A DNA stretch of 64,000 nt from Hydractinia symbiolongicarpus. Taxonomy: Eukaryota > Cnidaria > Hydrozoa > Anthoathecata > Hydractiniidae. The first letter of the stretch is position 1. Each line of letters begins with the position of its first letter. The stretch lies in assembly GCF_029227915.1 (NCBI RefSeq), contig NC_079889.1, positions 8,990,001 to 9,054,000 on the forward strand. Direction: 5' to 3'. This document shows positions 1 to 64,000 of the stretch, piece after piece. Below the pieces are notes generated by a model. That model made no database searches, was not told the origin of the DNA, and worked only from the letters and a program-made list of their open reading frames with translations. A program made the translations under genes and the position numbers.

Positions 1-379
1 CAAAAGCCATGTTCAAAATCACATGAAGCTAAAACAGAATATAATGAAATTGATGAACTGAAATATAATACTTTTTGATTATGTTTTTTGCCCCCCCCCC
101 CCCTCCCCTCCTCCAATAGATGAAATAGTTTGTGAAGTATTTCACAATCTATGGTTTCTTAAATTGAAAAAAAATGAAATACTAGTTTTTGTGCCTTTGG
201 TAAATGAGGTATGCTTCAAATCGCAAAAAAAAGCCTTTTATGATCAGATTATGCCTAAAATCCTCGTCAAATTATTCAAACTTGAAAATTAGGTTGAGTC
301 TCTTAAGTATTATTTTTATCTCAGCAAATCCTTCACTGTATGTTAAAACTGTAGATCAATTGTTGCGAAAACGACATAC

Positions 380-1907
380 CTGAGAGAGGACAAGCATCGT
401 CAACAATTTCAACATCGTCGATTGAAATGTCTCCCTTGTAGTCAACACCACGAACACCTTCAATGACAGCCTTTAAGAAACAAAACAATTATCTAGATTT
501 GTCACAGCAGATTACACATCCTCACAAAATAATAAACATGTGGAAAAGAAAAATGGGGTAACAAAAGCGGTAACACTATTACCTGGTAATCAAGATTCGA
601 TGTTAAGTCAACTTGTGCAAATCTCCAGAAATTACCATTGTCCCCTACTCTGGTCCATACTTTGGTCAATGTTCCCCCACTTTTAGTGTAAACATTCAGT
701 GCTTTGATGTGAGGACCATACATGTGGAACCAAAATTTTAAACAATGGGGATGACCAGCACTTCTGTCGGAGTGGATAACCGGACTCAAGATTCTCGCTT
801 TATCTCCATTCTTTCTTGGGTAGGAAGCTTCCATAAACAAATATGATCCTGTACCTGAATTGATTTAATGGTATGAATGTTGTAATATTTTTTAAATAAG
901 CCAATTGTAAATAAAAAATCCTTTTCCTGCTATTTTTACACTTAAGAGAAATGCTTAGTAGAAATAGAAACATAAAAAGAATTGTTCATTGCTTTGCAAT
1001 GTTAAAAAATAATAAAATTTGTGACACTTTTTAAGCAAAAGACATTATATTCGTCTTTTAGATTACTTGGAACGTTTTTTATGTAAAAGCGTGTCTTTTT
1101 TGTTCATGTTACTTTAAAGCCACTAGATTTTGTAGGAATAAATTTTGCAGATTTTACTGTTTTTGCATGTTTTACACAATTTAGTCCACTCTAGATGCAA
1201 AAATTCAGTTATGCTGAAAATTTATTTGTCTTATATTTTTCCATTCAGACACACAGACAGTGCTTTTAACGAACCATGAGACATGTTATTAGGACAATGC
1301 AAGATAAGTTTAATGACAAATAAGATTGAAACACTAATTTATTTATTTCTTTATTGTTATTTACGTTTTATAAAATCTTTTTCTTTAGCAATATCTGATA
1401 CTTTCTTTCTTTAAAGTGCCCTCTAATTTTCTAGTCAACAGAAAAATTTAATTCCTGAAGAAAGTACATCATCCATGCAATTTAGTGATTTTAAGTCGAT
1501 GTGATAATTGGGCACTGGTACTGTAATAAATTTAATTACATCATATGTAATGTCTGTGAGCAAGATTCTCCATATTCCAAATTTTTTTTAATAAGTTAAA
1601 TAAAAGATGGATATAGGTAAAATCAAAGTATGTTAAACTATGAGGGTGATTATTTGAAATCAATTAGCCAATATGATCTAAAAGTCTAGTTATATGTTGT
1701 TTCAATGTTTCAATTGATCCCAAATTCTTTACCTACATGAAACTACGAAGATAAACTTACTATTTTTAATTGTATGATCTGCACTTGGTCCAGTACCACT
1801 TGATGATGTATGGCCTTGTTGTACTGTCCAATTGAAGTTATCAGTGCCGTCTTGTACCCACTGACATAACGTTTTTTGTTCATAGTTGCATGAATAAACT
1901 GTTGGTG
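380..1907 (-). CDS. MAM domain 10 (exons 31-33)
   Basis: Exon 31 (1761-1907) contains [18 protein letters not shown] and [11 protein letters not shown]. Exon 32 (583-854) contains [14 protein letters not shown] and [10 protein letters not shown]. Exon 33 (380-470) contains Y-K-G-D-I-S-I-D-D, the last cysteine, and ends in phase 1 at a GTATGT donor, so more exons follow outside the window. The intron 855-1760 shows no inserted module. Positions 1-379 are intron, with a poly-C tract at about 91-103. Confidence 0.9.
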
Positions 1908-4900
1908 CTATAATGAAAACGAAGATAAACATTTGGTACATTGAAAAAATAGCTTATAAACCGTTTATGCAGTCATTACAGGAAAATAGTTTCGCCCATA
2001 ATATCACATTGACATTCTTGGAGTGGACACATAGAAGATGAAGTGTAAAATTCGTTAACGTGACAACTAAAATTGATTTCTTAACTGCATTTAAAAACCA
2101 TTAAAACAATATATGTCAAAGTGGGAAACTTCTCTTGCAATGCAATATTACTTAACAGTAGTAAGAAAACAGTACTAACAAAAAACACCTATCGCTCACG
2201 CAGAATATATGCTATTTTAACAATTAGAAAATTAGAAGACGAAAAAATATGATGCCAAATAACCAGTTGTTAGGCCTTGTTATTTGAAAGTGATACATAC
2301 ATTGGTGCGTCTCAAACCTAATCTACAACAACCAGTGATTTTTAAGTTAGTTAAAATGCTATTTTATTAAAACAAGTAATAAATAAGAACAGATTTATAT
2401 ACCTGCTGTTGTAGGAGGTAATGTAGGCTTGGGTGTTGTTTTAAATTTTGGGTCAGCATTCTTTGGTTGGACTGGACATCTACGGATGGAATAGACAATA
2501 TCATCCAATGCAATATCGCCTGTGCTTCCACCACCATGAATTGCTTCAAACACCATCTGTTAATTGATGATAACATATTTATACAAAAATTGAAAAAAGA
2601 ATCTCCAAGGTGTGAGCAAGCAAAATTCAAAACACAACTTAAAAATGCTTCATAAAAATCACCATTAGTCTGTAAAAAAGGTTTATGGTTTTTTTTAGGT
2701 TTTCGATCGTTGTACATATCCCAAACATCGCTATTTTTGCATCCTCAGCACAAAGCAGTAACAAGGTTACCATTTTGAACAAAATATAGGTATTAATTAT
2801 ATCTTTTTACTAAGATTACCTAAGCACTGTTATTAAAAAGAACTAGAGTAACTTCTTTTGTTTTTACTTCATGTTACCAAAACCTCTCTATTGACATTAC
2901 TTTCATATTATTCACATGCATTAAATAGAATTTTAAGATATTTCTTCAGCCAATGCTTACATTTCATTACAAACAGTTTCAAAGTAATGATCACTTAATT
3001 AGCACATTTGCATTACATTAAATCAAAGCCTCCTAAATCCTAAAAGACTTACTGACCTGATAATCCAATTTGCTATACATTGGTGCAGATGCAAAACGCC
3101 ATCCACTGCCTTGATTACCGGATAACGACCATACTAAATTCTCTTGCGCCTTTCCGGGACCGGTTTTGATGTAAAGATTTAATGTACCAATGCTTGCACC
3201 TTTCATGTTATACCAAAATCGCAAGCAGTAGGGAATAAATGAGACATAATGCTTTCCAATTTGTTCAGAAACCAAGCGAGCTACATCGCCTTTTTTACGA
3301 GGACTAGATGCTTCTATAAAGATGTATTTTCCTACAAAAAAACTATGGGATGTTAGCATAGTAATAAATTAAGTAGCAGCTACATGGACAACTATATGTG
3401 AATGATACTGAATATCTACAATGAGGTTTAAAGATGTTATTACTGCAAGATTAGTGTTTCTTATAGTTTTATGTTTTGGATTTTTTCCATGCAAAAATAT
3501 TTAAGCACCAAATAATTCTGCTTTACATCTCAAGTTATTTCATAAATAATAAGATTATAAATTACATTTAGTAACACGTACGTGATATATACTGATAATT
3601 ATCAAAAAAAATTATTAAATCTTTCTTTTTAGATTATAGAATTCATGCATTACCAGCAAAAAAGAACTTATATCCTTGTTACAAATACATAGGAAAATTA
3701 GCACTAAAATATTGTCCGTCAAAAAATATTTTGAAATTTACTGGAAAAGGACTGGTAATCACAAACAATCAGTACTCACTTACGACAACTACGCATATAC
3801 AAAACAAAAATATTACCATCTCCATTTCCTTTTGAATGATCTGTTAATGGTCCAGTTCCCCTTGATGGTGTGTTGCCTTGTCTGATTATCCAATCAAATG
3901 TATCTTCATTTAAGGTGTTTTTCCATGTGCATTTATCATTTTCAAAATCACAAGTAGCTGCAAAAGCAAATGATATATTGAAATGAAACCAAATTCTTAA
4001 GACAGGATTTATAATAACATTGTGATCCCTTCTTACATAATCCACAGATTTTGTGTTTACATAGGACGATATTGCATGTGACACACCTATACACAAGCAA
4101 ATAGAGCTTTAAAGCACAATAAAAAATAGTGGATTACCTGCTCTATTACATGGCCCATCAAACATTTTAAAATCATCTAAAGCTATATCACCAGTATAGC
4201 TGGTTCCACGCATTGCTTCAAATATTAACTAAAAGAAAAAGACTATGTTATTTCAAGTATTTGAATTGAGTTCATCCGTTTCAGCAATAAAATACTGCTA
4301 ACACTGACACAACCTCCAACAATAATGATTGAATGTTGTAATTCAGAATCTCTTGTTTCACATCAAACTTGTCTGATTATGAAATGCACGTACCTTATAG
4401 GAGGACTGACTGGAGATAGCGATTTGACCAATTGTCCATTTGTTACCTTGATTTGTCTTTCTTGTCCAACTTGGTCTACCTTTTGTTTGTCCAGCCTTTT
4501 GCACGTAAAGATTCAGTTCACCAATTGAAGACCCATACATATGGTACCAAAACTGAAAGCATTGGCCATTTGATTTCGAATTTCCTGGGTAGTTGGGTGA
4601 TACAAGTCGTGCAATGGACTTAGGTTTAAATCTTCCTGAGGTCTCAATGAAGACATACTTTCCTGAAAATATAATTTATCTTACTCGTTCTTTACAGGAT
4701 TCAATCATTTTTTACTAAAAAATTCCTACAGTACAATCAAAACTAAGAGCACTGTTTTAATATTGATAACTTCGTTCACTATAGAACATCAATGCATTAA
4801 TTTTAATGCTATTTGCTCACTTAGAAGGACATAGGCATTTCTAGGCATCTGTGGACACTATGGTTATACTTAGTAATAATTTAATTAAATGCTAGTAAAA

Positions 4901-7900
4901 TTTAAAAATGATTGGTTCAATGTATCTCTTATGTGAATTGTAAAGAAAAGCTGTTTTAGGGTTAGCTAATTTTGAATTTTATTTGTTACAAATATTTACT
5001 CGCTTGTTTGCTTATTTGTTTCTTTGTCTACTTCTTTTGTTTCTTTATTAACATCATTATGATACCCTTTTGATAATGGCTTTGCATACCGCCTTACACA
5101 GCACTCGTAAAACAAGCAAAAAACCAATCAAATCATCAGCATCTCTATACTGAAAAAGTCTTCGTATCAGTCAGGTAAACATACCTTTATCATCATTGTA
5201 TGTGTGATCAGTAGATGGACCTGTATTCACAGATGAAGTTTTACCCTGACCAATGCTCCAATCAAATTGATCATCTTTCGCGTTCGTCCAACCGCACATA
5301 ATTGGGTTTGTTTCTTCGAATGAACATTCCACTAAAAATATAAAAAAATATATAATATAAAATAAAAATATAAAAACAAAACACATACAAAAACCAAGAA
5401 TTAGCCTGTAGGTGTTAAGTCGATGCATGAAGAAATGTTACATCAACGAAACATTTTTTTGGCTTATTAATTTGTCAGCTCAGTATGCATTTTAAAATTT
5501 TAAAATAAATAAACGTGTTTGCATGCATAGCAATTTATTCAACAAAATATTAATAATCACAGGCCTCTATTAGTCAACTCCACTAACAATGGCACAATTA
5601 CTAATCACCCCATTGCAACAAAAACTTTACTGTACTTACATGGTCCTTGGCAAGCTCCCTTTGTGACTTGAATATCATCAATAGAAATATCTCCTTGATA
5701 TCCATTACCTCGAATAGCTTCAATTACGTACTGCAATACAGAAAAGGTGAAATACAACCATGATACAAACACAAAAGAGCAATATGTAGAGAAATTAAAA
5801 TAGTTGCCTTGTTTAAACTCGGAAAGTTCACATGAACATCATACCTGATTGTCATAAAATGTAAAAATAAAACCTATATGTTTAGTTCCATAAATTCTTT
5901 TCTGGTAAAAACTTCGCATTAAGAACTTTACTTCACCCAACTAAATGCAATTGGCAAACCATACCTGATATGAGCCTTTGTAATTCATATAAACATGAGC
6001 TGCTCTCCACTGGTCTCCATGTGAACCATACTTCGACCAAATAGGAGTACCTAATGGTCCATTTGGATTTTTGACATAAACATTTAATTTGTTTACGTGG
6101 GCTCCATACATGTGATACCAGAAATTCAAGCATTGACCAGTTGAAGTGGGAGGAGATAAAAGGCGTGCTGTGTCATTTTGTTTTCGTGGCTTTGATGTTT
6201 CAATAAAAGCATACCATCCCATTGCTGAAAGAAACGAATCAACAAATTACTAATTAGCGTTTAGCTTTGTTTCAATATATTAGATGAATGGATTGAGGGA
6301 TGTAAATATCACCACTTGGATGAAGTCAAAAGAAAATAGTTCTTAAACAAATTAGTCTGGATAATTTTAATGGTCGTTTTCCTGTCACAAGTTTCATTTA
6401 GACTGTGTCTGTGAGAGTAAGGTAAATTTCATAATGCATTTGTATACAGTGTATTACACGTACTGTCTTGTTTCTATCCTTTAAAAGAAAACAATTTGAC
6501 TAAAAAACGAAATTCAATGAAAAGCTTTTTACGAAATATGAATTTTGTAAAAACTGAATTATCTATGATGAATTGTCTCATCAACACGTAACATCATAAA
6601 AAAAAGTCGAATTTGAGATTAAGCGACGCCTTATAAATACATCTTAAAATGAGATAAACAATACAAAATATATGTCTTCAATACATGACAACATTAAAGT
6701 CAATGTTACATACTTGGAACAAACACAAACTGTTTAGATTTCTTTGAGCATTCTTTGTAAACAACAAGATATTGATTATTCGGTGGATTGTAACTACCAA
6801 GATAAGGTGAGATGCACATTTTTGTAGGTTGATGCTGAAATGCACCGTTAGCTAGCATAGTCCACTTTTCGTTGCACGATGATGATAGACCAATCTTAGG
6901 AAAAAGCGTATTTTTAGTCAAAAAGGTTTTATGTCAGAATTCGATTACGTTATTTTTGAACATCACACAAAATTCTATGATTTAAATTATTTGAAGTTAA
7001 AACACAGTTAGCACAGTGAAAATATACGACAATTTAGCACTTGAAAGTAAGAATAAATAATAAAAATAAATTTGTCACCTTTGCACCCGATGTTGCTGAC
7101 TGTCCACCAACGACTGCAATGCACATCTTCCACATTGTCATCTTAAATGAACCATCAGGTTGAAGAACAAACTCAAGGCGATCTTGTCCACATCCATTAT
7201 AAACAACAAGAGGTTGCATTTCTTTTGGTTTTTTAAAGGCACCATTTAAAACATGAATGCATTTACCACCAGAATGTTTAATCGAACCAGGACCTTGTCT
7301 CTGGACAGCTCCTAAATACCCATTAGATCATGTCAATTTTTAAAGAATTACCTACTGATTCTAAAGACAATAGCATCTTGAAACTGCTGCAAGTACAAGC
7401 AGAGAAAAAATAGTGGTACTCAATCTTGGTTACAAAAACATGCTTGCACTATAAAACAATTATAAAGAAATTGATTACATAATGTCGTGTGAAACAATAA
7501 AAAATAAAACTATGCATACCTCTTCCAAATGTGTGATCTCCAGAAGGACCTGTTCCTACAGAATCTGTAAAACCTTGCTTTCGTGTCCAGTTAAATACAT
7601 CACTTGAATCTTGTTGAAGAGAGCACCAATCTTTTTCAAAATTGCAGCCTAGTGTTGAGGGTGCTAAAACAAATACAGTGTGAGACTTCAGATCTTGATA
7701 AATCAATATGCGAGGGGAACGTGCAACACAAATTTTCCATTAACCAAAGATTAAAATCTAATAAAATTTCCTGTGTTTAATGTGTGAAAATATGGTAGGA
7801 AGAGATGAGGTTCAATCAAAGTAAAGAGCACATTATTTTCCAAAAAAGCTTTTCTTTGAGGTCAATTCAGACTTAGCTGGCTAAAAGGTGGATACAAAAA

Positions 7901-10900
7901 ACATCATGCACAACTAACTTTAGGGTCAATGTAAAATTTAATTAAATACCAATAGTTGTTGGACGTGTTTGTGGCAAAGGAGTAGTTGGTTTTGGTGTTC
8001 CCTTGCCATTCGGATCAGCCTCTGGTGGTTGAATTGAGCAGGCTAAGTTTGTATATTGAATATCATCAATGGCTATATCTCCCTTGTAACTTTTTCCGGC
8101 AATTCCTTTAAACATTATCTATAAAATATATCAAGTTGTATTAAACACAACAAAACACAACAGTAATCTAAGTACATAGAAAAGGTTAATGCAAACAGTT
8201 AATCAAGAAAAAATCTTAATAGCAGTGATATTAAATCAAAAAGAAAAAAGAAGCAAGCACACACTGAGCTAGAAAACATGAAACAAGAATGTGGATAAAT
8301 CAGCCTTTTCCTTTCTGTCGACTTATGTTGGAATTAACAGGTAACTGGCTTTGAAGGAAATGCCAAACAGTTCTCGACAACAAAACTTAGCTTACCACAT
8401 GATCAGCATCCATGCTGATTGGAACACGACCTGGTTTCCATGGGGATGTTTCAGAGTTGTGTTGTTGACCAGTCAAATTCCAGATTAAAGTCTCTGGTTG
8501 GGACCCTGAAAATACTTTGTAAACAACTTGTAGGGTTCCGATGTCAGCGCCAAACATGTGATACCAAAAGTTTAAGCATCGTGGCTTTCCGCCAACTGAA
8601 TTAAATTGTTGACTCATTAAAATGGCTGTATCACCTTGTTTGATTGGACTAGATACCTCTAAGTACACATATGAACCTAAAAGAAAAAACACGAAACAGG
8701 AGTCAACTTGGTTTTCCCTCTTGTTTTGTTTCAAAGCAGGAACATTACTTTGCCTTTTCATGACTAACTCACAACACTTTTAATAGGTCAATCTTGTCTT
8801 GTACTGTGTTGATTCTAATCTCTTTTTAATGGTTTTAAAGATTCATTAAAATTCTGCCTAATACCACTTACTTTTTTACTACTTAATAGCAAGTTAGTTT
8901 TAAATTTCAGGCCTATTCATTATTACCTATTCATGCTGAATTTTCACTTACCATTAGAGTTGCCAAGAGTATGATCAAACTTTGGACCAGTAAAGGATGA
9001 TGGCGTACCAGCACTTCCAACTATCCAATCAAATGTGTCACTTTTAACATTTCTGTAGGAGCACATACCGTTTTCAAAGTCACAAAATCCTAAAAAAATA
9101 AACCGCAAAAGTAAATCGATAAGTAAGTAAGAAATACAATAACAATTAAAAAAATAATTTCATGTTGGGGAAATGAATATATCAAGAAAGCGTCCTGGCT
9201 TGTTTGGTGATTAAAACAATAAATGCAAAGCAATTTTTCTATATATTTTTATTTCTTTATCTTTGTTTTTCTTACAATATAATTACATTAATGACTTATT
9301 ACTTTGATTGTACCACAATGTTTAGATTGTAAACGGGACTAGAAAAGCTGTTGAAAACGCTACAAAAACGTTAACAGTAAGTAATCTAATAATTTCTATA
9401 ATATCATGTACTTAATGACAATGACATCATAAAGACAACTGGTTCTATTACAAGCAAAAATTTTAAATTGTAATTAAAGCGTACTTTTTAAAAAGGATTT
9501 TTTTTCACCGAAAAAGTTGTTCTAGGTTAAGGTGTCATAGTTGGCACATTTGTGAATTCTATTTTTGTAAGTCTTTTTTGTGTGCGGGGGGGGATATTAG
9601 CCAATATAGGTGCATTTTTAGAAAATAGACATAGATATAATCACAATTTTGGGATTATATCTATGAGCTTTAACAACGTTATCAGAACAGAGGGTGTATC
9701 ACAAGTTGTCATTCCTAAATCGTAACTTGCCATTCCTAAATTCAAATGTTACGTTTACGTTAATACGCATCAAGTCACTTTTATATGAACATGGGAAAAT
9801 TTTAACATCTACCATTTGTGAGAGGTTTTTATAATAACCTATTATTTTAAGATCTGTCAGTTGGTAATGAAAAAATATTCACTAATTACTTGTAAGCATC
9901 AGAATTTAAGACTAACCTCCATGCAAACTCTAGCCTGTACAAACAGTGCTATCACAAATAAATATATTTGCTATACCTGGTGCTGCACAAGGTCCATTTG
10001 ATAGTTTGATATCATCTATAGCTATGTCACTTCGAAACCCTGAACCAATTTTGCCTTCAAATGCAATCTAAAGTAAAAAGATTGCATTTTTCCCAGTAAT
10101 AAAGAAACATAGATTTTAACACCATACCTTTTTTAACGAAAAGAAATATAGGAGGAATGTTTTGTGGCAAAATACTTTTTGTTACCAATAGTCAGTATAA
10201 AGCCATAGAAAATCATGTACTTTATAAAAATAGTGTGGAAGGAAATATAATAATACGAAAGTTTGGTTTGATTAGAGTTGTCTCCTATTTTGGGAAAAAA
10301 TGTTTCAAACAAGCATGAGAATGGTATTTAAATTACATGTAAATAATTCTACCTGAAAAGTGTCTGTGGATGAAATTGTCTTTGTTGCTATTTTCCACAC
10401 ATTCCCTTTGTCTCCAGACTCAGACCAAATAGGTATTTTTTGTAGCACATTTCTCACTTTTAAAAATACTGACAGAGTACCCATATCAGCACCATACATG
10501 TGATACCAAAATTGTAAACATTGGCCTTGGGTTGCAGCATTGACAGGGCTAAGAATACGAGCTTTGTCGCCATTTTTTTTGTTACTTGCTTCAGTAAACA
10601 TGTAAAAGCCATTACCAGATTGTAGTGTGTGATCATTAGTTGGACCAGTTTCTAAGCAAAATTAATGACAACATTTTTTTAACAAAATTATTCATTTAAT
10701 AATTAGTAATATTTACATTTAAGTTTTGGTTAGAGAATCTAAACAACTGATTTTTTTATGTTTTTTGGTACAAATGATTGAACAAAAATTACGTTCATGC
10801 TAAAGGCAAAACTTTATCATTACTTAACCTTGTATCACGTAGCCCTGAAAAAAACGGAAGGCGAAGTTACGAGTTTTTCATGATGTACACTTGAAGAAAA

Positions 10901-13900
10901 AATTTTAAAAAAAACACTGCATTAAAAATTAGGTGCTGAACCTTAGAGATTCTACCAGAATTTGTATATAAAAGATTATTCTGTTTTATAACCCCTTGCA
11001 AGACATAATTTAAAAGCCCCTACATGTGCTAAGAGTGTGGAAATGGTAAAAATTAAGTTTTTACTGAAAGCATAGTTGAGCTGTAAGGACAAAGTAGCTG
11101 CAATAAGAGATTTGACTGCAAAACTACAAAACAGATATAGTCTGACTCGTCATACAGGGTCGTTGGACTGTGCTAAAATACAGTAATATCAACTGAGAAT
11201 CATGCTCAAATCAACAGAAACAGCACCCACAATGTAAATACATTGTAAACATGAGTTCCGACACAGAAATAAAAGAATTTACAATACAAAAAAATGTTAG
11301 TCGTTTGATAATAGCAAAGGAGAGAAGACTATTATTTACTATAAAATGAATAAGTAAAAACAAATATCATACGAGATGAAGAAGTTGCTCTAGATTGCCA
11401 TGTCCATTGGAATTGCACATCCGAAGATCTATCATCAATGTAACCACACTGGTTGTTTTCAAATGTACATGTTGTAGTAGGTTGTAAACATTTTTTCGTG
11501 CTCACTGAAATATCATCAAGAGCAATATCACCTTGATAAGATTTTCCTACAGTGGCTTCAAACACTGCCTAAAATAATCAAAATACTCAATGTGTAATTT
11601 CAATTGCAATTTTGTAAGTGTAATTCTTATTTAATATAACTGTTTTATAATATAGTAGCCAGAATGTGCCTAGGCTGTTATTTTATATATTAATTCCCTT
11701 GTGTGAGTAAAACTGTTCTCGGTCGTTACGGTTGAAATAATATAATTTTACCCCCCGGTTTACCATGTGTGCGCCGTATCTCATGGAAACAAGTTGTTTA
11801 TCAACTAAAAAAAGAAAACCGAAGCAAAGAAGGTTTTTCAAGTTTTCAAGTCCCAGAATTTTTGTGTTCTGGGACTGAGGTTGTATCCCTTTAGAATATG
11901 ACTGTAATTCGAATCTAAAATGCAAAAAAACAAACTGTTTTTGTCGATTAAATTTAATATGTTGTTGGCAAAAATATTTTTTTAAACAAAGAAAAACGTA
12001 CGATGATAAAACGTCACAAAGAGGACTGGTTGGAAATGCATCAGGTAATTGTAGCTATACATTTTCAATTCATTCTCTTTGGAATGAAGCGAAATTTAGT
12101 AGTCAAAGTAAAAAACTGATTGGAGTTTTATTCAGCCTAGCTAGCTTGCGACCTACTGAGAAAGCGAAATAAAAACAGGTGTGTTGTCTAAATTATTTGA
12201 GAGAGAATTGAATTTTTAGATTTTTTAGCAGTTTCTTTTAAGAGCCAAATTTTTCCTTAAATATTAAGTTTGTTGTTGTGTCTTAAGCCGGAAAATATTT
12301 TCTTTAAGCACTTACTTTGTAAGAATATACTCTGAAAAATGGGTCAGAAGTTTAGAATCTCCTAAGAATATGTCTAAGCTTGATACTTTGTTTTAAATAT
12401 GAAAAAATTTGTATGAATTGATTAGAAGTTTACTTTTTTTATTGTATGTCAAACGAACAGAACTTTTTTGTGTCCAAGCAATGGGCCCTTAGATGTAGTA
12501 GAAATTGCCATTAGCTAGCTATGGTAACTTATAGTATGCTTTATTTTATTAAGGCATTATATATTTTCAGGCCATAGTCATGCTAAGAACATATTGGGAA
12601 TAATGCGGATAGCATTTGTCAAATAATTAAGAACATCGAGGCTGAAACTAAAACACGCTATTCTTTTAAAAACAGCGTGTATATCTTACAGAAAATTTTA
12701 CATACACTGTAAAAAGTAAATTTTCCTTTGTTACTGTTCTTAACACTATCGTGTGATAAACCTAAAACCTAAACTTAAAAAAATCTTTACATCTGTTACA
12801 TTACAATCGTTTGAAATATATTCGATTCTAAATTCGAAAACGCTGCATTGTTATCTTCTTTGATTTTATGCGTGATTTTTTTGATTATAACTTTGGGTCT
12901 GTTAAAACAAACTGTTCTTTTTTCTTCATACAAAATGATTCAAGTTTTTATATTCTCTTTTATGTGTTTTCAACTATTAATTTCTTATATTTTGAGTATA
13001 ACTTGGAAAGGTTGCAGTATGCAATAGACTGAATAACTGATTTTGTATGAGTTACGTGTTGGATTTCTTTTAATGTTTGGTATACTTTTTTTCCTCGGGT
13101 GCTTATAAAATGGCAAAGCAAGTATATAGTTTAAGTGTATTTCGCTTTTTATGTAACGGTTATTAGACACCTTTGATTTTTTTGGACATTTTCCCTTTAT
13201 ATTTCATAATTTTTTCGTTGTTGTTGTTTCACATGCTTATATTATTGGAAGTTTTGTTTCAGCAGGTTATGAAGATAGAATAATGCAGATTGTGAGCAGC
13301 CTCGATCCCAGGGCTTTCTTCTCTTTTTGCCATCCCGTTATAAAAGAGACAAAGAGCCCGGGGTCTAGGTTGAAATGTAAGTTTTGAAAATTCAAATTAC
13401 TGTGTTGTATGTCTTTGTTTGGGATCCATTACATCGGTTTAATGAGAGATTCAGTGGATTCTTCCACGGGAATTCAGCTAGTCTAATATATTATTTATCA
13501 CAACTATAACTTAGATAATTCAAGAGATAAATATAGTTTTCACAATATGTTGCTGTTGCTTTAAATTTAGTTTTGTTTTGTTTGCATCACAATTTCAAGC
13601 AACTAAATGTTAAATGCAATGTAAAACATGCTTCATAAAAAATTATGTACTAACTAAGTGAGAATAATAAAATAATTCTTGACTTGTAAAGATTCATTCC
13701 CTTCTAACCTTCTTTAGATATCCATCCAAAAATCTTATCAATACCACACACAGCCAGTTTACAAAAATTAAACATCAATACAATACAAAAAAAGAACAAT
13801 AAACAAAACAAATGCATTTTCTACCTGAAATCGTTGTCGTCCGATTAATGTTACTTGTCCTTTTATCCATTTATTTCCTTGTGTGCCTGAACGCGACCAC

Positions 13901-16900
13901 AGTGGTTTCCCTGTATGACCTCCAAGTAAGACATAAACATTCAAAGTGTTGACATCTGGCCCATACATGTGATACCAAAATGTTAAACATTTGCCACCAG
14001 TATCTCCTGTAGCTGGTATTATGGCACTAATTAATCGGGCAACTTGATTTGGTCGTTTATAAGAAACTTCTAGGTAGACATATTGTCCATATTCTGCAAA
14101 AAAAATGATTGTAGTTGAAACTGCGAGATATATGTAGCAATTCTATAGTACTTATAGACATTGATAAAAAAGTACACAGGATATATACAAATGCTGCAAT
14201 GTAAAACAAAATATATAAAATTTTTAAAAGATCTTTCAAATTTTACTTTTTTTAAGGATGTTTGGAAATTTTTAGGCAGATATCATAATGTTCTCACAAG
14301 GAGCAAAATTAATTTAGTGAGTGAACATTCCCATTGCTGAGTAAATTAAATAAATATACTGTACTTTCTTTCAAAATAATCGTTTGAGATGATTTTTATT
14401 ATATAACACATTTTGCTTACATGTAAACCCATTATGGACAATTTCTTTTTTTTAAGAAAAAAGGTACATTAGACTACACAACGAAAATTTTTTGAGTATC
14501 CAAGGATTGGCATCTAAGGGGGTGAAGATTTATATCTTTAGCTTCAGAGAGGAAATATTACCATGGAGAAAAAGCTTTCCAGGAAGACCAAGGTGGAAAT
14601 GCACTTGGGATACATATAAGTCAAGGTTATGACATTATGAAAAAATATTCCTAATGTTTCAGGTGCATACACTAACATTTACCTGTCAATACTTAACTTG
14701 TAAATGAAAAAACACAGAAACAAAAAATGACTTTTTATAAAAAAAAAATAACCATACTTGTTCCTAGTGTGTGGTCAATTGCTGGCCCAGTACCAGAGGA
14801 TGCTGTAGCACCCTTAGCCAGGGTCCAATTCAGTTGGTCTGTTTTGACATCCTGTAACCAACCATTACACAATCCAGCTTCAAAGTTACAATCAAATACA
14901 GCTACATAGAAAGGAAATAAAAATAAAGAACTGGTGAAATTAACGAATAGACAAACAAAATGAATGAAAAAAAGAATGAATGAATGAATGAATCAATCAA
15001 TCAATGAATGAATCAATAAATCAATGAATCAATGAGTAAGTGAATAAGTAAATGAACACATTTGTAAATTAATGATTGAATAAATAAAGCAAAATCAAAT
15101 TTAAAATCAAAATTATAGGTGCCAATGTGACTTTTGTTACATTCTCTTGCAGCAGTTAATTTTTTGACTCCTAGCGTATCACAAGAAGTTTTCAGGTTAT
15201 ATGCATGTCATTCAGAAAGCAAGGAAATACAATTTTGATTTGCAGAATAAAATTTTGCATGTTAGTTATTTAATACAGTATACTTACGAGTTACTGGTTT
15301 TGTAGGTCTAGCTGATGTTGCAGGAAGTGCAGTTGTTTGGACAGAATTTGGTGATGCATCAGATGGTACGATGACGCAACTTCCAGGTTTGAAGGAGAAT
15401 GTATCAAGAGCAATATCACCGGTGTACCCATTCCCTCTTACACCTTCAACTATGACCTAGCATAAAGAGAAAAAATAAATGGCTACAATTTTATCAATGG
15501 TATATGAGTCGAAGAAATAATAAAAAGGTCTACTTTTTTAAGACAAACAATAAGCCATAACAAAATATCACATGGACAAAATCTACATGAGAGTTTCTGA
15601 GACAAATAAAATTTTATTTTGCTCGCTAATGCAGTTTTTTGAAATGGTAACATGGTTTCTGAAAAAATGAAATTAATTTTTGATTTTATTTTGGTCAAAA
15701 TAAATTCCATTTTACTGTTAATGTTGATGTTAATTATGATTTACACAAAAATGAACTATTGTCGCAAAAAAGCTATTGCGCATGTGCAGTTTGCACAACA
15801 CCGTATAAAAATATCCTATGTAAATATGATGCACTTTTATTGTGGTTTGAAATCTTAATTTGGGTAAAACTTATTCTGTGTTTGTGTTCTAAGTCAAAAA
15901 TTATTTAAACAAAATACTATGCACATTGCCAGTAACCAACCTTGTATGAACCTCTGACTAAACCAACATTCACTTGCCCATTAAGCCATCTATTTCCTTT
16001 TTCTCCTTTTAATGTCCAAACAAGCTTTTCACCTCCACTAGCATTAACATAAATGTTTAATGAACCAATTGAGCTACCATACATGTGATAGAAGAAAATG
16101 AAACATTGACCATTGCTTGAGGTTTGATTGAAAAGTTCGCTAACCAAACGTGTTTTATCTCCAGTTTTTCTTGGACTGGATGCCTCCAAAAACAAGTATT
16201 GGCCTAAATTGAAATTGATGTTTTCATTGTATGGTAGGTTAACATGTAATCATCAAAAAAAAAAACATGTCAATTTATAAATAGTAGAGAACAGAGCAAA
16301 TAACATCATGGCTGCAATGCACACAAAGACAACAATGAAAAACTTTTAGCAATATCAAGTGGAGTAGATAATTTTACTGTTATATTTATATTCTGCAGCT
16401 ATTAATTCATAAGCCAAATAACAATTACCTTTAGCATTTCCTGTACTGTCAGTGGTTGGTCCTGTAAAGCTACTGGATGTACTGCCTGAACCCAGAATCC
16501 AATCGAAGTTGTCTTTATTAGAGGATATAGGCAAGTTATACCATGTGCACAAACCTTTCTCAAAGTTACATTGACCTATAAGAAGATAAATAATTACTCA
16601 AATATGATTTAAACAAAACTCGTTCTGTAATGTCCTAAAACGTATAAATATAACAAAATATTCGAAATTTGCAAAAATTCTGATTGTATTTGGGCAGCGT
16701 ATAGTTCAGTTTGATAAATTGTACCTGGACTAGCACAAATTCCAGGTAGAATTGTAATATCGTCAATAGCCATATCTCCTTGATAACCGTATGAAGTAAT
16801 GCCTTCAAACACAACCTAAAGAAGACAGACTTAACAACACAGGATCCCACAGGCTCAAACGTATAGGTGTAAGATGACAAATTGTTAACTACAGCCTTGT

Positions 16901-19900
16901 TAACTAAGACACAATCACAAACAAAAAGTTTGCCATTAGTACAAGTAAAAACCTTCAAATTAGGGATCAACTAAAACATTAAAAGTTTTTAGAATGGTGT
17001 GAATTATTCCACTAGGCACAAAGTGACTGGAGATATATGATGCTTTTAGAAAATGTTATCTTTTTTCTTTAAAGAAGAAGAAATTTATTTAAATCTATAA
17101 AAAATTTCGGTTTTTAATCATTTTTTATAAACAAATTGTCTTAACTATTAAATGATTTTTTGAACTTAATCATTGTCATGACTCAATTAATTAATTGGTA
17201 TTTTCATTTCCATTTTTTTTCTTGTCTATAACCTGTATGCTAAAATACACTAAAATAGTCTATACAAGACTTAGAAATCAAATCTTAGAAACTTACCACC
17301 GCTGTTGTAGTATTAATTGAGACTTGTCCCTTGACCCATAAATTTCCTTGTTGTCCAGCTTTTGAAAATGAAGGTTTAGAGGATGCAGCTACCTTTGGAT
17401 TTATGAAAACATTTAACGTTCCTTGATGAAAACCAAACATGTGGTAATAAAACTCCAAACAGCTCCCACCAGCTTGCAAATTATTATATGTTTTTGAGAG
17501 TCGCCCCTTGTTTCCCACCTGTCTTCCTGACGCTTCAACATACATATAATATCCTAAATGAAGGGTAAAACACTTTTGGTCTTCTATTTTAGGCAAAAAC
17601 ATCAAGATTAACGTGAGAACAAATAATTTTCAACATTACAATTATTTATGTAATACCCTATTGATTCCTATCGCACAAACCTTTATCTTACTGCTTCATG
17701 AAAAAGGCAAGACTTAAACTTTAACTATAAAGACTGAGATAAACTAGAAATTGTTGCTTTCGTTATCACAACTGCCTCGGTTACTGTAAAAAAAATTATT
17801 TTGTTTTTCATTTCAGATAAAAAGACAATATAGCATAAAAAATAATGAATTTCCTCTCTTTATTATAGATATAATTCGATATTTTTTAAACTGTTTGGGA
17901 AAATAAAATCATAAACAATAAAGTGACAATGTATTAAAAATAGTTTCAAAGATCAAATTTTTCTTTACGAAGACCGTTTAATCGTTTCATTTGTTGATTT
18001 TGAAGTTTTCGCTAACATATAAAAAAGATTTATTTCTGACACAGAAGCATTTACTTTCCACATTTATATCAATATCATTCTTTTTGTGTGACAGTACTAG
18101 CTTGTACTGAGAAAAAAAACTTTGTAAAGAATTTGACGTTTTAGATGTTTTTATAAGTTCAACACCCCAAAAAATTCTAAAATTATTTTTTTTTTATATA
18201 TATATATAAATCTATTGTCAAAAATGTCAGCTTTATTAAACAAATTAAGACATTGTGTGATTTTTTCTTTAAGCTGACATTTTTGACAATATATAAAAAA
18301 AATTTTAGTTTCTTTTTTAAACCCCTGCTAAACTATGCAATCAGAGGGTACATTTTTATGCGTAACCCAGTTGCTAGAGATCTAGGCCTCAAACTAGGAA
18401 AAATTTTAAGCCACAAGCTTTATCAACCTTCAGGCTTCATATCCCTCTCCTGGACACTTCTCCTTCAGTTAGAAAACTTCCTAGTTGGACTAGCAACAGT
18501 CTTCCACAAAGGGGTTATTAAGTTTAGAACTTACAAAAACGATCTTAAAGGTCAGAGTAAAGTTTATCATGCCAGCTTTGCAACAATAAAAAGTTGAAGG
18601 CTAAAAAAGTCCTTTACCCTTACCTAGCACTTGAATTCAAAAATAAGGTTTCTCCTATTAAAAAATGTGGAAGTGCAATCGTTTTTAGAAAAATTGCCAA
18701 CTCATTGCAAACCTTCATGGCACTATTTTAGGCTGAACATTTATTTACTGTCAATCAAGTGAGAAAAAAAGTTTACCTAAACTAGTCTGTAAAGTATGAT
18801 CAGTTGACGGACCAGTTCCAGAGCTAGATGTTCTTCCACGATGCCTTTTCCACATGAATTGACCACTTGTATCGTCTTGAAATCCACATTTATCTTTCTC
18901 AAATGTACATGTTCCTTTAAAGAATAAGTGTAAAATAATACAGACTTTAGGAAGCCTAATTTCCTGATAAAGAAAATTTAGAAAACCTTTGCATCCTTTT
19001 GCATTTTAAAAGTTATAAATGATCACAAATAGCACTGTATTTTGTTTGATTTTCATCCCTGTAACTTAATACAGTAAGAATGTCAGACATCTTCCAGATA
19101 CAATTTAAAAGTTTTAAAGCAATGAAGCTCCATAATTTTTGTCTTAGCCATAAAAATTTATAATAATAAAAAAAACAGGCATTTTTCTTGAAATTATAAA
19201 AGGCTTTTAAAATGCTGAAATTTTGAATACACATTCTGTAACAATTAGAATAATCATATTAATATGGGCAGATAAGTTTTAAAATAAGAATTGGAACACA
19301 GTTGGCTGTACAAGACATTCAACATTAACCATGCTATTAGGATGTCATGTACATACATACTACTTGTGCTCTTGGTAACCTTTGTAGGGGGGTGTTTATT
19401 GAGGGGGTGGGATGGTAATTTCCTTCAATTCAAAAGTTGGAGAGAGTATTAATATTTTGAGGTAGGTGATTTTTCATTCAGAGGTGGCAATATTTAAAAT
19501 GGGGGAGGGTAAAGCTTTTTAATCAGGCAGTTTTAACTTTTAATGTATACGTAATGTTTTTGACTTGTTTGTTAGTCAGAAAGATTTTTCAACTGTTAAT
19601 TTTTTGTTGTAATGTTTCCTCTTTAGTATTGAACAGCCTTTGTTATTTATCTCTAGTATATGTTTGTCTCATACAATTTTTTGAAAAATTTAATAAAGAA
19701 TACACATTTCTTTAGTTCTCTAAATGCATTAAAAATTCAATTTATTCGTGATTAATAGGGGGAATCTAATGAAAGGGTTAGATGGAGTATGATTTTTTTT
19801 AATATGGGGGTTTAATAAATTGAGTGGAAGTAAAATTATTAAAATTTAGTCTTGTTCCCACCAGCAATGAGATTACCAAGTGTAATAAGTAAAACATTGC

Positions 19901-22900
19901 CAAAAAACAAGTTCAGTATACCTGTTGAATTGCCACCCCCTCCAGTACTGCTATCACATGATCCATCTGTAACTTTGAAATCGTCCACAGAGATATCACC
20001 TTTGTAATCTTTCCCACGTATTGCTTCTACTACGATCTAAAGAAAAAATTTGATTAAAATTATATTTTATTATTTTATTTTGATTTTACAAAAAACTAAG
20101 ATATCAAAAAGGGTATGACAGGAAGGCCTCTGCAATATAAATGTATGTTTACATAAAAGAATTCCTTAGAACAATTATTCTTAAGACAAAAGACAGAACT
20201 TGCCTGAAAACTTCCTGAGCCACCAACTGTCACATTGCTTAAAAACCATTTGTTTCCTTGTGTTCCTTTTTTTCGCCATAAAGCTGCACTCATATTTGAG
20301 TTGGAAAGAGTGTAGATGTTTAATGTATCAATATGAGGTCCATACATGTGGTACCAGAAATGAAAACATTTAGGTCCGTTGGAAATTGCTGGAGATATAA
20401 GCATAGCATTGTCACCTTGACGACGTGGTGAGCTTGCCTCAATGAACATGTAATAACCTAAAAAGGAAAGATTTATGCATTATATATAGAAATAATGTTG
20501 TTGATAAATTGCTGAAGGTCTGAGTTGAACTTCTATTATTTACGCATATGTGCTATCTTTCAAATTAACAGTTTCAGTTCTAAGTGACAGTTTTTCTAGA
20601 AGAAAGTTTGAAGTGCGTGGATTTGTATCTCACTCTACCAAAGAATTTAGTTAACACTTTCGAGGTAGCACATATTGACAGATAACAGAGCTAAAAATGG
20701 CTACATTGTAGGGAAACATATTATATATTTATGAATGTTTATATGCACAAATAGTGATAGTGAAAAACTGTTAATCATATTGTAATTATTTTAGCAATTC
20801 AAATTTCAGCTGATTATTATTAATTAAATTATTATCACCTATATAGTTTTTTTGCAAGCTTTGCCATAAGGAAATCGCTCTCAAAGCTTGCCAAAAGTCT
20901 ATATATATGATAATAATTTTTGTATATACACATACTTATATATAAACAGTTTCTGCTCAATTTAACTAATTTTTATTATAAACAACTGTGAGATATATTG
21001 GTATATGTAATATTATCTTCCCAAGATTGTGGGTTTCATTTCAAAATTCAGTATACTTTTAGGCTAAAAATTTATGTGAGCATAGAACTTTGAGCGCATT
21101 ACTCCTCCCAAGAATTAGTTTTCGGAATTGACCAAAACTTGCGAAAAAAATTCCCCACAAAAATTTATTCCCTGAAGCTATTGTCTGTCTGTTTTTTAGT
21201 TTTGATAAATTTACTGGTATGCATAAATAAATTAAAAAACATTTTTTTACAAGAAACGTAATTTTAAGGTTCAGCCTCAAAGTTTCTTAAATTTAAAAGA
21301 TATTTTTTTGAAAATTTATAGAGTCAGACTGACGTTACACACCTTTAAAATTTCTTTCACAGAGATTACTGTCAACTTTATCAATTTACTTTTTCAGTTT
21401 TTTTAATATTTTGCGAGTTAGCAGCTAAAAGTATCTAAGAGCTCAGCCTGATGTAAAGAAACATTGTGTTTCTTATAAAAAAATATAAATTTTTTGGTCT
21501 TTTGTTTGTAAAACCTAAAGGCAAATCATGGTTTATGCAATTTTTATTTATTTTTAAAATCAAGCAGAAAAAAAATATCCAATAAACGAGTCAGAAGAAA
21601 GAAAAACAACAGCATTGTCCCCAGTTACAAAGAAATTATGATTTTATTTTTGTGCATTAAAAGAAGAGAAGATATTTTTAAATAAAAATTCTTTTAATAA
21701 GATAATTTTTTTTCCTGTCTGACATAGCTGAGTTTACACACAACTAAACTTAAAGTAAAAAATCAACTTTAATGACGAATTAAGAATATTTAAACACTAT
21801 AATACATACCAACTGAAGTACAGTAACCCCATTTTCTATCCTTTGCATAATCCTTTGTGGTGGAACACCATGATTGAAGTCCATAAGGAATGCACCTTGT
21901 ATAATTCTTTTTATTGTATAAGAATGGAAAATAACATGGTGCACCTTTCGCAGAGCCGCCTGTAGTTGGTACTAAAAGAGAAGATCAAACGTTCATCAGT
22001 TAACCTCTTCATTATAGCTTTTTTATGATGCATACAGTAACAATAAGCACAAAAAATAAAATTAAATTTTAAAAAATGTATGCCTAACAGTCAACCTGTT
22101 TAAACATCTCTAAAACCACTTGACGATATGACAACCTGATTATTATTACAAAAGTAGGTTTTAAGATGCAGCAAAATATAATTTTTATGTATAATTTGTC
22201 TGTCATTCAAGTTCTTTTAGTCACCTGACTTTTTTTACTTTCTGTTTAGCTATCTACTACCCAGTCAGCACAAAGAGCTCTAAAAGATGTCCTTCAAACA
22301 TCTTCCACATTTCTAAAGGACGTCTTTTTTGGTGCTGACTTGTCCGTCTATAATGCATCTTTTTAAGAGTCTAAAAGAGGTGTTTTTAAAGATGCATTTC
22401 AAAAGATTTGTGAATGTTCCAATAATCAATTGTCAAAAAATATTCACCAGGGGGTGCAGGAAAACAAAATTACGACATATTGAAATGAAAACGTATTATG
22501 AAGGCTCGCCAAAATACATTAGTATTTAAAAATAATTAAAAGTGACGGTTACTACTTTTAACTTCGTGAAAAATTGATTTCCGAAAAAAATTAACATGCT
22601 AACTAAGTTTGCGAACAACCCCATCTTTTTAAATCGAATTTTTCATATAAAAAACGAACGTCTTTTGAAAGACGCATTTTAGACCACTTTAAGAAATAGG
22701 AGAAGACGTCTTTTCAAAGACGCATTTTAGATGCATTAAAGCAAAAAGAGAAAGACGTCTTTTAAAAGATATGTTTTAGATAACTTTTAGATGTCTTTTA
22801 AAAAGCGTCTTTTAAAGATCTTTTAAAAGACATCTAAAATGCGTATACTACAAGATTCGAATTTATTTACTTTCAAGAGACGTTTAAAAGATGTCTTCTG

Positions 22901-24836
22901 TAAGACGTTCTTAAGAAGATGCATTAAAGACATTTTAATAGCGTTTTCTAACAGAAGTTTTAAAAAAGACATCTTAAGAAGTCTTAAAGACGTCTTGTGC
23001 CAGTTGGGTATACTTTCTATTTTTCAATTGATGATGTTCGAGGTAGCGCAAGATATGACCGTATGATTAAACATTTTACACTTAGGGGCGATCGTCCAAG
23101 AGTGCTTTAGTGCTACCTAGTTTTACTGAAATAGTAGATTGCAGGATTCTGCAAACACAGTATTTGTCATAATGGCACCCTGTTAGTGGTACACAATGGA
23201 AAACACATTAATTTTAGCATTTCTGTTACTTTTCAATGCATCATTCCTTTGAGTACTTTTAAAAATAAACTAAAAAAATATTCTCAAATCTTTTGGGTTT
23301 TTTGATAAAAAAAAACAGGAAATAAATTTCTTGGCAAAGAAATGTAATTTATGGCAAATTTCCTACTTTGTATGAATATAGCTGCGTGCAATATTATAGT
23401 ATTATACAAAACCAAAACAAACTCATTGTCCAACAATATAAAGCATCAACACTAAAAACCCTGTTTTTGATTACTCATGTCAATATAATGTGATTGTTTC
23501 CCTTGGCGGATAGAGGCAATGATTGCACAAACATAAAAAAAATCAATATCATAACCTATAATGTATATACCTGGTAAAGTTTTAACAGTTGAAGTGTGGT
23601 CTCTTTTTGGACCAGTGCCAGAGCTACCAGTACTACCAGTTTGTCTACTCCAATCAAATTTATCTGTTTTACTTTGCGTCCATTTACAAGTGTCTTTCTC
23701 AAAATCACAATCTTGAGATAATAAATTTCCTAGAAAAAAATATTTCTTGGTTTTATTTTACGCTATTTCATAATTTATAGCTAGTTAGCTAGCTAGCTAT
23801 TTATAGCTAGTTAGCTATTGATACATAATCGAACAGTCTTTTTAGCTAAATCCCTGAACCTTTGAGTCAAGACGGACAAGTGCCGATTTCAATCAGCTGA
23901 GATTCGCGGATTAACTTTCCCACAAAAACTGTTTAACTTCAGGTTTTTTTAATTTAGAAACTTGTTATTTTAAATCTTGATACAATTTCTGCTTGAGCGG
24001 CAAAACCGCGTGTATTTGTTTTCAAAATTAAGGATGCTTTTACATGAGGCCAAAAGGGACTAACAACTTCGTCCACATACCCCTTTCTAAGTTTTTTGAA
24101 AAATAAAATGACTCTTTGTTACGGCCAGAAATATTCGAATCAGTGTTCGCCTTATAAGAAATAGGTTGTTTAGGCAAACCGCAATGTAAACATGCAAAAC
24201 CAACAACTTAGCAAGTTAAATAAAGTAAAGTCAACTGTTTTGCAAAATCTATGCCCGCAAAACATATTTTGTGTAGTTACAAGTAGTGTCAAAATTTAAC
24301 GACTTAGAATTTAGTTATTCGTTTCTCTCAAAAAATAATTAGAAAGGAAAAAAATTATCAACGATGGCAGGCAAGTTCTTTTAGGGCCCTTGAGCCAGGG
24401 CAAGGTCCACACATTTTTCGTAATGTGAAACTTAAAAGTTCTGTTTGTCCAAGAACTGAAAAAAATCACACTGAGAGAAGAAAAAAGATAGGCTTATATA
24501 CTACTAATTTCTCTTTATGCAAAAGCCATAATTTTTTCTGCCATTCGTGATTCGTATCATATCCTTGAATTATGAAAGACACAAGACGCGTGGAGATGAG
24601 ATATTCATAAGCTCCGCCTTACAAAGATAATAGCACAAGCAAATAACTACAGAAATGCACAGTTTTTGTGTGTTTCTTTTGTAACAAACTTGAACAATTC
24701 TTCTGATACCTAGTTTATGAAATCAAGTTTTGTATTGACGTATTTAAAGAATTAAAATGAAAAAAAACTTACCTACTAAGAAAACTAAAACTAAATATAT
24801 ACATAATTTACAATGGCCCAATTTTGGGTGTACCAT
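380..24836 (-). CDS. Giant secreted multi-MAM domain protein, 33 exons traced, 3' end outside window
   Basis: A spliced gene of about 1,967 codons inside the window. Exon 1 (24773-24836) encodes a signal peptide; the last traced exon (380-470) ends in phase 1, so the gene continues past position 1. Every listed exon is bounded by GT (once GC) and AG, and the phases chain without a break. MAM domains are about 160-residue extracellular adhesion modules with four cysteines; each here has C-(D/N)-F-E near its start, a conserved F-W-Y-H-M-Y-G core, and G-D-I-(A/S)-(I/L)-D-D near its end. At least ten are present. One fibronectin type II domain and one lectin-like trefoil sit inside MAM domains 1 and 7. 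Pro/Thr linkers follow MAM3, 6 and 9. I infer an extracellular matrix or surface adhesion protein. No transmembrane segment is seen in the part present. I do not recognise a named orthologue. Start and domain identity are solid; terminal structure is unknown. Confidence 0.93.
2403..3957 (-). CDS. MAM domain 9 and third Pro/Thr linker (exons 28-30)
   Basis: Exon 28 (3817-3957) contains [10 protein letters not shown] and F-D-W-I-I-R-Q. Exon 29 (3057-3331) contains [14 protein letters not shown] and [10 protein letters not shown], where the usual His is Asn. Exon 30 (2403-2556) contains S-T-G-D-I-A-L-D-D, the last cysteine and a linker with A-D-P-K and Thr/Pro repeats. Confidence 0.9.
4138..5331 (-). 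CDS. MAM domain 8 (exons 25-27)
   Basis: Exon 25 (5185-5331) contains [20 protein letters not shown] and N-T-G-P-S-T-D-H-T. Exon 26 (4394-4662) contains [12 protein letters not shown] and [10 protein letters not shown]. Exon 27 (4138-4228) contains Y-T-G-D-I-A-L-D-D and the last cysteine. Introns are 0.2-0.5 kb and hold nothing else visible. Confidence 0.9.
5640..7663 (-). CDS. MAM domain 7, split by a lectin-like trefoil (exons 20, 23, 24)
   Basis: Exon 20 (7520-7663) gives [17 protein letters not shown] and G-T-G-P-S-G-D-H-T. Exons 21-22 then encode a separate module. Exon 23 (5965-6224) resumes MAM7 with [15 protein letters not shown] and [11 protein letters not shown]. Exon 24 (5640-5730) closes it with Y-Q-G-D-I-S-I-D-D. 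The inserted pair enters at phase 1 and leaves at phase 1, the same boundary used by the FN2 exon in MAM1. Confidence 0.9.
6714..7311 (-). CDS. Exons 21-22: three-lobed lectin-like (beta-trefoil type) module inside MAM7
   Basis: Exon 21 (7079-7311) and exon 22 (6714-6894) together encode about 138 residues with three similar lobes. Each has a K-C-I or M-C-I start, a G-G or G-S turn, and in lobes 1 and 3 L-V-V-Y-x-x-C followed by an F-V-stretch. Lobe 1 has K-H-S-G-G-K-C-I-H; lobe 3 has [10 protein letters not shown] and N-P-P-N-N. From memory this resembles a repeat common in cnidarian secreted proteins and related to ricin-type trefoils; a sugar-binding role is inference. The pair is phase 1 in, phase 1 out, with a phase-0 intron inside. 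Confidence 0.7.
7950..9089 (-). CDS. MAM domain 6 and second Pro/Thr linker (exons 17-19)
   Basis: Exon 17 (8952-9089) contains [10 protein letters not shown] and F-D-W-I-V-G. Exon 18 (8396-8676) contains [14 protein letters not shown] and [11 protein letters not shown]. Exon 19 (7950-8118) contains Y-K-G-D-I-A-I-D-D, the last cysteine, and a linker with A-D-P-N and a run of Thr/Pro. The linker resembles those after MAM3 and MAM9. The intron before exon 17 (9090-9976) carries a 13-bp hairpin near 9629-9665 and nothing else recognised. Confidence 0.9.
9977..11458 (-). CDS. MAM domain 5 with shifted intron (3' part of exon 14, exons 15, 16)
   Basis: Exon 14 (11373-11568) runs straight from the end of MAM4 into MAM5 ([10 protein letters not shown]), so the usual intron between domains is missing here. 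Its donor falls after A-T-S-S-S, before the G-P-T-N-D-H-T motif. Exon 15 (10353-10651) therefore begins with that motif and continues with [14 protein letters not shown] and [10 protein letters not shown]. Exon 16 (9977-10067) closes the domain with R-S-D-I-A-I-D-D. Phases still fit (1, then 0, then 1). Confidence 0.87.
11459..14901 (-). CDS. MAM domain 4 (exons 12, 13 and the 5' part of 14)
   Basis: Exon 12 (14758-14901) gives [11 protein letters not shown] and [11 protein letters not shown]. Exon 13 (13825-14093) gives [11 protein letters not shown] and [11 protein letters not shown]. The 5' portion of exon 14 (11373-11568) gives Y-Q-G-D-I-A-L-D-D and the closing cysteine. Unlike MAM1 and MAM7, no extra module is seen in the a/b intron (14094-14757). 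The 2.3-kb intron 11569-13824 contains only AT-rich sequence and a GC-richer inverted repeat near 13299-13373. Confidence 0.88.
13299..13373. repeat. GC-richer imperfect inverted repeat
   Basis: CCTCGATCCCAGGGCTTT on the left faces a right arm reading CCTAGACCCCGGGCTCTTTG in reverse complement. The arms are separated by about 20 bases. Compositionally unlike the surrounding AT-rich intron, so probably a small foldback or SINE-like remnant. Confidence 0.4.
14956..15060. repeat. (GAAT)n/(CAAT)n tetranucleotide microsatellite
   Basis: An imperfect run of GAAT, CAAT and related tetranucleotides in the MAM-gene intron. Simple repeat, no further function inferred. Confidence 0.85.
15288..16575 (-). 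CDS. MAM domain 3 and first Pro/Thr linker (exons 9-11)
   Basis: Exon 9 (16429-16575) contains [10 protein letters not shown] and F-D-W-I-L-G. Exon 10 (15941-16203) contains [14 protein letters not shown] and F-F-Y-H-M-Y-G-S-S. Exon 11 (15288-15456) ends the domain with Y-T-G-D-I-A-L-D-T (the usual second Asp replaced by Thr) and continues into a linker rich in Ser, Thr and Pro. The linker marks the end of the first MAM triplet. The intron 14902-15287 contains the (GAAT/CAAT)n microsatellite. Confidence 0.9.
16725..18914 (-). CDS. MAM domain 2 (exons 6-8)
   Basis: Exon 6 (18777-18914) gives [11 protein letters not shown] and [12 protein letters not shown]. Exon 7 (17297-17553) gives [10 protein letters not shown] and L-E-F-Y-Y-H-M-F-G. 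Exon 8 (16725-16815) gives Y-Q-G-D-M-A-I-D-D and the last cysteine. Phases 1-1, 1-0 and 0-1 repeat the standard pattern. The intron 17554-18776 holds a 20-bp perfect hairpin (18214-18290) and no supported gene. Confidence 0.9.
18214..18290. repeat. Perfect 20-bp inverted repeat with 37-base spacer
   Basis: Arms 18214-18233 and 18271-18290 are exact reverse complements (ATTGTCAAAAATGTCAGCTT and its complement). It is in the intron between MAM exons 6 and 7. A hairpin RNA or foldback repeat is possible. Confidence 0.7.
19922..23729 (-). CDS. MAM domain 1, split by an FN2 exon (exons 2, 4, 5)
   Basis: Exon 2 (23571-23729) carries the first part of MAM1: [16 protein letters not shown] and S-S-G-T-G-P. 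Exon 4 (20204-20457) carries [15 protein letters not shown] and [10 protein letters not shown]. Exon 5 (19922-20036) carries Y-K-G-D-I-S-V-D-D and the final cysteine, then a glycine-rich tail. Exon 3 between them is an FN2 module. Exon 4 ends CAG|GCAAGT, a GC donor. The intron 21972-23570 contains a 749-bp TA-flanked element (22260-23008); the intron 20458-21809 contains a 37-bp inverted repeat near 20827-20918. Confidence 0.9.
20827..20918. repeat. Inverted repeat, two 37-bp arms (32/37 match)
   Basis: Arms 20827-20863 and 20882-20918 are reverse complements apart from five mismatches, with an 18-base loop. It lies in an intron of the MAM gene. It could be a small foldback element remnant. 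Confidence 0.6.
21810..21971 (-). CDS. Exon 3: fibronectin type II module inside MAM1
   Basis: This 162-nt exon, phase 1 at both ends, encodes a complete FN2-type domain: P-C-Y-F-P-F-L-Y, then [15 protein letters not shown], and K-W-G-Y-C-T-S. Four cysteines and the aromatic core match the FN2 fold, which often binds collagen or glycan ligands. A symmetric 1-1 exon can be inserted or removed without a frameshift. It interrupts MAM1 between the segment with the G-T-G-P motif and the segment with the F-W-Y-H-M motif, rather than lying between domains. Family identification is from sequence memory, but the pattern is clear. Confidence 0.9.
22260..23008. mobile_element. 749-bp palindrome-rich MITE-like element in a MAM-gene intron
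   Basis: The ends are imperfect inverted repeats: the left starts CCCAGTCAGCACAAAGAGCT, and the right end read in reverse starts CCCAACTGGCACAAGACGTC. Both are flanked by TA (22258-22259 and 23009-23010). The interior is full of self-complementary AGACGTCTTTTAAAAGA-type motifs on both strands. It has no coding capacity; open frames here are by-products of the repeats. A TA target site would fit a Tc1/mariner-type non-autonomous element, but the family is not established. Confidence 0.6.
24773..24836 (-). CDS. Exon 1 of multi-MAM gene: start codon and signal peptide
   Basis: On the minus strand an ATG at 24836-24834 begins [10 protein letters not shown] followed by a hydrophobic stretch [11 protein letters not shown], a typical signal-peptide core. 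The exon ends in phase 1 at a GTAAGT donor and joins the next exon (23571-23729), giving a likely cleavage site just before the first MAM cysteine (S-Q-D-C-D-F-E). The 5' UTR boundary was not resolved; a pyrimidine-rich acceptor-like stretch lies near 24965-24985. Intron 1 (23730-24772) shows no further coding sequence I can support. Confidence 0.75.
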
Positions 24837-25010
24837 GTTGCGAAACACCGCCCCTACTTTAATTCAGGGTGTGTCTCTTATTCTTTCTTTGTTTATAACC
24901 AAATTTCGATCATCAATTCGATTATTTCATCAACAAACTGCTGGTTGATTTCAATCCTTTTTTGTCTAAAAACAAAAGGAAAAATACTGACGTAACAAAA
25001 CATAATAAAC

Positions 25011-25180
25011 TTGTTGTGAGTAATTCGCTCTAAAACAAAGTGGACAACGAACATGTTGCAGTTGGCTTTCTATGCCTTGGACGTCTTCTTGAAGTCTAAG
25101 GCGAATTCTACTCGCGAGATTACTATTTACACTCCATGCGCGCGCTAAATGGTATTGTAATAATTCTAGACTTTCACAAT
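25011..25180 (-). other. Exon-like open segment with a CPLC motif, unassigned
   Basis: Between an acceptor-like TTTCATAG (minus) and a weak GTTTAT donor, about 57 codons are open and protein-like, including A-R-A-W-S-V-N-S-N-L-A-S-R-I and H-V-R-C-P-L-C-F-R. The helix-then-C-x2-C arrangement loosely recalls small RNase P/MRP-type zinc-ribbon proteins, but I cannot assign it. No start codon or partner exon was found, and it lies just upstream of the MAM gene's first exon. It may be chance. Confidence 0.25.
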
Positions 25181-26758
25181 CTATGAAAGGATTTAGACTT
25201 GGTGCACATGTTGTTCTTTATTTTCAATTAAATTTTAGCCTGAAAGTTCTTATAAAATAGATTCTTATGGAAAAAGCTGTAGAATGCAAAGAAAATCAAG
25301 CACGAAATTAATTTTTAACGGCATATTTGGTTTTATTTATCAATTCCTTTTTTTCTGTAAATTTAGAGAGAAAAACTCGTAATGAAACCAATACTTGGTG
25401 ATGTTATGAAAGAAATAATTGAAATGAAAAAAACAAGCACTGCTAAGAAGCACTTGGGTATTACAAGCCTGAGGACAGAAAATCACATAACAGAAAAAAC
25501 TAATGGATCATTTCAAAATACTTAACCATACTTGACGCATTCAAATTATTGTATTATATTTTTTATAAATAAGGTTTATTTACGTAAAACACATAAGCAT
25601 CCTTTCGTAAGAGGATTCAAGTTTTGTGTTGAATGAACTGTCTCATTCAGTTTATGTTAGATCGTCGCCTACCTGGTGACGAAATAAAAAAGACTTGTGG
25701 AAGTGTCATTGTCACGACATCAAGGATGAAATAAAATTTGTTACAATTAAAAAAAATGATGTGGTCCCAATCTCGTCCCTAGGTTTTATAAGGCTTTCAA
25801 CACTGGGAAAGCCATGCATAAAAGCTAAAAAAGGATCAAATTGGTGCGGTTGTATAAAATACACCAATCCGAAGCATTGGGCTACCATTTTGTATTGCGG
25901 TGCGGTGTTGAGACTGAGCGCGAAGAAGGGTTGAAAAATTAGTTGAGAGAGGAGCAAACAGAGTGAAAAGAACAAATAAAATGATTCATACGATATTAAA
26001 ATGAGCTATAAACAAACTGTTATCTTTTAAAACAAAATACCCAGCGTTAATTGTGCTGTTGTTGGTTCTACGAATAGCCAGTATAAAATTCGAAACTGGA
26101 AGCTATAATTTGATATAATATAATGTAAAACCTAATTTTTATTAATTACGCAATATTTGTTGTGTTGGGAAAGCATATTGCTAAATTTATTTTTTGTTAA
26201 ATTTTGCGAAACGATTTTCACTTTGTTTGCAAAGGTTATAACTGTAAACTATACATCGCACCTTGAAGATCGCACATGAAATTCAATATCTTCAAAAACA
26301 AAACAAATAAAAAAATTAAAGAGCTGTCAAGATGATGGACAATTCCAAAGTCCGTGTTGTTTCAAATCTCTTTTTCGACTTCTGAGATGGTTGTCATGGA
26401 AATAAATAAAAACAAAATTGGTGGATGACTTGCATAATAAGTTTGCGAAATCGATTGTCAATAAGAGATTTAAATGACTTACATACCAAAGTCAACTGAA
26501 GCGAAAGAAATAATAGAAATACTGAACTGTACGTTATAATGCTTCAGTGGAATGTTGCTCTATGAAATGAAAAAATGTTTTAATTGGGACGCCCGAAAAG
26601 TAAAATTCTTTCCCGTGTTTAATTTTAACTTCAGAAAAGAATTTTTTAAATCTAATATATTTTAATCAAATAAAGTTTCTTTTAGCTACTTTACTTTATT
26701 TTTCTTATCCTTGATTCATCGGTAACTGTGAGCACTTCATCCACAGCTTCTACACTGT

Positions 26759-26908
26759 CTATCTGTCTGACAACGCAAAGATACTTCCATCAGCAACAAC
26801 ATATTTGTGATGCAATATTTGTTCCCACACAAGACGCAAAGCAATGTATTTACCAGTCTTTCCCTTTTTAACGGTAGAAAGATTACCAGTGGGTAAGTTA
26901 GTCATTTC
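26759..26908 (-). other. Possible terminal coding exon, unassigned
   Basis: An acceptor (TTGTTCCCAG on minus) precedes 49 open codons, including K-K-G-K-T-G-K-Y-I-A-L-R-L-V-W-E-Q-I-L, ending at TAG (26759-26761). An AATAAA on the same strand lies about 59 bases downstream (26695-26700). This looks like the last exon of a small gene. I do not recognise the product and could not join it by phase to the exon-like segments further upstream. Confidence 0.3.
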
Positions 26909-28612
26909 CTGGGAACAAAGTTGGTAAAAATGTCTGCTCTTAGTTGAAAAAAAAAAGTAAAAGTTAGATTTCGCAATGTGTGAAGTTTTGCAATATTTTC
27001 TAATGAATGAACTGAAAATTGAGACTGTTTTATTTTCTTTTATTTCAATTTGAGATAATTGACTTTTCTCTGTATGCATGGAATAAAACTTTGTGGCGGG
27101 AACACTGAGTTACTGTTACCCCTTATAGACTTTTTTTGACTGAAACAATTTAGGTGAAAGTTAGTGACCTAACCGGACTTCCAGTTTTATATCCCCCTTT
27201 TTTGCAACTTTTTCAAAACAATTAAATTATTGTTCAGTCTATGTTGTTGTTGTTTTTGTTATATTGGTTTAGCTTTTGTACTTTTTATTCTAACGTTAAG
27301 CTGGCCTATGTTTATCTTTCAGTGTGACGAGAAGAGTAAGCTTGATGCATTGTTTATTAATTTATTTTTCTAGGTCTGGCGTCCGAAGTATGTTTACTTT
27401 TTTGGTGAATGAAATCAACAAACATTTTTTCTTTAAAATTCGTCCCAAGAGACTACTAATTGAGATTACTAGTCCTTAGCCTGTTGAGAATTCCTCGCAC
27501 CGACATTTCGTGCATCCTTGCCGCCTGTTTACATGAAGTAATGCAATTTGCTTGGACGGGTGTTATTACTACAATGTAAGGTACGATTATAATGACGTTT
27601 TCGATTACAAAACCCCCTGCTTTTAAATTTGCACACACACGACAGCGGGTGTCATGTAGGGCGCTGTATAAATAAAAAAAGGAATTTTAGGCGCGAAATT
27701 TTTAAAAATGGTAGATTACTTGCACTGGTTTTCTTGCTTCGTTTCCTCATTTACATAATGAGATTTTTCTTTTACTGTAACCCTATAATTCATTTTGCTT
27801 TCCAATCCAGTTATACTTGGAGGCCCCCCAAATGAGCGTAAATTTCGTAAGAAAGACTGCATTGAGTGCAATATTTATTATCACTGTTTACTGCTTAGCC
27901 GAATAAGATTTAATAGAATTTACATTAGGTTGTATTGAGCACAAATATTTAAGGATGAATTTAATGAATGGAGTATAAGTTTCGCCTAAGACTATTTACA
28001 GGTTGTGCGCTCCTCACAATGTATCGACGCGCACTTAACATGAATGTAATAATATTGAAGAATCATCACAGATATCTTGAAACTCAAGTATAAACATCTA
28101 TTGGTGGCTACAATAATGTCTTGAGAGCGGCACGTGTTGAACCAAGGGCGCCTTTTACTTTTCTTACACGACAAATCTGTTTTTCTGAATTAGAGAATAA
28201 AACTAAACTGTTATGAAAAGAAGGACAGTGTATTGTTTAGCCTTAAATTGGAATGCCAAAAAGATAAAACTTTGATTAAGAATGTTTTTTTATATTTCAA
28301 CTGGGATGTGTTTTATAAAAACTATTAAAGAGGAAAGAAAATGTTGGCAAAATCAAGCTTGTTATCCCCAAATCGATGCCAAAAACTTTTTTCTTGTCTG
28401 ATCATACCTGATTATGCCTGTAAAAATGGTGCACCATGCCAAAACTGTAGAAGTTTTGAGACTAAGCTATTGAGCTGGCGTCAACCACAATCTTTATTTC
28501 GCCTGTTTAGAATATAAACAGACATGTTGACATAATGGAGAAGATCTTATATTAAATCCACTCTCCTTCATAGAAAAAGTTTTTTTTAAAGTAAAAAGAG
28601 TAAACCTCTTAC

Positions 28613-28699
28613 AAAGAAATTTGATTGAGGCTGCAGGAATGTTTACAGATAGAAGAGTTGAGAATTCATTGAAACATCCACCTCTTCGATTCTGTGTAC
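28613..28699 (-). other. Possible third exon of the unassigned gene
   Basis: This segment is phase 1 to phase 1 and follows the phase-1 end of 29377-29485. It is open for 29 codons (N-R-R-G-G-C-F-N-E-F-S-T-L-L) and ends at a GTAAGA donor. The acceptor has a poor pyrimidine tract, so confidence is low. Confidence 0.2.
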
Positions 28700-28802
28700 C
28701 TTTTACCGATGTCAAATTAATGCTAATTATGTTAATTAATGTTAATGAATATAAATTATGTAATGTCACACAAATCACGGAAACCTTGTTAAACTTTTTT
28801 TA

Positions 28803-28846
28803 AAGAATTGGTTACATAAAGGGAGTCCTTTATGTAACTAATTCTT
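28803..28846. repeat. Short hairpin, 20-bp arms, 4-base loop
   Basis: Arms 28803-28822 and 28827-28846 are complementary with one mismatch that would be a G-U pair in RNA. The four-base loop is GAGT. No gene context was identified. Confidence 0.65.
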
Positions 28847-29376
28847 CTTGATGGTCTTCTATGATTACTAATTTTATAGTACATTTTGAACAGTTTAACA
28901 CGCATACATTATTGCAGTAGATTTTGTCTAACATATAAAAGCCTTGAATATTTTTGTCCCAATTTTTTAGAAATTTTTTGCTGAGTCATTTTAAAAATTT
29001 ACTCTTATCATAATAATTGCAGTTGTTTTTGCTGAGTCATCTGTCACCAAAAATGTAAAAACTTATTACAGAAAAGGTTTGAGGATTGGTTTAAATAAAG
29101 AGAAAAATAAATAATTAAATAAAATAGATGTTTCTATAAATCAGCCGACAAGATTGTTTAGGAAAATAAATTTGTATGTCTATTTTTATTTACTTGTTTG
29201 TTTATCCGGGTTAAACAAGGTAGTCACTTTCACCACAAGACAGTAAATAGCCAGATATTCTTGTTCTCTGTATCTATCCCATTTAACGCGCTACACAATT
29301 TATCAGCTTATCTTTAATAACCTTTCATTCGCCACGGAATTAAATCATGCAGCCCACAAGTAAATAAAAAGCATAC

Positions 29377-30370
29377 CTGAACAAAAGAAAGGATGCAAAT
29401 CTCGCGCCAGTTGTGTGCTTAATTTGCAGCTTTTGCAAACGATTCGAGGCTTTAACAAAAAAAGGTGTGTAGCCCTCGAGAGTTGCTGCAAGAAGAATGA
29501 AGAAAAGCGTGGAATTTGAAACCAATGTCACATGGCTGGCGCAAAAAATATATTAAAAAAAATGCTTTTTAATGCATTAACAATTGTTAAGCCGTATCTA
29601 AATAACACTAGCCAATCAGATCCGTGTATTTACAGTTTTCTTTTGTTCTGAGCAACCAATTAAAACAATGCGCATGAGATAAAACAGCATCATTAAACCG
29701 AACGTGTACAGGAATATATTTCACCAATGGATTATTTCACCAAACACCGTAGATGATTTCTCACGCTTCGTGCGAAAAGTCTAATAAAATACCTCTTAAA
29801 AACACCCAGGAGGGAGGATGTTGGGTTTGTTTTGAAAAGATAATGTTTCAATTTATGCAACGTGTGTTGTTGTGATTTTTGTAGCTCGTGACCGCGTTAA
29901 TGACAGGGAGGCTTAAGGTGAAAAGTACTTAAAAGTCTTGCACCAACATGATTTCTGATTCACATGTAAAAATAAAAAATTGTTGAAAAAAATTGATATA
30001 AAAAGTCAATAAGGTATTTTCAAGCTGTCAATTGTGCACAATCAAAATTTAAATACAGTGTTTTTAGACCATATTAAGTCATTTACTAGCTGTAACACGG
30101 CTGGCGAGTGAATCCGCAGCGGCCAAAGAAGAAAGGAAATGTTCTTGGCTGTACCGCAATCCACCGTAGCACTTTGCAAGGTGGTACACTCTGAATGACG
30201 TGTATCTGAAGTCTTCACACAATCACGCCTTACTTACAATGCGAATCTCTGCCAGAAGCGAAAATTGCTGTTCCAAATTCTGTAGATTTTTCCACAGATA
30301 GCTGGTCCGGTCATCGCAGTTTGTTTCTATGAAATTCCGAAGAACAACAAAAGTTTCCCGCCCTTTTATG
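29377..30370 (-). other. Two compatible exon-like segments, unassigned small gene
   Basis: Segment 30238-30370 (acceptor TTTGTAG, donor GTAAGTAAG) is open for 44 codons, including R-E-T-F-V-V-L-R-N-F-I-E-T-N-C and K-N-L-Q-N-L-E-Q-Q-F-S-L-L-A-E-I, a likely amphipathic helix. It ends in phase 0. Segment 29377-29485 (acceptor TCTTCTTGCAG, donor GTATGC) begins in phase 0 and reads R-I-V-C-K-S-C-K-L with a later cysteine, possibly a zinc-binding site. Good splice sites and matching phase suggest a real gene; the first exon was not found. The product is unknown to me. Confidence 0.4.
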
Positions 30371-33300
30371 CTACAAATGTTTTTAAAAACACGTGTAACA
30401 CATATGTACTGTGCATGCGCAAGCTTTCCGCTTCATGCGGTCTTGGAGGACAAATATCCTTAGTTTTATTGTTTATATTGTTAATCAAACTTTGTGCTTC
30501 AAAAGGATTAAATGCCATTAGCGCTTTCGTTGGAGAATCGAAAAAGTAAAATGATCCCTAATTTTGTTCTATAAAATCTGCAATTAATAATTTTTACAAA
30601 CTGAAAGCCTTATTTCAAATAACTTTACTTTTATTTCAAATCAATCAAAGAGAACATATTTTTCTTCTCGCTTTTATTCCAAATAGCTTCACTTTTATTC
30701 TAAATTGAATGCAGGCAGTTCTCTCCGCACAGTCTCACCCTCACAGTTACAATTATAAATCAAGTTTCTTATTTGCACAAGTTGATATTTGATTTTCCAT
30801 TTCGCGACGAGCATAGTTAAGTGACGTAACATTTTGTTTAGATTGATCTAACAGCAGTATCTAGTCATACCCAGGCTGTTTCACCATCGAAATATTGTCA
30901 TATTAAAGTTTTTTTTCTCAAACTTAGAATGTTCTGTCATATCAAGGTTGTTCAGTCACAATCAGGCTGCTTTCTCAGCCTCAGATTGGTTTATAGCTAT
31001 GTGCATTGCTACCTTGGATTTTTTTTCAAACCCTGGTTATTTTGTTATACCGTGGTTCATCTGACAAATTAATTCAGAATCCTTTATAAGGGAGTCAATG
31101 AGAAGCACGCATAATAGAAGATGTTGATTGGCCAAAAACACGACGTTTTCTGACAGCCTTTTAAATTAAATTTTGTTATTATGAAAAATTAAAGACGGTA
31201 AGGCGACGTAAAATTCTTAAAAATTACAGTCAAAGAAAGGCGGTCGAGATTACGTAAATAATTCTGTTTATATTTTAGTTGGTTTTTCTGGTTTCCATTT
31301 ATATGTCCAGTATTGTTGTCTAACTTATCACGTGTTTTCACTTCCTTATTAAACACGTATGACTTGGAACGTGGGAATTATATACTCTTGTTTATGCAAG
31401 TACAAAACGGTAGCCCCGGTAGAAGATTTGCATTTATTCATGTTATTTCCATTATGAAGTCAAAATTGCGCCTGTGTTTTGATCGAGAAGGTCGTGTGTT
31501 TTCTGGAGCAGGATTTGTCTGGTAATGAAAGCAATACACGCTACATAGCGCTATATCGAGTATCCGCCGTAGAGTCTCCTGGCAACAGTATTAATAAGTA
31601 AAAAGCATGTCGAATTTAAAGCATCTCTTACTTTAAATACCATTGCGTTATTTATTATTACTTATTAAAGTCTTATATTCTAGGATTATTATTCCTTATG
31701 GAAAAAGGTGTGAGAAAGGCGTGCTTGAGGATAATTTCTTGGATATATATTCAATACATATTCTCAACAACAACAATAAGCATATTTAACGTCAAATGTT
31801 ACTTAAAAATAATCCCAAGGCCGAACTAACTGACTTGGAAGGCGGTTGCTTTATGTTTAATCGGGATAACAGTATTTACTTAATCGGGGTAACGGTATTT
31901 TATTTAATGCTAGGATATTGTTCAGATGACTCAACTTTTTGATAAAAAGAAACTTGGGATAGAATTTTAATTAGGACAGCTAAAAGATGTGAATAAAAAG
32001 AAACTTGATACAGGGACTTTTCATCTGAGCAAGTATAATTTGAGATATGCACACAATGTGTTGTGTAAACATTTCACGAAACCGCTTAAATAAATAAACC
32101 AATTCAAGATTGGTGATTGTTCTAAATAGATGAAGACATGTTTAGGCAAAGATTGAAGTTGTATTTTGAAATGTTTGCCTAACTTTGTTTATATTTACGT
32201 TTTTAGAAACATTTCTTTGCTTATCTCCCCCGGTATAGGTATATAGGTAATCTCCCCCGCGGAGGTTTGGTAATTGAAAGGAAAACAACGAGTCAAGGTT
32301 TTCTTACTAAACTATAACGATATTACGATTTTGTCATTTCTAAAGTTTCTACTTTTAAGCGATAAACTTTTCCTAGATTTATGCGCTGTAAATTCTTCAT
32401 ATATATCGAGTGTTCCTTACAATGTCATTATTAACATTAGCGTCGGGAAAAAAGGTTGTCTAGATTAAACATGTCACATATACGTAAATTGAAGATAAAA
32501 GTTATAATATGGGGAAGTTGTTGATGCGAAAAGATCTATCCCAAATGTGTGAATAAATGAGTATTAAAAACCAGAAATTGTAAACACGTATGTTTTAGAG
32601 CACCGAATACCTTCAAGGGCGTGTGCGGGGGGTCCTTTACATTATTTTGTTCGTTTGCCATGCAAGTATCGGTAAAAGTAATACAGTAGTGAAGCAGGTC
32701 CTTAACGTGTGTAGGTTGCAATTGTTTTGGCATAATAACTTAGTCTTTTTAAACAATGATAAAGTTGTGTGGCGGTCGAAACGTTGTACCATCGTGCTGG
32801 AATGAGCTCAGTCTAAGGTTTTAACGCCATTATATGCGTATAATGCAGAATGAGGACAAAGTAGATCAATTTGGATAATGACTTTTTTAAACATAACCTT
32901 AACAAATATTCTTTAAAAGATTATACGCTTTGAGTCGAGAATATCCGGTGAAAACACGCTTGACTGTTCCTGAATTTTTATGAACCGCTTTGAAATGTTT
33001 TGACTTAGTTTTGTTCAGGTGTTCTTAGAGAGTGCCATGTTGTTTTGCCTTCTAGTTCTTCTTTTAAGTCATTCAGGATATTAATTAACTGAACATTCTA
33101 AAGGGGAATTTTGAAAAAAATTCTTTCCCCTTGTCAACCTCGGAATTTTTCTAAATAAGCAACGATTGTTGTGTGGTCAGACACGCATTTGGTTAGTTCT
33201 TGATTTTTCTTGTACAATTTCTCTAATTATTGGATACCATTGGTGCAAAAACTGTCCGCCTTCTGGAAGTTTGATATATACTTTAAATCATGTTCGAAAT

Positions 33301-34989
33301 ATGCGATTGCCCTAGACAAAAAGAAATAACAAAAACAAACAAGAAAATAAACAGAAAAAAAAACACTAAATTATATAATATAATTTATATTATATAATTT
33401 GTTTAAAATAGCAACAACAGAGTTGTAGTCAAAACAATATTTTTTGTTCTTTTTCCTCCAAAAACAATTTAAGGAGCATTATTTTCTTTTTGTGCACGCT
33501 AACAAGAAACAACAATACTTTTACGCTTGTCTTGTACATTTTTTAGAAAGTTTTAGAAAGTTTCAAGTAAAAAAGTTTGGAAAATATTTGACTAGAATTT
33601 GGTCGGTGTAGTGAAACCTGTATGTTAATCAGAGGTGTCAGAGGTGAAAATGCAGTGTTGCCCACAAGCTCGTTATTTTTGCTACAAGCTTATCTGTCTT
33701 GCAAACCATCCAGGTTGTTAGAGAACAAAAAAAAGGTATAATCCTGAATTAGGGTTGGTATAATTGTTCCAAAATGTTTTCCAGCTTTCGGGCTTTACAG
33801 AGATTCTATTAGCACAACAGTTTTAAACCTCCTCAACCTCGTACCCTGGGCTATTTAAGTTTGTCGCAATATCAAAAGCCTAAAATACCTTGGGTTTAAG
33901 ATTTGTTGTATGAACGACAGTGAACCTTACGTTGATCGGGTTTACGTTAAATTTATTCGTAATTTCACTTTAAAAAAATCAGACAAATCATCTAAGGTGG
34001 TGTGTTATTACTTTGGGTTAAAATTAGTCCTCGAGTGGTTGGTGAAATGGGAGGAGTGTAGTAGAGGTTTTGTTTTGTGGTGAAGAATTATTTGACAAAA
34101 CCTTCTTAATAAGGAAACTAAATATTTACTGTACGCCGATGCAAGTAATAGCTAACTCGTGTTTCAGCTTGGGTTTTTTTATTTCTAGATTTATGTTTTG
34201 CAATTAATACTTAGTTATATTAAAGTTACAAATTTGGGTAAAACTGAAAAAAAAATACATCCGTTTTGTTTTTTCATTCCCGTCAAGATGTTGTATCAGA
34301 ACATAAGGTTCGTTTCCATTCAACTGCATTCCCGCTTTAGCGCTAAAAAAGCTTACGGGTTTTTTCGTTTGCGCATGCGCAATTGGATAAAAACTTCTAA
34401 TATTACACAAGGCCAAAGTTTATATTATGTAGTGTAGATGTGTTAATTTAAATCCATAGAAGAAAACACGCACAAGGATTCACAATACAAGCTAGAAAAA
34501 ATACTTGGCATACCCCAAAAAAATTCCCCTAACTGGGCCTAAATATGCTTCTAAGTCTTATATAGGCGTTATGCTTATAAAAAAACATTATTTGCCACAA
34601 CTGTGCTGTAAATTGTTGCAAACAAAGAATTCTGATGAGAATGAATTTAGTCCCCAACTAGCATATGTTCTCTTGATATGAGAGGTTAAGTAAAATGTTA
34701 ATCAGTCATTCAAAGACTTCTAAATTGATAAAATTTGCGAGTCTCACAAATTGATAAAATTAAAGTCTCCCAATTCATCAAGAAGGCAAAATGCCGTCGG
34801 AGCGAGGTTGTACAAAATGCAAAATTTTCCACTAGTCACTATTTAAGCGGAGCTAGACTATGTAATCCTGTTCAGGGTTTTACTTCAAAAACTATAGTTT
34901 CCCCGTCAATTATCTTGATATCGGGCTTGGCGAAATTGTCGACATAAATTTCAAGCATCTAAGAAACGTAAATTTAAGTAAGAAGAAAC

Positions 34990-35120
34990 CATGACCCGGC
35001 TGGTGGCCTTTTGGTAGAGCGTACAGCTTCTAGTTGGGAAGGTCTTGGGTTCAATCCTCGACCTAGTCATATCAGAGACTATAAAAAGTGTGAATCTATC
35101 CTTTCTCCTTAGCGTCTAGC
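34990..35120 (+). mobile_element. tRNA-derived SINE
   Basis: The left part resembles a tRNA head. GGTAGAGCG matches the A-box region, and GGTTCAATCC at about 35049-35058 matches an RNA polymerase III B box. It is followed by a non-tRNA tail (AGAGACTATAAAAAGTG). The predicted cloverleaf is imperfect, so a SINE is more likely than a functional tRNA gene. Confidence 0.5.
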
Positions 35121-36355
35121 ATATGATTGATATCTTAGGTGGCTGTCTAGTTGAGCAATCGCTGTTCTTGCACAAAATTCGTAGCTTACTTTAAATACAA
35201 TACTCCCTTCGAAGGGGTTGTTAATAGTGTAGTACCAATAGAAATTGAAGAGGCTATCCTTGATAAGCCATTTCAATCTTAAAACTCGTGTACTTTTAAA
35301 TATCAATAATTCTTGTTTTCTTTTTGTAAAATGTATTTCGTAACTTCCTGGAATTTTTTAAATGTGTGATAGCTTTGTCGCCTGTGGTTGTGTTACTGAT
35401 GTGGTTATATTACACACAACATACTTTTTAACTTTGTTTTTGCGGTACGAACTCTGAGTTGCAACTTAGTCGTATATTTATATATCAGCGCAAAATTAAA
35501 ATTTCCACTAAGTTTTTTGGAACAACGAAAATTGTGCCCCAATAAAAAATATACATATTGAAAATTAACAGAAAGAACGGAAGTCTGCGAATGTAACATT
35601 TTTAATTAACAATCTTGTTTTTTTATTCACCATTCGCGGTAAGTTGTTCGACGTTTTAACAAAATGACGTCTTTAAAGTGTTATTTAGGCTACATGCCGT
35701 ACGACGTTTAATTTATTCGTTTATACGAAAAAATTTATCCAGTAGAAAAATAAGGTATTTTTACATGAAAGTTGGATCTCTGTTAAATCCCCCCTTTTGT
35801 ACAATCCTAAACAAAGTTATCGAGACAATTTTTAAATCTTGCAATTTAACACACGCCACAGCTTCTCCACACAAGTAACCACGTAGCAAACTCCCCTCTC
35901 CGTGTATCTTAACGTGGAAGAGCCGAGAAGAAGCTCCCAGGAGGGAGAGAATGGGTGAAATGAGGGCATAGTTGTTAGGAATCTTTTAGACAGTAAAAAT
36001 GCTGGGTTTTTGGGAGTTACATCTGCCATAAGTAGACAATTAGTGTCTCAACACGTTTAGTCCATGATTGTAGGCATTAAACAAGACACTTTTCTGTCAA
36101 AAGATCATAACTGCGGTGTACAAGCCTACTTCAGCTATATTGTATAAAAATATGTCTGTTGTATGTTGTTTACTCTGGATAAAAATATACTTTATACAAT
36201 GTGCTAGTTTATTAACCGTTCTACGAATGTCTTTTATAGCTCTCAGCTTCGTTATAATACGTCCATTTATACATATTTTACCTTCCTATTGTCACAATTC
36301 TTTCAGAAAACGACACAACTATGATACGATACATTCAATGCGTTGCACGATAAGT

Positions 36356-39300
36356 TTATTGAACAATCCGATATGTCACGTAACGGCCTGCAGTCACACT
36401 GGGTCGAATAATTTTGATAACCTAAGACAAAAAAAAAAGTGCGTCATGTTGGGATGTTAATACTTGGGATGTTAAGGGCACCGAAAATTGATCGCAGAGA
36501 GGACAGGATTCCAAAATATAGGCAGATTTTACTTTTGACCATGAAGGGAGGAATTGAACCGAAGCAGTTTCCATATTTAGGCTATGTTCAGATACGAACT
36601 CGAATCCCACGGTTTATGAATGGCTGAGGTCAATTAAAACTTTTGCAGGTTCTGCCTAAAATAACCAGTCATTACAAGATAAGGCTTTTAAACACAGGTC
36701 ACTAATTTACCACATTGTAAAAAAGTACTATCGAAAACGAATATTTACGATCCTCCTGATATCGATTACTTCGATTATCGAACAAAAATACTTTTTGTTC
36801 ATTCGATAAAAAAATATCGCAACTAAATTGTAGATTTTTTTTATCTTCTTCTACTACATATCCTTTTGTAAGCACAACACTTATGAGCATATTCCGGCTA
36901 ACCCTTAGGGACCAATTCTGATAGTTTTTTTTCTTAGGTGAGACTTAATTACCTTCACTATTTCCGTTTTTCGCATACGCATATTCCCGCTTGATTTAAA
37001 ATTTCCACTTGCTTATAAAACAAGCATGTAATTAACTCCTTATGAGTTTCACATGTCGAGTGATCATCCTGCATCTACGATCAAATATCAAAACCCTTAC
37101 GAAGATACGCACCTGTCCTCGTTTTAAACCATAGTATCGTGCTATGGTGTCTCCTTGTTGTATTCGGGGAAGTTGATGATCTTTCAGTTTGTATCTGTCC
37201 AAAAGCTCGGCCTTCTCTTCGGGTGTCAACACGACGTGTTCTGGTACTAACTAAACGAACGAATTAACTTTATAACTACTTCCGTTCAGCAAATGTCAAA
37301 AAAAATTTATGAATCCCTAAGCTAGATTGAGTCGAACCGAGAGAAAGTGTCAGCACACTTTTTAAGCAGGACTTGTTCTCGTGATGCCTCGTTTAAATAA
37401 TGTCTCGCTTACCTCATGCTCCGTCACATTGACCAACAATTCATTTTCAAGAAACTGTTCCAAAATATATTTTGGAGCCATGTCAACTAAAGCCTAAAAT
37501 GAGACATGGAATTATTTTTTCTTTCCTCTCTCGCGAAGTTAAACATTTTAGATCCAGATCATAGTATTGAGCCCATTATGCGTAGGAAGGACAAAAGAAA
37601 AACTAAAAATATTAAAAAGTCAATTGACACTCTTTCATCGCAGAATTAGACAGGTCCAAAAATTTGGAAGAAAAGGTGTTGAGTAAAGCGATAACAATAA
37701 CTTTGAACAGATACCTGTTTGGCTGAAGGTGTCATTCCTTGTTGCACAACTATGATTGCACGATTGATGCTTTCTTCTTGCATACGAGTACAATACCTAA
37801 TCAGAAAGATATATGGTGAAGCGTGAGTACAATACCTAACCAGAAAGATATAAGTTAAAAGGTGAAGACAATACCTAATCAAAAAAATATAGGTGAGTAC
37901 AATACCTAATAAAGCTTCTGCTGTACATAGCAAAAAAATACACTATCTTACTGTTTTATGGTTTTGATTCCTACTTTTTCTTCTTCTGGGAAAAAAATAA
38001 ACATTTGGTCTAAAATAAAAAATAAAAACAGTATTATTTGAAATGTCACATTAACAGACAACCACAGTCCTGTTATAATGACCACAGCTCTATCCACTTA
38101 AAAAAAATTCTAAAACAAAACAACAGACAGCTGATTAAATAAAAAAAAATTGAATTTCAAACAAATTAGGAATCTATGAACTGCTAAACATGCAAAATAC
38201 CAACTTATACACAAACGAACAATGTTTTTGAATTTTGTTTTCGCAAAAATTTTTGTCTTCTGCAGTTAGTCTTTGTGGCAGCTTAAAAGACGTCCATTCT
38301 CTTTCAAGTTATCTTTGTAGCAATAAGAGCTTCAAAAGTAAATAAATCTATGAAATTGGGAGAGAAAATAAGAGTAATTCTTCTGTAAGTTTTAGTTACA
38401 ATCTGGATTTACCTAGGTTAACGGAGGACGATTTTCTGTTGCCCCCATTTAGCCATTAGGATAACGATTGGTTGACGATGTATAAGTAGGGTAACAGTTT
38501 GAACTGATAACGAAAGCCATTTTATTTTTTTTCACTGCAAAAATATATACGTATTCTGACAATCTTCTGACTTTCGTTGCGCAAATGTTGCACCACTGGC
38601 TGTCACCAAGTCCTGTCCTACTGCTGAAATCCGCTATTATGCACGCTGATGGAAGTTCGGCAAACTCGTCTCCAGCATTAAGAAAAGCTTAGAGCTTGGG
38701 ACGAGTTCTAAGGTTTAAAGGGACTCTAAGTTCAAGCTAGGATCCCTGGCTGGGACTAGGTCGGTATGGCCTGTATCACACTATTAATTTTGGTTACGTA
38801 AAATCATTTCAATTACTATTAATATATTAATACTATTAATATTCTTAAAACTTTATTCCTGGAATATGATATTTTGGGAGCTGACGTTTCGGGAGATCAT
38901 TCTCCCATCATCAAGCAAAGTTAACTGATGTTGAAAATCTATTTAAATAATTGCAGAGGATCGATATTTATAGAATTAACCAATCGGGGGAAGCTGTTAA
39001 TTATAGTTAATTGCTGTAATTATCATGGATCAGTGACAAGAAGGACAGGAAACAAGAAATTGGGTATGTGAAGGATGCAGTAATCGCAAAATCGGTACAG
39101 TCAGAAAGTCATCCAACTAATAGATGATAAAATAAAAAGAAGATTCAACAAAAACAACAAGGAAACAACAATATAAATGCTGAACAGACAAAAGGAAATA
39201 ATATCTTCAGTTACTTGTAAAGTTTACAACCTCACCTGTGGGATCATCATTATGTGCAACTAAAACAGATATGTCGCCACGACTTGGTCTGCCATCACTA

Positions 39301-41393
39301 GAATAAAAAAGAAAACTTAACATTAAAAGATAATAAAACAGTAGCTATATCTAATCAGGTCCAGATGACATTTTGAGAAAAATGAATTATTAGAGACGAA
39401 ATACCATTTCAGGGGTGTAAAGAAAATCAATAACATACAGATCCTTTTTAATAAAGCTGACGATTTCTACTTTCAAAACTCCTAGCCTTAGTATTTCAGG
39501 CAACATTTTCTTAGATTCTTGAGTTGAGCAAAGCAAGAGAAAATGGTCTTTTCTAGTATTTTCACAAAAATCTGAAAAATATGCGAAAGAATTTTTAACT
39601 CTAGCCACTTGAAAAATTAAATTATACATTTTATACACACACAAAAAGGCTAGCATTCGTTGACATAAATGAGTTTTGTGAAAAGGGTAGGTATTTTTTT
39701 TAATGTATGGAAAAAACAGCCGTCTCACATAAAAATAACCAAGTACTTTTTTACCAATCCTGTAAGAGTACATAACAAGTCTTCCGATAAATTGATGATC
39801 CTTACATATATAATATATATTACATACATTATAATTGTTTGGGCTGTCAGAAAAATAACAGGGGAATAAAAACACAAGTGTGCGTAATAAAACAACAAAA
39901 TTATCCTTTAACCTTGGCCTATCACCAAATTGTTCAATAAATTGTTCTAAAGTTTGATCCAATTCATCTTGAGTGACAAGATATCCACGATCATGACACA
40001 TCTAGAAAAGAAAATTACATGCAAAATGTTACAGGCTGTATTCTTTTTTCTCAAGGTCTATGGAACAAACAATTTCCTCTTCCCCTGTGGATGCACAATT
40101 CTAAGAAATGGGATAATATCTAAGCCATTAAATGCTTTCCTATTTTTAAAAAAAGTTTGGCTGAACAATTTTGGTTTTCGAACTTGATACTCTGAATTTA
40201 TTTTTCTAATAACATGAACATATTCTAGTTTCGAGATCAAAAAATAATTTTAGATATGTTTATTGGGTGTTCCGTTTGTAAGTGCAATTATGCAGACTTA
40301 TTTTATTTGTGTCTCACCAGCCATGGTAACCTAGCCATGCGATTCTTCACAACTGCACCAGTGTAGAATCGCATGGCTAGGTTACCAACTATGAAGTGAT
40401 TATGTTTATGCCATCTTAGTCCACCTAATTCTTTACCTGGGTCAGGAGTCTGTGGATTAGCTAGGATGTACAGGTTGTTGATTTTTTTTTCACATTTGAA
40501 CAAAAAATAATTACTTTCTCTAAAATTTGTGATCATTTCTTTTTTTAGGGAAGTTTAATGGCCAGGTTTATGAAAGTAACCATCTTACAATTGTCAGGTT
40601 ATTTGAAGTGCTGGTATGGTGGTTAAATTTTTGACGATAATAGAATATTATTTTAAGTAATGATTTTTCATGATTTGATTAGCGTTAGCGTTGTCAATAT
40701 AAGTTCAACTTTCTGAAAATAAAATTACATATTTTGTTTTTTCCAGAAGTAATTACACAGTTTAATTAATGACCAAAACAGCAACCCTTGTGTGGCGTGA
40801 AGGGGCAACAAAATTTTATCAATTTAATTTTTTTTCTGATTTTTGTAATTTGGGATCGCTTGCACAAACAAAATTATCTAAGCTTCAGTTGCATGATTAT
40901 CGCGCAGATACTTTTTTCTTATTGACAGGCCTGTTACAATAGAATCAAAACCATGGAGAATTTGTAGCCCTTGAAATTGCACACACAAGTTTTAAAAAAT
41001 GAATTTACATGTGTAATTGGTAGTACATGTGTACTAGTTTTTCTCATGGAATTCCCTGTACAAAACACAACACAAACCGTCCTGTTTTTTAAATATAGAA
41101 TGCCAGCAATCATATAAATTTGGGCTGTTAAGCACATGCCCTAAAGGTCTTTTCATTGAAAAATCTGGTTTTGCAATGACTAATTACCTAAACTTTTAAG
41201 GCTTATATCTCGGAAACCAATAAAGATTTTACAAAAAAATAAAAAGATCATATAGACAACTTTTTAAACTCTTTAATACGAAATCAACTTAAACAGAAGT
41301 TTAAAATTATATAAAGTCTTTAACAACAATGCTTACCTGCATAACAGTTTTGCGAATGCGCCACATTTTATACACCTCTGCTTCATCATCCAT
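36356..41393 (-). CDS. POLR2E: DNA-directed RNA polymerases I, II and III subunit RPABC1 (RPB5)
   Basis: Eight exons encode a complete 210-residue protein, the same length as other animal RPB5 proteins. Exons: 41337-41393, 39913-40001, 39236-39297, 37952-38009, 37715-37796, 37413-37493, 37113-37250, 36356-36421. The start is [15 protein letters not shown]. The N-terminal jaw part includes [13 protein letters not shown]; the assembly part includes [12 protein letters not shown]. The C-terminal RPB5/RpoH fold includes [18 protein letters not shown] and [11 protein letters not shown]5 is shared by all three nuclear RNA polymerases and helps clamp downstream DNA. All splice sites are GT-AG and phases fit. 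The stop codon overlaps an AATAAA. It is divergent from ZNF367. Identification is firm. Confidence 0.96.
37785..37912 (-). repeat. Tandem duplication of the POLR2E exon 5 splice acceptor (39-bp unit)
   Basis: The sequence around the exon 5 acceptor (ATTAG|GTATTGTACTC on minus) is repeated upstream. Possible exon starts are 37796 (used in the model), 37835 and 37874, spaced exactly 39 bases, with a fourth imperfect copy at 37905 out of phase. The frame stays open across the in-phase copies, so upstream acceptor use would add 13 or 26 residues. Confidence 0.7.
38860..38960 (-). mobile_element. Penelope-like element remnant with degenerate hammerhead ribozyme motif
   Basis: On the minus strand, positions 38914-38883 contain TGATGA, a 5-bp stem (GGGAG/CTCCC, loop AATGAT), then GAAAC directly joined to GTC. 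This is the minimal hammerhead layout known from Penelope-like retroelements, with a two-base-pair stem III. A short stem I (GCT with AGC) also forms. The core position normally C before TGATGA is T, which should abolish cleavage. It lies in POLR2E intron 3. No reverse transcriptase was found, so only a short terminal fragment is present. Confidence 0.5.
40325..40386. repeat. Perfect 22-bp hairpin in POLR2E intron 1
   Basis: GGTAACCTAGCCATGCGATTCT (40325-40346, here cited in two parts: GGTAACCTAGC then CATGCGATTCT) is followed by an 18-base loop and its exact reverse complement (40365-40386). The loop can extend the stem with CAC/GTG. The total of 62 bases is close to the size of an animal pre-microRNA hairpin, but a foldback repeat is equally possible. 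Confidence 0.75.
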
Positions 41394-44203
41394 CTTCTAC
41401 TGTATTTAAACTAAAAGAGGGAGTTTTACATATCTATGCCGGATTTGAGGCAACATATAGTTGAAACATTTAAACATCTTCTCTTATCACTGGCGGGGAG
41501 AGAATTACTAAGAAAAAAATTAAAGTTATCCTTCAAGTTGTTTTAAGATGATCTCAAAAACCCTGCAAATATGACTTTATTTCACATCAGTCTTTTGTGT
41601 CAAAATTAACCCACAGGAATTGATGTCTACATGTTTTTTGGTTAAGATTGATTTTTCGTTTATGCAGAGCTTACAGTTTTCTAAATTTGGTTTACACAGG
41701 AAACATTTTTTCATTATTTTTTATCAAATTTTCAGTGTTTCATTATTGTTCTTTGTTCTCCAGACTTCTTTTGACAAAGAAGTATTTGTGTTTCTTTCAC
41801 TACCCTCTTATATTAAGTATTTTACCAATCTACAATTTACACCTTACTACAAACAAGTGCCACAAACTTAGGTTACTCCAAAAAATTATGTAACCTACAT
41901 GAAAAAAAATTATAACAGAAAAAAAAAAAAAAGAATGTATATAATTTGGTTTAATCCTCCTTACTGCGTAGAAGCTTAAACAAGAAACGCAAAGCACTTC
42001 TGAAAAAATCCTGTGAGACAATAAGCAAGTGAGCATATACTTCAACCATTTTAATCATAAAATAGGCTTTGGAAATAATTCTAGTAGATCTCACATTAAA
42101 ATAAACACATAAAAGTGAGACAAAGTCACACTTTTCCAATTTCACCAATCTATTACACAAATTTATATAGCTTGCTTTGCGAGACTAAAAATTATACGTT
42201 AAACATCTTCGGATGGGCCTAAGGCAAGAAATAGACTATTTAGATTAGCGCAGCAATGTTAAAAATATGCTATGGGATTTTAGCCCTTTTTGAGAAGCAA
42301 CCTGACCATAAAACAAAGGAGTTGTAAAACAATGCATGCATATAAATGCACCAAATGTAATGTCAGTCCATTTAGTCACAAAGGGCATTGTTAAAAGTTT
42401 AAAAGAATTAAAATAAATCAGAACGTCTCCATATTTAATAAAAATTTAAAACTTCGGAACTGATGTTTGCATGAAAAGAAATCCACAGGGGAAAAGGCCT
42501 TTTCACAAAGTCCTAGCATCTTTTTTTCTGCTATGCAAATGCCAGAAGGCTGGTGTCACAGATAGAGTTGAGGTCATTTGATTTCACTTTTTCACCTTTA
42601 TTCTTTTAAGGAGAATGAAAAAAATTCAACAAATTAGAAAATGTTTACACAGTTAAAATCCACCATAATCGAGAATTGGTTGTTGTAAAATTGGATCTTG
42701 TGTTCTTATAACTCTCCACGAAGATTGTTGCGTAAAGTTCGAGCAATCAATATTGGGTATTGATGAACATGTACATACTTATTTCCATTGAATTTGGAGA
42801 CCAAGTATATATAACAAAACAATAGCGGAGACAAGAGGGGGCCAAAGTTCTATTTAACGTCCAATTTCCCGTTACAGGAGACGAAAAATGTTTGTCGACG
42901 GGTCCATACACTTATATTTAATAAGAGCTTGCGTGCCTCGTTTAAAATTACGATCTGAAAATATTTGTGAAGTCCAAACATTTTATAATGGTGGCCTAAC
43001 ACAGTTGTGTGAACTGCACATACACAAAAGCTTTAGTTATAGGCATGCTTCATTTCTGATACATTGGTGTTTAGCTACTGTTTAGCCAGTCAGTGAAATC
43101 CTTTTAAGCTGTACGGTTTAATTTAGATACCAGCTTAATCAGGATGTATGATACAGTCTAATTAGGCATTTTACAGCTTAGTTAAGATGTACAAAACTTT
43201 TATCGTCAATACACACATTTAACTGAACTTTAGCATCTATCTAACTGGATAAATCCATTATTTGCGTGCATATAAACATCTCCAATACATTAGTTTTTTC
43301 GTAGCACCCCGGAGATCCGCTAAATTTGCGTTTGAATATCCGCTTAAGTAGGATGTATCCTATAACTAGGATGCAGTACAGCTTAAATAGACTATCACTA
43401 ACAATGAACCATGGGTGCTGGAAATACTGTTCTTCTTTTATAATATAGTGGTCAAACTGACATTGAAAGCGCTGGAGCAGTGATTCTGCTAAAATTTACA
43501 TTTTTCGAGAAATCGTTTTCTACCTCTTAATTTAGATGCATGTTACCAATTAAGCTGTATGATACAGCTTATTTAGGAGATCTCCAAATTAAGCTAAACA
43601 GCTTAAGAGGATTTCCTTCTGTTAGCTAAGCATACAAAATTACATTTTAGTCTTTTAGACTAAAATGAAATCAACACTGAAATGAGCAATAAGAGTGTCA
43701 TTTCATCCAAAATCATGTAAACATAAGATAAGACCCGCCAAGAGACAAAAATGAAACTTTCATTTCACCTTTTAGAAATGTAGCTAATTTCATGTTGCTA
43801 AAAACGCTGCCTTAGCATATATATAGCTAAAGCTGTTCGCAGCTTTCTGATAATGGGCATGGTAAATATAGCTAGCTAGCTAGCTATTTATCAACGAGAA
43901 AGCTAACAACAATAAGTTAGGGGAGTGTTGCGGTGCAAGCTTGCAGCGTTAGACAGTACAGTAAAGTAACAAATTTCTCTTGTCGGTAAGCGTGAGCCGC
44001 GCAGCTCTGAGCTACCATCATTGGCATATTGAACACTCTAACTCGCGGATGAAATTTAACTTGGCAAAAAATGGATTGTATGCAGGATAATGGAGAATAC
44101 GAAATCGCTGCAATATCGACCTTCAAATCATACGAAAACATCTCGGAGAAACAACATCTCTCCATAAAATTGTGATGAGGTGATACAAGGCTAACTAGTC
44201 AGT
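41394..44203. other. Divergent intergenic region between POLR2E and the ZNF367-like gene
   Basis: About 2.8 kb. It contains a 535-bp MITE (43087-43621), a short GCTA microsatellite near 43869-43887 and AT-rich sequence. A small open frame (44071-44175, 34 codons, starting M-D-C-M-Q-D) precedes the zinc-finger gene. Transcription start sites were not determined. Confidence 0.6.
43087..43621. mobile_element. 535-bp MITE with inverted termini and TTAGC target duplication
   Basis: The left end starts CAGTCAGTGAAATCC and the right end read in reverse starts CAGAAGGAAATCC. Both continue with a shared TTAAGCTGT segment and a TTAATTT segment. Flanks are TTAGC on both sides (43082-43086, 43622-43626). 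Internally, AAGCTGTATGATACAGCTT-like motifs recur. There is no open frame of note. The family is not identified. Confidence 0.7.
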
Positions 44204-44269
44204 GGGCGCCAAAGTTTAAAGGGCCTTTGTTTTTATGTCCCTTTAAATATTTTGAAAATTTTGCAACGG
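44204..44269 (+). promoter_or_regulatory. E2F site with CHR-like and Myb-like motifs upstream of the ZNF367-like gene
   Basis: GGGCGCCAAA (44204-44213) is an E2F consensus in reverse. TTTGAA (44251-44256) matches the CHR element, and CAACGG (44264-44269) matches a Myb site. This E2F/CHR spacing is typical of cell-cycle promoters bound by DREAM or Myb-MuvB complexes, and it lies about 70-140 bases before the start codon. Motifs are seen; function is inferred. Confidence 0.45.
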
Positions 44270-44341
44270 CGCGACATCGCGTTTTCAATACATGAAGGTT
44301 TTTTGGCTTTGTGGGTTTCACAAAAAGAAGAAAATACCAAG

Positions 44342-47300
44342 ATGAGTGAAACAAGAACCGTGACATGCTCTACCACTTTTCATAATGCTCCGAAAACATT
44401 GGTTTTACCACCTTTAAGTTTTGCACCGCTGCCAACGTTTTCAATGACGAAAAAAGAACATTTCATACACCCGTCCCCTTTTGCTTTTCCTCCCTTGTTT
44501 GGACTGAATTTGAAGTTTGGAAATGGAAACCCATTGACATTTTCTCGTTCAAAAATAGACTTCTCTGTTGATTCGAATATAGCTTCTACTCCCCACAAAA
44601 TTGCTTCCTCTATATCATCACTGAGCTGTTCAAATAACCTACAATTTGCAGAAATCAAGACAAAGGATAGTAAGTATTTCTATGCATATAATGTGTAGGA
44701 AAGTAAACAATGTGAATCACCACATTGTTTATTTTTCTCCAAAATTAGTGTCAAGGTGATGCTACTAATTTCTTTTCTTGACTCTCTGTTGAGACATGGC
44801 AGAAATTGATAAAAAACATAAAACCACAAAGAGCAAGCCTTGTCCTTTAATGCACATGTACTTACTTTATTAATAGTGTAAAGAATCTCTATTCTCAAAT
44901 CTAGGTTAACATTTTCCTATCATTTTTAACAAAAATGACTGTGTTATTTAAATTCAGCATTGAAATTTATAGAAACATGCAAATTTTCAAGTTTATACAC
45001 TACACACAACTGCCCTTATTAGTAGCCAAACATTTGATGTTTTTGAAGAAATGAACACGCAAATCAAGTACAGTGAAAATGTTTCACTGCAGTTGAATAT
45101 TACGGTCAAACTCTAATAAGTCCTGTTTGGTATATTTTCAAAATTTCCTATTTCCTATTTTCATAATATGTATAATTTTTACTGATAAATCCAAATATGC
45201 CACTCCTGAGAATGCTCCAACTATCTGTCACATGTTTAGTGAGTGATACCACAATATGAAGTTTATGACTGGTAGTAGTAGTGATTTAGAGTGAGTTCAG
45301 AACCGTCAGTGCAATTGCATGTTTGATCAATTTTTGGTTCTGGACTGCATTTCTTTTGCTGTTTCAGTGTTAATAAAGTGTTTTGCATGTAAAAGAGTAT
45401 TTTTACATATCTCTGTAATAATACAGAGACTGTGTCTGTCCATAACAGGCAAATTGGGTGTGTTTATTTACCTTTGATGCTGCCGAAACATGCATGTCTA
45501 ATATGTATTTTAATTTTTCTGCCGTTATGGCGCGACTTCAATAAGACTACGCTAATGTCAATATCCTATATTAAATTAATGAAGCCATTACAGTGCTCCT
45601 AAAGTTTTGAGGACAAATAACTTGGAAACGAGGTGGTGGCGTCAATGATTTTTCACCGCGTGGGTAACTAGGGACCACCTAGAACTAATTTGGGTAAGTT
45701 ACCCAAACCTGGGTCCCCATATCCGTTTCGGAATGAACGGGTTGATGGCGTCATCAAAAAAGTTTTAACCTCAATATCTCTGCAACTGTTTGTCAAAAGT
45801 ACATGATCCTATACATTTTCTTGATCAGCATTTCAAGATCTATACGATGAAGGCAACAGGTATACAAATTTCTAAAAATAGGCGGGTTTTGCCAGCAATC
45901 GCTGACGTCAGCAAAACTTTTAAACCTTATATATCATTAACCGCTCATTAAAAGCACATGATCATATACACTTTTTTGAACAGCAGTTTAAGCTCTACAT
46001 AATAGAGCCAACGTGAAAACAAGGTTCTCTATTATTTTTTTTATGGATTGGTTGCTGACGTTATCAAAATTTAAATGACGTTCTTTTTCGTTTTTAATCT
46101 GCACTAGTTGATTTCTCCACGGGCTTTATCGACTAGTATAGATATAAAAAACAATAAATTCAACTACCCATGCTTAATAGTCTAATAAATTCAATGTTTA
46201 CTGCCTTTCTTAATATAAAAAATAAGCGAACAACTTAAAAACTTTGAAGAGGTGTATTAGTGCAATCTTTATATACATACTTTATTCACACAGTGGCAAC
46301 AGGAATGTATTTTGTCCATGTTTGCTCAAAGGTTTCGCCAGTTATTTATGCATTGTATTTTGTGCACTAATATGCAAAGATTATTACAGTACACACAAAA
46401 AATTTTTGGAACATCTAAATTTGGAACACAAAATACACAGTTTTGATTTTGTTTTTTTCTCATAGAATATTTCCAGTTTTTTGGCTACTTTTTAAACAAG
46501 TTTCTATGCAAACATATCATTATAAAGCTGCTACTGACACTTAAAAATAATTTTATTATAATTAGTGATAAAAAAACATATATTGGCATTTTGCAGTTGT
46601 TTTTTTGCTAAATGTGGCTTTATTTTCCAAAAAACTAATATTTGCCTTTCGTTAAACAAAGTAAATCTACTTCAAATCTACGCATAATTATATGCTTTTT
46701 AACTTTTATCCAGCTCTTGACTATAATCAATATAAGGCCTCCTTGCAAATCAAGTATTCTTCAAAAATAACTGATCCACAGATACTTATAGTTCCTGATA
46801 ATCAGTCATACTAGTTATGGAAATGAGGCTGCAATGTTGCAGGTTGAAAAACCACAAAAAGGGACTTTTGTTTTTAATTCTGTCTGTGTTGTTACAAATG
46901 TTTTACAATCCTACACGCTTTAGGGGAAGACTTTTTCAGGCAATAACAAGCATCTGGTCATTCCACAATTAAAATGTAACAAAAGTCTTTTTTACCATTT
47001 TATTACTATCCTGTTTTAATATAAAAAAATTAAAAAACTTTGACATAGTTTCTTCTTTCTCATAATGCTTTCTCATAAAAACTTTGTTGTTGTTTTATTT
47101 TTATCAATTTGTGTTTTTTACTTATTTTTTTTTGCTGTATATATATAATAACAAATAGCTGTTTGTAGTGTGTGTAAGTTTAGTCTGTCAGTTTATATTA
47201 AAAGGATCTAGGTGCACATTTATCATTAAGAACAATATTGTCCTTTTGTCATAAATTTTTCTGAATTTTTGTGAAATATTCACAAGAGCATTTATTCCTC

Positions 47301-48964
47301 TGAAATGAAACCTCCAGATTTCGTTAGGTTTATCTTTCAACCCATAGGTGCAAATTAAAATTTAAATGGTGGACATTAGTGTAAAAACAGTAGCAGGGTG
47401 TGATTTGAAACATTTCTGTAAAAAAACTGCAGTAAAAAAATCGATCTTTTAGACATTTTAAACTATATGAAAATCTTAAATTGTAGTGCCACCTGAAAAA
47501 AACTGAAAGAAAATGTTAGATTTTAACTTTAATGGCATGATCATAAAGTTGATAGTCAGAGGCGACGTTGCTTAATCAATATTTTTCCGTGATAATAACT
47601 AAAACTTTTACATGCATTGTATACCCAAGAACTTAAAAATCTCTTGACCTTTCGCCTGTTTTTTTAAAATTGACATGTTTTTAATAAAAATAAAGTTAAA
47701 TAAAAACAAATCTAAATTTCTACAATTCACTGTAAGTCGAAATTAAGGGACTAAGGAAAATGATTCCAGTTAAAAAACTCTCCTGTTATGTCAAAAATCA
47801 GATAATAGTTCGAGTTAGTGATTTTTTAAGAGCTGAGGCAACAGTTGCTGAAGAAAGGTGGAATCGGTAGAAAGTGCATCCAAGACCCTTGTAAATTATT
47901 TTTTTAGACAGGCAATATTTGTATCTATCTATGCTACGTTAAGAGTCAATAAAAGCTATAGAACTTGAAAACCTAGTCTTCGATTTCTTTTCCACGAGCG
48001 AAAAGTTTAAGTTTTTCGAAGAATTTATCTTGGACCAAAAAATTATTATTACCATTATTGTTAGAAAAATAAAATAAAAACTGCGTAATTAATATTCTAT
48101 TAAGCTGAACTTAAGACTTTAGACTTTTAAGTAAATTGTTGCAGATCGAGAAAAAATTCAAAAGTTTGTCGAAGATTGCTACTATGATTTAAATGCAACA
48201 CCCTATCTAATACATTAACTTATATTCTTAGCTCTCTACTTTTCCGAATGTTTGTACTGTACTTATATAAACGCTTGTTATTTTTAGTAAAACCTCCATC
48301 GCTGATCAAAAATAGAGGGCGTCCAAGTGCTGACTCAATTCATATGCTAAAGCAGAAATCAATTGAAAACCCATACCGCTACAAGTGTCCGGAATGTAGT
48401 CGTAGTTTTCCACGCAAGAAGTCGCTTGATACGCATCGATTGACCCACAGCGATGTCAAGCCTTACGCATGCGACTTCCCAGGCTGCAAACGGAAGTTCA
48501 AGCAAAGCGGGCAGTTAAAAACACATGTAAGACTCCATACTGGTGAAAAACCTTTTCAATGTACATTTCCATTGTGTAATATCTCCTTTACACATGCCAA
48601 TCGTAAGTGTCCAAATCATCCAGAGTATCCATTGCAAAGGATTTTAAATAAAATCATGTCGCCATTAAACGGAGTTTTATCAAGTGTGACCGATTCTGAA
48701 AACACTCATAGCGAACAGGTAAAAGCGTGGCTGCAAAAACAGTGTAGCAACAGTGTAAAATCTGAGAATGTTTTGAAGCCTATCGAAAATATAGGAAACC
48801 ATGAAAACAATAAAACACTAGACAAGAGTTCCAGTAAATCATTCCCGATTTCTGAAGAAAATGACCGTCGACTGTTATCTGCTGTGGCTTTAGTTGAAAT
48901 GCGAGACCAAATGAAAAGTTCGAAGCAGGAGAATTATAATTATTTGTTCAATACAACGAAGTAA
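44342..48964 (+). CDS. ZNF367: C2H2 zinc-finger protein, ZNF367-like
   Basis: Two exons, 44342-44669 and 48288-48964, join in phase 1 (donor GTAAGT, acceptor TTATTTTTAG) to give 334 residues, near the roughly 350 of vertebrate ZNF367. The first exon has a low-complexity Pro/Phe-rich region. The second begins with an AT-hook-like R-G-R-P-S-A-D (about residues 119-125). Two C2H2 fingers follow (C143/C146...H159/H163; C171/C176...H189/H193). A third degenerate finger, F-Q-C-T-F-P-L-C...F-T-H-A-N-R-K-C-P-N-H-P, is the hallmark of this family. A C-terminal helix L-L-S-A-V-A-L-V-E-M matches the family's conserved tail. ZNF367 is a nuclear DNA-binding factor linked to the cell cycle; the promoter motifs agree. 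The start is the first in-frame ATG. The 3.6-kb intron could hide a small exon, but none is needed. Confidence 0.88.
44670..48287 (+). other. Intron of the ZNF367-like gene
   Basis: A 3.6-kb AT-rich intron with no supported coding sequence. It contains an interspersed repeat with two diverged internal units at about 45660-46130. Confidence 0.7.
45660..46130. repeat. Interspersed repeat with two diverged tandem units
   Basis: Two similar segments (about 45735-45860 and 45895-46020) share a motif order: G-C-T/G-A-C-G-TCA-type start, ACATGATC, an ATACA stretch, TGA-CAGCA and a GCTCTAC/GATCTAC stretch. It looks like a divergent interspersed repeat of unknown family. No TIRs or coding sequence were identified. 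Confidence 0.4.
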
Positions 48965-51373
48965 AACCGTTTGGTTGCGATGGGAAGAAATGCTAGTGCT
49001 TAAAAGTTTTGTTTAAACCTCTTTAATGAGACAACTGGTATTTGCGCCCGTCTTTAGAGTTGCATAGTCTGTCGAGTAATTTATAATTGTGTTTATATAG
49101 CGAACTATTTTTGTCAGATATATATTTTGTTTCGTTGCATTTTTGTGTGTTTTGGTTGTTTATTATTAGAAACAGAAAGCTAGTGGTTAGTTTTAAGACT
49201 TATTTTTCTTTTCCTTATCAAGTCGGACATCTTTTAATATTAGAATGCTTGTTAAACAAAGTATCAGAACTTCAATTGATTGTGACGTTATTATAATCAG
49301 AAAATTATGCAAATAATAAGATTCGGCCCCAGGTTGTTTTGTTAATATACTATAACGGCCATTTTTATATCACCTAATTCATAAACTTTTCACAGTTTCA
49401 CTATAGCTCTTTCACTATAGCTCTTCGCTTTTTCTGTCTTTGCTTTACTTGGAATAATAAGGAGCGTCAAAAACGGAGCGGAAAGATCGAAGAAATAAAA
49501 GTGACCCCTCATCGTTTTGAACAGCGTGAATACGGACAAATTGATTAATTTTTCTAAATTTTTCCATATTCTTGGTAAATTTTCTTCTCAGCTCAGTTAA
49601 ACGCTACCTTTATCTCAATAAGGCCTAAAATGAAATAAAATTGTGAGAAATACTATAATCGTGAAAATAATTCTCCGCAAAATTATTAAAATGGTTCACT
49701 CGCGAAAAAATGAACTCTGCGAAATTTCTCGGCATGGCAGATTCGCAATATCTTGGCATGACAGATTCGCAATATCTCAGAATGACAGATTCGCAAAAAT
49801 TAATCTTCGCGAAATGCATATTCTTGGATCTCGCGAAAATAAGTCTTCGCAGCAATTTATCAATTTAGTAATAGCAGAGAAGGTTCAGGCGATCTCGATT
49901 AATCAAGTGTTTTCACAAAAAATTTACAACATCAAATTTAGCCTCTAAACACATACCCGCCACGAAAACGCAAGGAATGCACACAAACATAACTGACGCA
50001 AATGTATACAAAAGTCTTATATTTCTTAGTAAAAAAAAAAGAAGTTTATCTTAAGTGGGGGAAAAAAACTAGCAGCGGGATAACGCTCTTATATGTGTCC
50101 CATAGATTGTTACTTGTTTTTCAATTGCACAAATCTTTCCGGCCGTATGATTATTTTCACCAAATACGCGAAATTTGGTTCCTGCGAAATATTCAAGATT
50201 TCATGCGCGAAAATTAATAATTGTACAATTTTGTGTCGGTACTCACAAAGAAAATGTAACACTGACGACGAAATCATAACAAAGGGTCATTAAAGGTTTA
50301 CTTGTTGTGTGAAGGCTTTTCTTTCACAAATATTTCCTAACATAAATTCCCGAAATTTATTAACCGCGAAAAATTTTACAAACAATCATCCGCAAAATGT
50401 ATTTTTTTTCAATCCGATAAAAAAGATACCTTCAAGGTAGATAGGAGTCCATGTTTGACATGGCGTTTGTTCATTCTTAAGGCTGTTTTCCACTTCAAGA
50501 AAATTTTTCCGCGGAACAGAATGGAAAGGAACAGAAAAGCTTCTGAGCATGCGTACTAAAATTGTTTACATCACGTGAACGGAAAATTTTCTTGTCCGTT
50601 CCGTTCCGAGCAATGTAGAATCGAGTTCAACTTTTTCTTTCCGTTGGGTACGGAAACGACAGGTAGAAAATTTTTTAGCCAATCAGATTATTTTATTTCG
50701 TGAGAATTGCGCAAAGTGTGTTTACTTTCTGTGTTGAAATGTGCGCAATATTTTGAAGTGGAAAATACTTAAAGAAAATTTTCTGTTCTGTTTTGTTTCT
50801 GTCCGTTTCGTTCCTCGGAAAATTTTTTATAGTGGAAAATAGCCTTTAACATAGTTGGGTTGTATAATAATAAGTGACGATTGCAAAGTCGATTTCTGCA
50901 TCGTTTTGTTTTTTAACAAGTTTTTAGTCAGTCCAAAAAATACGCGCAGTCTCACTTCTCCACACGAATTCTGCGTGTAATACGAAAAGTGTGTTTAACT
51001 TTATCAGTTGTTTCTTTTCTACTTAAAAAGGGGAATTGAGAAAGAATATATCAGAGTGAAATATGGTCGCAAATAATGTGATGACACATCAGGCCAGGTA
51101 AAACAAATGGCAAAAAAAAAACATATGATTTTAATTGTTTTAACCTTGTTAAACGATAAATACAATACTACTCTTTTAGTTCACAGGGCCCCCTAGGATT
51201 TTTTGCGTTGTGACGCAATTTACATATTCGTCTTGCTTAATCTTCTCTCTCACAACTCAACGGTGCGCAAAACATCGAGAATACATTAATCATCAAAAAC
51301 GGCGAGTTACATATATGTGCCATAAAAAACGAGCTAGCTGGCTGGCATTGTATTTTTATGTTTATTACCTGAT
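48965..51373. other. Region between the ZNF367-like gene and the large transposon
   Basis: No gene recognised. It contains a short tandem repeat at 49731-49798 (about 24-bp unit with GACAGATTCGCAATATCT), several GCGAAA-rich stretches to about 50400, and a 366-bp MITE (50480-50845). Confidence 0.65.
50480..50845. mobile_element. 366-bp Harbinger-like MITE
   Basis: The left end AGGCTGTTTTCCACT matches the reverse complement of the right end, AGGCTATTTTCCACT. Both are followed after a few bases by an AAAATTTT-CCG-GGAAC stretch. Flanks are TTA on both sides (50477-50479, 50846-50848), as expected for PIF/Harbinger insertion. It is non-coding. Confidence 0.7.
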
Positions 51374-51545
51374 TACGATGGCTCTGAGGGGTCACACTTC
51401 TGTCATAACTTTTTTTTACTTCTGCACTTTTTTTGAAAATACTTCTGCACTTTTTTTTGAAAATACTTCTGCACTTTTTTTTGAAAATACTTCTGCGCAC
51501 CTTTTTTTAAAATACTTCTGCAATTTTACTTCTGCACATTTTTTA
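51374..51545. repeat. Left TIR and subterminal repeats of the large transposon
   Basis: After the 30-bp TIR, about six copies of ACTTCTGCAC followed by a T-run occur up to about 51545. They mirror the right-end repeats and are likely transposase-binding sites. The coding potential of this strand is only a by-product of the repeats. Confidence 0.85.
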
Positions 51546-51920
51546 AAAAAACTTTTAGGAAGGAACTTTATTTAAATATGGCGGATATAAACAGATCGTA
51601 AAATGCAAATATTTTGGTGCAATATGTTAGCTAGGCCCCAGCCCGAAGAAATTGTAGTTATTAAAATAAAGTTTACTTCAGTCCTCAATAATAATAATAA
51701 TAATAATAATAAATATTTAAAGTGGCTAGCCCAGAAAATCACAAAAACCTATAGTTAGTGGATTGTTTCCACTGGGGGCCACTAGAACAAAAAAGAAACA
51801 AAAAATGATAAACCTTAGACTGCCTCAGCTCAATCAAACATAGTAACATTTATAATCTGTGAAAATTGAAAAGAAAAAGAATAAAAAACAAAAATTAAAA
51901 AAATTAAAAAGTGATCTCCA

Positions 51921-52003
51921 TTAGAATTTGCCAAATACATTAGAGATTGAAGTCTTAAACGAAAGCAGACTTCCATCACAGGTCACTTGGTCTGGGAGAT
52001 TAT
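51921..52003 (-). pseudogene. C-terminal end of the LINE reverse transcriptase ORF
   Basis: N-L-P-D-Q-V-T-C-D-G-S-L-L-S-F-K-T-S-I then a stop at 51921-51923. It continues the frame of the segment ending at 58436 if the TTAA-flanked insert is removed. This is the standard C-terminal tail of CR1/L2-type RT proteins. Confidence 0.75.
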
Positions 52004-55000
52004 ATGGTGGTGGACCAACAGTTCACCACATGTTAATTGCGGTTCCTGAAGTAAGTACTTATACCTTGTTGAGAGGCTTGGCTTTGATTGCATTCAGTAT
52101 TCAAGTGTCAACAAAGATGGCTACTAGCATCATTGAAGGATATACTTTAGAAACTCAATGTTATTTCAAATCTAGAATGGTAGACTAGTGAAAAGGGTGG
52201 TCACAAGGCATGAACATTAGGGGCCCTCAAGGTAACTAACCAATACTGTTGTAGATCCAGGCCCCTAAGATTGCCTTGCCTACCTATAAATTGGGAACAG
52301 CTAAAGTCAACTAGTTTCCATCATCACATTTTGCTAATAGTTTGGTTTGATCATCACATTTTGCTTAACTGAAATAATTTTAAGCTAGCTCCACGTTTTC
52401 GGGAAGCATCTATCACTGCAACCTACTAATATCATCAACTCCATCTTTTGGCTTCAATTACTATAATGGTAGTGCATCCAATGACAACCAATGACTGTAG
52501 CAAATTTTGGATCATGTACCTCTGGTATCAGGAGAAACCTTCAGATATTTCTTCAGGACAGATATTGCATGTAGCCAGGTCGGTTTGTTTCATTTTATAT
52601 ATTATATCAGGTTAGGAGCCCAGAAACTGTCACTTTTTAACCACCCTAGAGCCATTATGGCTTTTATACAAGTAATGCCAACCTTGTAGCCAGGTTGCCA
52701 TTATGATAACTCGTTATGTTATGCATAGTGTTGTTTATGGTCATTCACCGCAATAGACGATCATGATACGATCCTGCTCCAACCTGTATATAGTAAATTG
52801 TATCTGCGTGAAAATTTGGCCTCGTGTTTTCCCTTTTTAATCTTATAATAGACTATACTTAGCTAGCCAGAAAAACTTCTTTTTTCCACATCCAAAATAA
52901 TATTTGCAGGCTTGTTTTCGTAAGTTATTGGTGAATATAATTGCTTTGGGGGCAATATTCAGGCTATAAATTTGGAGAAACTATATTCTGTAAAAGACAT
53001 GCTAAACGGTATCTATTACTAATAAAAATTTTGATATTTAATCTATTTGAAACATTTAGTCACATGGAAAAGGAGAAATATAGAGAAATAAGCAACAACA
53101 ACAAAACAAACTGCATTGTAAATAGGCTTTATTTGTATTATTAGATCATAGTACACCATAAACAACAACAGATAAATAAAATAAAAATAGCAAAATTATA
53201 TCATGATTTTGCACAAGTAAAGGCCGCTATATAAAATTTGGTTTTTACGCAGCAATAGCTAATTAAAAACAACACAACCTACCACAACAAGTGAATGACC
53301 ACTGATTTAGCACAACATTCAGTCAAAAATATGTAGCCCTTATTGGCTAAGACTCTAAAATGTTGAATCAAACTTGGAAATACCTAGCTGCTATGCGATA
53401 AACACTAACTACTTAAAAAATTTTAACAAAACAAATCATTTAAAAACAGATATCGTTAACTACATTTACACATTTTGTGTCAATCAGGATAGCGCTGTAT
53501 ATGTATATATGCTAAGTCATTTCGTTATGTTGGTAGAACCACAAACATTTTCCATGCCTGTCAGCATAACTTCTTTAGTGAAATGTGAAAAACTTTCGTC
53601 ATTTCACCCATTAATTAAAACCATGCTTTTTTCCTAATTTTTATAATTAACATCGTTCCCAGGAATTATCTCGATATAAGATTAGAGCTTTTAAACCAAT
53701 CATCATCAAGTCTTGTCGAAGTCATTCTCCCAAAACTAGTCACGACTAGTGTTCTCGTCTGTGGCCTTGTGGCATTTTAAGAAATCGTTTAAAAAGTGTT
53801 TATTGCCAGGAGCTTTGAATCTACAAAGCAAACATACAAGTTGTTATGCAGCTATTCGATTTATTGTATTGTTATCAAATGTCTTGTTACTTGTGGGTAC
53901 CCCAAGACAACACAAGAACTCTGAGTTTGAGACAGGCCTTTTTAGAGTTGTTGAAAGTGAAACTATAAACAGTTTCATGCTCAAACTTGCTAGCACAGCA
54001 ATAGAAAGCTCAAGAATCAATGGAATTAAAAGTAAACAGATGTACCTGAAAACGTTTTCATTATAAAGTTCCTGCTATAATTTTGTTAACTCAAAAAAGT
54101 CTGTTTATTTTGCCAAACTGCTTTCTTCTGCAATCCCAGGCAACACAGAGCATAAATGTTTTCCAGTCATGTTTCTTCTTAGCAACATTGCTCAATTTCA
54201 TTCCGCAATCATATATTCAAGCCTTCCATTTACTTGCTGCAAGTCAATACAAACTTTCTTAGCCTTTAGACATGTTGAATCCTACCCTATCCAACCGACC
54301 GGCTACCGGGAGGCAATAACAATAGGTAGAGTAAATTAATTTCAATCTTTCTTTACTGTAAATTTCGACAACTTCGGCGGGATTCTTCTTGACGTCACAT
54401 ATTGTTTGTTTTACAAGAGTCCAAAAGTCCACACTTCGGCGCGATTCTTCTTGTTGTCAAAATTATTTGTTTGTTTAAGAGGGTCAAAAGGCCACACTTC
54501 GGCTGCCGCCGAAGTCGACTATTTTACGGCAGAAAACAAGGAATCGCGCCAACAATCGGCAAAAAGCGGCAAAATGTAGTTAAACTACCGTGAAACCAGA
54601 GAGTATTGGCAATTTCTACTTAGGCGATCCTACCTCACTTTAAGTTGGATTTTTTAATATTTTTTTTTGCAATATGTGTCCAGTCTTTAGGATCAATTTT
54701 ATAAACATTTCACATAGCTGTATTTTGAATGCTACTCAAAATTGTTCGATCAGGCTATATCTTTTGTGCAATTTGGAAATCTGGAAATGCTTTTATTGTC
54801 AGTGCCCTTAATTTAGAATGGTTGGGCATATAAATACGGTTATGATTCCGATTGTATTCCCTTTATATTAGGCATTTAAATAAGTGTCATTGTAGAGTGA
54901 TTAAGTACTGTGTACAGTCTGAATGTAATCTACCGCGTACACGCTAATATTACACCTTTGCGTGGAGGACGGCAGTCGTTTGTCTTTTGTTATAATTAAA

Positions 55001-57041
55001 TCCCTTACGCGTTTTGCGAGTTTATATTTGCGTGTTAAAAAACAATGCGCTCGTGAAGAAATATTGGAGCAAATAATAAAAATCTTTCGCGAAGTTTTAT
55101 AATACATTGCGCGGGAATGTATTGTTGATTTAAGCGCGTTTCATCTAAGAAACATTCGAGAAGCATTGTTCACAACTATTAAATGCTGCTTTTCGTTTAA
55201 AAAATTCTATTGCCTCTTTTCGATTTTAAACTTTAAAACACGATCTAAAAAAGCATTTCTATCGCCGCTATTCGTTAAAACTTTTAAAATTTCTAGGGAG
55301 AAATTTGAAAACTAATGAATGACAAAATCCCAAAAGTTTATCTTCAAATTTTTAATTTTGTTAATGTAAAAGTAATCCACATGAAAAAAGTTTCTGATGT
55401 TTTATGAAGAAATCTTCCATATTAGCCATTATACATTTGCCCTAGAGTGATTAATAAATAAGGTCAGGCTTCTATTTTCAGAACTGCTATTTACATTTAA
55501 CATCAAGGCATCCAAAACAGCTCCATTTAGGAAAGGGCTAAGGCTGGCCCATTGTTCGTGTTATCAAATGGGGATTTTATTACCCGAATTGTAAAAGGCT
55601 AATTTATAGGCACTTGCATGTAGTTTTTTTTTCATGTCTATTTGTTAAGCCTGTTATGGCATGTTGAATTATCTCGTCGTAGTTCTCGTCAAAAATATTG
55701 CCTGATAGATAATGAATTTTCATTTGGGGAATTGGGAGTGCTGGGCTGCCCTGGGCAGCCACAAAGTGTAGAGATGTGCGTGTACCCCTGGAAGAGTATG
55801 GTGAATTAAGTACAGGTGCGAGGAGATGAACGACGGTGCACCACGCGAGCAGGACAGATGACTGGGGAAATAACAGCAGAGGGATGCGGCGCTGACAGTC
55901 AGAGGTGGTGCACCAAGAGGTTAATAACAGGTGTGAAATGCAAAAGAAGCTAGAGCTCATAAAGAGTAGGTTCTTGTGAGGTATGATAGAGGAAATGGAA
56001 TCACAGGAGAGGAGCTCCGGATGTGATTGAGAGATTAGTTAAGCCAGAAAACAGCTCCGGATGTAGTGGAGAAGAGCGAACACTACTAGGAGAATAGCTC
56101 CGGATGTAGTGGAGAAGAGCGAATTTATTGGGAACGCGCACGTGAGCTTGAGACAATATCTTCTCTTCAGCCTAGCATCCTCACCCGATTCCGCCAAATT
56201 ATCCTCAGTTTATTCTTGCCACTAACAATTGATAGTGCTATTACTGCTATAACTCTAAATTAAAGTACAATCCTTATTCATTGATTTTGTATTATTGACA
56301 GCAATTGTAGTTATTATTTGTCAATTTAAAGTTGTGTATTATCAGATTTTGAAAGTTAGCTAATAACATGATGGATTGCAAAATTGTCTCCTTTAAAAAA
56401 TCCAGTTTGGGGTAAATTGGGGATGTCGGGCTTCCTTCGTCAGCCAAATGGGATGAAGATGCGTTTGTTTCCCTAACAAATGAGGTGCGTTTCCACGAGA
56501 TACGCCATAGCAGGTAGTAGGCAATTTCCAAGCGAGTTGCTGAGGTGTAGGCGATTTCCAAGTGAGTCGCGGAGATGTAGGCGATTTCCAAGTGAGTCGC
56601 GGAGATGTAGGCAATTTCCAAGCGAGTTGCTGAGGTGTAGGCGATTTCCAAGTGAGTCGCGGAGAGGTAGGCAATTTCCAAGCGAGTTGCTGAGGTGTAG
56701 GCGATTTCCAAGTGAGTCGCTCAGATGTAGGCAATTTCCAAGCGAGTTGCTGAGGTGTAGGCGATTTCCAAGTGAGTCGCTCAGATATAGGCAATTTCCA
56801 AGCGAGTTGCTGAGTTAGCGTTTCCACGAGATACGCAGACGTTTCCACGAGATACGTCTTACTAAGGGTAAGGATGGAAACACACGCATCTGGTTTGGGC
56901 CCCCCTGATACCAAACCTGACATCCCCCCCCTTTCCCCAAACTCAAGTGTAGTTATGACATGAAACAAGAGAAATATACTTCTAACATTATCTGTCATTG
57001 TTGTTGTTTGCTTTCGTGTTGTTGCTTCAGAACCATAGCAA
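52004..57041. mobile_element. TTAA-flanked insertion, long copy
   Basis: It begins ATGGTGGTGGACC after TTAT (52000-52003) and ends CCATAGCAA before TTAA (57042-57045). Its first 346 bp and last 624 bp are repeated without visible difference in the adjacent short copy (57046-58431). No transposase was recognised. The unique interior (52350-56417) holds short unassigned open frames only, for example 53749-54066 on plus. Two imperfect repeats with AGCTCCGGATGTAGTGGAG lie near 56050-56125. TTAA target use recalls piggyBac/Kolobok-type elements, but no clear TIR is seen. Confidence 0.55.
56517..56816. repeat. 30-bp minisatellite, ten units (first array)
   Basis: Ten 30-bp units alternate between GGCAATTTCCAAGCGAGTTG-type and GGCGATTTCCAAGTGAGTCG-type, so the higher-order unit is 60 bp. 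GTTTCCACGAGATACG occurs just before and twice after the array. All six reading frames produce repeated peptides by chance. Confidence 0.9.
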
Positions 57042-57045
57042 TTAA

Positions 57046-58431
57046 ATGGTGGTGGACCAACAGTTCACCACATGTTAATTGCGGTTCCTGAAGTAAGTAC
57101 TTATACCTTGTTGAGAGGCTTGGCTTTGATTGCATTCAGTATTCAAGTGTCAACAAAGATGGCTACTAGCATCATTGAAGGATATACTTTAGAAACTCAA
57201 TGTTATTTCAAATCTAGAATGGTAGACTAGTGAAAAGGGTGGTCACAAGGCATGAACATTAGGGGCCCTCAAGGTAACTAACCAATACTGTTGTAGATCC
57301 AGGCCCCTAAGATTGCCTTGCCTACCTATAAATTGGGAACAGCTAAAGTCAACTAGTTTCCATCATCACATTTTGCTAATAGTTTGGTTTGCCCACCCAC
57401 CCACCCTGTTATTATATATTTTTTTTCTTTTTCTTTTATGTACATCAATCACTTCATGTACTGGCATCAATGTCCACAACCGTCACCATATTAACTAATT
57501 CTATAATCAACCACAACCTTATGTTAACTCGATAACTGGACCATCATCCGACACATGACGAGTGCATACGATACCAATTGATGTAGCCCCAGAGGGTCTT
57601 CTACAACGAACTATAACACGCAACGATACTACGAACTACAACACGCAACGATCTAAAACGCAAGATGGAGGGATCAATTGGCATCAAAGACGCGCGCTCG
57701 CTTACACCAGTGCTCTTGCCTCAAGGTTTTCTTGGTGATCCAAATTTGGCTACTTGCGATTGCCAAGTTTTTTGTCCAGAGGTAGAAGCACTGTTGACCC
57801 GCGCTGGTGGGGATGTCGGGCTTCCTTCGTCAGCCAAATGGGATGAAGATGCGTTTGTTTCCCTAACAAATGAGGTGCGTTTCCACGAGATACGCCATAG
57901 CAGGTAGTAGGCAATTTCCAAGCGAGTTGCTGAGGTGTAGGCGATTTCCAAGTGAGTCGCGGAGATGTAGGCGATTTCCAAGTGAGTCGCGGAGATGTAG
58001 GCAATTTCCAAGCGAGTTGCTGAGGTGTAGGCGATTTCCAAGTGAGTCGCGGAGAGGTAGGCAATTTCCAAGCGAGTTGCTGAGGTGTAGGCGATTTCCA
58101 AGTGAGTCGCTCAGATGTAGGCAATTTCCAAGCGAGTTGCTGAGGTGTAGGCGATTTCCAAGTGAGTCGCTCAGATATAGGCAATTTCCAAGCGAGTTGC
58201 TGAGTTAGCGTTTCCACGAGATACGCAGACGTTTCCACGAGATACGTCTTACTAAGGGTAAGGATGGAAACACACGCATCTGGTTTGGGCCCCCCTGATA
58301 CCAAACCTGACATCCCCCCCCTTTCCCCAAACTCAAGTGTAGTTATGACATGAAACAAGAGAAATATACTTCTAACATTATCTGTCATTGTTGTTGTTTG
58401 CTTTCGTGTTGTTGCTTCAGAACCATAGCAA
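57046..58431. mobile_element. TTAA-flanked insertion, short copy in tandem
   Basis: It lies directly after the long copy, sharing the TTAA at 57042-57045, and is followed by TTAA at 58432-58435. It shares both ends with the long copy but has a different 416-bp centre (57392-57807). An unassigned plus-strand open frame (57665-57907, starting M-E-G-S-I-G-I-K-D-A) runs into the shared right end. An assembly duplication is a possible alternative. Confidence 0.55.
57907..58206. repeat. 30-bp minisatellite, ten units (second array)
   Basis: A copy of the array at 56517-56816, offset by exactly 1,390 bases, with the same unit order and no difference I could see. Confidence 0.9.
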
Positions 58432-58435
58432 TTAA

Positions 58436-59021
58436 TCCACACTTTTGCAGCTCTAAATGGGAAGGCTTTTTTGCCAAATTCCGTGTTGACCAAGGGAAGT
58501 GTGAACCTGTTTTTTGAAGCTCCTCTTGTTTGATGATTATGACAGTTTTTTGTCAAAAGGAATTTTGAGCGCATGTAATCAGGAGCAATGTGATTCATGG
58601 CTTTGAAAACTAATATGGCATCGTTTTTGATGAGTAAATTATTCATTGAATATTCCCTCTCTTTCCCAAGAAAGGTACGGACACATTTTAATCGTTTTTC
58701 TAGTTTTCCCAATCTACCTTGGGTGGCACAAGCCCATGCCGAGGAGCAGTAGTTGAAATATGGCATGACAAGTGCATTAATTAAAAGGTTTTTTGTGTGA
58801 GGTGTTAAACAGGATGCAATGGTTCTAATTTTAGAATATTTAATTAGTATTTTTCTATTTATGTCATTAATGTGCTTTTCCCATTGCATTTTTTGATCAA
58901 ATGTTACCCCAAGATATTTAACTTTTTCGCTCCTCTTCAAAGGAATACCCATATAGTTGATAGTTTTGTTCTCAACTTTTTTTAACTGGCTGTGTGTTAA
59001 CTGGCTCAATGTTTTGGTCAA
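58436..59021 (-). pseudogene. LINE reverse transcriptase, post-catalytic fragment
   Basis: About 195 codons cover the thumb-like region: Y-M-G-I-P-L-K-R-S-E-K-V-K-Y-L-G-V-T-F-D, then N-Y-C-S-S-A-W, then K-C-V-R-T-F-L-G and A-P-D-Y-M-R-S-K. The open frame runs on by chance into the inserted minisatellite down to 57750, making a 423-codon chimeric frame that is not a real protein. Confidence 0.75.
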
Positions 59022-59215
59022 AATATTTTTTTTTATAATATCTTTTGTTGCTTGTTATTTTTTGGTAGGTTAAAGGTTATATAGACGCTAGCTAGCTATT
59101 TGTGTGGACCTAATGGGATGGCTTTTTATAAAAATGTGAACATAAGCAACGTTTAACTGTACTAAAATTGGTGCCTTGGGCAAACTGTATTATTTTTTAT
59201 TTTTAGTGTAAATCA

Positions 59216-61243
59216 ATGGACAATATTTTAAAGAATACCATTAGAACAGAAATCAAATCATTTATGGATTCAGAAAATACAAATAATGAAAGAAAAGAAG
59301 ACAAAAAAGACAAGGGTCCACGAAAAACAGAACAAAGACTAGGACAACTGTTATCCAAAATTCGAGCAAAGTCATCTGAAAGTGGAAGTTCACAATATTC
59401 TAGTCGACCCTCCAAAAAGTACAAAAAGTTACAACTTAAGTATGAGAGATATGATAACCTAATTAACGAATTCAAAGTGGTAAGGCTAAAAGATGGAGGA
59501 GGCCCAAGATTCGTTGACGTGGAACAAGAAACTCCTATATCATTCCAAGAAATAAAGGAACTAGCTAAAAACTTTTACTTTGATGATAACAACTGTAACA
59601 ATTTTTCAGAAAACGTTGCTGAATGCACAATTGATCTTGTAGCAATCACAGGTCAAAATATTGATGAAGATGAAGACATGTGGGAATACCTTAAGAGAAA
59701 AGGCCTTGTTATTTCTAAAACATTCTTTGTCTTAAGGTCAACATATGTAGATTTAAGTGAGGACAATTTACCTGCAGTTTTCAACAATTTTAATGAATTT
59801 AATGAGTCAATGAATGTTGAAAGTACACCCAAACGAAAATTGTGCCATACCTGCCACTGTACCTACACTGGAAGTGAATGCTTCATCTGCTTACAAAATC
59901 AAAAGTACTTGGAAAGTCTTGAAAAGGACAAGGAAAAGACTGCATTAGAACTGAACTTGACAACAGCTACAGAACTAAACGATTGTTTTGACAACGAAAT
60001 GCCAAATAGTTCATTTGAAGGAAATCCTATTCCTGATTTGCCATCAGTTGCCGAATTAAGGCAGATCAGATTAAATCTATTTACCACAGATGTACCTGAA
60101 TGTTTAACTGCAGAAAAAGAAGTAAAAGTTAACAGACACAATATAAGAAAAGACTTGATTAAAGCTTTCCAAGATGAGGTAATTTTACTGTTTGTATATT
60201 AATTATGACGGGAATTTAAGTGACAGATTTTGGTCCAAACCGTCAAATTTTCTTGGCACCAAAAGTTTTGTATACTTCCAATGATATTAAGTAAAATTTA
60301 TATTATTTACTAGATCAAGGTGAATGAGAAGATCACTTACACTGTTATTGATTCCCATGGGCTCTCAGAAAATGGTGTAGGATCAGGTGTATCAAGAGAT
60401 GTATATTCAATGTTTTGGAAAGACGTTGCAGATAGCTATTTAGTTGGTGCTGATGAGCGTGTTCCCTTTGTTAGACATGACCTCTATGTATCAGAATGGG
60501 AGGCTATTGGTAAAATTCTTGTCAAAGGTTTTATTGACACTGGATACTTTCCAATAGTTATCAGTCGTTCATTTATGCATTACTGCTTGTATGGGGAAGT
60601 GAATAATCCTGATGATCTAATAGATGGGTTTTTAAGGTATTTATCTCAAATGGAACGAACAGTTGTTCAAGAAGCACTTGCTTCTAAAAAATCTGATATT
60701 TTTACCTCAGAAGAATTTATGGACATTCTTGATCAGTTTAAGTGTCGTACATTGGTAACTTCTAGTAATGTTAAGGAAGTGGTGATTGCAAGACAAGAAC
60801 TATACCAGAAACCTCATATAATGGCAACATGCTGGAGAACTAATTTCGCCCCTCTACTAACACACCTATCAACTCCGGAATCTCTTGTTGCCTTGTATGA
60901 AAAGGTAGAACCAACGGCAAAAATGCTTTTGGCATTAATTGTTTCGAACCCTGCTAACGAGAGTGAAAGAGATGCACTTCAGTATTTTAAAAGATTTGTA
61001 CGGGGACTGGAAAATATGGAGTTAAAGCGACTATTGCAATTTTTTACTGGTTCAGAACTGATAATAGTCAATTCACTGCACATAATGTTTAAAAAAGATG
61101 TAACTGAATTCTCCAGAAGGCCAATAGCACATACATGTGGGCCTATGTTGGAATTACCATCAACTTACAACAATTTTTGTGAGCTTAGAGAGGAATTTAC
61201 AAGTATATTGAAAAAATCAACATGGGAAATAGACATTGTATGA
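59216..61243 (+). CDS. Transposon-borne HECT-type E3 ubiquitin-ligase-like protein
   Basis: Two exons, 59216-60178 and 60314-61243, separated by a 135-bp phase-0 intron (donor GTAATT, acceptor TTTACTAG), give 630 residues. The N-terminal part is charged (Lys/Glu/Ser-rich, residues 20-80). A cysteine cluster lies at 210, 213, 215, 222 and 225, possibly a zinc site. The C-terminal half resembles a HECT domain, with a G-V-G-S-G-V-S-R-D-V-Y motif early in exon 2 and the end signature A-H-T-C-G-P-M-L-E-L-P. The catalytic-type cysteine is residue 596, 34 residues before the end, as in true HECT ligases. Relatives are often annotated as G2E3-like. It lies within the transposon's TIRs and is convergent with the transposase. 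An acceptor-like TTTTTAG just before the ATG suggests an upstream 5' UTR exon. The frame is intact, so it may be functional. Substrate and role are unknown. Confidence 0.8.
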
Positions 61244-61682
61244 CTGAGTTCATATTTCTTTGTTATGTTTGGTAATATATGATCATTTACTAAAACTTCT
61301 GCTTAACTGACCATGGTGACATTTTTTGTAATTAGGAAAATACCAATCAGTTTATTTACATGCTTATGTTTTATTTTTAACTTTTTTTGTGGTCTGTAGA
61401 CATCCTTTTTTCTTTATATATTACTCACTAAGCTTTACTACGGTTTACTATTTGTTTTATGTCCTAATATCAGTACAAAAATGGGTACGAGAGTATAGTT
61501 ATGTTGCCAAAAAAGGATTTGTTATTTTGTTAAGATCTATTTGTTTTTACGATTGCAGTGTTTGTTGTATATATATGACTCACATTTGTTTTGGTTTACT
61601 AGAAAAATTACTTATTGTATGAACTTTTTAAGGAAAAAAAGCAATAAGAAAACAACAAATGTTTATATTTTGTTCAAGTGTA

Positions 61683-62843
61683 TTATGAGAATTCATCAAT
61701 CTTTTCAATAAGATAAAAATACAAATGTAGTGCCTCCTCTGGATTTTGTGGTTGAGCGATACCATCGCGATTCATAAAATGCTCTGCAAACTCCTGAAAC
61801 TCGTACGAGAAATCACAATGCTCATTTTCAGTGACCGATTGGAATTCATTAACTTCCTGGGGATGCACGTTTTGTAAACAATCCTCTGCGTCAAACAAAT
61901 GAGGAAGGAAAAACATAGAATCGGGACGACCACTTGGTCCACCATTATTGCTTTTTGAGATTAAATGTGAGTTCCATTCCTCAACAATTGAATTTAAATC
62001 ACTTCGAATCATTGGCATAAAACAATATCGAATACAGTCCAATATAACTGGATCGGAAGTAAAAAGCGTGTCTGAGTCAGCTAAATCCCGGAAAAAATGC
62101 CGCCACCACCCAATACGATCCCGTTGTAACATGGCCCAAAATGACTCAATTCTCTGGTTCTGTGGCGATGTTGTTATACTGAAAGATTCCTCAGCGTTTG
62201 CGCCTGAGAGTGATCTCAAGTAAACGTGAACGGGCTCGATGAGTGCATGTTCAGTTCCATCATCTGCTTTAATTGTCAAAGGAAGTCCTTTCAAATTTAA
62301 AACGGCATCTAAATAGTATCCAGCGATAACTTCAGGCAGTTTATTAGTGGTCCCTACTTTAAGCCAAATTATTTTGCGTGAAAAGCCGTCAATACATCCA
62401 TGAATGCTAAAACCATACGGCTTAAGCTTATCGTGGCCATCAATGTGCCAGACATAATTTGGGCCTCGAGCTCGGTATGCTCTTCGACGAAGGCGCCGTC
62501 TCTTTCTCCTATTTACTCCCTGTGGATCAAAATACCTTATTGCTAGCCTAACATCATCTCGTCTGCAGATTATGTCTTTTGACGTTAAACATCTATGAAT
62601 GCGACGATAGCCCAGCTCAGCTCCACTACCATCCAGTTGCTCCTTCACAGCCTGCATCACATCTGTGTGTTGATTTCTAATACTTGCCAAGGGCCTTTTT
62701 CTCATACCATAAAGACGAAACCATCTTTTTAATGTCGATAAACTAATTTTATAGTTATGATGTATACGAAGGAATTCTAGTATCTCCAGGTATGTCAGTC
62801 CTTGATTGAAATAAACCTTAATAGCATCCTTCACGCTTTCCAT
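61683..62843 (-). CDS. IS3EU-like DDE transposase (integrase core)
   Basis: A single intact 386-residue frame. Residues about 17-50 form a helix-turn-helix of the resolvase/IS3 kind (T-Y-L-E-I-L-E-F-L and S-L-S-T-L-K-R-W-F). Residues 113-127 are strongly basic. The rve-type catalytic core follows: W-H-I-D-G-H-D (D135), I-K-A-D-D-G-T (D194 or D195), P-Q-N-Q-R-I-E-S-F-W (E233), with spacing like retroviral and IS3 integrases. It should cut and join the transposon ends. No frameshift or stop is seen. The start codon lies just inside the right subterminal repeats, so the element end may serve as its promoter. Confidence 0.88.
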   Translation of the reverse strand: MESVKDAIKVYFNQGLTYLEILEFLRIHHNYKISLSTLKRWFRLYGMRKRPLASIRNQHTDVMQAVKEQLDGSGAELGYRRIHRCLTSKDIICRRDDVRLAIRYFDPQGVNRRKRRRLRRRAYRARGPNYVWHIDGHDKLKPYGFSIHGCIDGFSRKIIWLKVGTTNKLPEVIAGYYLDAVLNLKGLPLTIKADDGTEHALIEPVHVYLRSLSGANAEESFSITTSPQNQRIESFWAMLQRDRIGWWRHFFRDLADSDTLFTSDPVILDCIRYCFMPMIRSDLNSIVEEWNSHLISKSNNGGPSGRPDSMFFLPHLFDAEDCLQNVHPQEVNEFQSVTENEHCDFSYEFQEFAEHFMNRDGIAQPQNPEEALHLYFYLIEKIDEFS

Positions 62844-62919
62844 GACGGTGTAGTGAATAAGGAGATACTAGACAACTGATTAATAACGCCAAAAGTGAGT
62901 TAGAAAATTAAAAAAAATG

Positions 62920-63178
62920 CAAAAGTGAAAAAAGAAAATTGCAGAAGTAAAAAAAAAAATTGCAGAAGGGAAAAAATTTTTTGCAGAAGTGAAAAAAAAA
63001 ATTGCAGAAGTGAGAAAAAAAATTACAGAAGTGAAAAAAAAAATTGCAGAAGTGAAAAAAAAATTACAGAAGTGAAAAAAAAAATTGCAGAAATGAAAAA
63101 AAAATTGCAGAAGTGAAAAAAAAGTTAACAGAAGTAAAAAAATACTTTACAGAAGTGTGACCCCTCAGAGCCATCGTA
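62920..63178. repeat. Right TIR and subterminal repeats of the large transposon
   Basis: About a dozen copies of (A)TTGCAGAAGTGAAAAAAA, the inverse of the left-end motif, precede the 30-bp TIR. A run this regular would fold onto the left repeats. It produces a lysine-rich chance open frame that should not be annotated as a gene. Confidence 0.85.
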
Positions 63179-63184
63179 CCTGAT

Positions 63185-64000
63185 ATATAAAAATTCAAAA
63201 TTTATACTTTTTTTAATTAACTAGATTTTTAAAATTACATACAAGGCAAAAGTTAAATATATATATTAGTTAAAAACATTAAATTTCACTACTGGAATTT
63301 TCTGAATTTTTACAGGTGGCTTTTTTGTAGAAATCATGGCAATCGTCTAAAGAAAGACATATTATTCCAATTGGTCCAGCTAGGTGTGAACCTGTATAAC
63401 AGAATGTCACAATTTTCAAGGTCAAAGGTTCGTGCTGCTTAAAACACATAACAACAACTTTGTTTAATTAGAAATTCTATTAAAATTAATATAAGCCAAC
63501 TAAAGTAACTAAATTAGAACAGAACCAAATATAAAGCTAATATTTTTAAATAAAAAATACCATATTACACGAAAATAATTTCGAGATCTTCTTTTTAATC
63601 TAGAAATAAAACGAAGAGATGCAGTGTTCTTTTCTTATTTCTAACAAATCAACAAAATTCCATACAAGCGATATTTTAAATAGGTCAAGCTAAAAATTTC
63701 ATATAAATTAGTAAATTTGAAGTTGAATTTTGGTTTCGATAAGGGGTAAGAGATCTGAATATGAGAATGGTTATTCTAGAAACCCTCGTGCGCTACTTGG
63801 TGGAACGCTTTTTTTGTCCGGAGATATTGAAGAAATTTATGGCTGTTAAATTTCATTCTCACTTATCAAACGTAATATCATTGATGTACTTGGTAGTAAA
63901 AAAAATAAAAAAACAAGAACAAACTTTCAGACTTTCGAGCTGTCCCGTTGTTGCTGATAAAATTCGCATACCGCCTAGTGAAAATATTGGCCATTACTCG
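63185..64000. other. Host sequence right of the transposon
   Basis: AT-rich sequence after the CCTGAT duplication. Apart from one possible terminal exon on the minus strand (63279-63391), nothing coding could be supported. Confidence 0.6.
63279..63391 (-). other. Possible terminal coding exon, unassigned
   Basis: An acceptor (TTATACAG on minus) precedes 36 open codons, S-H-L-A-G-P-I-G-I-I-C-L-S-L-D-D-C-H-D-F then a lysine- and serine-rich tail, ending TAA at 63279-63281. It is protein-like and would be the last exon of a minus-strand gene lying to the right of the window. The product is not recognised. Confidence 0.3.

What the first reader, a model, noticed from the sequence alone, without database searches (positions are those of the whole stretch)
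51374..63178. Near-intact IS3EU-like transposon that carries a HECT-type ubiquitin-ligase gene as a second ORF
Perfect 30-bp TIRs, a 6-bp CCTGAT duplication and TAC...GTA ends delimit one element. Its two intact genes are an integrase-like transposase and, facing it, a two-exon HECT-like gene with the catalytic-type Cys. A transposon-encoded E3 ligase could act on host silencing factors, on the host cell cycle or on transposase levels. The boundaries are seen directly; the superfamily is recalled; the ligase role is inference.
Basis: partly seen in the sequence, partly recalled or inferred. Interest (0 to 1): 0.8.

Follow-up and report, generated by a model that had tools for sequence, protein, structure and literature searches.

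The report
Two-gene jumping element with ubiquitin ligase
A family of jumping genes in a colonial hydroid carries, besides the enzyme that moves it, what looks like its own protein-tagging enzyme (a HECT-type ubiquitin ligase), and the same pairing recurs in distantly related families of such elements in that genome, so it looks like a built-in part and not an accidental passenger.

Summary
The window (Hydractinia symbiolongicarpus, identified through a RefSeq protein) has a DNA transposon at 51374-63178: perfect 30-bp TIRs, duplication CCTGAT, TAC..GTA ends, an open integrase-type transposase and, tail to tail with it, a two-exon HECT gene keeping the catalytic-type Cys. One correction: the element proper is about 4.5 kb; 7.3 kb (51690-59004) is a later insertion. 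Five copies with the same perfect TIRs and five different 6-bp duplications all carry both genes or remnants. Elements with transposases only 28-66% identical also pair the genes; four such families were bounded by TAC[GC][AG]TGGC TIRs and 6-bp duplications, one could not be. 45 of 85 HECT loci lie within 6 kb of a scored transposase (random 0.28). 61 of 106 transposase loci show HECT evidence; two opened show none, one a part, 42 were not opened. A second lineage pairs HECT+CUE with a transposase in the same orientation. The protein models as a full two-lobe HECT behind a possible ubiquitin-like domain. Ligase activity and target are inference. No paper in the searched library names both IS3EU and HECT; Repbase was not available.

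The parts
51368..51373 (.). target-site duplication, left (CCTGAT)
51374..51403 (+). left TIR, 30 bp, TACGATGGCTCTGAGGGGTCACACTTCTGT
51417..51542 (+). left subterminal array: 24-bp unit TACTTCTGCACTTTTTTTTGAAAA x 4.6, then a 14-bp unit x 2.1; candidate transposase-binding sites (inference)
51690..59004 (.). later insertion, not part of the element: outer parts look like a 5'-truncated non-LTR retroelement on the minus strand (by eye), itself split by further DNA (52004-58430); flanked by CTCAAT
59216..60178 (+). HECT gene exon 1: N-terminal helices, possible ubiquitin-like beta-grasp domain (model residues 68-180), zinc-knuckle-like motif
59843..59890 (+). CxxC...CxxC motif (CHTCHCTYTGSECFIC), found again in the element at C1 4.73 Mb
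60179..60313 (+). intron, 135 bp, phase 0
60314..61243 (+). HECT gene exon 2: most of the two-lobe HECT domain, to the stop codon
61136..61138 (+). catalytic-type Cys codon (AHTCGPMLELP)
61683..62843 (-). integrase-type DDE transposase, 386 aa (rva_4; triad D135, D194, E233 assigned by pattern, inference)
62910..63157 (-). right subterminal array, 21-bp unit x 11.9, inverted relative to the left array
63149..63178 (-). right TIR, 30 bp, identical to the left
63179..63184 (.). target-site duplication, right (CCTGAT)

Best explanation
An autonomous IS3EU-type cut-and-paste transposon whose usual gene set is two genes: (1) a DDE transposase that acts on the TIRs and probably on the inverted subterminal arrays, giving 6-bp duplications; (2) a HECT protein, with a possible ubiquitin-like domain and a zinc motif in front, kept by selection as a trans-acting E3 ubiquitin ligase that helps the element. 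Shown by sequence: boundaries, the recurring pairing across diverged families in this genome, conserved sequence and modelled fold of the HECT. Inferred: that the ligase is active, and its target. My order of targets: a host silencing or chromatin/repair factor (about 0.45), the element's own transposase, for level control or removal of the strand-transfer complex (about 0.35), the host cell cycle (about 0.1), other (0.1).
Against: No biochemical or expression data. 45 of 106 scored transposase loci have no full HECT shown: 42 not opened, two opened without any (L069, L071), one with an N-terminal part only (L072). In the far families the HECT call is weak by Pfam: over the cut-off for L038 only (31.5 bits); under it for L040 (23.0), L039 (19.6) and L070 (19.6); no hit for L037, L068 and L073, whose calls rest on tblastn or profile matches to the other elements' genes. 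No TIR/TSD was found for the C2 28.26 Mb element, and the C4 copy has no matching left flank. Outside Hydractinia the linkage rests on one contig, inferred from equal contig lengths. Within young families dN/dS is noisy (HECT 0.33-0.69; transposase 0.27-2.83).
Confidence: 0.8

Rival explanations
1. Chance capture: one transposon copy or family picked up a host HECT gene.
For: DNA transposons do capture host genes (established knowledge).
Against: The pairing recurs in diverged families, four of them bounded by their own TIRs and duplications, and a second lineage has it in another gene order.
Confidence: 0.03
2. The HECT protein is a self-regulator: it ubiquitylates the element's own transposase, limiting copy number or extracting a stable strand-transfer complex (a eukaryotic counterpart of ClpX action on MuA; recalled, not looked up).
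Against: No evidence of physical interaction. HECT and transposase trees conflict weakly: family B groups with A in the transposase tree (support 99) but with C in the HECT tree (67).
Confidence: 0.3
3. The HECT protein disarms host silencing (piRNA, chromatin or DNA-methylation factors), as proposed for TET/JBP enzymes carried by fungal IS3EU and other transposons.
For: Fungal TET+ IS3EU elements carry TET/JBP and alpha-kinase genes, and the author infers escape from silencing for TET/JBP (PMC12730594, passages). N-terminal parts differ strongly between lineages, as substrate-binding parts of host-directed effectors might.
Against: No target known; fast divergence also fits relaxed constraint.
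Confidence: 0.4
4. HECT genes were acquired independently by separate transposase lineages because the function is generally useful to them.
For: The second lineage has HECT+CUE in the same orientation as its transposase; profile similarity to the window group is weak (hhalign E 0.004, probability 8%) and the N-termini do not align.
Against: Within the tail-to-tail group, gene order and, in part, exon-1 and zinc motifs are shared.
Confidence: 0.4

Closest known systems
[quoted passage not shown] parts 1-2 of 5 and passages seen)
   Same: TA..TA termini, 6-bp duplications, integrase-type DDE transposase.
   Different: Its main text has 0 occurrences of HECT and of ubiquitin.
TET+ fungal IS3EU elements with an alpha-kinase gene (PMC12730594; passages seen)
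   Same: IS3EU element with an extra enzyme gene in the orientation opposite to the transposase; 6-bp duplications; TAYGG..CCRTA ends.
   Different: The extra enzymes are an alpha-kinase and a TET/JBP dioxygenase; 0 occurrences of HECT and of ubiquitin.
HECT E3 ligases HUWE1 and UBR5
   Same: Two-lobe HECT fold, catalytic-type Cys near the C-terminus.
   Different: Only about 16-18% identity in the structural alignments; short N-terminal part with a possible ubiquitin-like domain and a CxxC/CxxC motif; encoded in a transposon.

Membership tests
IS3EU/GingerRoot | TA..TA termini | tested here: met
   TAC..GTA in the window element, four same-family copies and four diverged families; TATGG..CCATA in the second lineage
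IS3EU/GingerRoot | 6-bp target-site duplication | tested here: met
   Five of six same-family copies; plus CATATT, GTATTC, GTTATC, CACAGG in diverged families; not shown for the C4 copy and the C2 28.26 Mb element
IS3EU/GingerRoot | Integrase-type DDE transposase without an upstream HHCC zinc motif | tested here: met
   rva_4 114.1 bits; rve weak; no zinc-binding integrase domain among Pfam matches up to E 1; the absence of HHCC rests on that list alone
IS3EU/GingerRoot | Transposase clusters with reference IS3EU sequences in a tree | not testable with these tools
   Repbase sequences not available
HECT E3 ubiquitin ligase | HECT domain above the curated cut-off | tested here: met
   Window protein 36.8 bits against 23.9. 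Far families weaker: L038 31.5, L040 23.0, L039 19.6, L070 19.6 bits, none for L037, L068, L073
HECT E3 ubiquitin ligase | Catalytic Cys in the C-lobe | tested here: met
   61136-61138; Cys in 12 of 12 aligned rows, chosen for open frames
HECT E3 ubiquitin ligase | Two-lobe fold | tested here: met
HECT E3 ubiquitin ligase | E2 binding and ubiquitin transfer | not testable with these tools
   needs biochemistry

The most novel reading that the evidence does not exclude
A ubiquitin ligase is an ancestral, required component of animal IS3EU transposition: the ligase tags the transposase-DNA complex or a host silencing factor, so the transposon brings its own post-translational control, and many 'HECT E3' genes annotated in cnidarian genomes are really transposon genes.
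Probability: 0.3. Interest if true: 0.85.

Novelty: new variant of a known kind. Interest (0 to 1): 0.72.

Why it matters
Most known animal DNA transposons are thought to need little beyond a transposase (general knowledge). A lineage-wide partnership with a ubiquitin ligase would be a direct handle on how transposons deal with host silencing or control their own activity, with recent copies in a hydrozoan that is used as a laboratory model (recalled). It also warns that HECT gene counts in cnidarian genomes may include transposon genes: RefSeq model LOC130657280 is the HECT gene of the C9 copy, and LOC130625171 matches the family C element genes on C14 by eye.
Full report
Observation. The TIRs, the 6-bp duplication and both genes are present at the stated coordinates. 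TIRs are identical over 30 bp and the flanking CCTGAT is identical. The transposase (386 aa) has no stop. The HECT gene reads as two exons with a 135-bp intron, 630 aa; the same splice works in the C13 and C9 copies. The best database match is a RefSeq protein of Hydractinia symbiolongicarpus (P0001, LOC130657280, 99% over the full length) on a contig of 32,621,594 bases, the length of C9 of this genome. This identifies the host.

Size. BLAST against the uninterrupted C9 copy (4551 bp) shows that the window element is split between 51689 and 59005. The inserted 7.3 kb is flanked by CTCAAT; its outer parts match a stretch beside the C13 copy, and its minus-strand ORF reads, by eye, like the end of a non-LTR reverse transcriptase. 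So 'near-intact' is right for the genes and termini, but most of the interval is not the element.

Same-family copies. The TIR query found six places with left and right ends. Five have perfect TIRs and matching 6-bp flanks: CCTGAT, TAAAAT, TTATTG, ATTTCT, CCTGGG. The C4 copy has a damaged left end without a matching flank. All six carry both genes or remnants: in C9 and C13 both read open; in C12 both HECT exons match at 98% but its splice was not read, and the transposase has two stops; C8 (HECT residues 1-126 only) and C4 are decayed. The long alignments to the window are 98.9% (C13), 98.8% (C9) and 97.5% (C12) identical, so the family moved recently (inference).

Diverged families. The transposase has 117 matches in the genome, from 100% down to 30% identity; 107 of 858 candidates were scored, so this is a lower bound. 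Of the 20 best loci with 1.5 kb of flank, 19 have a HECT match; the exception is the tandem-duplication piece L020. The 14 diverged ones (L022-L024 at 66%, L026-L036 at 53-54%) all have it, though several HECTs are broken or truncated. A nested 53%-type element in the C12 copy has perfect 31-bp TIRs and CATATT; its HECT stretch has one stop.

Genome-wide co-location. HECT exon 2 has 112 matches, merged to 85 loci; 45 lie within 6 kb of a scored transposase, 40 of them tail to tail; random placement gives a mean of 0.28 and a maximum of 4 in 500 trials (107 of 117 transposase rows used, merged to 106). Of the five not tail to tail, two come from merging across nested or adjacent elements (C12, C14), one (C9 18652320) lies beside the C9 copy, and two (C1 28886267, C2 12262772) are same-strand pairs. 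I opened 6 of the 40 unlinked HECT loci: 6 of 6 have a transposase stretch on the HECT 3' side, five on the opposite strand and one (L051) on the same strand. Conversely 48 of 106 transposase loci have a HECT match within 6 kb. Of the other 58: the C8 copy keeps a HECT exon-1 remnant; five have a Pfam HECT match within 6 kb; and I opened ten more. Seven of the ten have a HECT gene: L038, L039, L040 and L070 by Pfam (L038 alone over the cut-off; L070 also 96% identical to L039), L068 and L073 by tblastn to the HECT ORF of L040 (E 4e-35, 7e-30), L037 by exon-1 homology (tblastn 5e-20, profile 2e-33) with a HECT-like motif by eye in an ORF that L068 and L073 also match. One (L072) matches only the N-terminal gene part of L038 (E 8e-21). 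Two show no HECT: L071, and L069, whose ORF resembles, by eye, the ubiquitin-like part (Pfam ubiquitin only E 0.07). In total 61 of 106 show HECT evidence, 3 were opened without a full HECT, 42 were not opened.

Termini of far elements. C14 3928179-3932237 (4059 bp, GTATTC), C2 6633672-6638111 (4440 bp, GTTATC) and C1 4732828-4737235 (4408 bp, CACAGG) have TIRs starting TACGATGGC, TACGGTGGC and TACCGTGGC with both genes inside; for the C2 28.26 Mb element no 6-bp duplication was found.

Second lineage. A Pfam HECT scan of the genome (141 matches, many of them host genes) shows nine near-equal HECT hits with a 641-codon frame. One copy, C9 26488203-26494705 by comparison with a 99.9% C14 copy, has ends TATGGAGTCATG..., flanks GCAACT on both sides, a HECT (5.6e-14) with a CUE domain (1e-5), and a rva_4 transposase (3e-78) in the same orientation (termini and flanks read by eye). 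Its HECT is only weakly similar to the window group (hhalign E 0.004, probability 8%; N-termini not alignable), so one origin or two is open.

Outside Hydractinia. The profile search gave 18 HECT proteins, two of them named as Hydractinia, with a capped candidate list; the transposase search gave 534, 120 listed. A HECT (P0004) and a transposase (P0086) both come from a contig of 35,429 bases from the same source; I take this as one contig, which is inference. Named transposase relatives include Clytia, Dendronephthya and Oculina; whether those carry HECT was not tested.

Mechanism. The transposase should cut at the TIRs; inverted subterminal arrays of 24-bp and 21-bp units share the core ACTTCTG with the TIR and are plausible binding sites. 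The HECT protein most likely works as an E3 ligase in trans. Which protein it marks is not shown; I rank a host silencing factor first, the transposase second. Fungal TET+ IS3EU elements also carry a protein-modifying enzyme opposite to the transposase (alpha-kinase; PMC12730594, passages), which makes protein modification a possible recurring theme of this superfamily (inference).

Verdict. It is a new variant of a known kind. Whether Repbase entries already note HECT in IS3EU families could not be checked.

Noticed in passing
window 51690-59004: Nested insertions inside the element: a piece that reads like a 5'-truncated non-LTR element, split by about 6.4 kb that holds a perfect 300-bp direct repeat (51999/57041) and a repeat spaced 1390 bp with 30-bp periodicity (56418/57808).
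   Followed up: partly
L009 3514-5611 and 7605-9701: A tandem duplication (99.9%) at C13 copied the right part of the transposon with its flank, giving a second right end without a new insertion.
   Followed up: yes
L062 with L064, L065 (C9 26488203-26494705): A second HECT-bearing transposon lineage with a CUE domain and same-orientation genes; nine near-equal HECT hits in the genome.
   Followed up: partly
L063 (C10 11157200-11161800): Twelve loci share a nearly equal 96-codon HECT stretch; the one opened shows an ORF with a weak C2HC zinc match and no transposase profile match in 4.6 kb.
   Followed up: partly
L016 4866-6625 and L015: Related short elements keep transposase remnants and only a weak 13-residue match to the HECT start; L016 has CTTTTT on both sides: probable internal-deletion derivatives.
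   Followed up: partly
L027, L029 (C14): Two of three aligned family C transposases have Val in place of the first catalytic-type Asp, so these open-frame copies may be inactive.
   Followed up: no
C1 28886267-28888781 and C2 12261421-12262945 of G000: Two HECT-transposase neighbours on the same strand, unlike the 40 tail-to-tail pairs.
   Followed up: no
P0001, P0126: RefSeq lists HECT genes of these families as ordinary Hydractinia genes (LOC130657280, LOC130625171).
   Followed up: no
L046-L049: A bacterial MAG (Cycloclasticus, sponge symbiont) contains rva_4-type transposase contigs that are probably sponge DNA.
   Followed up: partly
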